The position numbers and the translations under genes are program-made. A stretch of DNA of 64,000 nucleotides from Mariniflexile gromovii. GTDB lineage: Bacteria > Bacteroidota > Bacteroidia > Flavobacteriales > Flavobacteriaceae. Location: positions 62,001 through 126,000 of the forward strand of contig NZ_JAGJCB010000005.1 of NCBI RefSeq assembly GCF_017814435.1, read 5' to 3'. Shown one piece after another: positions 1 through 64,000 of this stretch (the stretch's first letter is position 1; every line of letters begins with the position of its first letter). Under the pieces are notes generated by a model. It did not search any database, was not told the origin of the DNA, and saw only the letters and a program-made list of their open reading frames with translations.

Positions 1-991
1 TTCTTACGGTTGGCAAATCGCCACCCATATCGGTAGAACCCAACTTCGTTTTGGTTTGACTTTCAAAAACAGGTTCCATTACTTTAATGGCAATGGCACT
101 TACTACCGATTTTCTAACATCGGAAGCATCATAGTTTTTACCGTAAAATTCGCGAATGGTTTTTACCAAAGCCTCACGAAACGCGTTTAAGTGCGTACCA
201 CCTTGCGTAGTATTTTGCCCGTTTACAAACGAATGGTACTCCTCGCTGTATTGTGTTTTACTATGCGTAATGGCAACCTCAATATCATCACCTCTAAGAT
301 GGATTATTGGATAGGCACGATCACCTTCATTTATGTTTTCAGATAATAAATCTTTAAGTCCATGCTCGCTATAATATTTTTCACCATTAAAAACGATGGT
401 TAAACCTGGGTTTAGGTACACATAGTTTTTAAGCATTTTAACGATGTACTCGTTTCTATATTTATAATTTTTGAAAATAGTATCATCGGGAACAAAAGAT
501 ACTTTCGTTCCTTTTCGGCGAGACGTATCGTCTAATAAATCTTGATTGATTAAATTACCTTGCTCAAATTCTGCGGAAGCGGATTTATTATCACGATTAG
601 ATTCTACTCTAAAAAACGATGACAAGGCATTTACCGCTTTGGTACCAACCCCGTTTAAACCAACCGATTTTTTAAAAGCTTTGGAATCGTACTTTCCACC
701 GGTATTCATTTTAGAAACCACATCTACCACTTTCCCTAAAGGAATACCACGACCATAATCTCGAACCGTTACTTTACTGCCTTGAATTGAAATTTCGATG
801 GTTTTACCAGCTCCCATTACGTACTCGTCAATGGAGTTGTCCAAAACCTCTTTCAGTAGGATATAAATACCGTCATCGGGCGAAGAACCATCACCCAATT
901 TACCAATATACATCCCTGGACGCATACGGATATGCTCTTTCCAGTCTAATGAACGTATATTATCTTCGGTATAATTGGTTAATTCAGCCAT
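1..991 (-). CDS. parE: DNA topoisomerase IV subunit B (5' part, runs off the window)
   Basis: The gene encodes the ATPase subunit of the type II topoisomerase that decatenates chromosomes. About 330 N-terminal residues are visible; the rest lies beyond base 1. The GHKL ATP-binding motifs are present: EVLDNSIDE near residues 48-56, DYGRGIPLG near 78-86 and [11 protein letters not shown] near 111-121. The transducer domain follows, with the QGGTH motif. The start at 991 gives [10 protein letters not shown], the usual flavobacterial ParE N-terminus. GyrB is the main alternative, but the [20 protein letters not shown] opening is the ParE form in this family. The ORF is open to the window edge with no frameshift. 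Confidence 0.93.
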
Positions 992-1151
992 AGATTAGGG
1001 TAAAATTTAGTGATTGGATGCTAATATAATACAACCATATAAAAAAAGAAACTGCTAGGATACAAAATAATTAACAATGGTCTTTTAATAAGTCAAAATT
1101 ACGTTTTTTGTTGCAATAAAGAGACCGAATGTATTTTAAAATTATATTAAG

Positions 1152-2048
1152 TTATTGCTTTTTTAAAGATACCAATAAGATACCAAAAATTACCACCAAA
1201 GCACCAAATAATTGCAATAAGGTAAGTACCTCATTTAAAAATATACCCGCTAAAATGATGGTTGAAATGGGTCCGAAACCTGCGATAACCGCAAAATTTG
1301 AAGAATTGATACGGTGAATCGATTCAGACACCAAAAAAGATGGTATTACAGTAGCAAAAATAGCAATTAGAAAACCTAACAAATACACTTCCCAGGGCAA
1401 TCCAAAAATGTCAACTTTAGAAAACACCCCAAAATGAATAAACACACAAACACAGGAAACCAACATGGCATACGCCGTAAATTTAACCACCCCAAATTTT
1501 GGGATAAGCCAACCACTACCTACCAAATAAGCTGCATAAGTTATGGCACAAAGCAAAATAAAAAACCCACCCAAATACGTATCAGTACCAGAAATAGCAA
1601 CTTCACCCCAAAACGTAATTACAATACCTACATAGGTTAAAAATATTGCCAACGCTTGTGTAGAATTTATTGGTTTTTTAAGAAACAGCTTATTAAATAT
1701 AATGATGATGGTTGGATACAAAAACAAGATGATACGCTCTAAACTTGCCTTAATGTATTGAAGCCCAACAAAATCAAAATAACTGGATAAATAATAGCCT
1801 ACCAAACCAAAAAATACCACCCAATAATAATCGGTTTTCACAATAACATTCTGGTTATCTTTTCTGCTATAAATAATGGCTGTAACCAAATAGAACGGAA
1901 ACGAAAACAGCATACGCAATAATAATAAACTTAACGCATCCACTTGATATTGATACGCCAACTTCACCATAACGGCCTTTGACGAAAATAGAACAATGCC
2001 TAAAATACCTATTAAAATACCGGAAATAAATTTCTTTTTATTTTGCAT
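1152..2048 (-). CDS. EamA/DMT-family transporter
   Basis: A 298-residue inner-membrane protein made of two repeated EamA halves, about ten hydrophobic segments in all. It is the usual length for drug/metabolite transporters. The first helix (ISGILIGILGIVLFSSKA) and the C-terminal half (SSNFAVIAGFGPISTIILAG) are typical of the family. Substrates of DMT proteins cannot be read from sequence; amino acids, nucleotides or metabolites are all possible. It stands alone on the minus strand between parE and a SRPBCC gene, with 73 bp to the next gene. The C-terminal KKQ tail is the normal cytoplasmic end. Confidence 0.85.
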   Translation of the reverse strand: MQNKKKFISGILIGILGIVLFSSKAVMVKLAYQYQVDALSLLLLRMLFSFPFYLVTAIIYSRKDNQNVIVKTDYYWVVFFGLVGYYLSSYFDFVGLQYIKASLERIILFLYPTIIIIFNKLFLKKPINSTQALAIFLTYVGIVITFWGEVAISGTDTYLGGFFILLCAITYAAYLVGSGWLIPKFGVVKFTAYAMLVSCVCVFIHFGVFSKVDIFGLPWEVYLLGFLIAIFATVIPSFLVSESIHRINSSNFAVIAGFGPISTIILAGIFLNEVLTLLQLFGALVVIFGILLVSLKKQ

Positions 2049-2121
2049 TAGGCTAATATAAACGATGAGAAATCTTCAAGGGATTTATGTAGTAAAAAAT
2101 TACAATGTTCAAGCGAAAAAA

Positions 2122-2574
2122 CTAGATAGATTCAGCTTGTTCTTTTAAATATGTATTTCTAGTTAACAAAAGATTTTTCATATATCTCTTCAAAAACAAA
2201 ACGTTTGCTATTTTTCCTAAAAAACCCAATGGAGATTCAAAATGGAATCTATCAATCATGATGGTTTTATCTCCTTTCTTTTGAAAGATATGCTCATGCC
2301 GAAACGATTTAAAAATACCAAGAACCATTTCATCCACAAAGCAATTAGGAGCATCAAATTCAGTTATTTTCGAGGTTAAATGCTGCACAAAACCAAAATG
2401 TTTGGCTTCCCAACTTACCCACTCACCTTTTTCCAATAATCCTGTTGTTTTTCCTGCTATGGGCATTTCACCCGTATGCTTCAACGATTCTTTATGTAAG
2501 TCAATATTTCTAGCTAAATCGAAGCATGTTTTTAAGTCGGCGTTTATTTGGGTTTGGATTTCTATTAAAGCCAT
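2122..2574 (-). CDS. SRPBCC (START-like) family protein
   Basis: A 150-residue soluble protein with the helix-grip layout of the SRPBCC superfamily. It opens with a strand (ALIEIQTQINA), then the DLKTCFDLARNIDLH helix, alternating strands (EWVSWEAKHFGFVQHLTSKI, and RHEHIFQKKGDKTIMIDRFHFESP) and a long C-terminal helix ending KRYMKNLLLTRNTYLKEQAE. Relatives are annotated as cell-division inhibitor-like or polyketide-cyclase-like, but the ligand is unknown. It has no signal peptide. It follows ychF by about 100 bp on the same strand but carries its own leader, so co-transcription is uncertain. Confidence 0.75.
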   Translation of the reverse strand: MALIEIQTQINADLKTCFDLARNIDLHKESLKHTGEMPIAGKTTGLLEKGEWVSWEAKHFGFVQHLTSKITEFDAPNCFVDEMVLGIFKSFRHEHIFQKKGDKTIMIDRFHFESPLGFLGKIANVLFLKRYMKNLLLTRNTYLKEQAESI

Positions 2575-2671
2575 AAATTATTATCCAATTATATTTACTG
2601 TCTCTATTTTTTATATATAGACCGCAAAAACAAAAAAAGTCACTAATAAAATAATTCTTATTTGAAAATAT

Positions 2672-3766
2672 TTAAACGTTGAACAAGAAATGCATCACAT
2701 CGCCATCCTTAACAATGTAATTCTTTCCTTCAACACGCATTTTGCCTGCTTCTTTTACTTTGGCTTCACTTCCAAAAGACACATAATCATCATAACCAAT
2801 AACTTCCGCTCTAATAAATCCTTTTTCAAAATCGGTATGGATAACACCTGCTGCTTGTGGCGCCGTAGCACCAATATCTATAGTCCAAGCACGTACTTCT
2901 TTCACACCTGCGGTAAAATAGGTTTGTTGTTTTAAAAGTTTGTAAGCTGAACGGATTAATTTAGCAGAACCCGCTTCATCCAACCCTATGTCTTGTAAAA
3001 ATAGTTGACGCTCTTCATAATCGTCCAACTCGTTAATATCGGCTTCCGTTCCTACAGCTAAAAAAAGGACTTCAGCATTTTCATCTTTAACGGCTTCTTT
3101 CACCAATTCAACATATTTATTACCGGAAACAGCAGAGGCTTCATCTACATTACACACATACATTACCGGTTTTTCAGTAATAAACTGCGATGGTTTTACG
3201 AAATCTTCATAATCATCTTCCGAAAATTCCAAAGCACGAACTGATACTCCTGCTTCCAAACTAGCTTTTATTTTTAATAAAACAGCCTCTTCTTTTTGAG
3301 CCTCTTTATTTCCCGTTTTAGCGGCACGTTTTACTTTTTCAAGTTTTTTATCAACCGTTTCAAGGTCTTTAAGCTGCAATTCCATATCGATGGTTTCCTT
3401 ATCACGAATGGGGTTTACATTACCATCAACATGAACAATATTATCGTTATCAAAACAACGTAATACGTGTAGAATAGCATCCGTTTCACGAATGTTTGCC
3501 AAAAACTGGTTGCCCAAACCTTCTCCTTTACTAGCACCTTTTACCAAGCCTGCAATATCAACAATCTCTACAGTTGCTGGTTGTACACGTAAAGGGTTTA
3601 CTAACTCCGTTAATTTTTCTAAACGTTTGTCCGGCACATTTACCACACCAATATTAGGCTCGATAGTACAAAACGGAAAGTTTGCACTTTGTGCTTTGGC
3701 GTTTGATAAACAATTAAATAAGGTCGATTTTCCTACGTTTGGCAATCCTACTATACCTGCTTTCAT
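2672..3766 (-). CDS. ychF: Redox-regulated ATPase/GTPase YchF
   Basis: A 364-residue member of the Obg-related YchF/OLA1 family, full length for the family. The P-loop GLPNVGKST is at residues 7-15, the switch region [19 protein letters not shown] follows, and the NKxD position is replaced by NVDE, as expected for YchF proteins, which prefer ATP. A coiled-coil insertion lies in the middle, and the C-terminal TGS domain carries [11 protein letters not shown] and the ending [12 protein letters not shown]. YchF binds ribosomes and is linked to the oxidative stress response in other bacteria. Start at 3766 gives [10 protein letters not shown], the conserved beginning. Confidence 0.97.
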
Positions 3767-3993
3767 TGAAAATTAATTTAATTTACTTCCGTATAAACGG
3801 AAATCGTATTTTAAGGCTGCAAAGATATACTATATTAAGAGTAATTGACAATTAAATTGAAAATTTGCTTTGAACCCTTAGTTTTAACGTGTAGTAATCT
3901 GTTCTTCAGGATTTAACTTTTAAATAATTCCATTAAAATTAATTAGCGTATTTTAATATATTAGCAATACTAATTCAAAAAAACTAATCAATT

Positions 3994-6681
3994 ATGAAAC
4001 ACATTTACATTATAATGCTCACTTTATTTAGCATTAATTTATCCCTTGCTCAAAATGTTACTGGGGTAATTTCTGATGCTTCAGGCATGCCTTTAGCGGG
4101 TGTTAATATTTTGGAAAAAGGCACAACAAACGGAGTTGTGTCAGATTTTGAAGGAAATTTTTCAATAAAAGCAAGCGGTAATGCTACCCTCGTTTTTAGT
4201 TACGTTGGATACAACACTAAAGAAGTAGCCGTAAACAACCAGACCAAACTCAAAATTATATTAGAAGAAGGTGTTAGTCTTAGCGAAGTGCTTTTAGTAG
4301 GTTCTCGTAGCCCGAAAAGAACTGCTACAGACACAGCCGTACCCGTTGATATATTAGATGTTGCAGGTATAGCTTCTACAACTGGCAAAGTGGAAGTAAA
4401 TGAAATTTTACAGTATGCAGCCCCATCATTTAATGCCAGTAAGCAGTCGGGGTCCGATGGTGCAGACCACATTGTCCCTGCTTCTTTAAGAGGCTTAGGT
4501 CCAGATCAAACCCTTGTTTTAATTAATGGCAAACGTAGACATCAATCTTCTTTAGTAAATATTTTTGGTACAAGAGGACGTGGAAATTCAGGAACCGACC
4601 TTAATGCCATTCCTTCAAATGCCATTAAAAGAATTGAAGTTTTAAGAGATGGTGCTTCAGCACAATATGGCTCCGATGCCATTGCTGGGGTAATAAATAT
4701 TGTTTTAAAAGATAATACAGACGGTTTTACTGGCGGTGTAACTTATGGCGCCTACAGTACAGCCATTGGTGATGGTTGGGAAGATGCCACTGGCGAAACA
4801 CTTTATAATGTTGAAGGCAAAAATAGACTTGACGGTAAAAACAAAAGATTTGATGGTGAAACGGTAAAAATAGATGCCAATTACGGGGTTGCTTTAACCG
4901 ACAAAGGTGGCTATATAAATTTTACCACCGAATTTTTAACTAGAGAGAACACTTTAAGACCCGGTTTTTCGTGGAGAAAAGGATATGGTAGCGCAGGTGT
5001 TGACGGATTTAATTTTATGATTAACACTTCAGTTCCGGTAACCGACAATACGGAAGTATATGCCTTTGGTGGTAGAAATTATAGAGATACTAATGCAAAT
5101 GCATTTTCAAGAGATAGTTTTTCAGATGGTGATAATAGATCGGTACCTAGTTTATATCCTAATGGATTTACTCCTAGAATTACATCAAACATAACGGATG
5201 TTTCGGTATCTGCAGGTGTTAGACATAAAATGGATGATGGTTGGAATGTAGATTTTAATAATACTTATGGTAAAAACAATTTCCACTACTATATCAAAGG
5301 AAGTAACAATGCCTCAATGAAAGATGCTTCACCAACTGATTTTGATGCTGGTGGACATTATCTTTCGCAAAACACTACGGGCTTAGATTTCAATAAATAT
5401 TTAGACGATGTTGCTGCTGGGTTAAGTTTAGCTTTTGGTTTTGAGTATAGAACTGAAAACTTTGGAATATTTTCCGGTGAAGCGCCTTCTTATGGATTAT
5501 ATGATAATAACTGCGTTTTATTAACAAATCCTGCTACTCAAACCGTTGCTACAGATTCAAATGGTGATGACTTACCTGGTGGTTCACAAGGATTCCCTGG
5601 ATACAGTCCTGCAAATGAAGTGGATAGAGGCAGAACTAATTATGGAATCTATTTTGATACCGAATTAAATATAAGTGAATCCTTCATGCTTGCTGCAGCT
5701 GTACGTTATGAAAACTATAGCGATTTTGGAAGCACAATCAATGGAAAATTAGCAACTAGATTAAAAATTACAGACGATTTAAGTTTAAGAGGTTCTATTT
5801 CTTCAGGGTTTAGAGCACCTTCCTTAGCGCAATTGTATTACAACCTTATATTTAATAATATCGTTGCCGGTACTTCGGTTCCTTCTCTTTTATCGGCAAA
5901 TAACAGTACGGTAACCAAAGCTTTTGGCATTGGGCAATTAAATGAAGAAAAAGCTTTTAACGCTAGTATTGGGTTTACCTATAAAACTGGCGGATTTACT
6001 GCCACCATTGATGCCTACTCAATTTCAGTGGATGACCGTATTATATTAACCGACAACTTTACAGACCAAGCTATTTTAGGCCCTTTAAATGTAGATGCCG
6101 CACAATTTTTTGCAAACGGTGTGGATACCAGAACTACCGGCGTTGATATTGTTTTAGGATACGACACCAATATTGGAACAGATGGCAAACTAAAAGTTGC
6201 TTTAATTGGAAATACAAACAATTTAAAAATTAAAAGAATAAATAATGGAAATTTAAATGAGTTCACTTTTTTCGGACCATTCTCACAAGCTTATTTAAAA
6301 GCGGCGGCACCAGATTACAAATTTGGTCTTAACTTAGGCTATTCAATTTCTAAGTTTGATGCCAACATGACCTTAACACAGTTTAGTGATGTGACGCTTC
6401 AAGATTTTCAATGGGTAGACACACCTGCTACAACTCAAGCTGAAGCTGATGCATTATTTCCTGTGGCGACCGATGTTTATAAAGCATCTATGGTTGTCGA
6501 TTTAAGCTTAGGTTACATGATAACCGAAAAAGTAAAATTCAGCTTAGGAGCTAATAACTTATTTAATAAATACCCAACACCACAGTTTGATGGATGGACA
6601 GACCAAGGCGGTTTAGCCGATTCTGTTCAAATGGGATCCGATGGAACTTATGTTTTTGGAAGGTTAAACTTTAGTTTATAG
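3994..6681 (+). CDS. TonB-dependent outer-membrane receptor
   Basis: An 895-residue receptor for energy-dependent uptake across the outer membrane. A signal peptide spans about residues 1-19 (cleaved after LSLA). A carboxypeptidase-regulatory-like domain of the Bacteroidota type covers about 20-105 (VTGVISDASGMPLAGVNI ... GYNTKE). The plug follows at about 115-245, with the LRGLGPDQTLVLINGKRRH and RIEVLRDGASAQYGSDAIAGVIN signatures. The rest is a 22-strand-type beta-barrel ending in GRLNFSL. No SusD-like lipoprotein is adjacent, so a polysaccharide-utilisation role is not indicated; an iron, cobalamin or peptide substrate is possible. A 227-bp upstream gap holds its promoter, and a strong hairpin follows the stop codon. 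Confidence 0.92.
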   Translation: MKHIYIIMLTLFSINLSLAQNVTGVISDASGMPLAGVNILEKGTTNGVVSDFEGNFSIKASGNATLVFSYVGYNTKEVAVNNQTKLKIILEEGVSLSEVLLVGSRSPKRTATDTAVPVDILDVAGIASTTGKVEVNEILQYAAPSFNASKQSGSDGADHIVPASLRGLGPDQTLVLINGKRRHQSSLVNIFGTRGRGNSGTDLNAIPSNAIKRIEVLRDGASAQYGSDAIAGVINIVLKDNTDGFTGGVTYGAYSTAIGDGWEDATGETLYNVEGKNRLDGKNKRFDGETVKIDANYGVALTDKGGYINFTTEFLTRENTLRPGFSWRKGYGSAGVDGFNFMINTSVPVTDNTEVYAFGGRNYRDTNANAFSRDSFSDGDNRSVPSLYPNGFTPRITSNITDVSVSAGVRHKMDDGWNVDFNNTYGKNNFHYYIKGSNNASMKDASPTDFDAGGHYLSQNTTGLDFNKYLDDVAAGLSLAFGFEYRTENFGIFSGEAPSYGLYDNNCVLLTNPATQTVATDSNGDDLPGGSQGFPGYSPANEVDRGRTNYGIYFDTELNISESFMLAAAVRYENYSDFGSTINGKLATRLKITDDLSLRGSISSGFRAPSLAQLYYNLIFNNIVAGTSVPSLLSANNSTVTKAFGIGQLNEEKAFNASIGFTYKTGGFTATIDAYSISVDDRIILTDNFTDQAILGPLNVDAAQFFANGVDTRTTGVDIVLGYDTNIGTDGKLKVALIGNTNNLKIKRINNGNLNEFTFFGPFSQAYLKAAAPDYKFGLNLGYSISKFDANMTLTQFSDVTLQDFQWVDTPATTQAEADALFPVATDVYKASMVVDLSLGYMITEKVKFSLGANNLFNKYPTPQFDGWTDQGGLADSVQMGSDGTYVFGRLNFSL

Positions 6682-6700
6682 TAAATCCAATTGCTAACAA

Positions 6701-6735
6701 AAAAAAACCGAACTTTACTAAAGTTCGGTTTTTTT
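6701..6735 (+). terminator. Rho-independent terminator after the TonB receptor gene
   Basis: A near-perfect hairpin with stem AAAACCGAACTTT, loop ACT and complementary arm AAAGTTCGGTTTT, followed by a T-run. It lies 19 bp after the receptor's stop codon and before the next gene's true start. Confidence 0.93.
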
Positions 6736-6792
6736 GTTTTTTGGTGTAACAATTTTAATCCTAAGTCGTTTAATAAATTGAAATCCATTTTC

Positions 6793-8268
6793 ATGAAACA
6801 CCCTCTTTTAACCTTAAGTTTTTTTTTAAGTTTTACTTGCAGTTTTTCTCAAAATATCACTGCAAAAATAATGGATGCTAAAACAAAAGCTCCCATACCT
6901 TACGCTAATATTAAAACAGGAGCGTATAGCGGTGTTATTTCAAATGATGAAGGTTTTTTTTCATTAAATAGTGAAAATCCAGATACAACCGTTTTAAACA
7001 TTTCTTGCCTTGGGTATAAAAGCGAAACCTTGACGATTAAAGATTTAAAAGCCAATAACTATGTTATTAAATTACATGAAGCCTTTAATCAACTAGACGA
7101 AATTTACATAAGCAATAAAAGACCAAATGCTGATGATATTATTGCTAAAGTTCGAGAAAAAATAAATGATAATTATGATTTCACCCTTAACAAATACAAC
7201 ATATTTTACCGAGCTACTGATTATGCCAATTTTAAAAATCTGGATTTTGAAATTGATAAAGCATCGCACGTTAGCACCAAGAATACAAACAAAGTAAATT
7301 ATAGCTTAGACTCACTATCCAAAAATATTATTGCCAGTAAAATCATTAGTTTTTCAGATTTTAAAGGTGAATTTAGCCAATTAGATAAAGACAGTAGCAA
7401 ATTGGCTGTTGCAAAAGCCACTAAACTGTTGGACCATAAAAAGGATTTTTCTGTTGAAAGAATACAAGAAAAAACCCAGGAATTGGTGCTTAAATACCTA
7501 GACACTACAAAAACCTACAAACTAAAATCTGGCATTTTTAAAATTGAGGATTCCCTATCTTTAGTAGATAAAAAATTTAAGGAATTCAAAAAAAATGAAC
7601 ATAAAATCTCTGCGTTAAAAACGAACACAAAAGCGTTGATAAAAGGGTCTCAATTTTATGATGGGTCTTTACTATACACTATTTTAAACCCAGATTTATA
7701 CAATTATACGCTTGAAGACATCACCTATTACAATGACGATTTAACCTATATAATCCATTACCAACCCAGAAAATCGAAAGCAAAATACGCTGGCAAAATT
7801 ATTATAAACAGTGAAAATTATGCGGTTACAAAATTGGATTACTCCTATTACAAATCGAATCATGGCAGTAAATTCAATATGAAACTTTTGCTTGGTATTA
7901 AATATGTAGAAAACCTAAGAACAGGCACCATACTCTACCAAAAAAACAGCGAAAACAAATACCACCCAAAATACATAACACAAACTTTAGGCAGTTATTT
8001 TTATGTAAGCAGAAGCCTAAAATTTATTGAAAATAGCAGAGCCAAAAACAAAATAGGCATCAACTTTAAAATTGAAGGCGATAACCGAAACAAACAAGAA
8101 TTACTGGTTACCACCAATAGCAAACTATCTTTAAACGATTTCAATTTAATTAAAGAAGTAAAAACAGTACCTGTTCAAATACTTAAAAAGTTTGAAAGCA
8201 GCACTTGGGGAAATGATGAAATTTTAGAGCCTTTAGAAGAAATGAAAAAATTTAATGGTAGCGAATAA
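6793..8268 (+). CDS. CarboxypepD_reg-like exported protein
   Basis: A 491-residue exported protein of unknown function. The frame is open from 6691, but that reading passes through the upstream terminator hairpin, so the ATG at 6793 is preferred. It gives a proper signal peptide, MKHPLLTLSFFLSFTCSFSQ. Residues of about 20-105 form a carboxypeptidase-regulatory-like beta-sandwich (AKIMDAKTKAPIPYANIKTG ... CLGYKSE ... QLDEIYIS). The remainder is rich in Lys, Asn and Tyr and carries no enzyme motif I recognise. Such proteins are probably periplasmic or attached to the outer membrane. It may be expressed independently of the receptor, given the terminator between them. Confidence 0.85.
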   Translation: MKHPLLTLSFFLSFTCSFSQNITAKIMDAKTKAPIPYANIKTGAYSGVISNDEGFFSLNSENPDTTVLNISCLGYKSETLTIKDLKANNYVIKLHEAFNQLDEIYISNKRPNADDIIAKVREKINDNYDFTLNKYNIFYRATDYANFKNLDFEIDKASHVSTKNTNKVNYSLDSLSKNIIASKIISFSDFKGEFSQLDKDSSKLAVAKATKLLDHKKDFSVERIQEKTQELVLKYLDTTKTYKLKSGIFKIEDSLSLVDKKFKEFKKNEHKISALKTNTKALIKGSQFYDGSLLYTILNPDLYNYTLEDITYYNDDLTYIIHYQPRKSKAKYAGKIIINSENYAVTKLDYSYYKSNHGSKFNMKLLLGIKYVENLRTGTILYQKNSENKYHPKYITQTLGSYFYVSRSLKFIENSRAKNKIGINFKIEGDNRNKQELLVTTNSKLSLNDFNLIKEVKTVPVQILKKFESSTWGNDEILEPLEEMKKFNGSE

Positions 8269-8312
8269 TTTTAAATTACATTTTGTGTGTAAGACCACCG
8301 GGCACTTTTATA

Positions 8313-8909
8313 TTAAGCCTTATTATCAATATGTTCCTTCAAACAAATAGCCCCTTTATTTACTGCCTTCACCTTCTTTTTGGTTCTACTTTTTGCCTCT
8401 AAATCGGCATAGGTACCTTCGGTGGTATCAGGAATTCTAATAACTTCTATTTGCGATGCCGCCAGTTTATTCAAATCTGTTTTTGTAAGCGTAAAAGCAA
8501 AAGAATATGCCGTATAGTTGCTAGAACTAGACATCATCATACCTCCGCCAAAACCCGGATAAAACCCGTTAGACGATGTTACCTGCTCTATCCTTGGCAA
8601 CGAAACCCTAGCTGTACTTAATTCCATTTTTGTTCCGTCTTCAAGTTTCATTAAAATTTTGGTTCCCTCTTTAAACTCATAATTTCTTTCACCCAAATAA
8701 TTAAAAACTATTTCAAATAAAATGGTATCATTTTTAAACTCAAAATACACTGTTTTTCTTTCATAATCAAAAGACAAAATTTGCTCCCCACTGAACGGAT
8801 CATTGTTTGTCTCACATTTTTGGGCATATATTTTATTTGAAAAAGCAACAAAAAGAAGTAGCATTAAAGCTTTTTTGGTAATGTCTGTAATTGATAAGCG
8901 GCTGTGCAT
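8313..8909 (-). CDS. Hypothetical exported protein
   Basis: A 198-residue protein with an N-terminal signal peptide (hydrophobic stretch KALMLLLFVAFSNKIYA, cleavage likely before QKCETN). The mature part is predicted mostly beta, with a Gly/Met/Ser-rich segment (FYPGFGGGMMMSSSS) in the middle and a basic stretch near the C-terminus (KSRTKKKVKA). I recognise no domain. It converges with the preceding plus-strand gene across a 44-bp gap. The start at 8909 encodes MHSRLSITD before the hydrophobic core; a later start is also possible. Confidence 0.7.
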   Translation of the reverse strand: MHSRLSITDITKKALMLLLFVAFSNKIYAQKCETNNDPFSGEQILSFDYERKTVYFEFKNDTILFEIVFNYLGERNYEFKEGTKILMKLEDGTKMELSTARVSLPRIEQVTSSNGFYPGFGGGMMMSSSSNYTAYSFAFTLTKTDLNKLAASQIEVIRIPDTTEGTYADLEAKSRTKKKVKAVNKGAICLKEHIDNKA

Positions 8910-8977
8910 GTTAAAGTTATTTGTTTGATAGGTTTGGTAAGCTAAAATAGTAATTATTTCAATCTATTTATTTTTTA

Positions 8978-9373
8978 TTATTCTGGTCTCATTTGAGTTC
9001 CAACGGACCATATGTTTCCAGCAAAATCCTTAAAACTTCCTCTTCGGTCTGGGTCGTCTTCCCTTTCTTTTGGTTTTTCGATAGGTTCACAGCCCAAATC
9101 AATCGCTTTTTGGAATACCTTATCAACATTCGGAACATAAATATGGGTCAACATTTTATTAGGCGGATATTTGTCTGATGAATTTCCAAACATAAGCACC
9201 GAGTCGTCAATTTTAATTTCCGCGTGCATTATTGTTCCATCTGGCATGGTATATGTCCTCAATTCCTCTGCGCCGAAGATTTCAATTAAAAGGTCAATCA
9301 GTTTTTTTGCGCCGTCTACCACAAAATATGGTGAAACGGAATTATATCCATTGGGTTTAAATTTTTGTTCCAT
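8978..9373 (-). CDS. VOC-superfamily (glyoxalase/PhnB-like) protein
   Basis: A 131-residue single-module vicinal-oxygen-chelate protein. The sequence has the PhnB-like pattern: a VSPYFVVDGAKKLIDLL start, FGAEELRTYTMPDG, HAEIKIDDSVLMFGN and a C-terminal half with RRGSFKDFAGNIWSVGTQ. Several members of this subgroup lack known catalysis, so the activity is unassigned; glyoxalase, resistance or isomerase-type functions are all possible. It lies at the start of a small accessory patch, with a repeat-bearing gap upstream of it. Confidence 0.85.
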   Translation of the reverse strand: MEQKFKPNGYNSVSPYFVVDGAKKLIDLLIEIFGAEELRTYTMPDGTIMHAEIKIDDSVLMFGNSSDKYPPNKMLTHIYVPNVDKVFQKAIDLGCEPIEKPKEREDDPDRRGSFKDFAGNIWSVGTQMRPE

Positions 9374-9463
9374 AATTCCTTCATTTTTGTTTTTTTGAGA
9401 GTTTCTTTAATGCCGCGGCTTTTACTAATCTATCTTTAAATTTCAATAATTTGGGGGCAGTTC

Positions 9464-9531
9464 AAAATCCGCGAGGATTTTCAGAAGTAGGCGAGAACAA
9501 GCAATTACTTATAGCCATTGTTGTGTGTAGT
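9464..9531 (-). repeat. Hairpin-bearing boundary element downstream of the orphan exported gene
   Basis: A gap element with a tight hairpin (AAAATCC-GCGA-GGATTTT, 9464-9481) and, next to the following gene, GTTGTGTGTA at 9520-9529. The inverse of that decamer recurs at 10048-10057. It resembles palindromic elements that I associate with flavobacterial accessory regions, but that link is from memory and unverified. Confidence 0.5.
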
Positions 9532-10057
9532 TTTTATTCGATTATTAAATTAACTCTTATTTGTCCATCGTCACTTTTAAACTCCTGATTATAGACTTTT
9601 TTTCCTATTATTTCTTGACTGTTCTTCAAGTCATCCAATTCTCCAGCTAATTCAAGTTTAAAGTTATTAGGGTCAGAATTATTTTCAGATTCTAAAAAGT
9701 CAGATACGTGTAAATAATATTTGTCCAAAATGTCTTCTAATGGATATTGATTATTTGTGTCATTTTCAGGCTCAAGGTCATATGAAATAGTCATTCGGTA
9801 TTTAGTGTTATCATTGTCATTTAAATCTTGATAAATTCCGTTTTCAATCAGTTTGAATTGTTCTGAATTTTCATATTTCTGGCATTTCTCCAAGGAAATA
9901 TTTTTCATAACATTGAATTCCAATTGCAGTTCTTGTTTTACAGAAGGTTCAGAATTCTTTTTTTCCGTTTGACCAAACAGTTTACTAAATAATCCCATAA
10001 TCAATATTAAGGTTAAAGTTCTTGTCATTTTATGAGTTCGCTCAAATTACACACAAC
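9520..10057. other. Cassette-like unit: one gene bounded by inverted decamers
   Basis: GTTGTGTGTA (9520-9529) and its exact reverse complement TACACACAAC (10048-10057) enclose a single gene with only 4 and 19 bp to spare. This is the geometry of a mobile gene cassette, though the arms do not match the classical integron core-site consensus. The gene has no evident relation to its neighbours. Confidence 0.4.
9534..10028 (-). CDS. Orphan hypothetical exported protein
   Basis: A 164-residue protein starting MTRTLTLILIMGLFSKLFGQT, a short signal-peptide-like hydrophobic N-terminus. The mature region is strongly polar and acidic (many N, D, E), with alternating segments such as KYRMTISYDLEPEND and QIRVNLIIE at the end. 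I recognise no domain or catalytic motif. It is the only gene inside the inverted decamers described separately and may be an acquired single-gene unit. A periplasmic or membrane-anchored location is inferred from the N-terminus. Confidence 0.6.
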   Translation of the reverse strand: MTRTLTLILIMGLFSKLFGQTEKKNSEPSVKQELQLEFNVMKNISLEKCQKYENSEQFKLIENGIYQDLNDNDNTKYRMTISYDLEPENDTNNQYPLEDILDKYYLHVSDFLESENNSDPNNFKLELAGELDDLKNSQEIIGKKVYNQEFKSDDGQIRVNLIIE

Positions 10058-10306
10058 TTGTTTATATACTGAACTTTTATCCTTTTACACAACTATTTTG
10101 GTTGGCTATGCGGAAGGTTTTATGGTTTTCACCTTGTTTGGCTTCCGTTCTAAAAGTCGTAATTATTGTATATGCCAATTTAGAAATGTTTTACAATATA
10201 TCAAAACATAATTTTTACAAAGGCATAAAGTTTTGTTTCCATGCACCTTGCTTCCCACCTTGTTCAGCCAAACCCCTATTTAAAAAAAATACACCCGAAC
10301 CGTAGA

Positions 10307-10339
10307 CGAACAAAACCCGAACAAAACTCGAACAAAACC
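10307..10339 (+). repeat. Three tandem copies of an 11-bp unit
   Basis: CGAACAAAACY is repeated three times without a gap (10307-10317, 10318-10328, 10329-10339), with one base varying. Confidence 0.85.
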
Positions 10340-10358
10340 CCTACTTTTTTGGGGTGGT

Positions 10359-10428
10359 GTCTCAATGTGTGTCAAATTGTGTCAAATCGTCTCAAATTGT
10401 CTCAAATTGTGTCAATGTGTTTCATGGG
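10359..10428 (+). repeat. Seven-unit 10-bp tandem array
   Basis: Seven consecutive decamers of the form GTNTCAAATN (for example GTGTCAAATT, GTCTCAAATT); the first and last two are more divergent. A 10-bp period is close to one helical turn, so each copy faces the same side of the DNA. Confidence 0.85.
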
Positions 10429-10856
10429 TTTGGTGGTTGGTAAGCTGCTTTTTATGTTTGTGGGTTATTATGAGCGCCTAATAGTAACATGGTACAATTG
10501 CTTTACCTCGTCTACCCTCGGCACAGGCTCTTCTCACCATAACGTTAACATAAAACTTCACGTCTTTGCGAAGAGGCACGACGAAGCACTCTCATTATTA
10601 GGTGTTCCATATTATCTACTAAATGATAAGCAGATTGATTCTTTCCCAGCAATGACGGTAGTGAAAGACAGAGGTCTTCATAAGCAAAAATGACATTTTA
10701 AATAAACTGTGTACTTTGCTGGTGGGTGCGTTAGGAATTACTCATGCATTTTATTTTAAAATCAAAGAAATCATGAATGCTACGCATCTAAAACGGCATC
10801 CTTTTGGTTTTTATGTGGTAGGCTAACTACATAAAATAAACCCCGACTCTAAAATA

Positions 10857-10880
10857 GATTCCTGCCTTCGCAGGAATGAC
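10857..10880 (-). repeat. REP-like palindrome
   Basis: ATTCCTGCCTTCGCAGGAAT, a 9-bp stem with a short loop, 8 bp past the stop codon of the minus-strand LolC/E gene. It could act as its terminator. Related palindromes occur at 16918-16938 and 17083-17100. Confidence 0.8.
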
Positions 10881-10887
10881 AAAAAAA

Positions 10888-12123
10888 CTATTCGAAACGG
10901 ATGGCTTTTACGGGTGAAATTCTGGTAATAATGTACGAGGGTACCAAAAGCATGAGCAAACACAGTATGAGGGTGCCTAAATTTAAAGCTAAAATGTAAC
11001 TAAAACTGATGTAAACGGGGGCTTCGGTCACATAATACACACTGGGATCGAGCGGGAATAGTTTAAGGTATTTTTGTGCAAAAAGCAGACTTAAACCTAT
11101 AAGATTGCCCCAAAAAAGACCTAGTATAATAAGGTAACTGGCGTTGTATAAAAATAGTTTTCGGATGCTCCAGTTGTTGCTTCCCAAGGCTTTTAAAATG
11201 CCTATCATTTGGGTGCGTTCCAGTATTAATACCAAAAGTGCGGTTATCATGTTGATGCCTGCCACCAAAATCATGATGCCAATGATGCCGTAAATATTTT
11301 TATCGAATATGTTTATCCACTCGAAAACGGAGGCATATTTTTCGGTAATGGTTTGGGTGTTTAAGGTTGGGGGCGTGTTGTGGTATATTTCGATGCTTTT
11401 TGTGGGTAGTTCGTTGTAATCGTCTATAAATACTTCAAAATTGCCAATTTGGTCGTCGTCCCAATGGTTGATGCGCTGTATGTGGCGGATATCGCCTAAT
11501 AAATATTGGGCATCCAAATCTTGAAACCCCGAATTGTAAATACCTGCAATTTTATAGGGAATAATATTTGGTATTTTTTCGGCATCTTCTTTTGGGAATA
11601 CCATTTGGAAGGTGTCGTTTGTTTTAAACCCTAACCTATTGGCTAAATATTGGGAGATTAAAACATCTTCGTTTCTTTCATTGGTGAAATCTGGCAATTT
11701 ACCATCTACAAGAAATTCTTTAAAGTATTCCCAATCGTAATCGGCTCCCACCCCTTTTAGGTAAGCAGCTTCAAAATCGGTTTCGGTTCTAATAACGCCA
11801 AAACGGGAAGCCACCGCTTGCACATGTTTAACACCTTCAACCGACTTAAACTCGGGGTAAAAACTTTGCTTTTTTGATAGGGGCACTAAACTTTCTTGAG
11901 AGTTGTTGCTATCAAAATTCGTAATGGTTACGTGCCCGTTAAACGCTACTACCTTATCTCTAATTTTTTGCTGCAGGCCAATACCTGTTGCAATGGCAAC
12001 CATCATCACCACAATACCAATAGCAATTGCTGCAATACCAATTTTTATTATTGGTGCCGAAACACTACTTTTATACGCTTTACTACCAATAATACGTTTA
12101 GCTAAAAAAAACTCGTAATTCAA
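10888..12123 (-). CDS. FtsX-like permease, LolC/LolE type
   Basis: A 411-residue ABC-transporter permease of the lipoprotein-release family. It has the MacB/LolE topology: one N-terminal helix (about residues 25-50, IGIAAIAIGIVVMMVAIA), a large periplasmic domain (about 60-265), then three helices (GIIGIMILVAGINMITALLVL; ASYLIILGLFWGNLIGLSLL; LALNLGTLILCLLMLLV) and the terminal SPVKAIRFE motif typical of FtsX-like domains. The start is a TTG codon at 12121-12123. It is kept because MNYEFFLAKRIIGSKAYKSS is the conserved start of flavobacterial homologues as I know them. The DUF1343 gene begins only 8 bp away on the other strand. The partner ATPase is not adjacent. Confidence 0.9.
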   Translation of the reverse strand: MNYEFFLAKRIIGSKAYKSSVSAPIIKIGIAAIAIGIVVMMVAIATGIGLQQKIRDKVVAFNGHVTITNFDSNNSQESLVPLSKKQSFYPEFKSVEGVKHVQAVASRFGVIRTETDFEAAYLKGVGADYDWEYFKEFLVDGKLPDFTNERNEDVLISQYLANRLGFKTNDTFQMVFPKEDAEKIPNIIPYKIAGIYNSGFQDLDAQYLLGDIRHIQRINHWDDDQIGNFEVFIDDYNELPTKSIEIYHNTPPTLNTQTITEKYASVFEWINIFDKNIYGIIGIMILVAGINMITALLVLILERTQMIGILKALGSNNWSIRKLFLYNASYLIILGLFWGNLIGLSLLFAQKYLKLFPLDPSVYYVTEAPVYISFSYILALNLGTLILCLLMLLVPSYIITRISPVKAIRFE

Positions 12124-12131
12124 AATATACT

Positions 12132-13448
12132 ATGCGGTTTAATATTGTCAAAAATACAGTTTTATTATTTGTTTTGGGAATGATTTCTTGCGGAAACTTT
12201 TCGAAGAAAAAAGCGGATGGATTTGTGAACGATGACGGAAGGCCGAAGACCGAACAGCAAACACCCAAAACCCAAAACCCAAAACCTAATATTCAAAACC
12301 CAAAACCTAACACCCAAAACCCCGAACTAACAGTTGGTGCCAACCAAACCCTTGATTATTTACCGCTATTGAAAGGAAAACGTGTTGGTGTGGTGGCAAA
12401 TCAAACAAGTGTAGTTTTTAAGAAAAGCCCAAAGCCTAAAACCCAAAACCCAAACTACACGCATTTAGTTGATTCGTTGATTGCTTTAAGTATAAACATA
12501 AAAAGCGTATTCGCTCCCGAACATGGTTTTAGAGGAACTGCCGATGCTGGTGAACATATTAAAGACGGTATTGACACCAAAACGGGCGTTCCAATAGTAT
12601 CGCTTTACGGCGATAATAAAAAACCAAAACCTGAACAGCTAAAAAATATTGATATCATGATTTTTGATATTCAAGATGTGGGGGCTCGCTTTTACACTTA
12701 CATTTCTTCGCTGCATTATGTGATGGAAGCCTGCGCCGAAGCTAACATACCTTTATTGATTTTAGACCGCCCCAACCCTAACGGACATTATTTAGATGGA
12801 CCCATTTTAGAAATGGAACATAAAAGTTTTGTGGGCATGCACCCTATTCCTGTAGTTCATGGCATGACTATTGGTGAATATGCTAACATGATAAACGGTG
12901 AAACATGGTTGAAAAATGGTGTTCAATGTGAATTGAAGGTCATTCCTATTAAAAATTATACGCACCAAACAGCTTATAGTTTACCTATAAAACCGAGTCC
13001 GAATTTACCAAACGATACATCCATCAACTTATATCCTAGCCTTTGTTTTTTTGAAGGTACCAATGTAAGTGTTGGTAGAGGTACAAACAAACAGTTTCAG
13101 GTATTTGGGAGTCCGTTTTTAGATAAAACAAGTTTTACCTACACCTTTACACCAAAACCAAATGAAGGTGCCAAATCACCTGTATATCAAGATAAAATTT
13201 GTTATGGCACTAATTTAACAACCACTAAAAATTTGAATGCTTTAAATTTAGAGTGGCTAATTTCTGCTTATAAAAACACCAAAAGTAAAGCCGATTTTTT
13301 CAATAGCTTTTTTACTAAATTGGCCGGCACAAAAAAATTGCAACAACAAATTGAAGTAGGATTAAGCGAAACCGAAATAAAAGCCTCTTGGCAACAAGGC
13401 TTGAATAAATTTAAAATAACAAGAAACAAATACTTAATTTACAAGTAA
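12132..13448 (+). CDS. DUF1343 (NamZ-like) lipoprotein with inserted heptamer repeats
   Basis: A 438-residue protein of the DUF1343 family, whose characterised member NamZ is an exo-beta-N-acetylmuramidase. The N-terminus is a lipoprotein signal with Cys20 in GMISCG, so it is probably anchored in an envelope membrane. Family motifs are intact: GVVANQTS, FAPEHGFRG, MIFDIQDVGARFYTYISS, LDRPNPNG and EGTNVSVGRGT. Two Pro/Asn/Lys-rich insertions are unusual. One (residues of about 37-64, QNPKPN-type repeats) lies between the lipid anchor and the domain. The other (around 97-108) lies in a loop right after NQTSVV. Both are encoded by heptanucleotide repeats described separately. A serine hydrolase gene follows 11 bp downstream, suggesting a cell-wall recycling operon. 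Confidence 0.88.
   Translation: MRFNIVKNTVLLFVLGMISCGNFSKKKADGFVNDDGRPKTEQQTPKTQNPKPNIQNPKPNTQNPELTVGANQTLDYLPLLKGKRVGVVANQTSVVFKKSPKPKTQNPNYTHLVDSLIALSINIKSVFAPEHGFRGTADAGEHIKDGIDTKTGVPIVSLYGDNKKPKPEQLKNIDIMIFDIQDVGARFYTYISSLHYVMEACAEANIPLLILDRPNPNGHYLDGPILEMEHKSFVGMHPIPVVHGMTIGEYANMINGETWLKNGVQCELKVIPIKNYTHQTAYSLPIKPSPNLPNDTSINLYPSLCFFEGTNVSVGRGTNKQFQVFGSPFLDKTSFTYTFTPKPNEGAKSPVYQDKICYGTNLTTTKNLNALNLEWLISAYKNTKSKADFFNSFFTKLAGTKKLQQQIEVGLSETEIKASWQQGLNKFKITRNKYLIYK
12149..12156 (-). promoter_or_regulatory. Candidate -7 box for the LolC/E gene
   Basis: TATTTTTG on the minus strand matches the Bacteroidota -7 consensus TAnnTTTG exactly. It lies about 25 bp upstream of the TTG start, inside the signal-peptide codons of the divergent lipoprotein gene. 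No clear -33 TTG was seen, so this is tentative. Confidence 0.4.
12239..12322 (+). repeat. In-frame heptamer array inside the DUF1343 gene
   Basis: Twelve consecutive heptamers of the form AANNCCN (AAGGCCG, AAGACCG, AACAGCA, AACACCC, AAAACCC and so on; one is AATATTC). The total is 84 bp, exactly 28 codons, so the frame is kept. It encodes the QNPKPN-type repeat after the lipid anchor. Confidence 0.9.
12424..12451 (+). repeat. Second heptamer array inside the DUF1343 gene
   Basis: Four heptamers (AAAGCCC, AAAGCCT, AAAACCC, AAAACCC) encoding SPKPKTQNP within a domain loop. The array is bounded by a perfect 9-bp inverted repeat, GTGTAGTTT (12409-12417) and AAACTACAC (12452-12460). Confidence 0.85.
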
Positions 13449-13459
13449 AGTAAATAATA

Positions 13460-14539
13460 ATGAAAAGAATTATTGCTTCTATAATGCTATTATTAGGCGC
13501 TGTAGGATTTACACAAACCATTGAAAGCCCTAACCAGGTAAAAACAAGAGAAGCCAAAAAACTGGCAAAAAAATTTTTAAAAAAGCACGGTATTACGGGC
13601 ATGTCCATTTCGGTATCAAAACACGGGGATCTTATTTGGTCTCAAGGTTTTGGTTATTCCAATAGAAAAGAAAAAATACGCGTAAAACCGGATACCACTA
13701 TTTTTAGAATTGCAAGCATTTCAAAATCCATCACTGCTGTGGCTTTAGCTAGACTCGCAAATGATAAATTAATTGACTTAGATTCAAGTATTTACAAATA
13801 CGTGCCAGAATATCCCAAACATAATTACGACTTTACCGTTAGACAACTTGGTGGTAATTTGGCAGGCATTAGGCATTATAAAGACAATGTTGAATATGCC
13901 TTAAACAAAAAAATGAGTATTACGGAAGGCTTGGATTTGTTTAAAAACGACGACCTTTTATGCGAACCTGGAACGCACTATAACTACAGTTCTTTTGGCT
14001 ATGTTTTATTGAGTGAAATAATACAAAAAGCAACGCATACCCCATTTGAAACTCTTGTGCAGGATTCTATTTTTAAGCCATTGAATATGACACATTCTAT
14101 GGTAGATGTATCGGATGCCGAGGTACCCAATTTAACACAGTTTTATAGAAGCTCTGCATTTAAAAAACGTATTATAGCAAAACCCGTAGCAAATGAATAC
14201 AAAGTTGCAGGGGGTGGTTTTTTATCAACTTCAGAAGATATTGTTAAGTTTGGTAACGAACTTATTTTTCCTAAAATTTTATCGGAAAAAGCCATTGCTG
14301 AAATAACAACCTCGCAATGTTTGGTTACGGGCGAACGTACAGGTTATGGGATTGGTTTCTCTTGTGAAAAATCTATAAACGATACACCTAAATTCTATCA
14401 TACAGGTGGCGGTGTTGGGGCTTCTAGTATTTTAATGGTGTTCCCTAAAGAAGAAGTTGTTATTGCCGTTTTAACCAATTTAACAGGAGTTTCCATGACA
14501 GATTTTGGACAAGAACTTGAAAAGGTGTTTGTTAATTAG
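13460..14539 (+). CDS. Serine hydrolase (beta-lactamase/class C-like)
   Basis: A 359-residue exported penicillin-binding-protein-like hydrolase. The signal peptide covers residues 1-18 (IIASIMLLLGAVGFTQ). The catalytic SxxK motif is S86-I-S-K89, the second motif is YSS in NYSSFGYVLLSE, and the third is HTG in FYHTGGGVGA. This triad is the active-site layout of class C beta-lactamases and DD-peptidases. The substrate is not deducible; peptidoglycan stem peptides or small esters are possible. It follows the DUF1343 muramidase-like gene by 11 bp, which supports a joint role in peptidoglycan turnover. Its TAG stop codon (14537-14539) forms part of the first unit of a heptamer array. Confidence 0.9.
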   Translation: MKRIIASIMLLLGAVGFTQTIESPNQVKTREAKKLAKKFLKKHGITGMSISVSKHGDLIWSQGFGYSNRKEKIRVKPDTTIFRIASISKSITAVALARLANDKLIDLDSSIYKYVPEYPKHNYDFTVRQLGGNLAGIRHYKDNVEYALNKKMSITEGLDLFKNDDLLCEPGTHYNYSSFGYVLLSEIIQKATHTPFETLVQDSIFKPLNMTHSMVDVSDAEVPNLTQFYRSSAFKKRIIAKPVANEYKVAGGGFLSTSEDIVKFGNELIFPKILSEKAIAEITTSQCLVTGERTGYGIGFSCEKSINDTPKFYHTGGGVGASSILMVFPKEEVVIAVLTNLTGVSMTDFGQELEKVFVN

Positions 14540-14617
14540 GTGTTGGTTGTTAGGCGTTAGGCGTTAGGTGTTAGGTGTTAGGTGTTAGGTGTTAGGTGTT
14601 AGGTGTTAGGTGTTAGC
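14538..14617 (+). repeat. Heptamer tandem array (AGGTGTT) x 11
   Basis: Eleven heptamers, nine of them AGGTGTT or AGGCGTT and seven successive identical AGGTGTT copies (14566-14614). On the other strand the unit is AACACCT, the same AAnnCCn pattern as in the DUF1343 gene. It begins within the stop codon of the serine hydrolase gene. Confidence 0.95.
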
Positions 14618-14623
14618 AAAATT

Positions 14624-14653
14624 AACTTTTTACTTTTAACTTTTAACTTTTCA
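14624..14653 (+). repeat. Heptamer array (AACTTTT)
   Basis: Four AACTTTT-like heptamers filling the space between the AGGTGTT array and the end of the sterol-desaturase gene, ending one base before that gene's stop codon. Confidence 0.85.
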
Positions 14654-14654
14654 C

Positions 14655-15494
14655 TCAATCAATAATAGTAGGCCTTTTATACTTTTGAAATGGTTGCTTC
14701 AGTAAATCTTTAATGTTGCTATTTTCTTCTTCATCCGGAAATACATCAACACCGTAAATTAATTGGTCTCTATCTAAAACCATAAAGGTTCCGAAGAGTC
14801 TATCCCAAACCGAAAAAATATTTCCGTAGTTAGAATCGGTATAAGGCAATTTGTAATGATGGTGCACTTTATGCATATCGGGTGACACTAAAACATAACT
14901 TAATACAGCATCAACTTTTTTGGGCAATTTTATATTGGCGTGCGTAAATTGTGTTGCCACTATAGACGCTGATTGGTACAGCAATACAATACCTATAGGC
15001 GCACCAATAACCAATACGCCAGCAAGCGTAAATACAAAGCGAATAACGCTTTCTAAAGGATGGTGTCTGTTTGCGGTTGTGGTGTCCACTTTATGGTCGG
15101 AATGATGCACTAAATGCACCATCCAAAGTACTGGAATTTTATGTTCTACAAAATGTGGCAAATAGGCCCCAAAAAAATCCATTAAAAAAACGCCCAAAAT
15201 AATATATAACCAAAGTGGTATTTCGGGTAGCCAATTCAAGATCCCAAAATTGTTTGCCATCACCCAATCGGCAGATTTAAGCAACAAAAACGCTAAAGCA
15301 AAATTGACAATAATGGTTGTTAAAGTAAAAAACAGATTAGGTATAGCGTGTTGCCATTTTTTATAATTGAATTTGAACAAAGGTACAGCCCCTTCCAAAA
15401 GCCAAAAAATAGTAAGCCCACCCACTAAAATGAGACTTCGGTGAGACGACGGAATGGTTTCAAAATAGTTTAGAAGAGTTTCCACGTTTTGCAT
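14655..15494 (-). CDS. Sterol desaturase / fatty acid hydroxylase family protein
   Basis: A 279-residue integral membrane di-iron oxygenase. Four to five hydrophobic segments surround the three histidine clusters of the superfamily: HFVEH near residue 115, HLVHHSDHKVDTTTANRHH near 127-145, and MHKVHHHYKLPYTDSNYGN near 207-225. The family hydroxylates or desaturates lipids using an iron pair held by these histidines; the substrate here is unknown. The segment DSNYGNIFSVWDRLFGTF is a strong family marker. It converges on the serine hydrolase gene, with repeat arrays in the gap. Confidence 0.92.
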   Translation of the reverse strand: MQNVETLLNYFETIPSSHRSLILVGGLTIFWLLEGAVPLFKFNYKKWQHAIPNLFFTLTTIIVNFALAFLLLKSADWVMANNFGILNWLPEIPLWLYIILGVFLMDFFGAYLPHFVEHKIPVLWMVHLVHHSDHKVDTTTANRHHPLESVIRFVFTLAGVLVIGAPIGIVLLYQSASIVATQFTHANIKLPKKVDAVLSYVLVSPDMHKVHHHYKLPYTDSNYGNIFSVWDRLFGTFMVLDRDQLIYGVDVFPDEEENSNIKDLLKQPFQKYKRPTIID

Positions 15495-15558
15495 TTTGAT
15501 TTAAATATAGTTAAAAAGCTGCAAAGAAACATAGCCTCAAAGTTGCAAAGCACCATTC

Positions 15559-15624
15559 ACTGAATACTGAGACTGAGACTGTGACTGTGACTGCGACTGC
15601 GACTGCGACTGAAACTGAGACTGC
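15559..15624 (+). repeat. Hexamer array (GACTGN) x 11
   Basis: Eleven consecutive hexamers of the form NACTGN, most of them GACTGA, GACTGT or GACTGC, in the 181-bp gap between two minus-strand genes. A degenerate stretch of the same words (reverse complement) occurs near 22118-22143. Confidence 0.95.
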
Positions 15625-15675
15625 AAACTATAAAAACACCACATATTGGAATTTGGAATTTATTCTTTTAGAATT

Positions 15676-16170
15676 TTAAAGTTTAATCCGCTTCTTCATT
15701 GCTTCAACAATATTAAAAGCTGCAGGACACATCTCAACATTTTTTAAAGTTAGGTTGGATATTTGCTGAAACTTTTTTCTATCGGTATGCGGAAACTCAC
15801 GGCAGGCTTTTGGGCGTACTTCATAAATTGAACAATAATTATCAGCTCCTAAAAAAGTACAAGGTACACGTTGCAATACATAATCGTTATCTTCATCCAT
15901 ACGTAAATATTGAGTAATGAATTGCTGCGTTTTCATTCTAAAATGCTTTGCAATACGCTCAATATCCTTGTCGGTAAACAGTGGTCCTGTAGTTTTACAG
16001 CAATTGGCACACTCCAAACAATCCGTTTTTTTAAACTCGGTATCATGTAAATCTTGCATCACATAATCCAAATTTTTAGGCGGTTTACTTTTTAGCTTTG
16101 CAAAGAATTTTTTATTCTCGTTATGCTTATCTTTGGCGAGCTTTGGAAGGTTTTTTATGAAGTCTTGCAT
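15676..16170 (-). CDS. YkgJ-family cysteine-cluster protein
   Basis: A 164-residue soluble protein with the Cys-cluster pattern of the YkgJ/Fe-S-binding family: DCLECANCCKTTGP in the first half, then VPCTFLGADNYCSIYEVRPKACREFPH and a late MCPAAFN. The cysteines probably bind zinc or an iron-sulfur cluster; the family has no agreed function. The N-terminal 40 residues are basic and helical. It is divergent from the adjacent methyltransferase gene with a gap of under 60 bp, within which lies a REP-like palindrome. Confidence 0.88.
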   Translation of the reverse strand: MQDFIKNLPKLAKDKHNENKKFFAKLKSKPPKNLDYVMQDLHDTEFKKTDCLECANCCKTTGPLFTDKDIERIAKHFRMKTQQFITQYLRMDEDNDYVLQRVPCTFLGADNYCSIYEVRPKACREFPHTDRKKFQQISNLTLKNVEMCPAAFNIVEAMKKRIKL

Positions 16171-16192
16171 GGTGTAAAAATAATACTTTTAA

Positions 16193-16222
16193 ATGAGATG
16201 CTGAAACAAGTTCAGCATGACG
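16193..16222 (+). repeat. REP-like palindrome overlapping a possible start codon
   Basis: GATGCTGAAACAAGTTCAGCATGACG: arms ATGCTGAA and TTCAGCAT around a 4-5 base loop. The ATG at 16217 belongs to the right arm, so that ATG is part of a dispersed repeat rather than a good start candidate. Confidence 0.75.
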
Positions 16223-16228
16223 AAAAAA

Positions 16229-16930
16229 ATGAAAGACCTATTCGGAAAAGCTTTATTAGATTACCAAAACGGACTTTACACTGAAGATATAATCACATCA
16301 ACCAACATATCTGAAGAAGACGACTTACCACTACCCTACTTATTCCGTGGTTTTAAAGAGATGCCAAAACTAGAACAAAAAGCACTGAAATTAGCAAAAG
16401 GAAGTGTTTTAGATGTTGGTTGTGGTGCAGGTAGCCACAGTTTATATTTGCAGGAAAAAGGATTTCAAGTGAAAGCCATCGATGTTTCAAAAGGAGCCAT
16501 AGAAGTTGCTAAACTGCGCGGTGTTTTAAATGCTGAAGTAAAGGATGTTTTAGATGAAACCGAAACCTTTGATACTGTTTTATTATTGATGAATGGTACG
16601 GGTATTTTTCAAGAATTAGCGCAAGTTTCAAAATACTTAATGCATTTAAAAAGTCTGTTAAATGCAAACGGACAAATTTTGATTGATTCGTCGGATATTC
16701 AATATATGTATGAAGATGAAGACGGTGGCGTTTGGATGGATATGAATTCCACCTACCACGGCGAACTCGATTATTTTTTAAGTTATAAAGGCGATCAAGA
16801 AGACCCCATGAAATGGCTGTACTTGGATTTTGAAAAGCTACAATTAGCTTGCGAAACCGTTGGTTTGAAATGTGAGTTAATTGCTGAAGGTGAGCATTTT
16901 GATTATTTGGCTCGGTTAATTCCTGCGTAG
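16229..16930 (+). CDS. Class I SAM-dependent methyltransferase
   Basis: A methyltransferase of about 233 residues. The glycine-rich SAM motif VLDVGCGAGSHSLYL lies near residues 50-64, followed by the acidic motif II (VKAIDVSKGAIEVAK) and motif IV-like VLLLMNGTGIF. The frame is also open from ATG 16217, but that codon is in a REP-like palindrome, so the ATG at 16229 (MKDLFGKALL) is preferred. The stop codon TAG lies inside another REP-like palindrome, so the last codons (LIPA) derive from repeat DNA. The methyl acceptor is unknown. The MNSTYHGELDYFLSYKG segment is shared with homologues annotated only as methyltransferase. Confidence 0.88.
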   Translation: MKDLFGKALLDYQNGLYTEDIITSTNISEEDDLPLPYLFRGFKEMPKLEQKALKLAKGSVLDVGCGAGSHSLYLQEKGFQVKAIDVSKGAIEVAKLRGVLNAEVKDVLDETETFDTVLLLMNGTGIFQELAQVSKYLMHLKSLLNANGQILIDSSDIQYMYEDEDGGVWMDMNSTYHGELDYFLSYKGDQEDPMKWLYLDFEKLQLACETVGLKCELIAEGEHFDYLARLIPA

Positions 16931-16938
16931 GCAGGAAT
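16918..16938 (+). repeat. REP-like palindrome containing a stop codon
   Basis: ATTCCTGCGTAGGCAGGAAT: 8-bp arms ATTCCTGC/GCAGGAAT around a GTAG loop. The loop TAG is the stop codon of the methyltransferase gene. It is the same family as the palindrome at 10857-10880. Confidence 0.85.
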
Positions 16939-16964
16939 CTTTTTCATTGAAACTACTCTTTTCT

Positions 16965-17100
16965 AAATCCCTTGCCATTCGTTACTGCAAGAAACGAAGC
17001 AAATTTATACAGCTATTAGTTTATTCTAACATACAGATTGCTTCGTGCCTCGCAATGACTTCTCAAATTTACGTCATGAGATTCCTGCTTTCGCTGGAAT
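16965..17100. repeat. Composite of dispersed REP-like sequences
   Basis: The gap downstream of the methyltransferase holds GAAACGAAGCAA (about 16992-17003) facing TTGCTTCGTGCCTCGCAATGAC (about 17039-17060), forming a long stem. It then has ATTCCTGCTTTCGCTGGAAT at 17082-17101, next to the stop codon of the minus-strand barrel gene. No open reading frame of note is present. Confidence 0.7.
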
Positions 17101-17101
17101 T

Positions 17102-18838
17102 TTAGAAATCAAACTTATAAGTAGCGCCCGCTAAAAACTGCGCCGCTTGCACAGGGAAGTTTTGCCATTTTTGATACGCTTTATTGCCTACATTATTACC
17201 TTTTGCAAATATGGAAAGTTGATTGTTTACATGATATCCTACGTGTAAATTGGCATCAAAATAACTATCTAGGTTTACTATTGTTGATGTAACCGTTATA
17301 CCATCATCAATACTCATTACATCTTTTCGTTCACCTACATAAAACAAATTGGCACCAGTAAACCACTTTTCACTTATCTGATAATCTAAAAACAAGGAGC
17401 CTTTAAAATTTGGCAAATTCCACGCTTCTGCTTGGTTTTCCGGTTTATACTTAAATGTTTCGCCTTTTAAAGATAATTTAAAGTTTCTGTTTACATCTAC
17501 ATTTATTTCACCGGAAACCGCTAAGGATCTTACATCATCATAAACAACACCAAAAGAGTTTCCGTATTGATAATCTTCACCATTTAACATATCAATGGAT
17601 GTTACATTGTTTATAAACATCGCTTTATTTCTATCGGCTAACAATCGTGCATTTAAATTATAACTCACATTACCGGTTACTTTTCCTTTTAACCCTACAT
17701 AAGTGTTAAAAATTTGATTGGTAGGAACTATAGATAAGGTTGGAGATACAAACGGATTTTCGCTAGCAAAACCATGATATGAATTTTGTATTAAATCGCC
17801 TTGAAGCCCTCCATAAGCAATCAACACATCGTCTACCAATCTATAGGTTGCTGTTACATTGGGGTATATAAAAATTTTATTCGCATTAGCTTCATTATCT
17901 CTCATATAAAACAACGATGCTCCTAAATTTAAGGTTAAATCGTCTTCAATTATTTGATACGTTGGAGAAATCCCTACTTGAAAATTCCCATAATTTAATT
18001 CTTCCGTTGTGTTATAACCTTTATCAAAACCACCACCTAAAAAATCAATAATCACGTCCGTTGAAATTTCATAGTCGTTAATAGGCACATCTACTTTACC
18101 TTTAAATACGAATCTGTTTTCTGCCGACCCCATATTATCAGCAAAATGTCTAAAGAGCACACTTCCAGAATTAATATAGGTATCCTCAAAAGTGATATCG
18201 GCGCCTAAATGGGCATTTAAAAAGGAATGCCCAACATCTAAAGTATTTATAAAACCTTCATTGTTTGCATAATTTTCTGGAAGCCCATACCAATTATAGG
18301 TTTGATATTGAAAACCACCTTCTACATTCCACGATAAATCCCGTAAACGCGATGCGTAATTTGCATTTATTTTTGAATCTAAAAAATTATCATCTGGAAG
18401 AATTCCTTCTATACCTCCACCAGAAGAATGATGACTGAAATAACCACCAACACTTTCGTTACGGCTAATGGCCTGGTTCAAATAAACTTCACCTAAAATT
18501 GTGGTATAACTACCAACACCTAAGGTTGCATAATTATCGAATAATTTTATAGGTTTGGCTTTCTCAACGGTTGCCGCTTTTCCTTTTGCGGGTGTAAACG
18601 TTGAAGCTACCGGAAACGAAAAAATATTGTATTTAATATCCTTTTTAGTCTGCGTAGTTTCATCATTTAAAGATGGCACTTCTTTCACTTTAAAAGCATC
18701 TGATATAGTTGGTGTATATGGTTTTACAACATCTATAACACCTGTATTGATGGTGTCGTTGGTTTTCTTTTGTGAAAACACAAGGGTTACACTTAATGTA
18801 AAAACGGCTAATAATATATTTTTTATGTGCTTACGCAT
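17102..18838 (-). CDS. TonB-receptor-like outer-membrane beta-barrel protein
   Basis: A 578-residue outer-membrane protein. A signal peptide (residues of about 1-22, LLAVFTLSVTLVFSQ) is followed by VIDVVKPYTPTISDAFKV, which resembles a short plug-like segment. The remainder is many alternating amphipathic strands and a C-terminal phenylalanine (ATYKFDF), the usual barrel-insertion signal. It is shorter than full TonB receptors and lacks a recognisable complete plug domain, so transport function is uncertain. The 1007-residue TPR protein gene is directly upstream on the same strand, and the pair is probably co-expressed. Annotation of homologues as TonB-dependent receptor is common but may be generous. 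Confidence 0.8.
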   Translation of the reverse strand: MRKHIKNILLAVFTLSVTLVFSQKKTNDTINTGVIDVVKPYTPTISDAFKVKEVPSLNDETTQTKKDIKYNIFSFPVASTFTPAKGKAATVEKAKPIKLFDNYATLGVGSYTTILGEVYLNQAISRNESVGGYFSHHSSGGGIEGILPDDNFLDSKINANYASRLRDLSWNVEGGFQYQTYNWYGLPENYANNEGFINTLDVGHSFLNAHLGADITFEDTYINSGSVLFRHFADNMGSAENRFVFKGKVDVPINDYEISTDVIIDFLGGGFDKGYNTTEELNYGNFQVGISPTYQIIEDDLTLNLGASLFYMRDNEANANKIFIYPNVTATYRLVDDVLIAYGGLQGDLIQNSYHGFASENPFVSPTLSIVPTNQIFNTYVGLKGKVTGNVSYNLNARLLADRNKAMFINNVTSIDMLNGEDYQYGNSFGVVYDDVRSLAVSGEINVDVNRNFKLSLKGETFKYKPENQAEAWNLPNFKGSLFLDYQISEKWFTGANLFYVGERKDVMSIDDGITVTSTIVNLDSYFDANLHVGYHVNNQLSIFAKGNNVGNKAYQKWQNFPVQAAQFLAGATYKFDF

Positions 18839-18850
18839 ACTTTTATATTT

Positions 18851-18984
18851 ACGAATTTTGAATTACGATTGACGATTTATTATGGAGGTCTCGACTGCGC
18901 TCGACCAGACAAACTAACGATTTACGATTTACGAATTTTGAATTTTTGATACTTTCAACTTCTAATATTCAACCTTTAATTTTA
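18851..18984 (+). repeat. ACGATTT/AAnnTTn word array with a nested REP-like repeat
   Basis: Two stretches of ACGATTT/ACGAATTTTGAATT words (18851-18881 and 18917-18948) are separated by a dispersed repeat with the core GGTCTCGACTGCGCTCGACC (about 18887-18906). Four heptamers follow (AACTTCT, AATATTC, AACCTTT, AATTTTA; 18957-18984), ending exactly on the stop codon of the TPR gene (minus strand, 18982-18984). Confidence 0.8.
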
Positions 18985-21900
18985 ATTCCCTGCTTGTACA
19001 GACGAATTGGTTTTGGCCTCTTGTGCTTTTATTTTACTCAACTCTGCTTTGGCTTCGGTAACAACATCATTAAATTCAGTGAAATTTTGAATCACACTTT
19101 CTAAAATATATGTGGCTTGAAACGCATCTTTTAAAGCATAAAAGTTTTTTGCCATAAGCACTAAACCTTTAGCACTGTAATACTTATACCCTGAAAAATC
19201 TTTTGCTAATTTTTGAATGGTTGTATTTGAAGCTTCGTATTTAGCATCTTTATTTTTAAAATAGGCGTTATAATACAATGCTTCAGCAGCAGTCTCACCG
19301 GTGGCAACACCTTCAACTTTGGCATAAGCTTCTTTTGCTTTGGTTTCATTACCCGTTTTTATGGCAGAACGTGCAATAATAACATTGGCATCTGCTTTAA
19401 TTTTATTATCAATAGTTGAACTTGCCAATACTTTTTCAGCATACGCTACCGCTTTGGTATAACTTTCTAATTGGTAATTCGCTTTCATTAAGTTTGATTG
19501 TGCAAACACCACATTTTGAGGAAAATTGGCCTCTTCTTCCAAACGTTCCAATAACGGAATAGCTTTGTTCCAGCTCTTGCTTTCTAAATAAAATTGTGAT
19601 AATCTGGACAAGGCTTCTTCCGTAAATTCACTTCTTGAAGCATCTACAACATATTTGTAATGAGGTGCAGCATTCTCCTTCAATCCTTTTTTATAATACA
19701 TTTGAGCCACATAAAAATGTGATTGTAAAGCATGCAAACCATTAGGAAATTGGTTTAAATATCCATTAAATTGGGTAATGGCTTTATCGGTATTATTGTC
19801 TAAATACTGTTTTTCGGCAGCTTCATAGGTAGCATTGTCTAAATCGGCATCGGTAACTTCTACATATTTTAAGGTTTTTACCCAAGAAGCGTATTCGTTA
19901 ACACGACCTAAATCGATATAAATTAAACGTGCAGTAGCCACCGCTTGCACCGCTTCAGGTGTTTCTGGATAATCGCTTGCCACTTGTTTAAACTTGGCTA
20001 GAGCTTGTTCGTTTTTACTAGCATTGTAATATACCAAACCTTGTCTTAAATGCGATTTTGGTACAAACGAACTCATTTTATATTCTGAATTCAAGCGATT
20101 GTACATTTGCATCGCCTTATCGGTATCACCATTTTTTACATAGGTGTTTCCTAATTCATACATAGCATCATCACGAAGTTTCGATTTTTGATACTCTGAA
20201 ATAAATTGTTCCAATTCTTTTATCTTTTTTGAATCTTGACCAATATAACCCGCACTTATCGCTTTTTGGAAAAAGGCATAATCAGCATCGGCAGCACCTA
20301 ACTTAATGGCACTTTCATAAGCATTTATGGCATTTTTATATTCACTTGAAACAAAGTTCGCATCGCCCAAACGCAAGTAAGCATCATGCAATCTTACATT
20401 ATCGGTTTTTTTATTGGATGCTATATATTGATTGAAATACTGTGCCGTTTGCGGATAATTTTTCAGCTTAAAATAAGTATAAGCTAAGTTATAATCGATG
20501 TTTTTATATTCTGGTGTTGATGCAGCAGCCGATTGTTGCTGAAACTGTTTGAAGCTTATTAATGCATCATTATAATTGGCTAAATTATAATCGGTCTCTG
20601 CTTTCCAAAAAGTGGCTCTTGCTGTAAAAGTAGCATCACGAGGTTCTTTTATTGACGAATCAAAAAGTGTTTTAGCTTCTGCAAAATTACCTTCATTATA
20701 TAATTCCAAACCTCTATAAAACGCCACTTTTTGATAGGCCGCTTTGTTTTCAAAACTTTTTTTACCTTCTAGAAGTTTCAATGCTTCTTTGTAATTTTTA
20801 GAGGTGATATAGGAATCTATCAACAAGGTTTCAATTTCTTCTCTATAAGTTGTTTTTGGGTATTTATCTAAGTAACCTGACAAAACTTGTGGTGCCGATT
20901 GGTATGGATTTCCAATATCATAACTAATTTTAGCATAGTTTAAATAGGCATCTTCCTGAATTTTTAAATCGAAATCCATTTCCGATGCATTTTTAAACGC
21001 ATTTAAAGCTTCCTGTTTTTTACCTAATTTAATATAACTTTCACCCAAATGATAATAGGCATTTTGGGCTATGGAATTGGTACCACCTATAATTTTATTG
21101 AACTCTGAAATGGCTTTTTCATAATGCCCTTGTTTGTAATGCGCGTAACCAAGTTGGTAAAAATCGGTATTGCTCCACTTCCCTTTTACGCCTTTGTAAG
21201 CTTGTAAATACGGAATGGCTTCATCGTATTTTTTTAAATTAAAATAACTTTCACCTATAATTTTTGAAAGTTCGGATACTTCATTCGCATCGCTTGTTTT
21301 CAATTTTGATTTTGCTAATTGAATGGCTTTTTCAAAATTTCCAAGTTTAAAGTTCAAGTCGGCTTGATAATAAGACAACTTTTCTTTGTATTGTTCCTGG
21401 TTACTTACTTGATCGAAATATTTATTGGCATTATCATAATCATCACCTTCATAAGCCATAAAACCAATGTAATATTTAGCTTGCGAACCATATTCTTTCG
21501 AATTTTCAACACGTGTTAAATACTGCTTCGCTTCTTTATATTGTTTACTTGAAAATGCCGAATAACCGTTGTTGAAATAAAACTTTTGTTTTTCAGCTCT
21601 TCCCAATCCGCTTTCATCTACTTTATCGTACCATTTTCTGGCATGAGCATATTTTCCGTTTACAAAATAATAATCGGCCACATCCATAAATGCGGTATTA
21701 CGTTTTGTACTTGTTGGGTAATCTTCAACAAAATTTTCAACCAATTGGTCGGCATTTTGCTGGTTTAAACGCACGGCGCAATTGGCAATATAATAAGCGC
21801 AATCGGACAACAAAACGGTTTCTTTGGTGTTTTTCTTCACACTACCAAATAAGGATTGTGCTGCAAGATATTGCTGGTTATTATAAAGTGTCAAGGCTTT

Positions 21901-22005
21901 TTGATATTCTGCTAAATTACTTGTGTAAGTGGCAGATTGTTGTGCCCATATTTGAAAACTAAAACTTATGGCAACCAAAAGGGAAATGCTCTTTTTTATA
22001 GTCAT
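18982..22005 (-). CDS. Large tetratricopeptide-repeat exported protein
   Basis: A 1007-residue periplasmic or outer-membrane-associated protein built almost wholly of TPR motifs. A signal peptide (about residues 1-21, ISLLVAISFSFQIWAQ) is followed by more than fifteen TPR-like helix pairs. Clear examples are SDFYQLGYAHYKQGHYEKAI-type segments with the Y/A/G/Y/A pattern, and EDYPTSTKRNTAFMDVADYYF, which resembles the YfgL/BamD-type repeats. The ATG at 22005 (MTIKKS) is preferred over a TTG 6 bp upstream. It most likely scaffolds an envelope complex. The downstream barrel gene is the natural partner candidate. Confidence 0.88.
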   Translation of the reverse strand: MTIKKSISLLVAISFSFQIWAQQSATYTSNLAEYQKALTLYNNQQYLAAQSLFGSVKKNTKETVLLSDCAYYIANCAVRLNQQNADQLVENFVEDYPTSTKRNTAFMDVADYYFVNGKYAHARKWYDKVDESGLGRAEKQKFYFNNGYSAFSSKQYKEAKQYLTRVENSKEYGSQAKYYIGFMAYEGDDYDNANKYFDQVSNQEQYKEKLSYYQADLNFKLGNFEKAIQLAKSKLKTSDANEVSELSKIIGESYFNLKKYDEAIPYLQAYKGVKGKWSNTDFYQLGYAHYKQGHYEKAISEFNKIIGGTNSIAQNAYYHLGESYIKLGKKQEALNAFKNASEMDFDLKIQEDAYLNYAKISYDIGNPYQSAPQVLSGYLDKYPKTTYREEIETLLIDSYITSKNYKEALKLLEGKKSFENKAAYQKVAFYRGLELYNEGNFAEAKTLFDSSIKEPRDATFTARATFWKAETDYNLANYNDALISFKQFQQQSAAASTPEYKNIDYNLAYTYFKLKNYPQTAQYFNQYIASNKKTDNVRLHDAYLRLGDANFVSSEYKNAINAYESAIKLGAADADYAFFQKAISAGYIGQDSKKIKELEQFISEYQKSKLRDDAMYELGNTYVKNGDTDKAMQMYNRLNSEYKMSSFVPKSHLRQGLVYYNASKNEQALAKFKQVASDYPETPEAVQAVATARLIYIDLGRVNEYASWVKTLKYVEVTDADLDNATYEAAEKQYLDNNTDKAITQFNGYLNQFPNGLHALQSHFYVAQMYYKKGLKENAAPHYKYVVDASRSEFTEEALSRLSQFYLESKSWNKAIPLLERLEEEANFPQNVVFAQSNLMKANYQLESYTKAVAYAEKVLASSTIDNKIKADANVIIARSAIKTGNETKAKEAYAKVEGVATGETAAEALYYNAYFKNKDAKYEASNTTIQKLAKDFSGYKYYSAKGLVLMAKNFYALKDAFQATYILESVIQNFTEFNDVVTEAKAELSKIKAQEAKTNSSVQAGN

Positions 22006-22117
22006 TAACAATTTATTTTTAATTTGGAATCAAAGATAATTTAATATAAATCCTATAACGCAACAATCGTGCTATAATTATAAACCAAGTTATTAAAAGT
22101 TTAAAAAAAGGAAAAAA

Positions 22118-22237
22118 GTCGCAGTCTCCGTTTTCAGTTACAGCAAATAAAAAAATTTGAAACTCTGCTACTTTGAAACTCTGCCACTTTGAAACTTTGA
22201 AACTTTTTACCTTTTAACTTTCAACTTTCAACTTTTA
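22118..22237 (+). repeat. Mixed 6-8 bp word array between divergent genes
   Basis: The 269-bp gap between the TPR gene and ftsE starts with degenerate GACTGN-type hexamers (reverse strand; GTCGCAGTCTCCG region), then ACTTTGAA octamers (22158-22205) and AACTTTC/AACTTTT heptamers (22210-22237). The last unit ends about 38 bp before the ftsE start, so the array lies in its promoter region. Confidence 0.8.
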
Positions 22238-22274
22238 TATAATACTTTTACAGCACAAAAATTAATTCCAAATT

Positions 22275-22958
22275 ATGTCTACTCCTATTTTAAAATTAAA
22301 AGATGTTTCTATATATCAAGGTGATAGCTTAGTACTTTCTAAAGTGAATGTTGAAATTAACAAAGGCGATTTTGTTTATTTAATTGGAAAAACGGGCTCC
22401 GGGAAAAGTAGTTTTATGAAAACACTTTACGGCGATTTATCTTTAACCGAAGGCGAAGGACATATTGTAGATTTCAATTTAAAAACATTAAAAGAAAAGG
22501 ACATCCCTTATTTAAGAAGAAAATTGGGAGTTGTTTTTCAAGATTTTAAATTACTGCCGGACAGCACTATAAACGATAATTTACTATTTGTTTTAAGGGC
22601 AACTGGATGGAAAGACAAGGCCGAAATGAATACCCGTGTTGAAGAAGTTTTGAACAAAGTAGATATGAAAACCAAAGGGTTTAAATATCCGCACGAACTT
22701 TCGGGAGGTGAACAACAACGTGTTGCCATAGCCAGAGCACTACTTAACAACCCAGAACTTATACTTGCTGATGAGCCTACTGGTAACCTAGACCCACAAA
22801 CCAGCATTGAAGTTATGGAGGTTTTACAGGAAATAAACAAAAACGGCAACACCATTTTAATGGCTACCCACGATTATGCATTGCTTTTAAAATACCCAAG
22901 CAAAACCTTGAAGTGCGATGATAGTCAAGTTTTTGAGGTGGTGCAGAGGAAAGGGTAA
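22275..22958 (+). CDS. ftsE: Cell division ATP-binding protein FtsE
   Basis: A 227-residue ABC ATPase. Walker A GKTGSGKS lies at residues 38-45, the Q-loop FQDFKLLPD near 88-96, the signature LSGGEQQRVAIARALL near 141-156, Walker B LILADEPTGNLD just after, and the H-loop ATHD near 198. FtsE forms a complex with the permease FtsX at the division septum and activates peptidoglycan hydrolases. No ftsX is adjacent, which is normal in Bacteroidota. Related LolD-type ATPases are the main alternative; the short form and the SVYQGDSLVLSKVNVEINKG-like start favour FtsE. Two glycosyltransferase genes follow with 2-bp and 1-bp gaps. Confidence 0.88.
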   Translation: MSTPILKLKDVSIYQGDSLVLSKVNVEINKGDFVYLIGKTGSGKSSFMKTLYGDLSLTEGEGHIVDFNLKTLKEKDIPYLRRKLGVVFQDFKLLPDSTINDNLLFVLRATGWKDKAEMNTRVEEVLNKVDMKTKGFKYPHELSGGEQQRVAIARALLNNPELILADEPTGNLDPQTSIEVMEVLQEINKNGNTILMATHDYALLLKYPSKTLKCDDSQVFEVVQRKG

Positions 22959-22960
22959 TT

Positions 22961-23851
22961 ATGCTTTCAATTTTAATTCCAACATATAACTATGATATTA
23001 CAAGCCTCCTGCTTGAAATTCATAAACAGGTTACTGGAACTAATATTAAATTTGAAATTATTTGCTTAGATGATAAATCTGAGATACATGTAGTTGAAAA
23101 CAAAAAAACCGTTGACACACTTCTTCATACTAAAATCATAATTTCTGATGAAAATTTGGGTAGAATAAAAGCAAGGCAAGTATTATCGGATGAAGCAATT
23201 TACGAGTGGCTTTTGTTTTTAGATGCTGATGTAATGCCCAAATCTGAGAAATTTATTGAAAAGTATGTTAAGACACTAGATTCTAACTACGAAGCCATAT
23301 TTGGTGGTTTTGCTTATTCATCTACAAAACCCGACAACAAGTCTGTTTTACGTTGGAAGTATGGTAAAACATTTGAAGAAGTTGATGCTAAAAAAAGAAA
23401 CACAAAACCACATCAGCTAATTATTTCTGCTAACTTTTTAATTAAAAAACCTATTTTTAACAAAATCAACAGAAAAATTGACAGAAAAAGTTATGGGTTG
23501 GACAATTATTTTGCGGCATTATTAAAACAACAAAATGTAAATGTTTTACATTTAAATAACGAAGTTTATCATTATGGCCTTGAAAGTAGCGCTACGTATT
23601 TAAACAAATTGGAGGAAGCTATAGTTACTTTATTATGGATGTATAACAAGGAAAGAATATTTGATCACCATAATAAGTTACTAACCATGTTCGTTTTTTT
23701 TAAAAAATTTAAATTAAATTACCCCATGGCACTTTTCCATAGAATTTTCAACTTAATAATGAAGAAAAACTTAGTGAGCAACCATCCAAATATGTTTTTG
23801 TTACAGGTATATAAACTTTCATATATATGCCATAAAGATTTGCACCCGTAG
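22961..23851 (+). CDS. Family 2 glycosyltransferase
   Basis: A 296-residue GT-A-fold enzyme. It starts MLSILIPTYNYD, has the nucleotide-binding LDDKSE at about residues 43-48 and the DxD-type metal site FLDADVMP at about 89-96. The region SANFLIKKPIFNKI ... GLDNYFAALLKQ corresponds to the acceptor half. The C-terminal 60 residues are basic with short hydrophobic runs, so peripheral membrane attachment is possible. It starts 2 bp after the ftsE stop, so it is probably read from the same transcript. It is expected to transfer a sugar to a surface-polysaccharide or lipid-linked intermediate; neither donor nor acceptor can be read from sequence. Confidence 0.88.
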   Translation: MLSILIPTYNYDITSLLLEIHKQVTGTNIKFEIICLDDKSEIHVVENKKTVDTLLHTKIIISDENLGRIKARQVLSDEAIYEWLLFLDADVMPKSEKFIEKYVKTLDSNYEAIFGGFAYSSTKPDNKSVLRWKYGKTFEEVDAKKRNTKPHQLIISANFLIKKPIFNKINRKIDRKSYGLDNYFAALLKQQNVNVLHLNNEVYHYGLESSATYLNKLEEAIVTLLWMYNKERIFDHHNKLLTMFVFFKKFKLNYPMALFHRIFNLIMKKNLVSNHPNMFLLQVYKLSYICHKDLHP

Positions 23852-23852
23852 T

Positions 23853-24803
23853 ATGGACAAAAAACCTTTTTTTTCTGTAGTTATACCTCTATATAATAAA
23901 GAAGATTATATTGAAGATACTTTAAAAAGTGTCTTTGCCCAAACATTTAGTGATTTTGAGGTAATTATTATAAACGATGGTTGCACAGATAAAACCATGG
24001 ACATTGTTCATCATTTTAAAGATCCAAGACTAAAAATATTCAACCAATTAAATGCAGGGCTCTCCATAGCTAGGAATAATGGTATAAAAAAAGCTACCAC
24101 AGACTATATTGCTTTTATAGATGGAGATGATTTATGGGGCAGCAACCATCTGCAACAGCTTTATGATTTAATTAAACTCTATCCAAATAAAGGCTTATAC
24201 TCTACAGGATATACCATACAAAAATCAAAAAAAACAAGTCACAGGGCTCAATTCAATGATTTACCAAAAAATTTTAAAGGAGTGGTTCCTAATTTTTTTA
24301 AACATTCTTTACAGCATTGTGTAGCTTGGGTTGGCAGTATTTGTATACCTACAAAAGTACTGGAGGAAATGGATTATTTTGACCCTGAAATTTTTTCTGA
24401 ACAAGACACAGATTTATATATCAAAATGGCCCTTAATAATTATGAATTTGTTTTAGATGATACATCTGCAAGTGCTGTACATAATAAAACAATGTCCAAC
24501 AATCTTTCAAATTATAAATTCAAGACCAAAATACCCAAACTATTATTTTCGTATAAAGCTTCAGAATTGGAAAACCATCACTTAAAAAAATATATGGACT
24601 CCAACAGGTTTTCAACTATTGTGTTTTTTAAATTATCTTCCAACAAGGAATTAGAGCGCCAATTGAAGAAAGATATAGAGGTAAAAAACCTGACTCCATT
24701 ACAAAGATTGGTTATTAACTCTCCAGATTTTTTAGTGAAAATTTTATTTTATTTAAAGGATAAACTAAAATTAAATCCATTTGTTCTATTTAAACAAAAA
24801 TAA
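23853..24803 (+). CDS. Family 2 glycosyltransferase
   Basis: A 316-residue GT2 enzyme with a canonical start, FSVVIPLYNKEDYIEDTLKS. The motifs VIINDGCTDKTMDIV (around residues 38-52) and DYIAFIDGDDLW (DxD, around 86-97) follow, then the EQDTDLYIKMAL acceptor-side acidic motif around 180-191. It is adjacent to the preceding GT2 gene (1-bp gap), and its stop codon abuts the stop of the convergent GT4 gene. It probably builds the same polysaccharide. The C-terminus is Lys/Leu-rich and may associate with the membrane. Confidence 0.9.
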   Translation: MDKKPFFSVVIPLYNKEDYIEDTLKSVFAQTFSDFEVIIINDGCTDKTMDIVHHFKDPRLKIFNQLNAGLSIARNNGIKKATTDYIAFIDGDDLWGSNHLQQLYDLIKLYPNKGLYSTGYTIQKSKKTSHRAQFNDLPKNFKGVVPNFFKHSLQHCVAWVGSICIPTKVLEEMDYFDPEIFSEQDTDLYIKMALNNYEFVLDDTSASAVHNKTMSNNLSNYKFKTKIPKLLFSYKASELENHHLKKYMDSNRFSTIVFFKLSSNKELERQLKKDIEVKNLTPLQRLVINSPDFLVKILFYLKDKLKLNPFVLFKQK

Positions 24804-25874
24804 TCAAGCTATATGTGCATCCAAAAGTTCAACCCACTGGTTTAAAATTTTTTCTTCTGTAAAAAGTAAGTTATTGTTTTCCAAATGAGCCTTGAGGCTT
24901 TTATAAAATTCATTATCCAAAAGCTTGTTCAATGCATTTGTCATTGCTAAAGCATCCTGATTTTTAACCAAAATCCCATTTACTTCATTTTGAATAATTT
25001 CGTTTGGACCACTTTTACAATCAAAAGAAACAACAGGTGTTTTAAGGCTTAAGGCTTCAATTAAAACCATAGGAAAACCTTCGCTTTCACTTGTCATAAC
25101 CAATGCTTTAGCTTGTTTTATAAACGGGTTCACATTACTATGAAATCCTTTTAAAATTATACTAGATTCTAAATTCTTTTCTTTGATTAAACTTTCCAAA
25201 TGATACCTTTGACTGCCTTCTCCAAATATGAGTAGTTTTATGTTAGCTTTTGATAGTTTTGATGCACTATAGCTATTTATTAATACATCAAACTGTTTAA
25301 TTTTTTCCAATCTACCAACAGCAATTATGTAGTCAAAACCTAGATTGTTTATTTTAACTTCTTCATTCTTAAAAATGGGATAGTTATAAATAATTTGGCT
25401 ATCAAAGTTTAATTTTTTCTTAACCTGATCTCTAACCTCTTTACTTACAGACACAAAGACCCTGTTTTTAACTAGAGTTCGTTTAGACAAAAAAGGAATA
25501 GAAGAGCAAGGAAAATATAAAGACAACTTAAAATGATGAACGCAATAAACAACTAAATTATTCTTAAAAACAAAATTTGAAAACATAAACTCTTTAAACC
25601 AATGCATGCGCACTCGGTGGTCTAGTATGACATCAAAATTTTGAGTTTCAAAATAATTCTTAAATTTTATCAATGATTTAAGTCTTGAATTTTTTGCTTT
25701 TACTTCACCAAAATTATACAGATTACCCTTATAGTCGTATTTTATATCATCTCTCATGGATACAATGGTAACATCATAGTTTTTTTTGGCGAGAGAAATA
25801 GATAGGTTACCAACCATTTTTTCGGCACCTCCAGAACTGAGTCTATCTGTAAGTAAACATATTTTTTTACTCAT
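24804..25874 (-). CDS. Family 4 glycosyltransferase
   Basis: A 356-residue GT-B enzyme. The N-terminal domain starts ICLLTDRLSSGGAEKMVGNLS, the nucleotide-sugar half starts IAVGRLEKIKQFDVLINS, and the ExxxxxxxE-type donor motif lies at SESEGFPMVLIEALSLKTPVVSFDCKS, typical of GT4. It overlaps the upstream phosphoethanolamine-transferase-like gene by 8 bp, so they are translationally coupled. It likely acts on lipid-linked sugars at the inner membrane in the surface-polysaccharide pathway. Confidence 0.92.
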   Translation of the reverse strand: MSKKICLLTDRLSSGGAEKMVGNLSISLAKKNYDVTIVSMRDDIKYDYKGNLYNFGEVKAKNSRLKSLIKFKNYFETQNFDVILDHRVRMHWFKEFMFSNFVFKNNLVVYCVHHFKLSLYFPCSSIPFLSKRTLVKNRVFVSVSKEVRDQVKKKLNFDSQIIYNYPIFKNEEVKINNLGFDYIIAVGRLEKIKQFDVLINSYSASKLSKANIKLLIFGEGSQRYHLESLIKEKNLESSIILKGFHSNVNPFIKQAKALVMTSESEGFPMVLIEALSLKTPVVSFDCKSGPNEIIQNEVNGILVKNQDALAMTNALNKLLDNEFYKSLKAHLENNNLLFTEEKILNQWVELLDAHIA

Positions 25875-27414
25875 GTTTTGTTGTGAAATATGTGTCGTAA
25901 TCTTTACCTGTTACAACAATTCGTTTTCGTTCTTTAAATGTATTGCTAAAAATACTTTTTGAAAAATCCATGTTTTTATACTTTACACCAAAAAGATGCC
26001 CCAAACTTTCATATAAATGATCTGCCATAAATTTACGGTTGGGCACATATTCAAAATCGGTTGGTAATTCAAAATCTTTGGATGTCCAAACTATAAATGG
26101 AATATCGAACATGTTCTTTTTTAAATTTGATTCATTGCGTCCAATAAAATCGCCATCATCATACACATTTTCACCATGATCGGATATATAAACCAATGCG
26201 TTTTTACCTTGTTCCTTTTTTAAACTTTTTAAAATTGAATAAACAATGAAATCATTATAAAGTACCGCATTATCATACTGATTTTTAACTTTTTTCTTTT
26301 CTGAATCAGTCTTAATGTCGTATTTATTAAAAGTTGATGGATAGCGCTTAAAATAATCAAAATGAGTACCAATTAATCTAATAAAAATAACTTTTTTTCC
26401 TGGTTCTTTTAAGATTTCATCATATTTTGGTAATAAAATTTCATCTAAAACACTGGTATTTTTATCTATTTTATGATTGTAAAATTTAAAAAAATCTGCT
26501 GTTGCTGCAATTTTACTTATCGCATTATCATGATAACTAATGGGCCTTTGGTTTGACAACCAATAAGTTTTATAACCTGCTAGGCTAAAGATGCTTATTA
26601 TGTTTGTTTTATCGTGAATATTGGAATCATTAGACAACGATGTTAGCATTTTTGGCACTGCTTTAAGCGTAAAGACATCTGAAGAAATAACATTGTTGTA
26701 AACGAACAAACTATCTTTAAACGCAGTTAAATTGGGTGTGTTTTGCCTATAATAACCATATAATCCCATATGATGACTTGTGGTAGATTCGCCTAAAACC
26801 ACCACCAAAACATCATTGTGGTTTTTTAGTTCAATATCTTCTTTTTTAATACTGGCATTTAATTTAAAATCACGTTGCAAATCATAATATCCGTAAGCAC
26901 CTCTTACTATATTGTGGTATGCGTTGCTTTCTATAAGGCCTGTAAATTTTAATAGAATAGTTAATGCTAAAATGATAGTTAAACCAATTAAAAAAACCTT
27001 TGCTGATTTTCTTTCTTCTTGATTCCTTTTTAAAAGGAAAAAAGATACTACCATTAAAGCAATGAAGACAACAATACCCATATTATTGTACGAGTGCACA
27101 AACTCCTTGAGTTCTCCTTTTGAGGACTCGATAAGCACATACATAAAAGATGAAGTGAAATTAGAGGAAACCGCCATATAGGATGCGCCTTCTAAAGCGA
27201 AATAAAACACATAAAGTGCTAAAATGCAATTTTTGTAAAACTGCTTTTTAAAAACATTCGTGTTTAATGCAATATAAACAATGATACAGAAAATTAAATC
27301 TTCAAATACATCCTCATAATTTAATAGTTTATACCCAACAGTAATAAACAGGAAAATGTACTTTAAAAATAAAGGTAAGAGGAAAACTAAAAATGGTTTA
27401 ATTTTTTTTAACAT
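25867..27414 (-). CDS. Phosphoethanolamine transferase-like (sulfatase-fold) membrane enzyme
   Basis: A 515-residue membrane enzyme with four to five N-terminal helices (residues of about 8-165) and a periplasmic alkaline-phosphatase-fold domain. The catalytic Thr is in VVLGESTTSHHMGLYGY, and metal ligands appear in GTHFDYFKRYP and YISDHGENVYDDGDF. This set is typical of EptA/OpgE-type transferases that move phosphoethanolamine from phosphatidylethanolamine to lipid A or glycans. In this cluster the acceptor is more likely the glycan made by the neighbouring glycosyltransferases. An LTA-synthase-like or sulfatase activity cannot be excluded from sequence alone. It starts 1 bp after the stop of the second flippase. 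Confidence 0.85.
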   Translation of the reverse strand: MLKKIKPFLVFLLPLFLKYIFLFITVGYKLLNYEDVFEDLIFCIIVYIALNTNVFKKQFYKNCILALYVFYFALEGASYMAVSSNFTSSFMYVLIESSKGELKEFVHSYNNMGIVVFIALMVVSFFLLKRNQEERKSAKVFLIGLTIILALTILLKFTGLIESNAYHNIVRGAYGYYDLQRDFKLNASIKKEDIELKNHNDVLVVVLGESTTSHHMGLYGYYRQNTPNLTAFKDSLFVYNNVISSDVFTLKAVPKMLTSLSNDSNIHDKTNIISIFSLAGYKTYWLSNQRPISYHDNAISKIAATADFFKFYNHKIDKNTSVLDEILLPKYDEILKEPGKKVIFIRLIGTHFDYFKRYPSTFNKYDIKTDSEKKKVKNQYDNAVLYNDFIVYSILKSLKKEQGKNALVYISDHGENVYDDGDFIGRNESNLKKNMFDIPFIVWTSKDFELPTDFEYVPNRKFMADHLYESLGHLFGVKYKNMDFSKSIFSNTFKERKRIVVTGKDYDTYFTTKHE

Positions 27415-27415
27415 A

Positions 27416-28747
27416 TTAATGTGGCAAATATTTATACCTCATTCTGTAAACAAAAAGCAATACCAAAATAAAGTATAAAAATGTACTAAATAAATAAGCA
27501 TAAAATACACCTTTTAAACTAAAATCAGTTATCAAAAATACACTTAATAAATAGAACACCCCATAAAGAAATGCATCTGTAACCATATAAGCAGTTACCA
27601 TTTTTTTAGCATGAAACTGATAGGCTAACGAAAAACCAATAACTTTAAAAAAATCGCCTAAAAGTTGCAAGTAAAAATAATCTGAAATTTCCAAAAATTC
27701 ATTCGTCAAAAACACTTTTACTATAAAAACCCTTAAGAAAAACACTATTAAAAAGCTTAAAACCAGCACTGGAATAAGTGTTTTGAAATATGCTTTCATT
27801 ATATGATAATAACCACCAACTGTTTTGTTTTGAGATAGTTTAGGCAATAAATAGAGCGTCATTAAAGATGAGAAAAAAATCATATAAAATGTTGCTATTT
27901 TATTCATGGCTTCCCACAAACCTGCTGTTTCGATATCAATCGCTTTTATAATTGAATTTCGAATGAATAAATAGCTCAAACTAATTAGTATGGCTGAATA
28001 GATGGCCATAAAAAGATACACCGATATGGCTTTAAAGAACTTAAACGAAATACTTTTAAATCCAGAAAATGCTTGAAAAAGTAGACTTCTAATATCCCTA
28101 AACACAAAAGCGAACACAAAACTTAAAACAGGTATTAAAAAACCAGCAAATAAAGCGCCTTCAAGATTAAAAAAATAGACTAATACAAATGTTAAAATGG
28201 CATTTAAAACATTAGAAATACTAGTTAATAACGCATAAAGTTTAAATTTCTGGAATCCTTTTACTATATAAACAATTAGAAAACTAAAAGAAACTAACGG
28301 AAAAAAAATTGACAAATACTTAAAAACGAATGCTAATCTACTTTCCTTTAAAATGTATAACGCTAACTGCTCTGAAAACAGAAAAATAAAAGGACAAACA
28401 CATAAACAAATAAGCAAGTTTAATGCAAAAACATTCACAATAACTTTTTTTTGCTCAGAGGTATCTGCTTTGTTTTCTGATATATATTTTATAACACCAC
28501 TTTCAAAACCAGTTGATGTAACACCTAGTAGGCCTTGTAAAACATTTCTAAAATTACCTACCAGGGCATAACCGGAAGGTCCAAGATAAACGGCGCTTAC
28601 TTTTGATACAATGAAAGAGGAAATTATCTTTAAAAAAACTACAGCTCCATTATAGGAAATAACTTTGTGAAACTGATTATTTAATAATTTTTTAATCAAT
28701 TTATGTAATTGTTTTATCACTATCAATTCCAAAAAGAGAACTGCCAA
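27416..28747 (-). CDS. Polysaccharide flippase (Wzx/MATE-like), second of a tandem pair
   Basis: A 443-residue integral membrane protein with about twelve hydrophobic segments, of the oligosaccharide-flippase family. The N-terminal motif SKVSAVYLGPSGYALVGNFRN is shared almost exactly with the upstream gene, so the two are paralogues. The ATG at 28747 overlaps the upstream gene by 47 bp; a GTG at 28720 would reduce the overlap to 20 bp and removes the MAVLFLELI lead-in, which does not look like the paralogue's start. Both are reported here as possible. It probably moves lipid-linked oligosaccharides across the inner membrane. Confidence 0.88.
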   Translation of the reverse strand: MAVLFLELIVIKQLHKLIKKLLNNQFHKVISYNGAVVFLKIISSFIVSKVSAVYLGPSGYALVGNFRNVLQGLLGVTSTGFESGVIKYISENKADTSEQKKVIVNVFALNLLICLCVCPFIFLFSEQLALYILKESRLAFVFKYLSIFFPLVSFSFLIVYIVKGFQKFKLYALLTSISNVLNAILTFVLVYFFNLEGALFAGFLIPVLSFVFAFVFRDIRSLLFQAFSGFKSISFKFFKAISVYLFMAIYSAILISLSYLFIRNSIIKAIDIETAGLWEAMNKIATFYMIFFSSLMTLYLLPKLSQNKTVGGYYHIMKAYFKTLIPVLVLSFLIVFFLRVFIVKVFLTNEFLEISDYFYLQLLGDFFKVIGFSLAYQFHAKKMVTAYMVTDAFLYGVFYLLSVFLITDFSLKGVFYAYLFSTFLYFILVLLFVYRMRYKYLPH

Positions 28748-30008
28748 ATATGAGTAAAATGATACCGTAATACATAATATAACTCACAAAATGGGCCATA
28801 ACGGCACCCTGTACATTGTCATACAGATCAATAAAATATACACTGGTTGTATACAAAATGATAACCAAAAAGGCTTCAGTTAAAATATAATGCCAAAACA
28901 TTTTTTTTGCTAAAAACTGGTAGGCAATTACCATAGATAGCACTTTTATAAAATCACCTAACAATTGCCATAAAAACAAATCTTCTACAGGTTTAAAATC
29001 ATCTGAGAAAACAGCCGTTACTATATATGGCTTCAATATAAAAATAGCTACCAAAACAATAGCCAGAGTTGGAATCACGGTTTTATAAAAGCCAAAAACT
29101 TCTTTCCTAAATTCTTTAATATCATCTATTTCAGAAAATCTAGGTAAAATATACAACGCCATTAACGAGCTTACAAGCATTAAATAATACTTCGATATTC
29201 TTGTCATAGCTTCCCAAAAACCGGCATCTTTATACCCTATATTTTCAATAATATAAGAGCGAATGGCTATAGCAACTAGCGGCATTATAACAGCCGAAAA
29301 AAGAGCCATTAAAGAATAGTTTCCCATTTTTTTGGCAAAACTAAAACTAATACTGTTAACCTTAATTAAAGGTATTAAAGAACGTCTATTAATAATCCCT
29401 ACCAAGGTTATTAAAAATATTAACGACTCTGCTATAACCACAGATATTAATGCACCATTAATTTTGCTTTGATAGATTAAAAGTAAAGCGATGGAAACAC
29501 TTAGTATCTGCCCAATTATATTTATTACAATAAGTGTTTTATACTTTGAAAAACCATTCATTATGGAAAAAGCAAACATGTTTAAAGCATAGAATGGCAA
29601 TACCATCGCAAAAATTTTAATTACAAATGCGTAATTATTGTAATCGGGAAATATGATATCATTGATTAATTGAGCATTAAAATAGCAGAAAAACGAAACT
29701 AAAATAGTAGACGTAAAGCCAAAATAATATATAGTAGAAATCGTTCTACTTAACTCAACAACATCATCCTTAAAATCTGAAATGTATTTTACGGCACCAT
29801 TATAAAAACCAAGAATGGCAATGGTTTGAAACGAACTAACAAAATTGCGTAAATTTCCAATTAACGCTAAACCAGTAGGTCCAATAAAAACAGCTATAGC
29901 CTTTGAAGTTAATATTCCGGCTATTATTTTGGTTAGTACTGAGGCTGCTTGTAACGAAGTAACTTTAACTAAAACGTTATCATTTATATATTCAATTAAT
30001 TTTTTCAA
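28701..30008 (-). CDS. Polysaccharide flippase (Wzx/MATE-like), first of a tandem pair
   Basis: A 435-residue flippase paralogue with about twelve transmembrane segments. The diagnostic stretch AVFIGPTGLALIGNLRNFV near residues 38-56 and the second-half motif QLLGDFIKVLSMVIAYQFLAKKM match the downstream copy (GDFFKVIGFSLAYQFHAKKM). It heads the minus-strand operon flippase-flippase-transferase-GT4, and the upstream 183-bp gap to the YgjV-like gene probably carries the promoter. Two flippases in a row suggest two different lipid-linked substrates. Confidence 0.9.
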   Translation of the reverse strand: MKKLIEYINDNVLVKVTSLQAASVLTKIIAGILTSKAIAVFIGPTGLALIGNLRNFVSSFQTIAILGFYNGAVKYISDFKDDVVELSRTISTIYYFGFTSTILVSFFCYFNAQLINDIIFPDYNNYAFVIKIFAMVLPFYALNMFAFSIMNGFSKYKTLIVINIIGQILSVSIALLLIYQSKINGALISVVIAESLIFLITLVGIINRRSLIPLIKVNSISFSFAKKMGNYSLMALFSAVIMPLVAIAIRSYIIENIGYKDAGFWEAMTRISKYYLMLVSSLMALYILPRFSEIDDIKEFRKEVFGFYKTVIPTLAIVLVAIFILKPYIVTAVFSDDFKPVEDLFLWQLLGDFIKVLSMVIAYQFLAKKMFWHYILTEAFLVIILYTTSVYFIDLYDNVQGAVMAHFVSYIMYYGIILLIFGSSLFGIDSDKTIT

Positions 30009-30191
30009 TTAATATGAGAGTTTACTTACTATTGATGCAAAACAATTGAACCAAACAAATTATACGAAAATATATAACTTAAATCCGAATAGTTTATCAC
30101 TTTACATTTCTAAAGAATCCAAATATACAAAATCATTTTACCTATCAATACAAATTCAATTTTGAATTATAAAATACACATCAATCGGTTA

Positions 30192-30419
30192 CTATTTTCT
30201 AGACAAGTGGTAAACATTGATGAAAAAAATAGCCGTATTAGTAATGATGATGGGGTTCGATATAGGCTCTAATAAAACGCCATAAAACACAAATAGTAAA
30301 CACCCAAGGGAGTTTACTATTCGTAATTTATGAACAGATTTCATTAAGAATGAAACTAAAACGGTTGCCATAGCGGCATATCCCATCCATTCTACATATG
30401 AAATCCCTAGGAATTCCAT
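30192..30419 (-). CDS. YgjV-like small membrane protein
   Basis: A 75-residue protein with two to three hydrophobic segments (VEWMGYAAMATVLVSFLM, LGCLLFVFYGVLL, NPIIITNTAIFFINVYHL). The VNSLGCLLFVFYG pattern matches the bacterial inner-membrane YgjV family as I know it. Its function is unknown. It lies 1 bp after the typA stop on the same strand, so it is probably co-transcribed with typA. Confidence 0.75.
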   Translation of the reverse strand: MEFLGISYVEWMGYAAMATVLVSFLMKSVHKLRIVNSLGCLLFVFYGVLLEPISNPIIITNTAIFFINVYHLSRK

Positions 30420-30420
30420 G

Positions 30421-32220
30421 TTATATCGATTTGTTTCGTTTTCGTTCTACTTCTGTTAAATAGATTTTACGTATGCGCAAGTGGTTTGGTGTCACCTCAA
30501 CATACTCATCTTTTTGAATATACTCCAACGCCTCTTCTAGCGAAAACTTAATAGCTGGAATAATTCTAGCTTTATCATCGGCACCAGATGAACGCACGTT
30601 ACTCAACTTTTTAGTTTTAGTTACGTTTACCGTCATATCATCACCACGAGAGTTTTCGCCAATTACCTGACCTTCGTAAATATCTTCACCCGGATCCACA
30701 AAAAACTTACCTCTATCTTGTAATTTATCAATAGAATAAGGAATGGCTTGACCTTTTTCCATAGATACTAAAGATCCATTTTGACGCTCTGGAATACCAC
30801 CTTTCAACGGTTGATATTCTTTAAAACGGTGTGCCATAATAGCTTCACCAGCAGTAGCTGTAAGCAATTGGTTTCTTAAACCTATAATACCTCTAGATGG
30901 AATCATAAACTGACAAACCATACGGTCGCCTTTAGCTTCCATACTCAACATTTCACCTTTACGAAGGGTTACCATTTCAATTGCTTTACCAGAAACATTC
31001 TCAGGTAAATCTATCGTCATTTCTTCAACTGGCTCACATTTAACACCATCAATTTCTTTGATGATTACTTGTGGTTGCCCAATTTGCAACTCATAACCTT
31101 CACGACGCATGGTTTCAATTAAAACCGATAAGTGTAATACACCACGACCAAAAACCAAAAATTTATCAGCACTATCGGTTTCATTAACACGTAATGCTAA
31201 GTTTTTTTCAAGCTCTTTAGTTAAACGGTCTTTAATATGGCGAGAGGTTACAAACTTTCCGTCTTTTCCAAAGAAAGGCGAATCGTTAATGGTAAATAAC
31301 ATACTCATGGTTGGTTCATCAATAGCAATGGTTTTTAACCCTTGTGGGTTTTCAAAATCGGCAACGGTATCACCAATTTCAAAACCTTCCAAACCAACAA
31401 TAGCACAAATATCACCTGTTTGTACTTCATCTACTTTTATACGTCCAAGACCTTCAAAAATATGAAGTTCCTTAATTTTATTTTTAACAACCTTACCATC
31501 TCTTTTTACTAAAGAAATGTTTTGTCCTACTTTTAATTCACCTCTCGTTAAACGACCAATAGCAATTCGTCCTGTAAACGACGAGAAATCCAACGATGTA
31601 ATTAACATTTGGGTATTACCTTCAGGAATTTTTGGTGCAGGAATATGCTCAATCACCATATCCAATAAAGGTTCTATGTTTTCCGTTTGGTTTTTCCAAT
31701 CGTCACTCATCCAGTTGTTTTTTGCAGAACCGTAAACGGTTGGAAAATCCAACTGCCACTCTTCTGCTCCCAATTCAAACATCAAATCGAACACTTTTTC
31801 GTGCACTTCCTCTGGGGTACAGTTTTCTTTATCAACTTTATTTATAACCACGCAAGGTTTCAAACCTAAATCTATCGCTTTTTGCAATACAAAACGCGTT
31901 TGTGGCATCGGCCCCTCAAAAGCATCTACCAATAACAACACACCATCGGCCATATTAAGTACACGCTCAACCTCTCCTCCAAAATCGGCGTGACCAGGAG
32001 TATCAATAATGTTTATTTTGGTGTCTTTGTAAATAACAGAAACGTTTTTTGAAGTAATTGTAATACCTCTTTCACGCTCCAAATCATTGTTATCAAGAAT
32101 CAAATCACCCGTATTTTCGTTCTCACGGAATAACTGACAGTGATACATAATTTTATCAACCAACGTCGTTTTACCGTGGTCAACGTGTGCAATAATTGCA
32201 ATGTTTTTAATATTAGCCAT
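30421..32220 (-). CDS. typA: Ribosome-associated translational GTPase TypA/BipA
   Basis: A 599-residue GTPase, full length for the family. The G1 motif AHVDHGKTT lies at residues 11-19, ERERGITI is the switch I region, DTPGHADF is G3 and NKVDKE is G4. EF-G-like domains II, III and V follow, then the BipA-specific C-terminal domain with PLKGGIPERQNGSLVSMEKG and the IRKIYLTEVERKRNK ending. TypA binds the ribosome and aids 50S assembly and stress or low-temperature growth. A -7 box (TACCTTTG) precedes it. Confidence 0.98.
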   Translation of the reverse strand: MANIKNIAIIAHVDHGKTTLVDKIMYHCQLFRENENTGDLILDNNDLERERGITITSKNVSVIYKDTKINIIDTPGHADFGGEVERVLNMADGVLLLVDAFEGPMPQTRFVLQKAIDLGLKPCVVINKVDKENCTPEEVHEKVFDLMFELGAEEWQLDFPTVYGSAKNNWMSDDWKNQTENIEPLLDMVIEHIPAPKIPEGNTQMLITSLDFSSFTGRIAIGRLTRGELKVGQNISLVKRDGKVVKNKIKELHIFEGLGRIKVDEVQTGDICAIVGLEGFEIGDTVADFENPQGLKTIAIDEPTMSMLFTINDSPFFGKDGKFVTSRHIKDRLTKELEKNLALRVNETDSADKFLVFGRGVLHLSVLIETMRREGYELQIGQPQVIIKEIDGVKCEPVEEMTIDLPENVSGKAIEMVTLRKGEMLSMEAKGDRMVCQFMIPSRGIIGLRNQLLTATAGEAIMAHRFKEYQPLKGGIPERQNGSLVSMEKGQAIPYSIDKLQDRGKFFVDPGEDIYEGQVIGENSRGDDMTVNVTKTKKLSNVRSSGADDKARIIPAIKFSLEEALEYIQKDEYVEVTPNHLRIRKIYLTEVERKRNKSI

Positions 32221-32243
32221 AATAGTGCCTTATTTTAAGCGTG

Positions 32244-32251
32244 CAAAGGTA
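32244..32251 (-). promoter_or_regulatory. -7 box of the typA promoter
   Basis: TACCTTTG on the minus strand, an exact TAnnTTTG match, 24 bp upstream of the start codon. A TTG lies about 25 bp further up, which is longer than usual for the -33 position. Confidence 0.65.
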
Positions 32252-32293
32252 ACTATAAATAATGGAATATATTATACAATATTTTTTTTTTAG

Positions 32294-32430
32294 GCATTAC
32301 CCTTTGTGGCTATCAAAAATACAAATAAAATTTAAGCTAACTCATTAAGCCACAAAGGGTCGCGCTATCCATTATAGCTTTTTTGTGCTTAAGCGCGCAC
32401 AAAAAAGGCTGCCATTTCTATCGCTAATGC
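32294..32430 (-). repeat. Structured dispersed element, copy A
   Basis: One of three elements with a GCNTTA start, a central TANNGGA(A/T)AGCGCGACC block and a GGGTAAYGCC end (ends read on the minus strand here). Inside are a hairpin of 11 bp (CTTTTTTGTGC/GCACAAAAAAG) and a 12-bp stem (CCCTTTGTGGCT/AGCCACAAAGGG) with a 45-base loop. It lies between the divergent typA and kdsA genes. Confidence 0.75.
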
Positions 32431-32493
32431 ACTTATCAACTTGGTGCAGTCAATTCAATTAAAAAAGTGGGTATTTATTTAGGGCATTAATCT

Positions 32494-32501
32494 TATCTTT
32501 G
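32494..32501 (+). promoter_or_regulatory. -7 box of the kdsA promoter
   Basis: TATCTTTG, an exact TAnnTTTG match, 20 bp before the kdsA ATG. No clear TTG was found at the -33 distance. Confidence 0.6.
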
Positions 32502-32521
32502 CAGCATTAAATTTTAAGCTC

Positions 32522-33340
32522 ATGAATCTTCAAGATATTCCAAAAATAAAACACACCAATTCCAACAACTTTTTCCTATTGTGTGGCCCATGTGCCATTG
32601 AAGGTGAAGAAATGGCATTGCGTATTGCTGAAAAAGTAGTTTCTATAACCAACAAATTAGAAATTCCTTATGTATTTAAAGGAAGCTTTAAAAAAGCAAA
32701 CCGTAGCCGTGTGGATAGTTTTACAGGAATTGGAGACGAAAAAGCTTTAAAAATACTTAAAAAAGTTTCTGAAACTTTTGATATCCCTACGGTAACGGAC
32801 ATTCACGAAATCTCCGATGCACATCTAGCGGCACAATATGTTGATGTGTTACAGATTCCCGCATTTTTAGTTCGCCAAACCGATTTGGTAGTGGCTGCTG
32901 CCGAAACCGGAAAAGTGGTAAACTTAAAAAAAGGACAATTCATGAGTCCAGAAGCCATGAAACACGCCGTGCAAAAAGTGTACGATTCTGGTAATAAAAA
33001 TGCTTGGATAACCGATAGAGGTACCATGTTTGGCTACCAAGATATGATTGTAGATTTTAGAGGCATCCCAACCATGCGCCAATATGCGCCAACGGTTTTA
33101 GATGTTACACACTCGTTACAACAACCTAACCAAAGTACTGGTGTAACTGGTGGCAGACCCGATATGATTGAAACCATAGCCCGTGCAGGTATTGTAAATA
33201 ATGTGGATGGTTTGTTTATTGAAACCCATTTTGATCCGGCAAATGCGAAAAGCGATGGTGCCAATATGCTACATTTAGATAATTTGGAAAAACTGCTAAC
33301 AAATCTTGTTGCTATTAGAAAGGTTGTAAACACACTATAA
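32522..33340 (+). CDS. kdsA: 3-deoxy-8-phosphooctulonate (KDO-8-P) synthase
   Basis: A 272-residue cytosolic enzyme that condenses phosphoenolpyruvate with D-arabinose 5-phosphate to make KDO-8-phosphate for the LPS inner core. The start motif LCGPCAIEGEEMALRIAE and the substrate-binding KGSFKKANRSR are intact. The DAHP/KDO8P-synthase-type segments VTDIHE, QIPAFLVRQTDL, TDRGTMFGYQDMIVD and ETHFDPANAKSDG follow. Full length. The nearby polysaccharide cluster (22.9-30 kb) is consistent with a role in envelope glycans but is not an operon with it. Confidence 0.96.
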   Translation: MNLQDIPKIKHTNSNNFFLLCGPCAIEGEEMALRIAEKVVSITNKLEIPYVFKGSFKKANRSRVDSFTGIGDEKALKILKKVSETFDIPTVTDIHEISDAHLAAQYVDVLQIPAFLVRQTDLVVAAAETGKVVNLKKGQFMSPEAMKHAVQKVYDSGNKNAWITDRGTMFGYQDMIVDFRGIPTMRQYAPTVLDVTHSLQQPNQSTGVTGGRPDMIETIARAGIVNNVDGLFIETHFDPANAKSDGANMLHLDNLEKLLTNLVAIRKVVNTL

Positions 33341-33341
33341 T

Positions 33342-33719
33342 TTAAATAAACCAAGCTTTTTTACTTTTACCAAGCACATTGGAAGCTTCATGAAGCAAGG
33401 CAACAAAATTATCGTGGTCTAAATCTTCAAGTGTTTTTAGTTGAACGGAGCGCACCTGTTTTCTATTATTGTCGTTTTTCAATATAGGAAACTGCTTTTC
33501 CAAAAGAATACCTTGTACAAAAGCCACATCAACATAGTTGGTGCCTTTTAATACATTCAAATAAATCATGGGCTTTTTGTGACAATTATAAAAGGGAAGT
33601 TTATAGCTAAACCGCTCCTCCACTTCTGGTAATGTATTTAAAATCACACTTCGCACATAAAGCATGATGGATTGGTAAGGTTCTTTTTGGTTATAAAAAT
33701 AGTCGTCTACAGGTCTCAC
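33342..33719 (-). CDS. DUF1801 domain protein
   Basis: A 125-residue small soluble protein with the DUF1801 (YdhG-like) pattern: VRSVILNTLPEVEERFSYKLPFYNCHKKPMIYLNV, a beta-strand core and a C-terminal helix. Function is unknown. Its stop is 1 bp from the kdsA stop on the opposite strand. A second, different DUF1801 gene is at 38040-38459. Confidence 0.82.
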   Translation of the reverse strand: MRPVDDYFYNQKEPYQSIMLYVRSVILNTLPEVEERFSYKLPFYNCHKKPMIYLNVLKGTNYVDVAFVQGILLEKQFPILKNDNNRKQVRSVQLKTLEDLDHDNFVALLHEASNVLGKSKKAWFI

Positions 33720-33790
33720 TTTTTATGGGAGTTTTTGTTCATATTCAAAATTAACAAAAATTTACATCGTATTATTCAAATTAATTTATT

Positions 33791-33809
33791 TACTTTGTAA
33801 TTCAAAGTA
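33791..33809. promoter_or_regulatory. 19-bp palindromic operator upstream of the membrane-protein gene
   Basis: TACTTTG-TAATT-CAAAGTA: perfect 7-bp arms with a 5-bp centre, 7 bp before the start codon at 33817. The same arms occur upstream of creD. The left arm resembles a -7 box, so a bound protein would block transcription. Confidence 0.8.
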
Positions 33810-33816
33810 CTTTTAT

Positions 33817-34425
33817 ATGGAATCAAAAGATTATTTAAAAGACCTCAGCGAGATTAAAGATTTAATGAATAAATCGTCGCGGTTTATTTCGCTTAGCGGT
33901 TTGTCTGGGATATTGGCAGGTGTTTATGCTATAATTGGGGCGACTATCGCTTATTGGTTAGTTACAACCTCACAAAGAGGTTATCTTATACTAGACGGTA
34001 AAATCTTTAGAATATGTGTATTTATCTTATTAATGGTTGCGCTTTTTAGTATTGTTACCGCTATCATTTTAACCACAAGAAAAGCCAAAAAAAACGGTGT
34101 TAAAATTTGGGACGCCACTTCTAAGCGCTTAGTTGTTAATTTTTTAATTCCTTTAGTGGTTGGTGGTTTGTATATCTTAATAATTCTAGGACAGGAAAAA
34201 TATGGGCAGACGGGTGGTTTAATGCTCATTTTTTATGGATTGGCCTTAGTTAATGCTTCAAAGTATAGCATAGGCGATATTAGATATTTAGGGTATATTG
34301 AAATAGTGTTAGGGTTATTGGGGGCTTTATATCCTGGTTATGGCTTTTGGATTTGGGTTTTAGGCTTTGGCGTTATGCACATTGTGTACGGCACTTGGAT
34401 GCATTTTAAGTATGATAGGCATTAG
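33817..34425 (+). CDS. Hypothetical inner-membrane protein of the creD locus
   Basis: A 202-residue protein with about six hydrophobic segments (GILAGVYAIIGATIAYWLV; FILLMVALFSIVTAIIL; LVVGGLYILIIL; LMLIFYGLALVNA; IEIVLGLLGALYPGYGFWIWVLGFGVMHIVYG). The N-terminal 25 residues (KDYLKDLSEIKDLMNKSS) are soluble and helical. Function is unknown. The final codons (AGG CAT TAG) belong to a perfect AGGCATT array, so the C-terminal RH and the stop codon are repeat-derived. It shares an operator with creD and probably heads the regulator transcript. Confidence 0.82.
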   Translation: MESKDYLKDLSEIKDLMNKSSRFISLSGLSGILAGVYAIIGATIAYWLVTTSQRGYLILDGKIFRICVFILLMVALFSIVTAIILTTRKAKKNGVKIWDATSKRLVVNFLIPLVVGGLYILIILGQEKYGQTGGLMLIFYGLALVNASKYSIGDIRYLGYIEIVLGLLGALYPGYGFWIWVLGFGVMHIVYGTWMHFKYDRH

Positions 34426-34484
34426 GCATTAGGCATTAGGCATTAGGCATTAGGCATTAGGCATTAGGCATTAGGCATTAGGCA
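34417..34484 (+). repeat. Perfect heptamer array (AGGCATT) x 9.7
   Basis: About nine and a half exact copies in a row with no mismatch, starting inside the last codons of the membrane-protein gene. Exact identity points to recent expansion. On the other strand the unit is AATGCCT, again AAnnCCn. Confidence 0.97.
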
Positions 34485-34492
34485 AAATTAAT

Positions 34493-34552
34493 AACTTTGA
34501 AGCTCTGGAGCTTTGAAACTTTGTAACTTTTAAACTTTTAACTTTTAACTTC
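34493..34552 (+). repeat. Octamer-to-heptamer array (AACTTTGA / AACTTTT)
   Basis: Five octamers (AACTTTGA, AGCTCTGG, AGCTTTGA, AACTTTGT, AACTTTTA) pass into AACTTTT heptamers and end 3 bp before the TTG start of the regulator gene. Confidence 0.85.
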
Positions 34553-34555
34553 GGT

Positions 34556-34849
34556 TTGAGCATCATAAACAACATAAACAAAGTATTCGATCACAGAATT
34601 AGATTGGGCATCATGTCCATACTAATGGTGAATGAGTATGCCGATTTTAATATGCTTAAAGAGCTCCTAGGCGCCACCGATGGCAATTTAGCAAGCCACA
34701 CCAAAGCCTTGGAAACCGCTGAATATATTAGTGTTGAAAAACAGTTTATTGGCAGAAAACCAAATACCCGATACAGCACCACCAAACTAGGCGAATTGGA
34801 ATTCAAAAAGCATATTGACGCCCTCGAAAAATTAATTAACAATCAATAA
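34556..34849 (+). CDS. Winged-helix transcriptional regulator (HTH_34/MarR-ArsR-like)
   Basis: A 97-residue one-domain regulator. The core follows the winged-helix pattern HRIRLGIMSILM ... DFNMLKELLGATDGNLASHTKALETAEYISVEKQFIGRKPNTRYSTTKLGELEFKKHIDAL. The annotated start is TTG at 34556; no ATG occurs before residue 20, and homologues start at about this point, so TTG is taken as the start. The repeat array ends 3 bp upstream, so the native start or ribosome-binding site may have been altered. It sits between a membrane-protein gene and creD, both preceded by the same palindrome, and is therefore the best candidate for the factor that binds it. Confidence 0.82.
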   Translation: MSIINNINKVFDHRIRLGIMSILMVNEYADFNMLKELLGATDGNLASHTKALETAEYISVEKQFIGRKPNTRYSTTKLGELEFKKHIDALEKLINNQ

Positions 34850-34868
34850 TACATTTTTTTTATCATTC

Positions 34869-34887
34869 TACTTTGAAATACAAAGTA
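34869..34887. promoter_or_regulatory. 19-bp palindromic operator upstream of creD
   Basis: TACTTTG-AAATA-CAAAGTA: arms identical to those at 33791-33809, 18 bp before the creD start at 34906. Two copies in the same locus next to a dimeric-type HTH gene strongly suggest a shared operator. Confidence 0.85.
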
Positions 34888-34905
34888 CTTTAAAACAAAG
34901 AAATC

Positions 34906-36282
34906 ATGGAAAACACAAACCCTCAACAAGGAAACAAATTTGGCAATTGGTTAAAAACATCTATCACGGCACGTATGCTCATGGTAGGCTTTTTAGTCAT
35001 CATTTTATTGATACCGCTATCTTTTATTGAAAGTCTAATTCGCGAACGCTCGTTCAGGCAACAAGATGTCGTAAACGAAATAAATGATAAATGGGGAAAC
35101 CATGTATTGGTTTATGGCCCTATTTTAAAACTTCCGTACCATACCTACTCCGAAACAAAAATCTACGATGAAAAAACAAAAACCTATTTAAAGGAAACCC
35201 AGACGCACGTTAATTTCGCTTACATATTTCCTGAAAAATTATCAACCGAGGTTCATGTGAATTCAAAAACATTGAATCGTGGCAACTTCGAATCGGCTGT
35301 ATTCACCACCGATATGACCTTATCAGGATTCTACATTCCAACAGACTTAACTGATAAAGACATCAAACCCGAAGACATTGTTTGGGAAAAAGCAAGCATC
35401 ATCTTGGAAACCTCAAATTTAAAAGGTATTAGAAATGAAGTGGTTTTAAAACTCAACAATAGCAACTACACGTTTCAAACCAACTATAATAATGACGATA
35501 AAAGCATGAATACCCGTTTAGATGTTTTAGAAACCGGTTTCTTAAACCAAACCCACATTAACGGTACCGAAAATGCAAACTTCCAAATAAAAATTTCCTT
35601 CAACGGAAGTAAACAAATCGAATTAATCCCCATTGGGAAAACAACCGATATGTTCATGAAATCCAATTGGGCCGACCCCAGTTTTATTGGCAACTATTTA
35701 CCAAACGATGAAACCAAGGAAATCTCAAAAAACGGATTTAAAGCCGATTGGAAAGTCCTACACATAAACCGAGCCTTTTCGCAACAGCACCTAAACAAAA
35801 TACCCAACCTTAGTGAATTTGCTTTCGGAACCAAGTTCATGGTTATGGTTGATGAATACAAAAAAAGCGAACGCTCAGCCAAATATGGCTTTTTGGTTAT
35901 AGCCCTAACCTTTCTCATTTTCTTTTTAATTCAAACCCTTAGCAAAATAAACATCCATCCGTTTCAGTATTTAATGATTGGATTGGCACTCACCATGTTC
36001 TACACCTTGTTGGTATCCATTTCAGAACACAGCAATTTCTTAAAAGCCTATTTAATAGCAGGAACATCGGTCATCTTACTCATCACCTTATATTCAAAAT
36101 CCATTTTAAAAACACTTAAATTCCCTCTATTTATCGGGCTTTCTCTCACGGCACTTTACACGTTTATCTACGTCATCATTCAGTTAGAAAACTATGCGCT
36201 TTTAGTAGGCAGTATTGGTCTATTCCTAATATTGGCCATCGTTATGTACGTATCCAGAAAAATAGATTGGAATAACGGATAA
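34906..36282 (+). CDS. creD: Cell envelope integrity protein CreD
   Basis: A 458-residue inner-membrane protein of the CreD family. One helix lies near the N-terminus (residues of about 20-42, MLMVGFLVIILLIPLSFIESLI), then a large periplasmic domain with the GPILKLPY motif, and about six helices at the C-terminus (GFLVIALTFLIFFLIQTL and following). Function is not well defined; in other bacteria creD responds to envelope stress and changes antibiotic susceptibility. The palindromic operator and the adjacent HTH gene suggest local regulation. Confidence 0.93.
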   Translation: MENTNPQQGNKFGNWLKTSITARMLMVGFLVIILLIPLSFIESLIRERSFRQQDVVNEINDKWGNHVLVYGPILKLPYHTYSETKIYDEKTKTYLKETQTHVNFAYIFPEKLSTEVHVNSKTLNRGNFESAVFTTDMTLSGFYIPTDLTDKDIKPEDIVWEKASIILETSNLKGIRNEVVLKLNNSNYTFQTNYNNDDKSMNTRLDVLETGFLNQTHINGTENANFQIKISFNGSKQIELIPIGKTTDMFMKSNWADPSFIGNYLPNDETKEISKNGFKADWKVLHINRAFSQQHLNKIPNLSEFAFGTKFMVMVDEYKKSERSAKYGFLVIALTFLIFFLIQTLSKINIHPFQYLMIGLALTMFYTLLVSISEHSNFLKAYLIAGTSVILLITLYSKSILKTLKFPLFIGLSLTALYTFIYVIIQLENYALLVGSIGLFLILAIVMYVSRKIDWNNG

Positions 36283-36301
36283 ATTTATTAGTTAATTATT
36301 T

Positions 36302-36445
36302 GGGCGTTACCCCCGAAGAAAAATCGGGGGTCGCGCTTTCCGTTACAAGTCCTCGCTCCTTCGTCGCTGTGGGCTTTCCACTTCAAATGCGCAGCATTCA
36401 CGATTTCATTAATTTAAAATAGAATGCATGAGTAACCGCTAACGC
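36302..36445 (-). repeat. Structured dispersed element, copy B
   Basis: Read on the minus strand, it begins GCGTTAGCGGT, has a middle block TGTAACGGAAAGCGCGACCCCC and ends TTCGGGGGTAACGCCC. The terminal stem is ACCCCCGA/TTCGGGGGT with a short loop. It is the same family as copies A and C, in the 175-bp gap after creD. Confidence 0.75.
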
Positions 36446-36457
36446 AAAAACCAGCCC

Positions 36458-36763
36458 ATGAACATTTTTATAACAGCAAGCAAAACCATAGCAGCAAGTA
36501 GTTTCATTATTGGAACCATCTTATTTGCCCTCCAATTATTTTTTCGTCATTCTTATATGCTAGTGTATCCTGGAATCATATTTATAATAGTAGCAGTCAT
36601 TTTAAATACAATAGCACTTTTAGGATTATTATTTTATTTAGTAGCAAAGCCAAAAGAAAAACTTGAAATAATAAAAACATGTGGTATGGTGCTTTTAAAC
36701 ATTCCTATCGCCATTGCCTATTTTATCATCCTTATCCATATAGAATTTCCATCAGAATTTTAA
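36458..36763 (+). CDS. Hypothetical small membrane protein
   Basis: A 101-residue protein with three hydrophobic segments (TIAASSFIIGTILFALQLFF; MLVYPGIIFIIVAVILNTIALLGLLFYLV; CGMVLLNIPIAIAYFIILIHI). The spacing and the late KPKEKLEIIKTCG segment give no family I recognise. It is followed by a DUF2809 gene with a 3-bp gap, so the two are an operon pair. Confidence 0.72.
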   Translation: MNIFITASKTIAASSFIIGTILFALQLFFRHSYMLVYPGIIFIIVAVILNTIALLGLLFYLVAKPKEKLEIIKTCGMVLLNIPIAIAYFIILIHIEFPSEF

Positions 36764-36766
36764 TTT

Positions 36767-37150
36767 ATGAAACTTCAATTCAACAAAACATATCTTGTCC
36801 TAGCCTTATTACTTTTCGCCACCGAAGCATGTATAGCCACATTCTTAAAAACGGGATTTATACGGCATACCTTTGGTGATTATTTGGTGGTCATTTTAAT
36901 GTATTGCTTTTTAAAAAGCTTCATTAAAGGCTATCATTTTAAAATAGCCATGAGTGTATTAGCCTTTTCTTATGCTATAGAAGTTTTACAATTGGTTAAT
37001 ATTCTAAAACCGCTAAACCTAGAAAATAGTCATGTAGCAAAACTAATATTGGGTAGCACGTTTCATATTTCAGACTTAGTGGCTTACACCTTAGGAATTG
37101 TAAGTGTTTTAATTGTAGAAATGAGACTTAGTAAAATACTAAATGTTTAA
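36767..37150 (+). CDS. DUF2809 membrane protein
   Basis: A 127-residue protein with four hydrophobic segments and the family pattern FIRHTFGDYLVVILMYCFLKSF ... AFSYAIEVLQLVNILK. DUF2809 proteins are short membrane proteins of unknown function. It is joined to the preceding membrane-protein gene, and its stop overlaps the stop codon of the convergent SDR gene (37147-37150). Confidence 0.82.
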   Translation: MKLQFNKTYLVLALLLFATEACIATFLKTGFIRHTFGDYLVVILMYCFLKSFIKGYHFKIAMSVLAFSYAIEVLQLVNILKPLNLENSHVAKLILGSTFHISDLVAYTLGIVSVLIVEMRLSKILNV

Positions 37151-37929
37151 ACATCCCTGTTTTTCTCTTGTATGTTTCTAACTATTTGTGCTGCCATCCT
37201 TCTAGACACAAAACGATGAACAGTTGAAAGGCATTTATTTATCACTCCTGGTATGGCAACTATCTGCCCTTTTTGCATGGCATTATAGCCATATTGAGCT
37301 ACTTTAGATGGGCATGCCATATTAAAACTAATTTTATTTTCCGACGTATTATTTGAAACCACTTTTTGAAACGATGTTTTTGTAGGCCCTGGGCATAGTG
37401 CTGTAACCGTTACACCCGTTCCTTTTAGTTCGTTAGCAATAGCTTCAGAAAAGGACAATAAATAAGATTTGGAAGCATAATAAATAGACATAAGCGGTCC
37501 TGGTTGAAAAGCCGCTAACGAAGACATATTCAGGATCTTTCCAGAGCCACGTTTTACCATGCCATCCAATATTAATTTAGTTAAGTGGGTTGTAGTTAAA
37601 ACATGTACATATAACATGGCAGATTCACGCTCCCACTCGGTATTTGCAAAAGTGCCGAATAAACCAAATCCAGCATTATTAACCAAAACATCTACTGGAA
37701 CATGATTGATTTCTTCCATGATTTCGGAAGCTACGTTAGACTTGCTTAAATCTTTTAATACGGTTGACACTTGGCACGAAAACTTTTTTTCAATTTCACT
37801 TTTTGCAGTTTGCAAACTTAAATTATCAATATCTATTAAGATTAAATTGTAATTATCTTTGGCCAACAACAGTGCTAATTCATAGCCTAATCCTGAAGCA
37901 CCTCCAGTTATCAATGCGGTTCTCGTCAT
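37147..37929 (-). CDS. Short-chain dehydrogenase/reductase (SDR)
   Basis: A 260-residue cytosolic oxidoreductase. The NAD(P)-binding TGGASGLG motif is at residues 8-15, NNAG near 86-89, the catalytic Ser in NMSSLAAF and the YxxxK pair in YYASKSYLL. The start is the ATG at 37929 (MTRTALITGG); the TTG 15 bp upstream is not needed. Substrate is unknown. The frame is closed and full length for classical SDRs. Confidence 0.92.
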   Translation of the reverse strand: MTRTALITGGASGLGYELALLLAKDNYNLILIDIDNLSLQTAKSEIEKKFSCQVSTVLKDLSKSNVASEIMEEINHVPVDVLVNNAGFGLFGTFANTEWERESAMLYVHVLTTTHLTKLILDGMVKRGSGKILNMSSLAAFQPGPLMSIYYASKSYLLSFSEAIANELKGTGVTVTALCPGPTKTSFQKVVSNNTSENKISFNMACPSKVAQYGYNAMQKGQIVAIPGVINKCLSTVHRFVSRRMAAQIVRNIQEKNRDV

Positions 37930-38039
37930 AAATTTAAGTTCCAATTAGAGGGAGAAATGAGGCGCAAATTTATTAATTTTCATTTATAAAATCTGGAAAA
38001 TATCAAAAACGTTCATTAAACCTTCCGTTTTTGGTTGGT

Positions 38040-38459
38040 TCATGCTCCCAAAAGCGGTAAATGTTTTACCTTATGGTAGGTTAAAGCCAATAAAAAACAG
38101 TGTTTTAATTCCGTTTTAGGGATTTTATCGTCTAATTGAAACACGATGGCCCTATTGCCCTCAAATTGAAAAGTATCTTTATAAACGGTTTTAAATGTGG
38201 GTACAAGTTTTGAAGTACACTTAAAATATATGGCGTATTGATTGGGGTTTTTCTCTTTCCAATCCATTCTTATGGTGCTTCCATGCTTGGTTAAATAGCT
38301 TGGTTCTCCCCATTTAAGGGTTTCTTCAAGATCATCCAATCCATTAATTTTTTTAGCGGTTTCCAAAACCAAAGTCCTAAGCTCCAACATGTGTTTTTTA
38401 ATCGTTTTTGGATAGTTGTTAAATACATCTTCAACCTTAGGATTACTGACAAATTGCAT
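38040..38459 (-). CDS. DUF1801 domain protein
   Basis: A 139-residue protein with the DUF1801 core (LEETLKWGEPSYLTKHGSTIRMDWKEKNPNQYAIYFKCTSKLVPTFK). Function is unknown. It is more distant from the copy at 33342 than a recent duplicate would be. Its start at 38459 (MQFVSNPKVEDVFNNYP) is divergent from the tmRNA promoter. Confidence 0.82.
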   Translation of the reverse strand: MQFVSNPKVEDVFNNYPKTIKKHMLELRTLVLETAKKINGLDDLEETLKWGEPSYLTKHGSTIRMDWKEKNPNQYAIYFKCTSKLVPTFKTVYKDTFQFEGNRAIVFQLDDKIPKTELKHCFLLALTYHKVKHLPLLGA

Positions 38460-38508
38460 GTTATTTGTTTATTGGAATAATTATTGTTCTAATTTAACTG
38501 TATTTATA

Positions 38509-38536
38509 TTGAATTGCAAAGTTTTTGATACCTTTG
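38509..38536 (+). promoter_or_regulatory. Consensus Bacteroidota promoter ahead of ssrA
   Basis: TTG at 38509-38511, a 17-bp spacer, and TACCTTTG at 38529-38536. This fits the TTG-N17+-TAnnTTTG consensus well. Transcription is expected to start about 38543, which is where element C begins, so the tmRNA precursor may carry element C as a 5' leader. Confidence 0.75.
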
Positions 38537-38542
38537 CAGCCC

Positions 38543-38641
38543 GCGTTAAGGGTTGAAGCGGCATCCTTTTGCTTTTTTGCAAAAGATATAGCGGAAAACC
38601 TGACGCACTTTTGCCATGAAAAGCAAAAGTGGGTAACGCCC
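38543..38641 (+). repeat. Structured dispersed element, copy C
   Basis: Starts GCGTTAAGGGTTGAAGCGG, has an inner hairpin CTTTTGC/GCAAAAG, the middle block TAGCGGAAAACCTGACG, a second stem CACTTTTGC/GCAAAAGTG and ends GGGTAACGCCC. It is the third copy of the family, 28 bp before the mature tmRNA. Confidence 0.75.
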
Positions 38642-38669
38642 AAATAAAAATTTACTATTTCATTAATAT

Positions 38670-39062
38670 GGGGTCGACTGGTTTTGACAGCGAGATTAAT
38701 TGAACGGTAAGCACGTGGTGCAATGATTTTGAAACACCTTAAAGACTAAATCGAACTTTAAACGGCGAGAATAACTACGCTTTAGCTGCTTAATCTGAAT
38801 TTATAGTAAGATTAGCCTAGGTACACAAGGTGTACAAGCTTTATGTCTCCGGAAAGCCCTGATTGACGGCGTTCCTTTTTGAGGCATCGTAAATGTCAAT
38901 ATAGAAAGTAAAGTGCTTTGATTTGCTTTTGAAACTAAAGAAGCTAAGTTGTAACTAGGTTGTCTTTAACCAGGTTGCAGTCGAAAACCCAAGAAAAGAA
39001 TAAACGTGTAGAAAGCCCTTTGGTTACTTGTTTGGACCCGAGTTCGAATCTCGGCGACTCCA
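38670..39062 (+). ncRNA. ssrA: Transfer-messenger RNA (tmRNA)
   Basis: The 5' end GGGGUCGAC and the 3' end GUUCGAAUCUCGGCGACUCCA pair as a tRNA-like acceptor and T-arm; CCA is not encoded. The tag reading frame is at 38764-38793 and gives GENNYALAA followed by TAA. The tag sequence and the 393-nt length agree with flavobacterial tmRNAs. tmRNA rescues stalled ribosomes together with SmpB. A strong terminator follows. Confidence 0.97.
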
Positions 39063-39088
39063 CAATTTGAGTTTTGCAACTCATAAAT

Positions 39089-39119
39089 AAACCCTGTAAA
39101 TATTTGATTTACAGGGTTT
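39089..39119 (+). terminator. tmRNA terminator
   Basis: Perfect 13-bp stem AAACCCTGTAAAT / ATTTACAGGGTTT around a 5-base loop, then a T-run. Confidence 0.93.
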
Positions 39120-39153
39120 TTGTTTTTATAGTAATTTTTTTATTGAACATACT

Positions 39154-39681
39154 TTACAAACTAAATCCATAAGCTAACCGAACCATCAATTGTGCTAATC
39201 CGTTATCTACAACACCATCTTTCATGATAGGAAAGTTTTTTAGGAATTCGTACCTTAAACTAATATCTACATATTTGGTTGCGTAACCAACACTTGGGCA
39301 GAAAATCATGGAGTTTTCGTTATAATCTTTGGTTGTTGAAAAAGCACCACCTATTTCTCCCATGACATAAAATTCGTTTTTAAACAGAAAGGTTTTATAA
39401 CCTACTTTAACGGGAACGTAGCTAAAATCTGCTTCATCTTTTAAAAATAGATTATTATAGCCAGCTGTTAAGCATAAGGAATAAGCACTAGAAATATTAT
39501 ATTGAAGTCGTACATCGGCACCTGCATTAAAATCGTAAGGCTCGTTTAAAGGCAAGCCTCCATTAAGACCTACACCAAATTTAAAATTTCGATTATAACC
39601 ATCATCACTTTGTTGTGACATTGCAACATTACTATAAACAAATACGAATAATGCAATTAAAATTTTGGTAGTGTTTTTCAT
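39154..39681 (-). CDS. Outer-membrane beta-barrel protein
   Basis: A 175-residue protein with a signal peptide (residues of about 1-22, LIALFVFVYSNVAMSQ) and about eight amphipathic strands with alternating residues (NFKFGVGLNGGLPL; DVRLQYNISSAYSLCLTAGYNNLFL; VDISLRYEFLKNF; LMVRLAYGFSL). It resembles small OmpW/OprF-like barrels. Function is unknown. It is the last gene of a minus-strand group with a hypothetical gene, a holin-X-like gene and a YtxH gene. Confidence 0.8.
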   Translation of the reverse strand: MKNTTKILIALFVFVYSNVAMSQQSDDGYNRNFKFGVGLNGGLPLNEPYDFNAGADVRLQYNISSAYSLCLTAGYNNLFLKDEADFSYVPVKVGYKTFLFKNEFYVMGEIGGAFSTTKDYNENSMIFCPSVGYATKYVDISLRYEFLKNFPIMKDGVVDNGLAQLMVRLAYGFSL

Positions 39682-39695
39682 TATAAATTTGGAAG

Positions 39696-40028
39696 TTAGG
39701 ATTTTACTTTTTTTGAAATTAAACTGGTTACACCGTATTGCAGTGCATAACCCAAAAGTTTTTTGAAAATTGATTTCGATTTTCCAAATAATATTTTTTT
39801 GGATAAAAATCCTCCTGTAAGGCTTAAAGCTGTTTTAATGAAATTGGATTTTAAATCGGGTTCATCTTGAAAATCATTAAACGTATCTTTAATGATGTTG
39901 ATAGGTTTCATGCTGTTTGTAGTAAGTTCCAGCTGCCATTTCAATGCCTCATATTTTTCCTTTTTTTCAATTTCCAAGCGTGAAATTGCAATATCCAATG
40001 CTGTATTTTGATCTTTATAGTACCCCAT
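39696..40028 (-). CDS. Hypothetical protein of the YtxH/holin-X group
   Basis: A 110-residue, mostly helical protein: an N-terminal coiled-coil-like stretch (DIAISRLEIEKKEKYEALKWQLELTT) and a hydrophobic Gly-rich C-terminus (LSLTGGFLSKKILFG ... GYALQYGVTSLIS). It overlaps the holin-X-like gene by 14 bp and lies 14 bp before the small barrel gene. I know no named family, but it regularly accompanies YtxH and holin-X-like genes in flavobacteria, as far as I recall. Confidence 0.72.
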   Translation of the reverse strand: MGYYKDQNTALDIAISRLEIEKKEKYEALKWQLELTTNSMKPINIIKDTFNDFQDEPDLKSNFIKTALSLTGGFLSKKILFGKSKSIFKKLLGYALQYGVTSLISKKVKS

Positions 40029-40404
40029 CTTCTTCGGTTTTTATATTATTAGATCTCTTTTTTTCTTCTAACAGTTTCGAAATAATCATATTGGTTATAG
40101 GCACTTTAATTATTTTATTTCTAGAAACGCTAAGAATAACTGTTATTAATAGATAGATACCGGAAACAACAAGAAAACCTAGATAATCTTTACCTAACAG
40201 ATCTCCTATATATAGGCCTAAGCTTATGTTTACAAATAGAAGAAACATTGCAACACCCAAAAAAATTATTAACCTAACAACTAAGGATGAAACTACATCG
40301 GCAGTTTTATCAATGGTTCGCAGTTTAACCAATTCAACATTAATTTCTGCATAATCTTTAGCTTTTTCATAAAGCGATTCTATGTTTGTTGCAATGTTGT
40401 TCAT
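40015..40404 (-). CDS. Phage-holin-X-like small membrane protein
   Basis: A 129-residue protein with an N-terminal helix (NIATNIESLYEKAKDYAEINVELVKLRTIDKTADV) and two hydrophobic segments (LVVRLIIFLGVAMFLLFVNISLGLYIG; FLVVSGIYLLITVILSV). The layout fits the holin-X family, which in these bacteria is a stress-linked membrane protein, not a phage lysis gene. It is placed between the YtxH gene and a hypothetical gene in one transcript. Confidence 0.78.
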   Translation of the reverse strand: MNNIATNIESLYEKAKDYAEINVELVKLRTIDKTADVVSSLVVRLIIFLGVAMFLLFVNISLGLYIGDLLGKDYLGFLVVSGIYLLITVILSVSRNKIIKVPITNMIISKLLEEKKRSNNIKTEEDGVL

Positions 40405-40415
40405 AATCTCTATTC

Positions 40416-40718
40416 TTATTTGTTCATTTGCTCTCTCACGGTTCTAATATCTTCTTTGATATGTTCTTTTCCTTCATTGGCCAGTTGTTCGCCTTTGTTA
40501 ATGATAGACTCCCCTTTGCTAACAACAGAATTGTATTTTTCTGAAACTGTTTCAATCACCTCATTCAGAGTGTCTTTAGCTTTATTTTTAATATCAGTAC
40601 TCTTTTTAGCGATTTTATTTCTTGTGTTTGCACCTTTATCTGGGGCAAATAAAACTCCTAACGCTGCACCTACCGCAACGCCTCCCAATAAACTAACAAT
40701 TGCTTTACTTGTTTTCAT
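40416..40718 (-). CDS. YtxH domain protein
   Basis: A 100-residue protein with an N-terminal Gly/Ala-rich membrane segment (IVSLLGGVAVGAALGVLFAPDKGANTRNKIAKK, the YtxH signature) and a long charged coiled-coil tail. YtxH proteins are induced by general stress in Firmicutes; here it heads a four-gene membrane set. No enzyme motif is present. It lies 10 bp before the holin-X-like gene. Confidence 0.88.
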   Translation of the reverse strand: MKTSKAIVSLLGGVAVGAALGVLFAPDKGANTRNKIAKKSTDIKNKAKDTLNEVIETVSEKYNSVVSKGESIINKGEQLANEGKEHIKEDIRTVREQMNK

Positions 40719-40982
40719 TTTCTTATTTTTTTAATTAATATTTTGTGTTAAAAATTTTGTATTACAAAGATGCGACACAATACCACTAAACTTATTACAT
40801 CATATTTTATATCTGTTACAAAATTTCCATTTTCATAAAAAAAAACCAACTTCAAAATATGTAAAAAACTTGTTTAGGTTAATCAAAATATCGTTAAAGC
40901 ACATCTATAACATATTCTGTAAATACCTTTATAACATCTTAATAGCATAAGATTAAAAATTATTAATTAAAAAAATTTGAAC

Positions 40983-41546
40983 ATGAAGTTGAGAAACAAA
41001 ACAGTAGCCATATTAGCTACAGACGGATTTGAAAAATCCGAATTATTTGAACCTTTGAATGCCCTTAAAAATGAAGGCGCTGAAGTACATATTATTTCAT
41101 TAAAAAATGGAAACATCACCAGTTGGGACGACAAAGACTGGGGAGCATCCATAGAAGTTGATAAACTAATAACAAATGCCAATGCTTCCGATTATAATGG
41201 ATTGGTACTTCCCGGAGGTGTTATTAATCCTGACTTATTACGTGTTAATAAACAAGCCTTAGACTTTATTAGAAACTTCTTTAAAGAAAAGAAACCAGTG
41301 GCAGCCATTTGTCATGCACCGTGGCTTTTAATTAGTGCCGGGGTTATTGAAAACAGAACAGTTACCTCATATAAAAGTATTAAAGACGATGTTGTAAATG
41401 CTGGCGCCAACTGGCAAGATAAAGAGGTTGTAGTAGATGCTGGATTGATAACCAGCAGAAATCCTAAAGATTTACCTGCTTTCATCAAAAAAGTTATTGA
41501 AGAAATAGCTGAAGGCAAACACGAAGATCAAGTTATAAATGCTTAA
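40983..41546 (+). CDS. PfpI/DJ-1 family protein (type 1 glutamine amidotransferase-like)
   Basis: A 187-residue cytosolic protein. The frame is open from a TTG at 40977, but the ATG at 40983 (MKLRNKTVAIL) is the better start. The nucleophile elbow is AAICHAPWLL (Cys near residue 104), Glu at FEKSELFEPL, and the conserved PGGVINPDLLR. Members of this family act as deglycases, proteases or chaperones under oxidative stress. It starts a plus-strand group ahead of a GH3 gene. A terminator hairpin follows it. Confidence 0.9.
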   Translation: MKLRNKTVAILATDGFEKSELFEPLNALKNEGAEVHIISLKNGNITSWDDKDWGASIEVDKLITNANASDYNGLVLPGGVINPDLLRVNKQALDFIRNFFKEKKPVAAICHAPWLLISAGVIENRTVTSYKSIKDDVVNAGANWQDKEVVVDAGLITSRNPKDLPAFIKKVIEEIAEGKHEDQVINA

Positions 41547-41573
41547 TGCAATTATGAAATATCATTGAAATAC

Positions 41574-41599
41574 AAAGAGGAGTTACACACTCCTCTTTA
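41574..41599 (+). terminator. Terminator after the PfpI gene
   Basis: Stem AAAGAGGAGT / ACTCCTCTTT with a 5-6 base loop, directly after the stop region and before the GH3 gene start. Confidence 0.85.
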
Positions 41600-41620
41600 T
41601 TATGCTTAAGTCTTAAAATT

Positions 41621-43141
41621 ATGAATATAATAGGAAACATTATTAAAGGTGTTATAGATATCACTGAAAAGTTAACACCAGAATCCAGTCCGTCGGACAA
41701 TCAAAAAGAGGTTTTAAATAAATTATTAAGTAAAGCCAAAGATACTGCCTTTGGTAAATTTTATAGTTTTGAAGACATACTAGAATCTGATGATATCCAA
41801 AAAAGTTTTTCCAATAAAATTCCATACTTCGATTATAATAAAATAAATGAGGAATGGTGGAGCAAACTTCATGAGGGCGACACCAATGTTACATGGCCAG
41901 ACAATCCTGATTATTATGCCTTAAGTTCGGGAACTACTGGTAAAACCAGTAAGCGAATTCCTGTTACCGAGGATATGATTGAGAGCATTAAATCTGCAGG
42001 CATTTCCCAAATTATCGCTTTAAGTCATTTTGATTTGCCAGCAACTTTTTTTGATAAAGGCATTTTGATGTTAGGGAGTTCTACCGATTTAATTGAAAAA
42101 GACGATCATTTAGAAGGCGAAATTAGTGGCATAAGTGCCCATAATATTCCGTCATGGTTTAGAGGTTACTACAAACCTGGAGAGAAAATTGCCAAAATTG
42201 ATGATTGGGACAAACGTGTTAAGAAAATTGCCAAAAAAGCCAAAGAATGGGATATTGGGGCCATAAGTGGCATCCCTTCATGGATTGAACTGATGTTACA
42301 AGAAGTGATTGATTACAACAAAATAAATAATATTCATGACATTTGGCCAAACCTAGAAGTCTACACTTCGGGCGGTGTTGCTTTTGGACCTTACGAAAAA
42401 AGTTTTAATGCACTTTTGGGGCGTCCTATAACCATTATTGACACCTATTTAGCTTCTGAAGGTTTTATAGCCTTTCAAGCAAGGCCAGAAACCGATGCCA
42501 TGCAATTGGTTACCGATGGCGGTATTTATTTTGAGTTTGTTCCTTTTAAACCAGAATATATCAATCAAGATGGTTCTTTGGTTGCGCATGCTCCTGCCCT
42601 TACATTAAACGAAGTAGCATTAAATACAGACTATGTACTCATTATCAGTACGGTATCTGGCACATGGCGTTACATTATTGGCGATACGATTGAGTTTACG
42701 GATATTGAACGCGCTGAAATAAAAATAACGGGGCGTACTAAATTCTTCTTGAATACGGTGGGGTCTCAACTTTCTGTTAATAAATTAGATGATGCCGTTA
42801 AACATTTAGAAGAACACTATAACATCAAAATTAAGGAATACACCATTTGTGCAAAACGCTATGATGGTGAGTTTTACCACAGTTGGTATTTTGGTACCGA
42901 AGACCTTATTGAAGCAGACCAACTTGCCCAAACCATTGACGAATACTTGAAAAACGCAAACAAAAATTACCGCGTAGCGCGTTCTAAGGCTTTAAAAGGC
43001 GTAAAAGTTAAAACAGTTCCTCCTTCAACCTTTCACGATTGGAGTGCTGCCAATAAAAAGAAAGGCGGACAGGTTAAAATGGAACGTGTTATGAATGAAG
43101 ATAAATTTGAGGAATGGGAAACATTTGCAACTAATAATTAA
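41621..43141 (+). CDS. GH3-family acyl-adenylate-forming enzyme
   Basis: A 506-residue protein of the GH3 auxin-responsive-promoter family, part of the ANL adenylating superfamily. It has the phosphate-binding loop ALSSGTTGKTSKRIPV near residue 105-120, EVYTSGGVAFGPYEKSF, and the GTWRYIIGDTIEFTD plus ITGRTKFFLN motifs before the C-terminal lid. The family conjugates amino acids to acyl acids in plants; bacterial members have unknown substrates. A terminator hairpin separates it from the PfpI gene. Confidence 0.88.
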   Translation: MNIIGNIIKGVIDITEKLTPESSPSDNQKEVLNKLLSKAKDTAFGKFYSFEDILESDDIQKSFSNKIPYFDYNKINEEWWSKLHEGDTNVTWPDNPDYYALSSGTTGKTSKRIPVTEDMIESIKSAGISQIIALSHFDLPATFFDKGILMLGSSTDLIEKDDHLEGEISGISAHNIPSWFRGYYKPGEKIAKIDDWDKRVKKIAKKAKEWDIGAISGIPSWIELMLQEVIDYNKINNIHDIWPNLEVYTSGGVAFGPYEKSFNALLGRPITIIDTYLASEGFIAFQARPETDAMQLVTDGGIYFEFVPFKPEYINQDGSLVAHAPALTLNEVALNTDYVLIISTVSGTWRYIIGDTIEFTDIERAEIKITGRTKFFLNTVGSQLSVNKLDDAVKHLEEHYNIKIKEYTICAKRYDGEFYHSWYFGTEDLIEADQLAQTIDEYLKNANKNYRVARSKALKGVKVKTVPPSTFHDWSAANKKKGGQVKMERVMNEDKFEEWETFATNN

Positions 43142-43145
43142 CTAT

Positions 43146-43766
43146 TTAAGGCAATTCTGAAAGTTTTGCCTTTTCATCCCGTTCTTCAACAAGAATCATT
43201 ATTTCTTCTGGAGATAGGTAAAACCGTTTTATTCTATTGGTATAAATTTCAGGGAAACCAGCTTCGTTCAAAATGAAATTTTTAGTAGCAAGAATGTAAT
43301 CTTCCATACCATGAATTACAGCAAAAGTATCTGCACTCCGTTCTGCCCTTTTCATTGCTTTTTCTGAAAATAAATAAGCTAAACCGAAGCCTATAAGGTT
43401 TAAACCACTTCTAAATTGGTAATCCATTATATGCCCCAATTCGTGCCCTAGCCAACCAATAAGTACTTTTGATGGAATGTTTTTAGTATAATAAATAGTA
43501 TCAGCAATTATAAAACTTTCACTAATTAATACTTTGTACTTGCGTTTTGACTTAGAACAAAAAATACTCCAAAAATTAGGCTGTGCCTGCATGGTCGATT
43601 TTTTAATTTTATTCTTGAATTTAAATTCTATGGGTATTTCGGCTAACTCGGGGTAGTGAGATAATGCGATTTCAACTTCATTTGCAATAGATTCAGGATA
43701 CGTATGTTGAGCGTTCAAAAAATAAAAATTTATAAAGATTAATAATAAAATGAAATGAATTTTCAT
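43146..43766 (-). CDS. Putative exported zinc metallopeptidase-like protein
   Basis: A 206-residue protein with a signal peptide (IHFILLLIFINFYFLNAQ) and the zinc motif HExxH in LIGWLGHELGHIMDYQF at about residue 110. A downstream ERSADTFAVIHG segment provides the likely third ligand Glu/Asp, similar to M48- and SprT-type peptidases. It is shorter than M48 proteases. The catalytic role is inferred from the motif alone. It is the minus-strand neighbour of the cardiolipin synthase gene. Confidence 0.75.
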   Translation of the reverse strand: MKIHFILLLIFINFYFLNAQHTYPESIANEVEIALSHYPELAEIPIEFKFKNKIKKSTMQAQPNFWSIFCSKSKRKYKVLISESFIIADTIYYTKNIPSKVLIGWLGHELGHIMDYQFRSGLNLIGFGLAYLFSEKAMKRAERSADTFAVIHGMEDYILATKNFILNEAGFPEIYTNRIKRFYLSPEEIMILVEERDEKAKLSELP

Positions 43767-43776
43767 TGTGCTTTTT

Positions 43777-45198
43777 TTATAATAAAGGACTAAAAAATTT
43801 GGCTAACCCCTCAATGAATTTTTGGATTTTAGATCTGTTTTTAAATTCTTCATAGGACAATTTATCGGCATTGGAACATTCTTTATTAAATTCATCTAAA
43901 ATTTGAGCAGTAATAGTACTATCATAAATAAGCGCATTGGTTTCAAAATTATGCTCAAAACTTCTTTGGTCAAAATTTCCAGAACCAACGGATGCTATTT
44001 CATTATCTATAATAATTACTTTACTGTGCGAAAAACAATCGCGTACGTACACATTGATGCCCACAGATAAGAATTCTTCAAAATTAGAAAACATGGAATA
44101 GGTTGCCAGTATAGAATCTCCCTTTTTAGGTACCAATAGATTTACTTCAACACCACTTTGTGCTGCAATAACCAATGCTTGCAAAACAGCACTACCAGGA
44201 ATAAAATAAGGGTTTGCTATAAAAATATTAGTTTCAGCAAGACTTATCATGGCAATGTATTGCTGCATGATAGCTGGTTGATTGGAATCTGGACCACTTG
44301 TTACAATCTGCACCGATGAATTCCCTATTTTTTTAGGTTCTGGGAGATATTTAGAATCTAATAGCAATCTTTTCTTACTGGAAAAATGGTAGTCTTTTAT
44401 AAAAACTCGGTGTAAACTATTAACAACCGGTCCTTCCAATTGTACATGCAAGTCTTTCCAAACACCAAGATCTGATATAGGTTTAATATATTTATCTGAA
44501 ACATTAACGCCTCCTGTGAAGCCAATTTTTCCATCTATAATAATTATTTTTCGATGGTTTCTATAGTTTAAAGTAAACAGGAGATTACCAAACCTAATGG
44601 GCATCATTGGGTATGCCTTTACGCCAATATCACGAAAACGTTTTTTCAATTTCCCACTAAATGAAAAGCTGCCAAAGGAATCATAAATCATGCGTATTTC
44701 AACACCTTCTTTTATTTTGGCTTTAAACAATTCATAAAATTTATCTTGTAATTCACCCTTTTCAAAAATGTAATATTGTACATGTATAAATTTTTCGGCT
44801 TTTTCTATAGCTTTAAAAATAGCCTCAAAAGCCTCTTTTCCCGTGTTAAGAATTTCGACTTTGTTTCCTTGTAAGGCATATAAATAGGTAGCATTGAGAA
44901 TTAGTTTGGAGAGCTTCTTTGATTTTTGAGATGCAAAATCACTTTCAAATTTATCCCTTAATTCTTTTTCATTTTCAATATTATAGAGATTTTCCTTTTG
45001 AGACCTCTTTAGTCTGAAAAACTTAAATTTTCTCCTATTAACACCAAATAAATAGTACAATAACGGGCCTGCAAACGGGAACATGATAATAGTAAATACC
45101 CAACTTAAAGATTTGGTAGCCCTAGAACCATACATAATTACGCTATAAATAGCCCACAAGCTTACGATAAGGTATAAAATGAGGAATAATTTATTCAT
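43777..45198 (-). CDS. cls: Cardiolipin synthase (PLD family)
   Basis: A 473-residue inner-membrane enzyme with two N-terminal hydrophobic segments (FLILYLIVSLWAIYSVIMYG; WVFTIIMFPFAGPLLYYLFGVNRR) and two phospholipase-D HKD motifs: NHRKIIIIDGKIGFTGG (about 215-231) and SHSKVIIIDNEIASVGSGNFDQRSFEHNFE (about 385-415). This is full-length bacterial Cls, forming cardiolipin from phosphatidylglycerol. A plain Cls of the ClsA type is the simplest call. Confidence 0.95.
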   Translation of the reverse strand: MNKLFLILYLIVSLWAIYSVIMYGSRATKSLSWVFTIIMFPFAGPLLYYLFGVNRRKFKFFRLKRSQKENLYNIENEKELRDKFESDFASQKSKKLSKLILNATYLYALQGNKVEILNTGKEAFEAIFKAIEKAEKFIHVQYYIFEKGELQDKFYELFKAKIKEGVEIRMIYDSFGSFSFSGKLKKRFRDIGVKAYPMMPIRFGNLLFTLNYRNHRKIIIIDGKIGFTGGVNVSDKYIKPISDLGVWKDLHVQLEGPVVNSLHRVFIKDYHFSSKKRLLLDSKYLPEPKKIGNSSVQIVTSGPDSNQPAIMQQYIAMISLAETNIFIANPYFIPGSAVLQALVIAAQSGVEVNLLVPKKGDSILATYSMFSNFEEFLSVGINVYVRDCFSHSKVIIIDNEIASVGSGNFDQRSFEHNFETNALIYDSTITAQILDEFNKECSNADKLSYEEFKNRSKIQKFIEGLAKFFSPLL

Positions 45199-45446
45199 AT
45201 CAGTAAATATGCTATAAAGGGTTTTTTCTTGTTTTGAGTTATTGAAACAACTTCATTATCAAATTAATAACTAAATTTATAAAGTTATAAACTTTATTGA
45301 TTTTAAAATTAACACAATAAAGTTCTGAACACAAAATTACACCACCAGTTGACTCTATTTTTTGGGTTAGTATCATTTGCGATTGGGTTAATTTGTTTAA
45401 GAATTATATATTTTATTTGTAATATACCTTAAATGAATATAAACAA

Positions 45447-45842
45447 ATGGGCATGATAGCTACTAATAATAACGAGATTAAACTTTACTACAGCTCTGAA
45501 ACTTCTATTGGAAAACAGACGTATGCTTATGTTGTTTCATCTGAAAAAAAAGTATTAGGAGTTGATATTTCCAAAACAAAAGTACCAGGTAGCCATTGGG
45601 TAGAAATTGCTGATGGTTTGAATATAGAAATACAGAAATTAATAAATATGGAGCACCCCGATTTTATTAAACAATACGGAGATAAGTGTATTGATTTAGA
45701 CCAACACGATTGGCTTCGTATTTTAGAAAAACATCCTGAAACCTTGGCGTTTCCTGTGGTTATAATGGAAGGGAAATTTATTGCAATACACTCTCCATCT
45801 GACTTTGCAAAATACTTAAACCCAGATACCACAAAGCAATAA
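45447..45842 (+). CDS. ArsC/Spx-like thioredoxin-fold protein lacking the catalytic Cys
   Basis: A 131-residue protein with the arsenate-reductase-family layout: a strand IKLYY, an N-terminal helix GKQTYAYVVSS, the middle DWLRILEKHPETLAFPVVIMEGKFIAI (the ArsC P-V loop region) and a short C-terminal helix. The usual N-terminal redox Cys is absent; the loop reads SSETSIGK. The single Cys is in GDKCID. It may be a regulatory or structural relative rather than a reductase. It precedes the AsmA-like gene by 23 bp. Confidence 0.72.
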   Translation: MGMIATNNNEIKLYYSSETSIGKQTYAYVVSSEKKVLGVDISKTKVPGSHWVEIADGLNIEIQKLINMEHPDFIKQYGDKCIDLDQHDWLRILEKHPETLAFPVVIMEGKFIAIHSPSDFAKYLNPDTTKQ

Positions 45843-45865
45843 ACACACGACCTAATGATAATTGT

Positions 45866-47425
45866 ATGACCAACAAGCGCCATAAAAATATTAAGCTATT
45901 CCTGTTTTTAATACTTTTATTTACGTTTGTTTATTTCATATTGCAATGGTGGTCAAAAAATTATGTACAAGATTTATTAAGTGAAAAACTCCCTTCTCAT
46001 TTTGTACTAATGTATACCGATTTAGATGTTAATATATTGAGTGGCTCTGTGGTATTACTCAATCCATCTCTTAAAATCTCCAACAAGGATACACTTCAAA
46101 ATCACACCGATTTAAAATTAGAATCACTACAATTAAAAGGAATTGGTTATTGGGACATCCTGTTTAATGAAACGCTTTCGATAAAAAACATCTTATTAAA
46201 AAATCCGAAGCTTCATCATTATCCTTACAAGAAGATGTCTTCAAAAAAAACGAATAACAATGCCAACAATAAAGGCATCAAAACCATAAAATTTGATGAA
46301 TTAAATATTACCAATGGCAACATCCATATTATGAAACAAAGTGTGGATAGCATTAAAATTTCCGTATCATCTTTCGATTTAAAAATTTCAGAAAGCCACA
46401 TAAATTTACTTGCTGATAATAAGAAGTCTATAAATTATAACCGCTATAATTTAATAGCAAAAAATATAATTCTGGGTAAAAGTGATTATGAAACATTTAA
46501 GGTAGATCATTTAAACGCCGATGAAAAAAAGTGGGAAATAGAAAATCTACAAATCATTCCTAAATACACAAAACGTGAACTTTCAAGACATGTAAGTAAA
46601 GAACGTGATTATATAAATTTGAATATTCCGAAAGTTATATTAAATAATTTAGATTTTAATTTTGATGAAGAACGCTTTGGAGTAACAATAAATTCGGCTG
46701 AAATAGAAAAGCCCAACCTAGAAATCTACAGAGATAAATTATTGCCAGACGATTTAACAACGAAGCCGCTTTACAGCAAATCTTTGAGAAAGTTGAATTT
46801 TGATTTGGCAGTAAACAAAACAGAAATAAAAAACGGGTATATATCCTATGCTGAATTGGTTGAACCAGATAAAAAAGCTGGTAAATTGTTTTTCAATAAG
46901 GTGGATGCCACTATAAACCATTTAACCAACGATAAAAACGCCCAAGAAACAGCAATTAAAATACACTCATCACTTATGGGAAAAGCTCCTTTAGAATTAA
47001 ATTGGAATTTTGACGTTAATAATGCCTCTGACGCTTTTAACATCTCTGGAGCAGTAAGTGATTTACCTGCCGAAGATCTCAACCCATTCTTTAAACCAAA
47101 CTTGAATGCGCTTGCTGAAGGCACACTCCAACAAATGTATTTTACTTTTTATGGAAACACCACCAAATCTAAAGGTGAAATAAAAATGAAGTATGAAGAT
47201 TTCAAATTTGAAATACTCCAAAAAAACGGTTTCAAAATAAATAAAGTTTTAACCGCTATAGGGAATATTTTCATTAATGATGGGTCTGCAACCGATGCTG
47301 AAGGATTTCGCCACGGAGCTATAGAAGCACAACGAAATGTAACCAAATCATTTTTTAATTATTTGTGGATTAATGTAAAAAGCGGTTTGGTTAGTACCCT
47401 TACGGGCAATGGAAAAAAGAAATAA
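45866..47425 (+). CDS. AsmA/DUF748-like envelope protein
   Basis: A 519-residue protein anchored by one N-terminal helix (IKLFLFLILLFTFVYFILQWW). The remainder is repetitive beta-strand with the pattern found in AsmA-like proteins (IKNILLKNPKLHHY, LNLDFNFDEERFGV, INHLTNDKNAQETAIKI), ending in a helical tail (FFNYLWINVKSGLVSTL). Such proteins span the periplasm and take part in phospholipid transport or outer-membrane biogenesis. It is 11 bp upstream of a small membrane-protein gene. Confidence 0.75.
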   Translation: MTNKRHKNIKLFLFLILLFTFVYFILQWWSKNYVQDLLSEKLPSHFVLMYTDLDVNILSGSVVLLNPSLKISNKDTLQNHTDLKLESLQLKGIGYWDILFNETLSIKNILLKNPKLHHYPYKKMSSKKTNNNANNKGIKTIKFDELNITNGNIHIMKQSVDSIKISVSSFDLKISESHINLLADNKKSINYNRYNLIAKNIILGKSDYETFKVDHLNADEKKWEIENLQIIPKYTKRELSRHVSKERDYINLNIPKVILNNLDFNFDEERFGVTINSAEIEKPNLEIYRDKLLPDDLTTKPLYSKSLRKLNFDLAVNKTEIKNGYISYAELVEPDKKAGKLFFNKVDATINHLTNDKNAQETAIKIHSSLMGKAPLELNWNFDVNNASDAFNISGAVSDLPAEDLNPFFKPNLNALAEGTLQQMYFTFYGNTTKSKGEIKMKYEDFKFEILQKNGFKINKVLTAIGNIFINDGSATDAEGFRHGAIEAQRNVTKSFFNYLWINVKSGLVSTLTGNGKKK

Positions 47426-47436
47426 AATTTACATAA

Positions 47437-47973
47437 ATGAAAATTAATAGATATATAAGAAGAGCTATTATAGGTGGAATTATTTCCCTACTTTTCATCC
47501 TTTTAGGAACTTTCCTTTTAGGAAAATTAAGTGGTTATGAAGCTAAAGTGCTTATCAAAAATTCGCTTTCCGGCATTAATACACTTTGTAATACTATTGC
47601 ATTAGCATCAGCTACTATTTTAGCTTTATTATTAACTGTGTTAAGTATTAGTTCAGATTCCAAATCTAAACTTAAAAAAGACCATTATAAGCAAGTTCTT
47701 CAAATAGCTAAATTAGACACGGTGGTATTTATAGCCTCCATCATGTCTTTTATATTGTTAAACCTTCCTATTACGGAGTCGGACACTGTGCCTAACAATT
47801 GGTTTAATTATATCTATTATATTTCTTTAGCTATTTCCAGCATTCTAACGGCAGGCCTTATTGTAGTGGTTTTAATGCTGTACGGAACTATTGTAAATAT
47901 TATTAAAATAATAGGGCTTGGAATGAGCGATCATCCGTTAGCTGATATAGAGGAAGACGATGACTTAAAATGA
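47437..47973 (+). CDS. Hypothetical membrane protein
   Basis: A 178-residue protein with four hydrophobic segments (AIIGGIISLLFILLGTFLLG; LCNTIALASATILALLLTVLSI; VVFIASIMSFILLNLPI; ILTAGLIVVVLMLYGTIVNIIKIIGLG) and an acidic tail (DHPLADIEEDDD). I recognise no family. It is 11 bp after the AsmA-like gene, thus probably in the same operon. Confidence 0.75.
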   Translation: MKINRYIRRAIIGGIISLLFILLGTFLLGKLSGYEAKVLIKNSLSGINTLCNTIALASATILALLLTVLSISSDSKSKLKKDHYKQVLQIAKLDTVVFIASIMSFILLNLPITESDTVPNNWFNYIYYISLAISSILTAGLIVVVLMLYGTIVNIIKIIGLGMSDHPLADIEEDDDLK

Positions 47974-48024
47974 GATTATATGCAAAAATACATTGCCTAT
48001 AGCTTCTTGGAAAACAGCAAGATT

Positions 48025-48186
48025 TTACAGCTTTTTACGCCCTGTTATTAGTGAAATGATAAACAGAAAAATAAATATAAAGAATAAAGCTTTTGCTATG
48101 CTCGCAGCTCCAGCAGCAATACCACCAAAACCTAATATACCTGCAACAATAGCTAAAATAATGAATGTGATTGTCCAACGTAACAT
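48025..48186 (-). CDS. DUF1328-family small membrane protein
   Basis: A 53-residue protein with two hydrophobic segments. The Gly/Ala-rich pattern VAGILGFGGIAAGAASIAKAL, followed by LFIISLITGRK, matches the DUF1328 (UPF0391) family. Too short for standard ORF cut-offs; the start at 48186 gives MLRWTITFIILAI. Members are associated with general stress regulons in other bacteria. The opposite-strand open frame here is a shadow. Confidence 0.82.
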   Translation of the reverse strand: MLRWTITFIILAIVAGILGFGGIAAGAASIAKALFFIFIFLFIISLITGRKKL

Positions 48187-48344
48187 AATTTTAATTTTAA
48201 GATTAATAAATAAAAGTGAATTGATACTTACATATAAATCACTTAGTTACAACTCAAAGTTATAATATATTTAAAAGCTGAATTAACACTAATGATTCAG
48301 ATATTAACACAATAACATATTTTCAATTTTGATTTCATTATCAA

Positions 48345-48375
48345 TAAAAAAAGAGAAGTATGTTACTTCTCTTTT
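48345..48375. terminator. Bidirectional terminator between DUF1328 and DUF2383 genes
   Basis: Stem AAAGAGAAGTA / TACTTCTCTTT with a short loop, with A-runs before and T-runs after. It serves the DUF2383 gene on the minus strand and is about 150 bp upstream of the DUF1328 start. Confidence 0.85.
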
Positions 48376-48401
48376 CCTGCCTTATTAAATGAAATTAAAA
48401 A

Positions 48402-48854
48402 CTAATGTAAATCTTCTAGATTTTTAATGGTTCTTAAATCACTTTCAATAGCATCTTGCTGTTTAAGCAAAATGGTATGGGTACTAATGGGCAAAGACGT
48501 TTCATTAAGTACATCTTTATATTCTTGTACGGCTGCTCTCTCGCCTCTTATAGATTCTTCAAGCATAGATTCATCATTATCAAGAGAAAACAATGCTTTT
48601 ATATCCATCCAGGTACGATGTGCTACTCCTGTGATGCTACCGCTATTATCGGCACGCTCTCCAAAAGATCTTATTTCATTATTCAATTCATATCCAAAAT
48701 GATATCGTTCTTTCGATTTTCTTTCAAAATATTGTTTCAAATAGGTATTGTTTGTGTTTTCCGCGGCTGTTTTAAAACCCTTTTCAGCATCTTTTGTTTT
48801 TTCTAAAAGCGCATTTAATTTTTTACTTATGGTTTCTGTATATGTACTCATCAT
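48402..48854 (-). CDS. DUF2383 (PA2169-type) four-helix-bundle protein
   Basis: A 150-residue helical protein of the ferritin-like DUF2383 family: ETISKKLNALLEKTKDAEKGFKTAAENT, ERYHFGYELNNEIRSFG, SMLEESIRGERAAVQEYKDVL and IESDLRTIKNLEDLH. The conserved Glu/His residues suggest a metal-binding bundle. The ATG at 48854 (MMSTYTETIS) is preferred over the TTG at 48875. It follows a 37-residue small membrane-protein gene and is linked to stress regulons. Confidence 0.85.
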   Translation of the reverse strand: MMSTYTETISKKLNALLEKTKDAEKGFKTAAENTNNTYLKQYFERKSKERYHFGYELNNEIRSFGERADNSGSITGVAHRTWMDIKALFSLDNDESMLEESIRGERAAVQEYKDVLNETSLPISTHTILLKQQDAIESDLRTIKNLEDLH

Positions 48855-48896
48855 TTCTAATATTAAGTTTAACAATGTCTTAGCACAATTTATCCT

Positions 48897-49010
48897 TTAC
48901 AACTGGCTTAACTCGTCGTCATCATTCCTTTTGATTTCACCTAGAATCTTTTTAGCTGTTTTATAAACCAGGAAACCCAGAGAAACTCCTATTAATATGT
49001 TGCTAATCAT
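48897..49010 (-). CDS. Tiny membrane-associated protein (37 aa)
   Basis: A 37-residue ORF with a hydrophobic N-terminus (ISNILIGVSLGFLVYKTA) and a charged tail (KRNDDDE). It is too short for default ORF calls. It lies 42 bp upstream of the DUF2383 start on the same strand and is probably co-transcribed. No family is known to me; the strong helix and the operon position are the support. Confidence 0.5.
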   Translation of the reverse strand: MISNILIGVSLGFLVYKTAKKILGEIKRNDDDELSQL

Positions 49011-49142
49011 TCTTATTAAATAAATTGATTATCAAATTTATGATGATTAACTAACTTGTTTTAATTCATTTCAACTAAAAAATGACGTAATCAATTTATA
49101 TTTAATAATAATTATTATGATATTTTTTAGTGGCAGATATAA

Positions 49143-50351
49143 TTACTCACGCCCAAATCGATAATACTTCTGTAGTGGATGTTCTTTATTGTCCAGCAAC
49201 TCTTTTATAACTTCCATACCAATAACAGAAAAAGTGATTCCGTTTCCACCAAAACCTAAAACAAAATAACTATGGGGGAAATCTGGATGTGCACCCATAT
49301 ATGGCAAACCGTCTTGGGTTTCACCAAATGTGCCTGCCCAAACAAAATCGGTTCTAAACTGATAATTTGGTAATAAGTCTTTTAATTTTATGGTTAGTTT
49401 TTTGTTTTTGGCATTTAATAAGCCATCCCTCTTTTTATCATCTACAAAATCTTCATCTTCCCCACCTATTAAAATTCTATTATCGTCGGTGGTTCTCATG
49501 TATAAATAAGGGTCTGCGGTATTCCAAAAAAGGGTATCGTTTAAGTGTGATTGATCATCATCATTTCGTTCACCAATAATAGCGTAGGTTGAAAGCAATT
49601 TTACAAATGGTTCTTTTATAAGTTCGGTACTTTCAAAACCGTTGCAATAGATAACTTTCTTTGCTTTAACGGTGTTTCCAAATTCTGTTTTAATGTGCAC
49701 ACCATTTTTGGTATGTTTAAATGAAGTAATTTCAGTTTTATCAAAAATTTGCAATCCTTTTTTATGGTTGTAGGTCAACAAATCGTGGGTCAATTTAAAA
49801 GCATCTACACTTCCGCCTTGTTTTGATAGGATACCACCATGCGTTTTTTTTAATTGATATTTATTTTCAATGTCTTTAGAAGAAAGCCATGAAACCGGCA
49901 AACCACAACTACGTCTAGCTTCAAACTCTTTTTTTAAGCCAACCACATCTTTTTTGTAGGCCGCGAAATAAAGGGACTCTTTCTTTTTAAAGCCGCAATC
50001 GGACTTTATTTTTCTTACTACCTTCTGTAATGCATCAATAGAATTGTAGCATGCCCAATAATTAGCTTCTGCCGCAGGTTTTCCTATCATTTCCGATAGT
50101 TTATATAAGGGAACATCAATTTCATATTGAAGCATACTGGTGGTTGCCGAGGTGCTTCCATTAGCCACTTCCCTTCTATCTATTAATGTCGTTTTATAAC
50201 CCTCTGCAATACATTGGTGCGCTATTAAACTACCTGTAATGCCGCCTCCTATAATCAAAATATCAGTTTCAACATCTTCCTTTAATGAAGGATAAGATGC
50301 CAGTAAGCCATTTTTAATTAACCAAAAAGGTTCATTTGAAGTAAGGTCCAT
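49143..50351 (-). CDS. FAD-dependent oxidoreductase (DAO family)
   Basis: A 402-residue flavoenzyme. The dinucleotide-binding fold begins DILIIGGGITGSLIAHQC, with the Glu/Asp end of the second strand in TTLIDRREVANGSTSATTSMLQYEIDVPL. The C-terminal FAD motif is FVLGFGGNGITFSVIG. The layout resembles glycine/D-amino-acid oxidases and gamma-glutamylputrescine oxidoreductases. The substrate is not given by sequence. It is next to an AraC-type regulator on the same strand, with a 20-bp gap. Confidence 0.88.
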   Translation of the reverse strand: MDLTSNEPFWLIKNGLLASYPSLKEDVETDILIIGGGITGSLIAHQCIAEGYKTTLIDRREVANGSTSATTSMLQYEIDVPLYKLSEMIGKPAAEANYWACYNSIDALQKVVRKIKSDCGFKKKESLYFAAYKKDVVGLKKEFEARRSCGLPVSWLSSKDIENKYQLKKTHGGILSKQGGSVDAFKLTHDLLTYNHKKGLQIFDKTEITSFKHTKNGVHIKTEFGNTVKAKKVIYCNGFESTELIKEPFVKLLSTYAIIGERNDDDQSHLNDTLFWNTADPYLYMRTTDDNRILIGGEDEDFVDDKKRDGLLNAKNKKLTIKLKDLLPNYQFRTDFVWAGTFGETQDGLPYMGAHPDFPHSYFVLGFGGNGITFSVIGMEVIKELLDNKEHPLQKYYRFGRE

Positions 50352-50371
50352 ACAGGTTTCAGCTAATTATA

Positions 50372-51388
50372 TTAAGCTGTAATTGCCAATCTGTTTTGTT
50401 GATTTTGATAATGCTTAGGGCTACAATTATATTTTGCCTTAAAAATTTTAGAAAAATAACTTCTACTTGTAAGACCGATGGTATAAACAATTTCAGAAAT
50501 ATTCAATTCTGAAGTTCTAATTAAATTTTCTGCAGCTTCTACCCTAACATTTCTAATAAAATCGGTAACCGTTCTATTGTGCATTATCTTGAAACCTTCT
50601 TGAAGTTTAATAGGAGACAAGCCAGATTTTCTACTTAAATACTTTAAACTGTACTGAATTTCTGGATAATTTCTAATAAACTCCGATATATCTCTGATAG
50701 CTTCCATATCGGATTGTGAAAGGGAGTAACAATTGCTTTCTGCATTTATTGAGTCGTATTTGTGCTGCTCGATCTCTAAAGCTAAAATTAAATAAACAGT
50801 ACTATTTATCAATAAGTTTCTAATCAAACCTTGTTGACTGATGGTACTAAGATGGTCTATTTTCTCAACAATTTTTAAATTGAAAGACCCGATATATGAA
50901 AATTCATTGTTTTCTTGATGAAGTAAAAATGTTTCTTGCAAATGGTTTTTTAGTTCTTTATCTGAAACAGACAGGGTATCTACAGTAATCATAGAAACTT
51001 TAACATCTTCATCTTTTTTAAAATCCAAGAATGTTCTCTTTTTAGATGAATTTGAAAAAATACCTGTTTGAAATTGAGCTAGTTTGTTTTTCTGGCCATT
51101 TTTACCAAAACTTTGAGTAAGGTTTCCTTTGGAACAGTATCCGAAATGGATAGAACTCGGATTGTCATGTCTGTATGTAAGCGTCACATCTTCCTTAAAA
51201 ACAACATCATATTCTATGTAAGATATGGCGGGTTCTACAGAAATTCCAGAAACAAAACCTTTAGCTGTTTCATTATTAATTTCCAATCTATATTCTTTAG
51301 ATTTTATTTCTAGGTTTCCACCCAATTGGTTTTGTATTTGTTCAAAAATAGTAGAGAGGTTATTTGAAGTTATTGATATCGTTTTCAT
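50372..51388 (-). CDS. AraC-family transcriptional regulator
   Basis: A 338-residue regulator. The N-terminal 230 residues form a sensor region of unknown ligand. The C-terminal AraC DNA-binding domain is clear: LKYLSRKSGLSPIKLQEGFKIMHNRTVTDFIRNVRVEAAENLIRTSELNISEIVYTIGLTSRSYFSKIFKAKYNCSPKHY. It carries both helix-turn-helix halves. The adjacent FAD oxidoreductase gene is a natural target candidate. A small ORF lies upstream on the same strand (51452-51595). Confidence 0.92.
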   Translation of the reverse strand: MKTISITSNNLSTIFEQIQNQLGGNLEIKSKEYRLEINNETAKGFVSGISVEPAISYIEYDVVFKEDVTLTYRHDNPSSIHFGYCSKGNLTQSFGKNGQKNKLAQFQTGIFSNSSKKRTFLDFKKDEDVKVSMITVDTLSVSDKELKNHLQETFLLHQENNEFSYIGSFNLKIVEKIDHLSTISQQGLIRNLLINSTVYLILALEIEQHKYDSINAESNCYSLSQSDMEAIRDISEFIRNYPEIQYSLKYLSRKSGLSPIKLQEGFKIMHNRTVTDFIRNVRVEAAENLIRTSELNISEIVYTIGLTSRSYFSKIFKAKYNCSPKHYQNQQNRLAITA

Positions 51389-51870
51389 GTTTTTTTGTTT
51401 TTTTTAATCAGGTTGTTCTGGTTTTCAAGTGGGGCAATAACTCAACTACCTTTATTTAGCTGCAATGGTAATTGGTTTTAAATCGCTATCATTTGTACTG
51501 CCAACTGGAACTAAATAATTTTTTACAAACTCTTCAAGATTCAATGTGCGTTTTACAATAGCATTTTGCTGTGTTTTTAGGCTTATATTTTTCATTGTAT
51601 ATGTTTTTAATTATATATGAATTGTTGTGTTTCACAAAGTTGCAACAAGAGTGTAAGTGTTTTGTTATACAATTTTTTCATTATTTTATATAATTATAAT
51701 AACAGGCTGTTTTCTTAAGAAAACATTAAGAGTATCCGCCTAAAAAACAACTTCTTACGGGATAGATTTCTTTAAAAATTATATATCCTTTTTATCAATT
51801 ACGCTAATACTTTAATTGATTCGATTAAATCTATTTGCAGAAACCAACTTACTTTGCATAAACATTTTTA
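51389..51870. other. Intergenic region with one possible small gene
   Basis: 482 bp between the AraC gene and the YihY gene. It holds a 47-codon ORF on the minus strand (listed separately) and otherwise A/T-rich DNA. Nothing else is visible, and the small ORF is the only candidate for a product here. Confidence 0.7.
51452..51595 (-). CDS. Small hypothetical protein (47 aa)
   Basis: A 47-residue ORF with a balanced composition (MKNISLKTQQNAIVKRTLNL start, LKPITIAAK end), soluble, with an amphipathic helix-like stretch NLEEFVKNYLVPVG. No family is recognised. It is separated from the AraC gene by 63 bp on the same strand. Coding evidence is limited to an open frame, ATG start and good amino-acid composition. 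Confidence 0.45.
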   Translation of the reverse strand: MKNISLKTQQNAIVKRTLNLEEFVKNYLVPVGSTNDSDLKPITIAAK

Positions 51871-52758
51871 ATGAATAATATAGATAAGGACATAAAAAGC
51901 ACGACTACTTTCAGACTAAACCATTTGCCAAAACTTTTGGTTAAAACCTATAAGTCTTGGATGGAGAAAGAACCTTTTAAGTTAGGAGCTGTTGTGGCTT
52001 ATTATGCTATTTTATCGCTCCCGGCGTTACTCATTCTCATTTTAAATTTGGTAGGGGCTATTTGGGGAAGGGAATTGGTGAGAGGCGAATTACAAGCTGA
52101 AATGTCGTCTGCATTAGGATCGGACACTGCTGAAGCCATTTTAAAAATGATTGCTGAAAAGGGTGATGAACCTACCTCTATATTTGCAACCATTTTGGGT
52201 ATTGGTGTATTATTGTATGGTGCCACAGGCGTTTTTTACCAACTACAAAACGTTTTAGATGATATTTGGGAAGTTAAGCAAACCTATTCAAATGAAATTA
52301 TTGCTACTTTAATTGGGCGCCTGAAAAGTTTCGGGTTTATATTGATATTTGGATTTTTACTCTTAATAAGTTTTGTACTTACGGCATTATTAACGGCTTT
52401 TGCCAATAGAATTTCCCGGCTTTTTTCAACGGAAATTGTGGGTATAGCTTATATTATTGATATAGTGTTTTCCTTAATATTTATATATATGCTCTTTGCC
52501 GCTATGTTTAAATATTTACCAAGCAAACCCATAAGGTGGAAAGCAGTACGCGTAGGTGCTGCCCTTACAGCCCTCTTATTTATTTTAGGGAAATACATCC
52601 TTTCTTTTTACTTTGGAAAAACGGAACCTGGCTCTACATACGGTGCAGCTGGTTCCATAATTATTGTGATGCTTTGGACCTCCTACTCCAGTTTAATCCT
52701 GTTTTTTGGAGCACAGTTTACCAAAATTTATTCCGATAGGTATTTAATTGTAAACTAA
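51871..52758 (+). CDS. YihY/virulence factor BrkB-family membrane protein
   Basis: A 295-residue integral membrane protein with six to seven helices (VVAYYAILSLPALLILILNLVGAIWG; ATILGIGVLLYGATGVFYQLQNVLDDIWEV; FILIFGFLLLISFVLTALLTAF; IAYIIDIVFSLIFIYMLFAAMFKYLP; AALTALLFILGKYILSFYFG; SIIIVMLWTSYSSLILFFGAQFTKIYSDR). The YihY pattern is full length. Function is poorly known; once proposed as RNase BN in error. It is monocistronic here. Confidence 0.92.
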   Translation: MNNIDKDIKSTTTFRLNHLPKLLVKTYKSWMEKEPFKLGAVVAYYAILSLPALLILILNLVGAIWGRELVRGELQAEMSSALGSDTAEAILKMIAEKGDEPTSIFATILGIGVLLYGATGVFYQLQNVLDDIWEVKQTYSNEIIATLIGRLKSFGFILIFGFLLLISFVLTALLTAFANRISRLFSTEIVGIAYIIDIVFSLIFIYMLFAAMFKYLPSKPIRWKAVRVGAALTALLFILGKYILSFYFGKTEPGSTYGAAGSIIIVMLWTSYSSLILFFGAQFTKIYSDRYLIVN

Positions 52759-52905
52759 ACCATTTCAAGCTTTTAAAAACCTAAATATTACAAAAGCATA
52801 CCTATTTCAGCATTTTTAATGCATATAATTTGATAACGCTAAAATAGTTTTTAATTGAGTTAAACCCATTTACTCTTTAATTATACTTTTATCATACTTA
52901 ATTAA

Positions 52906-53100
<195 letters not shown>

Positions 53101-53135
53101 AAAGAGATTATAATACAATTAAAAAAAACAAAAAA

Positions 53136-53558
53136 ATGAAAAGACACAGCACTGCCGTTTGGAGCGGCACAGTAAAGGAAGGAAAAGGATATTTAGTATC
53201 AGAAAGTAAAGCGCTTGATAGTATGCAATATTCATATAACAGTCGGTTTGAAAACGGTACGGGTACCAATCCTGAAGAATTAATGGCTGCAGCACATGCA
53301 GGTTGTTTTACCATGCAATTAAGCGCCGATTTAACAAAAGCAGGCTTTACACCAGAAGTTATTGAAACCAAATGTGCTATTGTAATGAAGGATGGCGTTA
53401 TTACTAAGTCACAACTCTCTGTTAAAGCAAAAATCCCGAATATAAAAGAGGATGAATTTAAAGAAGCTGCTACAAAAGCAAAACAAAATTGTCCTGTAAG
53501 TAAGGCTTATAAAGCTTTGGAAATAAGTCTTGAAGCTAGCTTAGAAAATAAAATATGA
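53136..53558 (+). CDS. OsmC-family peroxidase
   Basis: A 140-residue OsmC/Ohr-like thiol peroxidase. The two catalytic cysteines are in HAGCFTMQLSADL (about residue 56) and NCPVSKAYKAL (about residue 123), the standard OsmC positions. The enzyme reduces organic hydroperoxides and is induced by osmotic and stationary-phase stress. It lies between a small membrane-protein gene and a receiver-domain gene, all on the plus strand. Confidence 0.94.
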   Translation: MKRHSTAVWSGTVKEGKGYLVSESKALDSMQYSYNSRFENGTGTNPEELMAAAHAGCFTMQLSADLTKAGFTPEVIETKCAIVMKDGVITKSQLSVKAKIPNIKEDEFKEAATKAKQNCPVSKAYKALEISLEASLENKI

Positions 53559-53574
53559 ATTAATTTCATTTATT

Positions 53575-54024
53575 ATGTTACAAAAACCGCTCTTAATTTA
53601 CCTAGCCGATGATGATAATGAAGACCGTATGCTTTTTAAAGAAGCATTGGACGAAATTAACATGAATGTTTCTGTTGAAGATTTTGATAATGGTGTAACC
53701 CTTATGGAACATTTATTAATGAAAGATAAACCTTTGCCAGACGCCATTTATTTAGATTTAAATATGCCTTTGATGAATGGTGAAGAATGTTTGAATGATA
53801 TTAGAAATGAACCTTATCTTTCGCAAATCCCCATCATTATATATTCAACGTATATTGATGAACAAATGGCCGATAGACTACAAAGCAATGGCGCTAATTG
53901 GTATTTGATGAAGCCTAATACTTTTGGGAAACTTAAAAGCTTACTACAAAAAAGCTTGAATTATATTTATTCAGACGCAAAAAAAACATCTCATCTTCCC
54001 GAATTCATAATAACGGCATCGTGA
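53575..54024 (+). CDS. Single-domain response regulator
   Basis: A 149-residue stand-alone receiver domain. The acidic pocket is LADDDNEDRMLF, the phosphoacceptor Asp lies in DAIYLDLNMPLMNGEE, the Thr/Ser position is in IYSTYIDEQ and the Lys in YLMKPNTF. No output domain. The downstream gap is short; the Csp-like gene is convergent. It is a close relative of the receiver at 57376-57822, which flanks the histidine kinase. Confidence 0.92.
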   Translation: MLQKPLLIYLADDDNEDRMLFKEALDEINMNVSVEDFDNGVTLMEHLLMKDKPLPDAIYLDLNMPLMNGEECLNDIRNEPYLSQIPIIIYSTYIDEQMADRLQSNGANWYLMKPNTFGKLKSLLQKSLNYIYSDAKKTSHLPEFIITAS

Positions 54025-54064
54025 AGGAGATGTTTATTAGTTTAAATAATTTCAAAAACTAATA

Positions 54065-54382
54065 TTAAACCATATGCACTCGGCATTCTTGCGCACATGC
54101 AATACAGGAATCTGCACATTTTTTACAGTGTTCATGGTCATGCTGTTGGCATTGTTCTGCACACCATTCGCAAATTTCAGCACACAATCCACAATATTTT
54201 TTAGCGAAAAAACTATCGGCTAGCATAAACTTTACACAAATTAAACATGCCTCTACACATTGCATACAGCAATTTGGACAATCGTTGTGACTTTCCTTAC
54301 CCATCATTTCCGAAAGACATTTTTGGCAATCTATTATACATTGTTGACAGGCTTCTATGCAACTTTCATAACTACGTATCAT
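54065..54382 (-). CDS. Four-helix-bundle copper-binding protein (Csp-like)
   Basis: A 105-residue Cys-rich helical protein. CxxxC/CxxC pairs appear throughout: ESCIEACQQCIIDCQKCL, CPNCCMQCVEACLICV, CGLCAEICEWCAEQCQQ, CKKCADSCIACAQECR. More than twenty cysteines with flanking His residues fit the Csp copper-storage family (DUF326), in which the Cys residues line the bundle core and hold Cu(I). There is no signal peptide, so it is probably cytosolic. Confidence 0.92.
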   Translation of the reverse strand: MIRSYESCIEACQQCIIDCQKCLSEMMGKESHNDCPNCCMQCVEACLICVKFMLADSFFAKKYCGLCAEICEWCAEQCQQHDHEHCKKCADSCIACAQECRVHMV

Positions 54383-54765
54383 ATTCTTAAATTTAGATTA
54401 TTACTATAATTTACCTCTAAGTTAAAAGAATAGAAATAGCTGTTTTGGCTCAAAAGAAAAAGAATTTGACACAATAGCAAATGAAAAACATTTACAGTCA
54501 ATAGAAGTATTGAAAAAAAATTGAATATCCGTAATCAATCATAAATTACTGTCTCCTCGAGCATTGCCGAAAACAAAACGTGTTTTGGTTGAAGGTAGCT
54601 CGCAAAGCGAATCGAGAGATTATTAAACTTTAATAACTTCAAAATGAGGTCTCGACTTTAGTTTATCTTGAGCGAAGTCGAAAGGCTCGACATGACATGA
54701 AGTATTTAATTATGATTGATTACGGATAAGCAGTAAAAAATTAAACAGAAAACAATTACAATGAA
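54383..54765. other. Gap holding an inverted-repeat-bounded element
   Basis: 383 bp between the Csp-like gene and the histidine kinase. No open frame is convincing. It contains the inverted-repeat element at 54526-54728 (listed separately), and the leftover DNA is A/T-rich. Confidence 0.7.
54526..54728. repeat. 203-bp element bounded by perfect 19-bp inverted repeats
   Basis: TATCCGTAATCAATCATAA at 54526-54544 and its exact reverse complement at 54710-54728. The interior holds a CAAAACGTGTTTTG palindrome, a CTCGAGC/GCTCG pair and the dispersed GGTCTCGACTT...AAGTCGA repeat. No target-site duplication is visible. It could be a MITE-like element or a nested insertion. Confidence 0.8.
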
Positions 54766-57369
54766 TTACTCGTGCTGTGCTGGAAAATAGACAATAAATT
54801 GAGCACCTACATTTTCGGTTCCAATTGCTGTTAAATAGCCGTTATGGTTTTCTACAATTTTTTTACATATGGCTAAACCAATACCGGTACCAGAATATTC
54901 TGTTTTTTGATGCAGGCGCTGAAATACCTCAAATATTTTTTCGGCATATTCCTGTTTAAAACCAATGCCGTTGTCTATAAAGGATATTTTGTGAAACTGC
55001 TGTCGGCCTTTAGAGTTTTGATCTGGTATTTCAGAGGCTGATGCTTTTGAGTAAAGAATCTGAATTTTAGGTGTTTCATTTGCGCTTTTGTACTTTATAG
55101 CATTCGCTATTAAATTAGTAAACAACTGTTCCATTTGAAATGTAACACCCTTTATTTTTGGAAGTTTATCTGAAATTATCTTGGTTTCAGAATTATGAAT
55201 GCTGGCCGCTAAATCTTCCTTAACCTTATCTAAAACCTGGTTTAAATCAATTTTTTCAAAATCACTTTTACTGAGGTTTATTTTAGAATAGGCAAGCAAA
55301 TTCTCAATAAGTGATTGCATGCGGCTAACCGCTTTTATTACTTTACCAAAATACTCTTTACTTTTATCTGAAAAATTTTCAGCTTCAAAATCTTGTATTC
55401 TTAAAGCAAACAATTGGATTTTACGTAAAGGTTCTTGCAAATCATGACTTGCAACACGGTTAAAAGACTCTAATTCGGCATTTCTGTTTTTTAACTCTAA
55501 ATTACTTTTCAACAAATTCTCTTCCGCTTCTATGGTTTGGGTTACGTCCTGCACCACACCAACCATAACCATGCTGCCATTTTTATTTATAAATTGCCCA
55601 TCGGTTTTAAAATACTTTACAGCTCCTTGCTTGGTAATAACACGGTATGTATGCTCGGTAGAACGGAGTTCTTTCAGTGCTTTTGCCCCTACTTTATCAT
55701 AAGCTTCTAAATCGTCTGGATGGATAAATTCCCTGTATTTTTCAAATGAAGGCTCAAATTCTTTGGGTTCGTACCCTAACATTCTATAATAATTATCTGA
55801 AATTTCAGAAACATGAGTATCTAAATACCACAGAAAACTGCCTGTTTTAGCAATACGTTCCGCATCCGTTAAAATAGAATTTTGAATAACGAGTGTTTCA
55901 TTCAGTTTGATTAATTCCTCAGCTTTTTCCTTTTCTTCAGTAACATCACTTGTGGTTACTGTAACCCCGTCACCTAGTTTTATGGCTGTAGCACTAAACC
56001 ATTGTATGGAACCATCTTTATTATAAGGAACTTCATATTCTACGGTTTTATCATCCTCTACAGCGTTAACCAAATGTTCAAAAACACCAGATTTGAAGGT
56101 ATTAGGAAATACCTCCGATAATTTTTTACTCTTAATATTATCTGGCATTTCTCCAGTAACGGGACTTATTTTATCGTTAACAAATAAAATTTCAAAGTCT
56201 ATAATTTTACCATCGTTTCCTCTGATGCTTTTAAAGTGCATTACTATATGTGAAATACTCTTGAAGATATTTGTAAGCAATGCTCGGTTCTCTAAAAGCT
56301 TTAAATTTTGATTTTCTAAACGTTTTTTGAGTGTTAATTCTATTTGTTTGGCTTCTTCTTCTGGTGTAGAATTACGGCCTGTTACCAAAACGCCTTCTGC
56401 AAGTGGTGTAGCCAACGAGTGAAACCACATTTGTTTACCATCTACTTCAATTTGTCTATCAAAAATAACTTTGGTTTTTTCTTGAAAAGACTTTATTAAT
56501 TCTTCTAACTCCTTATGCGACTTATGTAAAGGGTACACTTTTAAAACAGTATTTCCAACTATATCGTTAGGTTCAAGCCCTAAATAATCTCTGTTACAAT
56601 CATTAGCATATAAAATTTTGAAATCTATGATTTCATTAGAACCATTCAATACGGGTTCGTAGTAGTTTACAATATTATCGGTTGTTGCAAGTAAACTTTT
56701 TAAAAAAGCTTCTGATTTTCGAACCTTTAATTTATTATTATATATTCTAAAAAATGAAATAACAAATACAAATAATGCAAAAAAAGCCAGCAATAGTAAC
56801 ATACTGGGCGTTAGAGATTTGTGAGCGCTATAAGTTACTTTTCTTTCTTGCATTAAACGCTTTTCATCTGCAAGCATCCTATTTTTAATACTTTTTATTT
56901 CATTAAGGGTTTTATTTATTTTTAATTTATAGGATTGTTTTGCTTGTAATACCTCTTGACTATCTTGAGCAGTGGCTAGATCTAAATTTGTAAGTTGGCT
57001 ATATAAATTATTCAATAAAGCTGTTAACGGTTTTATACGTGCTTTTTGTAAATCACTATCATGAGTAAGTATTTTTAAACTATCCAGTATTGTTTTACCT
57101 TCTAATTTATAGTTTTCAAAAACCCTATTTGAAGATTTGTCTTTTATTAAATCCTCCCTAAATTCTTCAGATTCAGCTTTAGTGTAGTGGGTTGTTAAAT
57201 CACCTAAAGCATTATAAACTTGCAAGGTATGCACAACCATTTCAGCCGATTTTTGGGTAAGCATAATTTGCCTATAAGTCATACTTGTTGTTACCAAAAG
57301 CAACATTATTGCAATAAGCAACAATACAATATAGGTTTTTGAGGAAGTATAAATATGCTTAAAGCTCAT
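54766..57369 (-). CDS. Multi-PAS sensor histidine kinase
   Basis: An 867-residue membrane-bound kinase. Two N-terminal helices (about residues 13-31 and 190-210) bracket a helical periplasmic sensor region similar to CHASE3. Three PAS-type modules follow: about 220-340, 360-470 and 490-610, the last with a PAS-3 pattern (WYLDTHVSEISDNYYRMLGYEP ... FIHPDD). The HisKA domain is at about 635-700 (ASHDLQEPLRKIQLF, His phosphoacceptor), then the HATPase_c domain with NLIANAIKYKS and GTGIGLAICKKIVENHNG. A single-domain receiver gene precedes it by 6 bp, a second is at 53575. Confidence 0.94.
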   Translation of the reverse strand: MSFKHIYTSSKTYIVLLLIAIMLLLVTTSMTYRQIMLTQKSAEMVVHTLQVYNALGDLTTHYTKAESEEFREDLIKDKSSNRVFENYKLEGKTILDSLKILTHDSDLQKARIKPLTALLNNLYSQLTNLDLATAQDSQEVLQAKQSYKLKINKTLNEIKSIKNRMLADEKRLMQERKVTYSAHKSLTPSMLLLLAFFALFVFVISFFRIYNNKLKVRKSEAFLKSLLATTDNIVNYYEPVLNGSNEIIDFKILYANDCNRDYLGLEPNDIVGNTVLKVYPLHKSHKELEELIKSFQEKTKVIFDRQIEVDGKQMWFHSLATPLAEGVLVTGRNSTPEEEAKQIELTLKKRLENQNLKLLENRALLTNIFKSISHIVMHFKSIRGNDGKIIDFEILFVNDKISPVTGEMPDNIKSKKLSEVFPNTFKSGVFEHLVNAVEDDKTVEYEVPYNKDGSIQWFSATAIKLGDGVTVTTSDVTEEKEKAEELIKLNETLVIQNSILTDAERIAKTGSFLWYLDTHVSEISDNYYRMLGYEPKEFEPSFEKYREFIHPDDLEAYDKVGAKALKELRSTEHTYRVITKQGAVKYFKTDGQFINKNGSMVMVGVVQDVTQTIEAEENLLKSNLELKNRNAELESFNRVASHDLQEPLRKIQLFALRIQDFEAENFSDKSKEYFGKVIKAVSRMQSLIENLLAYSKINLSKSDFEKIDLNQVLDKVKEDLAASIHNSETKIISDKLPKIKGVTFQMEQLFTNLIANAIKYKSANETPKIQILYSKASASEIPDQNSKGRQQFHKISFIDNGIGFKQEYAEKIFEVFQRLHQKTEYSGTGIGLAICKKIVENHNGYLTAIGTENVGAQFIVYFPAQHE

Positions 57370-57375
57370 ATAGGT

Positions 57376-57822
57376 TTAAATACGTAATAAAAAAGTATCT
57401 TTATTTAAATTTGAAGTATGCTCATGCCAATTAACTTTTAAGGTTTTCTCTACTATTTCACATAGTTTATTAAAACAGCTAGGTTTGTTTATATACACAC
57501 TGGCGCCATTTTGAAAAGAGTCCTCAATATCTTTCTCTGATGAAGAAGTAGAGTACATGGCTATGAAAACGTCTTTAAATAATGAATTGTTACGAATTTC
57601 TGTTAAACACTGTATACCATTTAAAATAGGCATATTAATATCTAAAAATATTAAATTTGGAAGTTTAACATTAGGCTGAAAAAGATAATCTAATAATTCC
57701 TGGCCATGTTTAAAAAGTGACAATGTTGTTTGTATCGAAATTTCCTCCAAGGCTTCGCTAAAAAGCATTCTGTCATCTTCATCGTCATCTGCCAAAATAA
57801 TATTAAATATAGTATCGTTCAT
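57376..57822 (-). CDS. Single-domain response regulator
   Basis: A 148-residue receiver domain: ILADDDEDDRMLF acidic pocket, Asp in LIFLDINMPILNG, Ser in YSTSSSEKD and Lys in INKPSCF. It has no output domain. It is 6 bp upstream of the histidine kinase on the same strand and is probably its cognate phosphoacceptor. It resembles the receiver at 53575-54024, so the pair may be duplicates serving one phosphorelay. Confidence 0.92.
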   Translation of the reverse strand: MNDTIFNIILADDDEDDRMLFSEALEEISIQTTLSLFKHGQELLDYLFQPNVKLPNLIFLDINMPILNGIQCLTEIRNNSLFKDVFIAMYSTSSSEKDIEDSFQNGASVYINKPSCFNKLCEIVEKTLKVNWHEHTSNLNKDTFLLRI

Positions 57823-58193
57823 AAATGTAGTTTCTAACTAAGGTTAAATTTAGCATATTGCTTTCTTGGTAAATATACTTTTTACAAACCTTAACACTAC
57901 TATTATTGTACTATAAATCTGTAAAGTAATAAGCTTGTCCTTTGAAAAAATTGGAGAGAATACTAAAATCACATTTTACAAAAAAGAGCCTTTTAAAAAC
58001 CAATCCTTATCATGCCTAAATTACTATTCGAAAGATATGACTTTAATTTAAAAATTAAAATCATTAATGACATTAAATATTATATGTTTAAAATTTTATT
58101 GAGTTTTATACTGAGTAGAAATCGAACAGCCCTTAAGCTCTAATATACAGAGAGATAGATTATTTGTTTAAATGACACAGAAAAAAAATTAAA
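57823..58193. other. Intergenic region without supported gene
   Basis: 371 bp between the receiver gene and the next minus-strand gene. A 43-codon ORF starts at 58012 but is A/T-rich and low complexity, so it is not called. No repeats or hairpins of note were found. Confidence 0.7.
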
Positions 58194-58541
58194 TCAATCT
58201 TCAATATTATTGATGTTTTCTTTGTTAGAAACATTTGCTTCTGGTATTTTTTTAAAAAATTCTGCCAATTCTAAATCAGTATTTGGTCCATAACCCAATA
58301 GAAGTGTCCCTCTTTCTTCTTTGTTTGTTTTAATTATATAAAGTATAGACATATCCGAAGGGTCGCTCATACCTTCATACCTGTGTTCAGCAACAATAAA
58401 AACATCTTTGGGGGTATATTCGTTTTTTGTTTCACTGCTTATTAGTTTATCACCTTTATAATGAAAATTAGCAGTATAACCTTTCTTTTGATATATTTTT
58501 ATATAATCTTTCTCATGTTTTGCAAATTCATCATTTTCCAT
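58194..58541 (-). CDS. Conserved hypothetical protein (often mislabelled phosphoribosylpyrophosphate synthetase)
   Basis: A 115-residue small soluble protein. The core pattern KGYTANFHYKGDKL ... YEGMSDPSDMSILYIIKTNKEERGTLLLGYGPNTD matches a flavobacterial family that is commonly but wrongly named phosphoribosylpyrophosphate synthetase. No PRPP-loop motif is present. Function is unknown. It lies alone between two gaps of about 170 and 370 bp. Confidence 0.68.
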   Translation of the reverse strand: MENDEFAKHEKDYIKIYQKKGYTANFHYKGDKLISSETKNEYTPKDVFIVAEHRYEGMSDPSDMSILYIIKTNKEERGTLLLGYGPNTDLELAEFFKKIPEANVSNKENINNIED

Positions 58542-58712
58542 TTCCTTAAATTTTAAGATTAGTTTTCTTTTTTTTAGGATGCATAGCTTATACCTTCTAC
58601 ACCCTAACTAATCAAATTTGCAAAAAAAGGCAGAATAAGATTAACCCAAATACATTTCTATTTAACCTTATTCATTAAAAAGGTTATATAACTATAAACA
58701 TTTTAAAGAAAA

Positions 58713-59624
58713 TTAGCCTTCATTTGAATTTTCGCTGGCATCTTCATTTGGGGCAATTTGCAGCTTGTTTTTACCAAAATCCAAGGTGCGTATTGGGAAT
58801 GGGATATTGATACCTTTATCGTTGAAATTCGTTTTAATGAGTTTGATGGCTTTATGCCTTGCTTCATGTTCTTGTTTTACTTTAACCATATCAATCCAAA
58901 AGCGGGTCATAAAATTGATGGAGCTATCTCCAAACTCCGTATAGAAAAACTCAACACCCTCCCCTTCTTTTTGTTCGAAATTCTCTGAAATAATACGTAC
59001 TACCAAATCTTCAACCTCTTGCAAATTACTTTCGTAACCTACGCCGCAGCTTACCGCAATTCTGCTTCTAGGGCTTATGGAGTAATTGGTAAATGAATTT
59101 TCTACAAATTTTGAATTTGGAATTACCACATAATTATTATCTGTTTGTCTTAAAACGATGTTCCGGAGACTTATTTCAGACACAAAACCATCAGCATCAC
59201 TAGTTTTAATGTAATCGTTTATTTTTATTTTATCCATAAAAGACAGCACCACGCCTCCAACTGTGTTGCTTAATGTACCTTGAAGTGCTAAACCTATGGC
59301 TAAACCTATTACACCGGCACCAGCTAGAATGCTAGTTAAAACTTTATCCAGATCTAAAACACCCAAGGCTACAAAAAACCCAATCATGATAACAGCAATG
59401 AAAATTATTTTTGCTACAATTTCTTGGATTGATTTTTGACTGATATGCGTTAACAAATACTTGTTTGAAACCTTTCTAATGCCTCGTGCAATAAAATAAA
59501 ACAGCACCATTACCAAAATGGCCATGATTAAGTTTGGCAGTTTTAAAATAATGGCATCCATCCAACCATCTAACTTATCCCATAACTTACTTACGGATTC
59601 TTCTATTGAAAATTTATTTTTCAT
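58713..59624 (-). CDS. MscS-type mechanosensitive channel
   Basis: A 303-residue small-conductance channel. Three helices are present (LPNLIMAILVMVLFYFIARGI; IVAKIIFIAVIMIGFFVALGVL; the pore helix ILAGAGVIGLAIGLALQGTLSNTVGGVVL with Gly/Ala packing). The beta domain follows with NYVVIPNSKFVENSFTNYS, then a C-terminal alpha/beta domain ending FPIRTLDFGKNKLQ. The protein releases solutes on hypo-osmotic shock. It is 10 bp downstream of the SLC13 gene in the same operon. Confidence 0.94.
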   Translation of the reverse strand: MKNKFSIEESVSKLWDKLDGWMDAIILKLPNLIMAILVMVLFYFIARGIRKVSNKYLLTHISQKSIQEIVAKIIFIAVIMIGFFVALGVLDLDKVLTSILAGAGVIGLAIGLALQGTLSNTVGGVVLSFMDKIKINDYIKTSDADGFVSEISLRNIVLRQTDNNYVVIPNSKFVENSFTNYSISPRSRIAVSCGVGYESNLQEVEDLVVRIISENFEQKEGEGVEFFYTEFGDSSINFMTRFWIDMVKVKQEHEARHKAIKLIKTNFNDKGINIPFPIRTLDFGKNKLQIAPNEDASENSNEG

Positions 59625-59634
59625 CTTAAAAATT

Positions 59635-61458
59635 TTATAACATTTTGGTTAATAAAAAAGTAGCTAACACCCAAAGTATCAAACTAAGCATGCCACCTAT
59701 AAACAAAAAGTGTTTAAATCGGTAATTACCTATGCCGTAAACCAAGGTATTTGTTTGATAACCAACAGGAGTAAAAAAGCTAAAATTAGCTGCAAACATG
59801 ACTGCCAATATAAATGGTTTGAAATCTAGATTCATACCTTGGGCTACCGAAATAGCTATAGGCGTCATAATAATAGCTGTTGCATTGTTACTAACCACAC
59901 CACTTAATACCATCGTTACAAAAAACAGGGTTCCTATAATTATATGATTAGGTTGCCCTCCTAAAAACCCCAATAACTTTTCTGAAACCCACATATCGGT
60001 TCCAGTGTTGTGCATGGCAAAGCCTAATGGAATCATTCCGGCAAGCAAGAAAAATATTTGCCAGTTTACTTTTTTATAAACGGTGTTTAAATCTAAATTT
60101 TTAGTTATTAACAACAAACACACACCTGTTAAGGCGCTTACCATAATGGATAATATGCCTGTTGCTGCCAATAAAATTACTAAAAGAAGAACACTTAACG
60201 AAAAATATCTTTTGAACTTCGATTTTCTATTAACATTGTCAAACTCTTGTAATATCACTACATTTTCCATAGTTTGAAGTATAGGAAATTTTTCTTTTGA
60301 TGTTTCAACCAATAATCTATCACCAGACTTTAACGATAATCGATTCATACTGCTGCGCACCGTTCTATCTTTTAAATTTGTAAGCGTTTTTCGTTTCTTT
60401 ATTGCTAATGGTATTACATCTTGAGACATAAAACTTCTTAAACTTCCTAAAGTTTTGCCTAACAATGCAGCTCCAGGGAGCATTAATAGTTCTACGAAAA
60501 CCTTTTCATCTAATTCACTAGACTCTGTTGTTATTTTATCTTTGACTTCATCTTGTAGCTCGTTGAATTTTTTTTCTTCATAAACACTTAGATTTTCAGA
60601 TGTTTTTATACGGGATAAGTTTTCAAGATCACACATTAAAAGCAATTCATCATTCTCCTTGAATGTGATGTATTTACCAGGTGAATTATGAATTCTGTTA
60701 TCACGAATTAGCTGTAAAAATGAAATATCTGGGTTCTCGAACAAAAAGGTTTCCTGAATTTTTTTTCCCACTAAATTTGAGTCGGGATTTATATGAACTT
60801 TAGTTATATAATTATCAATTTCATAATCTTTACTTAAACTTTGTGCTTTATCCCACGGCAACCAACGCAATGTTATGGTAATATACACAATAGAAACCGT
60901 TAGAAATATAATACCCAATAATGAAAATTCAAAAAAACCTAACTTTTCAGCTCCTAAGTTTTTTGCAACAGCGCTTACAATTAAATTTGTAGATGTGCCC
61001 ATCAAGGTACACGATCCTCCTAATATACCTGCAAAAGAAATTGGCAGTAAAAGTTTGGATTGCGGAATTTTATACTTTTCTGAAAGTTGGTTAATAATTT
61101 TTATAAAAACAACTACTACGGCCGTAGTGCTAATAAATGCAGAAATACCCGCCGTAACAAACATAAAAAAGGGAGCTATAATATAAATGGGCAACGATTT
61201 TACCTTACCCATACCAGACGTAAGCCAATGGATAACCCCGTTTTCTTCCATGGCAATAGCCAGTATCATTAAGGAAAGAACAGCAATTGTGGCAGGGTTT
61301 GAAAAACCACTAATGCCTTCTTCGGGAGTTACCAATCCTAATAAAATGAGCGATACAATAATAAAAAAAGCTATTTTATCTATAGGGAAAATCTCAAAAA
61401 CAAAAAGCACTATGGTAACCAATAGCACTGAAAACATTAATATAATTTCTCCCTCCAT
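59635..61458 (-). CDS. SLC13-family permease with two TrkA-C domains
   Basis: A 607-residue transporter of the divalent-anion/Na+ symporter superfamily. The N-terminal half has six hydrophobic segments, including FISTTAVVVVFIKIINQLSEK and GGSCTLMGTSTNLIVSA. The cytosolic middle has two TrkA-C (RCK_C) regions (about 210-290 and 310-400; VHINPDSNLVGKKIQE, LSLKSGDRLLVETS). The second half repeats the transport fold with SGVVSNNATAIIMTPIAISVAQG. Substrate may be a di/tricarboxylate or sulfate; the RCK_C domains suggest ligand control. Confidence 0.9.
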   Translation of the reverse strand: MEGEIILMFSVLLVTIVLFVFEIFPIDKIAFFIIVSLILLGLVTPEEGISGFSNPATIAVLSLMILAIAMEENGVIHWLTSGMGKVKSLPIYIIAPFFMFVTAGISAFISTTAVVVVFIKIINQLSEKYKIPQSKLLLPISFAGILGGSCTLMGTSTNLIVSAVAKNLGAEKLGFFEFSLLGIIFLTVSIVYITITLRWLPWDKAQSLSKDYEIDNYITKVHINPDSNLVGKKIQETFLFENPDISFLQLIRDNRIHNSPGKYITFKENDELLLMCDLENLSRIKTSENLSVYEEKKFNELQDEVKDKITTESSELDEKVFVELLMLPGAALLGKTLGSLRSFMSQDVIPLAIKKRKTLTNLKDRTVRSSMNRLSLKSGDRLLVETSKEKFPILQTMENVVILQEFDNVNRKSKFKRYFSLSVLLLVILLAATGILSIMVSALTGVCLLLITKNLDLNTVYKKVNWQIFFLLAGMIPLGFAMHNTGTDMWVSEKLLGFLGGQPNHIIIGTLFFVTMVLSGVVSNNATAIIMTPIAISVAQGMNLDFKPFILAVMFAANFSFFTPVGYQTNTLVYGIGNYRFKHFLFIGGMLSLILWVLATFLLTKML

Positions 61459-61571
61459 CTATTAAAATATTAATTTTTTAACTATTGATTTTATATGTTG
61501 TAAATTATAAATTTAAGCAATAAGCTATTAACTTAAACCAAATGAATATTGATACCATAAATAAAAATATA

Positions 61572-62591
61572 TTAAAGCCTATTATGGTCTTTACCGTATT
61601 CTTTTTTATAAATTCGGACGACTAACAAGAATAAACTAATTAATAACGGTCCAAAAACCAACCCTATAAAACCAAAAAGAGGTATTCCAATAATAACCCC
61701 TATGAGTGTTATTAATGGATGAACATCGTCTAGTTTTCGTAGTACATATAAACGAATAAGATTGTCAGTAACACCTACCACAACAATACCATATATTAAT
61801 ACGCCCCAAGCTTGAAAAGTGTCTCCATTCGAAAGTGCCAATATAAAAACGGGAATAGTACCAAGAAAATTTCCAACAAAAGGAATCATGGAACCAATGG
61901 TTACAACTACTGCCCAAAAAAACGGACTTTCAACACCAAACAATAAAAATCCTATTAAGGCAACCACTCCTTGTGCAATGGCCACTAGTGGAATACCCAA
62001 CGCATTGGAACGAACCATAGCATATATTTCTTCTCCCAATGTTTTAATATTTTCCTTACTAATGGGAATATATTCAATTAACGATTCTCGAAGTTTTCTT
62101 CGGTTAGTAAGCATATAAAAAAGTAAAAAATACATAACAGATATGGCAATAAATGTACTAAACGTACCCCCAAGAATATTCGTCACGTTTTTTGTTATAC
62201 CGCTTGAAATGGAAGATGCATCAATTTGATCCGTTATATTATAGCCTAACGCCTGTTCCCATGTTTGCAGTTTTGTTTTAACCGCTTTTATTACTTTTTC
62301 TGAATTTTGTGCAGCTTTACCTATTTTGTTACCTAACATAAGTACAGCTCCAGCAATTGGGAGTAGAATAGATATAAAAGATAAGAACATAAGAAATCCT
62401 GCTGCCAAATTAGCATTCCACCCTTTTTTTACTAATTTAACCATGATACCTTTTAACAAAACGTATAATGTAATAGCTCCCAGTACGCCCGAAAAATAAG
62501 GTATCATTTCCCTAAAAATCAAACCTCCCATTAAGAGTATTATTAAAAGTGTAAATATTTGACGTATTTTTTTTGGATTTATAATGTTCAT
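61572..62591 (-). CDS. AI-2E-family transporter
   Basis: A 339-residue inner-membrane protein with about seven helices and the AI-2E (YdiK/PerM) signatures: VLKGIMVKLVKKGWNANLAAGF, GIPLVAIAQGVVALIGFLLFGVESPFFWAVV, MIPFVGNFLGTIPVFILAL, and the C-terminal GVIIGIPLFGFIGLVFGPLLISLFL. Transport of a signal molecule or an ion antiport role is proposed for relatives. It is monocistronic on the minus strand. Confidence 0.92.
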   Translation of the reverse strand: MNIINPKKIRQIFTLLIILLMGGLIFREMIPYFSGVLGAITLYVLLKGIMVKLVKKGWNANLAAGFLMFLSFISILLPIAGAVLMLGNKIGKAAQNSEKVIKAVKTKLQTWEQALGYNITDQIDASSISSGITKNVTNILGGTFSTFIAISVMYFLLFYMLTNRRKLRESLIEYIPISKENIKTLGEEIYAMVRSNALGIPLVAIAQGVVALIGFLLFGVESPFFWAVVVTIGSMIPFVGNFLGTIPVFILALSNGDTFQAWGVLIYGIVVVGVTDNLIRLYVLRKLDDVHPLITLIGVIIGIPLFGFIGLVFGPLLISLFLLVVRIYKKEYGKDHNRL

Positions 62592-62629
62592 TGTTCAGAA
62601 TTATATTTAATACAGTTACTATTAAGTGT

Positions 62630-62869
62630 TTAATTATTTCTTAGGGCATGAATAAGTTCGGGTTTATTCATTTTAGAACGTCCTTTAATACCAACGTTTT
62701 TTGCCTGTTCATATAATTCGTCTTTGGTCCACTTTTCATAAGGTTTAGCTTTTCCTCCTTTTTTCCCAGCATCTGGCGTATTGGCAATACGAGCTGCTTT
62801 TTGTTTACTATACCCTTTCTCACGAAGGGCTTCGTACTGTTCTTCGTTTTTTATACTTGGAATGTCCAT
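62630..62869 (-). CDS. Rho-N/DUF7218-like small basic protein
   Basis: A 79-residue protein with two parts. The N-terminal half (MDIPSIKNEEQYEALREKGYSKQKAARIANTPDAGKKGGK) resembles the DUF7218 pattern, and the C-terminal half (WTKDELYEQAKNVGIKGRSKMNKPELIHALRNN) resembles the Rho N-terminal SAP-like helix-loop-helix, a nucleic-acid-binding fold. The ATG at 62869 is preferred over a TTG 21 bp upstream. Likely a DNA- or RNA-binding stress protein. Confidence 0.78.
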   Translation of the reverse strand: MDIPSIKNEEQYEALREKGYSKQKAARIANTPDAGKKGGKAKPYEKWTKDELYEQAKNVGIKGRSKMNKPELIHALRNN

Positions 62870-63067
62870 AACTTTAATTTTTATATTCAAATTTTAGTAA
62901 AAAATATTAATCAACTTAACCTTATCGCATTAAATATTGACTTAAAACAAACAAATGACTTGCTGTTTATTGCATCAATAAATTATGCTTTTGAGTTAAT
63001 GAGTGCGTGTTTGCTTCAGTAATTTTATTTCATAGTAAAATAAATTATTAATTAAAAATTAAAAATC

Positions 63068-63253
63068 ATGAATAAAGATCAAATAGAAGGAAAATGGAAA
63101 CAGATTAAAGGTAAGTTCAAACAAAAATATGCAGATCTTACCGATGACGATTTAACCTACTCTGAAGGGAAATTCGACGAAATGATGGGTAAACTTCAAG
63201 AGAAAACAGGTAAAACGAAAGAAGATTTAAAAAGAGAAATTGAATCTTGGTAA
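63068..63253 (+). CDS. CsbD family stress protein
   Basis: A 61-residue hydrophilic protein with the full CsbD pattern: MNKDQIEGKWKQIKGKFKQKYADLTDDDL ... GKFDEMMGKLQEKTGKTKEDLKREIESW. CsbD is a general stress protein of unknown mechanism in Firmicutes, and its family is common in Bacteroidota. The start at 63068 is the only sensible one. It is convergent with the SYLF gene. Confidence 0.94.
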   Translation: MNKDQIEGKWKQIKGKFKQKYADLTDDDLTYSEGKFDEMMGKLQEKTGKTKEDLKREIESW

Positions 63254-63340
63254 AATTACCGATTAATAGCAATGTCCTCCTAATTAAATTTAGGGGGATA
63301 TTTTTTTTGAACTAAATAAACCCTGTTTGTTTTAATTACA

Positions 63341-63375
63341 AAAAAAAGGTTAGCCAAATTTGGCTAACCTTTTTC
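63341..63375. terminator. Bidirectional terminator between csbD-like and SYLF genes
   Basis: AAAGGTTAGCCAAATTTGGCTAACCTTT is a perfect inverted repeat, flanked by an A-run and a T-run, serving both converging genes. Confidence 0.92.
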
Positions 63376-63395
63376 TAAATTAGACTAGTGTCTAA

Positions 63396-63929
63396 TTATT
63401 TAAATGAGTGGTATTCAAATTTTTGTCCACCTACCGAAGCATCGGCCATAAGACCTGCTTTTGGCAATGCAAAAACCATAACACCATCAGAATAACCAAC
63501 ATGTTCAGATTTTCCTTCTTCCGCTATTACTGCAGATGCTTCAGCGGAAAATTCATAATTACCTTGTTTAAATTTTTCCAATGCCGCATCAGTTTCAAAG
63601 AAGATGACTTCAATTACAGCTTGCCCACCAGCTTGCAATCCAATATTTATTTTCTTCAACGAAGTCATTCCTATAGCTGTACCATTTTCATACACAACAC
63701 CATTACCACTGGCACCACCTACAATTAAACCACCTTTACCCACATTAGGAAAAATAGCATAACCAGAAGCATTCTTGAAAAATTTTTCCAATCCAGCATC
63801 TTTGGCAATTAACGTGCTTTTGGCTTTCTGAGCATCGGCCATTATTTCTTTGTCTTTGTTCGTTTGCGCGACAGCAGTGACTGTAATTAGTGTGACACAA
63901 GCTATCATGAGTTTTTTTAGAGTTTTCAT
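63396..63929 (-). CDS. SYLF (YSC84-like) lipid-binding domain protein
   Basis: A 177-residue exported protein. A signal peptide (residues of about 1-21, LMIACVTLITVTAVAQ) is followed by the SYLF/YSC84 domain with FKNASGYAIFPNVGKGGLIVGGASGNGVVYENG, GLQAGGQAVIEVIFF and VMVFALPKAGLMADASVGGQKFEYHSF. The domain binds phospholipids in eukaryotic relatives; in bacteria it appears in envelope stress settings. It lies at the right edge of the window. Confidence 0.92.
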   Translation of the reverse strand: MKTLKKLMIACVTLITVTAVAQTNKDKEIMADAQKAKSTLIAKDAGLEKFFKNASGYAIFPNVGKGGLIVGGASGNGVVYENGTAIGMTSLKKINIGLQAGGQAVIEVIFFETDAALEKFKQGNYEFSAEASAVIAEEGKSEHVGYSDGVMVFALPKAGLMADASVGGQKFEYHSFK

Positions 63930-64000
63930 AATTTGATTTTTTTTATTGTTAATATGTTCAAATTTAGAATATTAAGCTATTTTAGAATATCTCTAACAAA

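Follow-up and report, generated by a model that had tools for sequence, protein, structure and literature searches.

The locus examined here raises the question of which protein reads a pair of palindromes with identical arms, and which genes are thereby placed under its control. The palindromes, TACTTTG-N5-CAAAGTA, lie in a window of 64,000 nucleotides from Mariniflexile gromovii, this being the whole stretch of DNA that was analysed. They stand before the gene of a membrane protein and before creD, and a short winged-helix (HTH) gene lies in between. The original prediction held that the two sites define a creD regulon governed by the local HTH protein as repressor. Both palindromes are exact, the membrane gene, the HTH gene and creD run in one direction, and the left arm of operator 1 coincides with a plausible -7 box, as had been anticipated (Table 1).

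Table 1. Features of the module in the window (position 1 is the first base of the window).
Feature	Position	Strand	Remarks
Position of the weak -33 element	33767..33769	+	Reads TCG; 20 bp 5' of the -7 box
Predicted -7 box	33790..33798	+	Inside the left arm of operator 1; TTACTTTG or TACTTTGT
Operator 1 (candidate)	33791..33809	.	TACTTTG-TAATT-CAAAGTA; 7 nt 5' of the ATG at 33817
CTTT extension of operator 1	33810..33813	+	On the gene side only
Membrane gene	33817..34425	+	202 aa; six predicted TM helices; first gene of a presumed operon with the HTH gene
HTH_34 winged-helix protein	34556..34849	+	97 aa; TTG start; presumed repressor
Operator 2 (candidate)	34869..34887	.	TACTTTG-AAATA-CAAAGTA; 18 nt 5' of the creD ATG at 34906
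CTTT extension of operator 2	34888..34891	+	On the gene side
creD	34906..36282	+	458 aa inner membrane protein; presumed local second target

Repeats are also found within the module. A minisatellite at 34416-34484, made up of 9.9 perfect copies of the heptamer TAGGCAT, spans the stop codon of the membrane gene, and one further array of this heptamer was located in the same genome (contig C31:4920-4989). The interval between the membrane gene and the HTH gene holds a degenerate AACTTTGA-type tandem array (34492-34548), several units of which contain the half-site ACTTTG; the scan of the window at up to three mismatches reported no N5 dyad in this array. A T-run at 34855-34861 separates the HTH stop codon from operator 2, and among the best 80 of 487 loci T was found at each of these seven positions in 71-81 of the 81 second sites. 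This run may be a terminator tail, a bend or a part of the promoter.

A scan of the whole 4,275,638-base genome, as had been proposed with the original prediction, returned exactly two exact copies of TACTTTG-N5-CAAAGTA, namely the two beside the HTH gene in the window, against 0.056 copies expected from the base composition of the window. The 16-base signal ACTTTG-N5-CAAAGT-N-CTTT gave two genome matches with no mismatch, none with one and nine with two, and its reversed control gave 16 matches at up to two mismatches. When up to three mismatches were allowed in the palindrome, 10 matches were found in the window versus 8.43 expected from shuffled sequence, which is not above chance; the weight of the argument therefore rests on the exact copies and on the comparison across genomes.

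The protein encoded between the two sites matched the Pfam family HTH_34 (PF13601) with 99.6 bits against a cut-off of 27, over profile positions 1-80 of 80, and it is the sole HTH_34 match in the genome at E <= 0.001. It had been described as being of the HTH_34/MarR-ArsR type; the first half of this assignment stood, and the profile scores do not support the second. The profile of ArsR/SmtB metalloregulators (NF033788) scored 18.9 bits, below its curated cut-off of 55, and no MarR or PadR profile was returned by Pfam, HTH_34 being the only family at E up to 1 in a search in which the HMMER filters drop most matches above E ~0.1. The sole PDB sequence match at E up to 0.01 was PH1061 of Pyrococcus horikoshii (PDB 1UB9; E 8.9e-8, residues 10-95), an archaeal protein that the PDB entry calls a hypothetical protein. 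The structural model consists of helices at residues 13-25, 31-39 and 45-54, strands at 58-65 and 68-75, and a helix at 77-95. For this low-confidence model (mean pLDDT only 64.9), the best Foldseek match was again 1UB9 (E 3.2e-3), and the best VIA match was a MarR chain (Z 9.0, rmsd 2.8 over 90 residues), a comparison by which winged-helix families are not separable. The TTG start is plausible, with Met at this position in seven of the 10 relatives listed. We know of no operator for PH1061.

Conservation of the site was examined in a near set comprising the best 80 of 487 HTH relatives in named genomes, each taken with up to 3 kb per side. A site with at most one mismatch of 14 was present 5' of the membrane gene in 79 of these 80 loci, the remaining one (L080) carrying an AGCTTTG variant there. 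The distance from the site to the ATG of the membrane gene was 7 nt in 67 of the 79 and 6-9 nt in all of them. The gap between the membrane gene and the HTH gene ranged from 2 to 397 nt, with a median of 70 (79 of the best 80 of 487 loci).

Within the family, 149 genomes were divided into 75 carriers, defined by an HTH match of at least 98 bits and at least 54% identity, and 74 non-carriers. Some HTH match at E <= 0.001 was present in 84 genomes, and the nine weaker ones, which include a fragment (G121) and a match interrupted by four stops (G099), were put with the non-carriers; the exact palindrome was found in none of these nine genomes. The exact palindrome occurred in 65/75 carriers versus 2/74 non-carriers (Fisher 1.2e-28, a value that overstates independence because the genomes are related), and the reversed control pattern matched nine family genomes, two of them carriers. 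In the 10 carriers that have no exact copy (L245-L254), at least one site per genome near the HTH gene has the arms ACTTTG and CAAAGT intact, and the two palindromes of non-carriers (L255, L256) are without the CTTT extension. The membrane gene follows the same distribution and was strongly matched in all carriers except G119 (74 of 75); this count omits three weak matches of 24-28% identity (G025, G047, G131). Outside the carriers, the sole strong match to the membrane gene was in G121, where the gene contains stops (G121:C1:1393684-1394387) and the HTH match covers only 37 residues (2-38). To judge from these reading frames, G121 is a case of joint loss or decay of the gene pair.

Extending the comparison to a phylum sample of 296 genomes, we found some HTH match in 179 and none in 117, so the module is widespread and not universal. 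The exact palindrome was present in 43 of the 105 genomes with an HTH match of at least 75 bits versus 1 of the 191 others. The far set consisted of all listed HTH matches of at least 75 bits, namely 104 loci besides that of the window (21 of them from the family of the window), together with 17 weaker, hand-chosen ones. Among the 104, the 16-base signal was present at up to one mismatch in 96 and at up to two in 99, with two or more sites in 77; sites at up to two mismatches totaled 176, versus a mean of 0.3 and a maximum of 2 in Markov controls. No site within two mismatches of 16 was found in the other five loci (L299, L262, L303, L306 and L241). The 17 weaker loci were divided into 10 with a site and seven without, the latter being the second copies L264 and L315 and matches in families f11 and f17. 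Second copies of HTH_34 were examined in four cases, of which three had no site (L244 of G023, L264 of G413 and L315 of G195); the fourth, L311 of G149 (71 bits), had two sites with one mismatch. Overall, sites were present in 24 of the sampled families, and the membrane gene was recognized near the HTH gene in 91 of the 104 far loci. By sequence comparison, the steady core of the module is the HTH gene together with, in most loci, a gene for a six-helix membrane protein, and the second target is exchanged.

The signal that emerges from these alignments is a symmetric dyad, ACTTTG-N5-CAAAGT, with a one-sided CTTT towards the gene. When sites were picked by their arms alone, CTTT after the right-arm A was found in 156/164 near sites and 141/157 far sites, and AAAG 5' of the left arm was found in none of the near or far sites (0/164 near); these counts omit 11 loci of the family of the window (L157-L167). 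The one-sided CTTT is thus conserved far away, and a symmetric dimer does not explain it. Spacer length is strict: 178 sites in the phylum loci have five bases, versus 0 to 5 sites for each other spacer from 0 to 11, and the left arm is no more invariant than the right arm or the 5-base spacer. On the opposite strand of the 104 phylum loci, 42 matches at up to two mismatches were obtained owing to the symmetry of the dyad, whose arms read the same on either strand. The half-site centers are 11 bp apart and therefore lie on the same face of the helix. A second dimer on AAAGTACTTT was considered and dropped by reasoning, as its half-site centers would be 6 bp apart and on opposite faces.

Some loci carry altered arms, the right arm reading AAAAGT or the left arm ACTTTT, as seen in 29/30 loci of family f23 and 3/7 of family f8 (L219, L273, L276); in these, residue 66 in the wing of the HTH protein is not Gly and is mostly Asp. 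In the 91 loci of at least 84 bits with a site, residue 66 was compared with operator bases 7 and 13: canonical sites accompanied 52/53 proteins with Gly, and altered sites 35/38 of the others. This link was spotted by eye and then tested, and in a column scan residues 63 and 8 scored slightly higher. On a tree of 85 loci, from which six without a linked membrane protein had been removed, it comes down to 2 and 3 changes (median sign-test p 0.5), and we rejected it as proof of contact.

The position of operator 1 relative to the predicted promoter bears on how it might work. In Flavobacterium psychrophilum, -7 boxes of the forms TAnnTTTG (sigma-A) and TAnnTTGY (SM5) have been described at -12 to -5, with a median 5' UTR of 24 nt (PMC9723704). 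Our sites have these boxes in common with that study; those are promoter classes, and its main text, with 0 occurrences of 'palindrom', names no palindrome. Among the membrane-gene sites of the best 80 of 487 loci, base 0 is T in 79/79 and base 8 is T or C in 78/79, so the left arm can be read as a -7 box in two registers: in operator 1, TTACTTTG has one mismatch to TAnnTTTG and TACTTTGT fits TAnnTTGY. Either register would put the predicted start at palindrome base 12-13 (~33802-33803), giving a leader of 14-15 nt. Operator 2, read likewise, would give a leader of ~25 nt, close to the published median of 24 (PMC9723704); sites of the operator-2 type fit the -7 consensus less well, with A at position 8 in 67/81 (best 80 of 487 loci). 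The -33 position reads mostly [A/T]TG in relatives, and G was found at -21 in 52/79 membrane-gene sites of the same 80 loci. A -7 box at positions 18-23 (TACTTT) was also considered; far loci vary at position 19 and hardly at all at positions 20-23, a pattern opposite to that of TAnnTTTG, and this box was dropped for that reason. A scan for sigma-70 type promoters was uninformative (8 found versus 14.4 in shuffles).

The reading that we favor, with a probability of roughly 0.77, is that the HTH_34 protein acts as an autorepressor of its own operon and also represses a nearby membrane-related gene, through ACTTTG-N5-CAAAGT. What the comparison across genomes establishes is a fixed position of the site, a fixed spacer, co-occurrence of the site with the HTH gene and a conserved gene pair. 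The HTH_34 protein would bind the site directly, a symmetric dimer being the most likely form. Before the membrane gene, the -7 box would coincide with the left arm, and the predicted start would lie at the edge of the right arm; because the site lies over both box and start, a bound dimer would exclude RNA polymerase. The protein would in this manner control the membrane gene and the HTH gene, presumably one operon, as well as a second unit just downstream, here creD. Overlap of the site with the promoter is the one reason for preferring repression to activation.

Other readings of the same data were weighed against this one. It is unlikely that the HTH protein binds the site and activates, or does both depending on its state: the asymmetric CTTT on the downstream side, conserved in near and far sites, would be expected if orientation to RNA polymerase mattered, but an activator would not usually sit over the predicted -7 box and start, as this site does, and the dyad itself is symmetric. 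We regard as improbable that the palindrome is a promoter element for an alternative sigma factor, with the HTH gene merely one of the genes served. Such an element would be directional, as this one is, and the left arm with its next base, TACTTTG[T/C], fits the SM5 box TAnnTTGY of F. psychrophilum as described in PMC9723704, base 8 conforming at nearly every membrane-gene site of the near set. However, a sigma factor would not need the invariant right arm and 5-base spacer; moreover, the only two exact copies in the genome both lie beside the HTH gene, the element is nearly absent from genomes without the HTH protein, and position 8 is mostly A at second sites.

Were another, unlinked regulator to bind the site, the HTH protein would be a bystander. 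Nothing speaks directly for this, and the co-occurrence of the site with this HTH subfamily over the phylum, beside the subfamily's own gene, makes such a regulator very improbable. Chance palindromes in AT-rich DNA would suit the number of matches seen in the window at up to three mismatches, but the excess of exact copies over expectation and the conservation of position and spacer leave this explanation a negligible probability.

The scope of the proposed regulation proved wider than creD. The gene in the window encodes a CreD protein with a score of 471 bits against PF06123 (cut-off 23) and of 467 against the NCBIfam CreD equivalog (cut-off 275). In the best 80 of 487 loci, the genes after the other 81 near sites were creD in 35 cases, DUF4153 in 26, Coq4-like in 13, MpaB-like in 6 and ferritin-like in appearance in 1, a single representative of each group having supplied its Pfam name. 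Coq4 was matched only weakly (25.8 bits, cut-off 22.9), and no confident Pfam match was found for the ferritin-like gene. Where creD was labeled by script in this set, the distance from site to start was 15-18 nt in 32 of 34 cases. Absence of the palindrome upstream of creD in genomes that carry the same HTH gene would have spoken against the original prediction. Among near relatives, a site with at most one mismatch of 16 was present near the creD start in 36 of 37 named creD loci; the other one, L045, has a ferritin-like gene, preceded by a site of its own, in between. For genomes that lack a close HTH orthologue, three creD genes of the family (L257-L259) were examined, and the stretch around each showed no site.

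Across the 149 family genomes, 48 have creD; 45 of these are carriers, which leaves 30 of the 75 carriers without a creD match. Among the 104 far loci, creD lay near the HTH gene in 24, with a site at its start in 11/24 and none in 13/24; in these 13, mostly another gene takes the second site, and in L223, in which creD is the nearest labeled gene after the HTH gene, just site 1 was found. The name creD regulon was abandoned because of the several other second targets and the 13 far creD loci with no site at the start. Of the repressor-operator system as first proposed, a local HTH protein with a shared operator-like site before two units is borne out by comparison, and the restriction to creD is not.

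Sites away from the HTH gene were surveyed in 19 stretches with exact copies, plus L114. Five genomes of genus g128 have a CTTT-extended site before a C92-type (YaeF/YiiX) amidase gene (L186, L187 and L189-L191; Pfam on L186 only), and such a site precedes a Coq4-like gene in L188-L191; in L189-L191, the Coq4-like gene and a near-site lie further on from the unlinked operator copy of the amidase. Others precede DoxX-like proteins in L114 (at the Pfam cut-off) and L199 (by look), a DUF4153 protein in L201, and look-alike small membrane proteins in L192, L193, L195, L197, L198 and L203, that of L197 having no Pfam match. Several exact sites do not fit this pattern: L196 and L260 are without CTTT, L194 has no start within 150 nt, and a distance of 58-143 nt separates the sites of L200, L202 and L204 from the next start. 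Membrane proteins are frequent among the products of the genes at these sites, which fits an envelope role without proving one; for the window, a link of the module to envelope integrity is likewise putative.

The first gene of the pair encodes a protein that resisted classification. No Pfam family scored above its cut-off for the 202-aa membrane protein, DUF6223 alone appearing with E 0.45, and no PDB sequence matched at E up to 1. The structural model (mean pLDDT 82.4) shows an N-terminal helix and six further helices. No Foldseek match was obtained for it at E <= 0.001, the best having E 0.52, and the best VIA match, with Z 7.6, was a designed helical barrel, an ordinary value for helical bundles; a known fold was therefore dropped. 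Both ends are presumed to be cytoplasmic by the positive-inside rule. With boundaries between cytoplasmic and outer parts set by the analyst, conservation over 86 rows averaged 2.72 bits in the presumed cytoplasmic parts versus 1.47 bits in the outer loops (Mann-Whitney p 1e-6), and the membrane helices were as conserved as the cytoplasmic parts. A conserved cytoplasmic face would suit a partner for a cytoplasmic protein.

The arrangement recalls sdpRI of Bacillus subtilis (PMC1626106, PMC6818787), in which an autorepressor and a polytopic membrane protein are encoded in one operon, as is presumed here. According to a review, SdpI sequesters SdpR at the membrane in response to the toxin SdpC (PMC1626106). 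The present module differs in its gene order, which begins with the membrane gene, in having a separate second target after the pair, and in that sequestration is hypothetical; no toxin gene was recognized in the module. Pfam has an SdpI family. It gave no match to the window protein at E up to 1, and among the 44 relatives of the membrane gene, which yielded 33 weakly matching families, SdpI was absent from the 25 families listed. The conserved cytoplasmic parts, together with the review of SdpI and SdpR (PMC1626106), are the basis of a capture hypothesis that we put forward tentatively and consider doubtful: the membrane protein might sense the state of the inner membrane and, at its conserved cytoplasmic face, capture or release the HTH_34 repressor, the outcome being induction of the pair and of one exchangeable membrane-related gene. 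On the same tentative footing, the operator would double as -7 box and transcription start, and the whole would be a phylum-wide, Gram-negative counterpart of SdpRI with an unrelated membrane protein.

Control of creD is known from Proteobacteria, where CreBC governs its transcription and creD has been linked to envelope integrity in Stenotrophomonas maltophilia (PMC4689548). CreBC is a two-component system, whereas a one-component HTH protein would act here; control of creD would be common to both. Among the six ORFs at 33342-37150, three of which are the module itself, no kinase or response-regulator match was found, and creB and creC are not seen beside creD. Among the papers listed from the open journal literature searched, none appeared to describe this regulon.

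To our knowledge, few Bacteroidota regulons are known down to the operator. Judged by its distribution, the module appears to be a real and old regulator-operator unit, broader than a creD regulon, defined to the base, found in many families of the phylum and having few sites per genome. It ties a nameless membrane protein to creD and to other membrane-related genes of unknown function. It also provides a candidate binding site for a regulator family for which no known operator was found, and with it a way to test which signals act on those genes. Should the membrane protein prove to be the sensor, the pair would constitute a minimal two-protein signaling unit from membrane to DNA.
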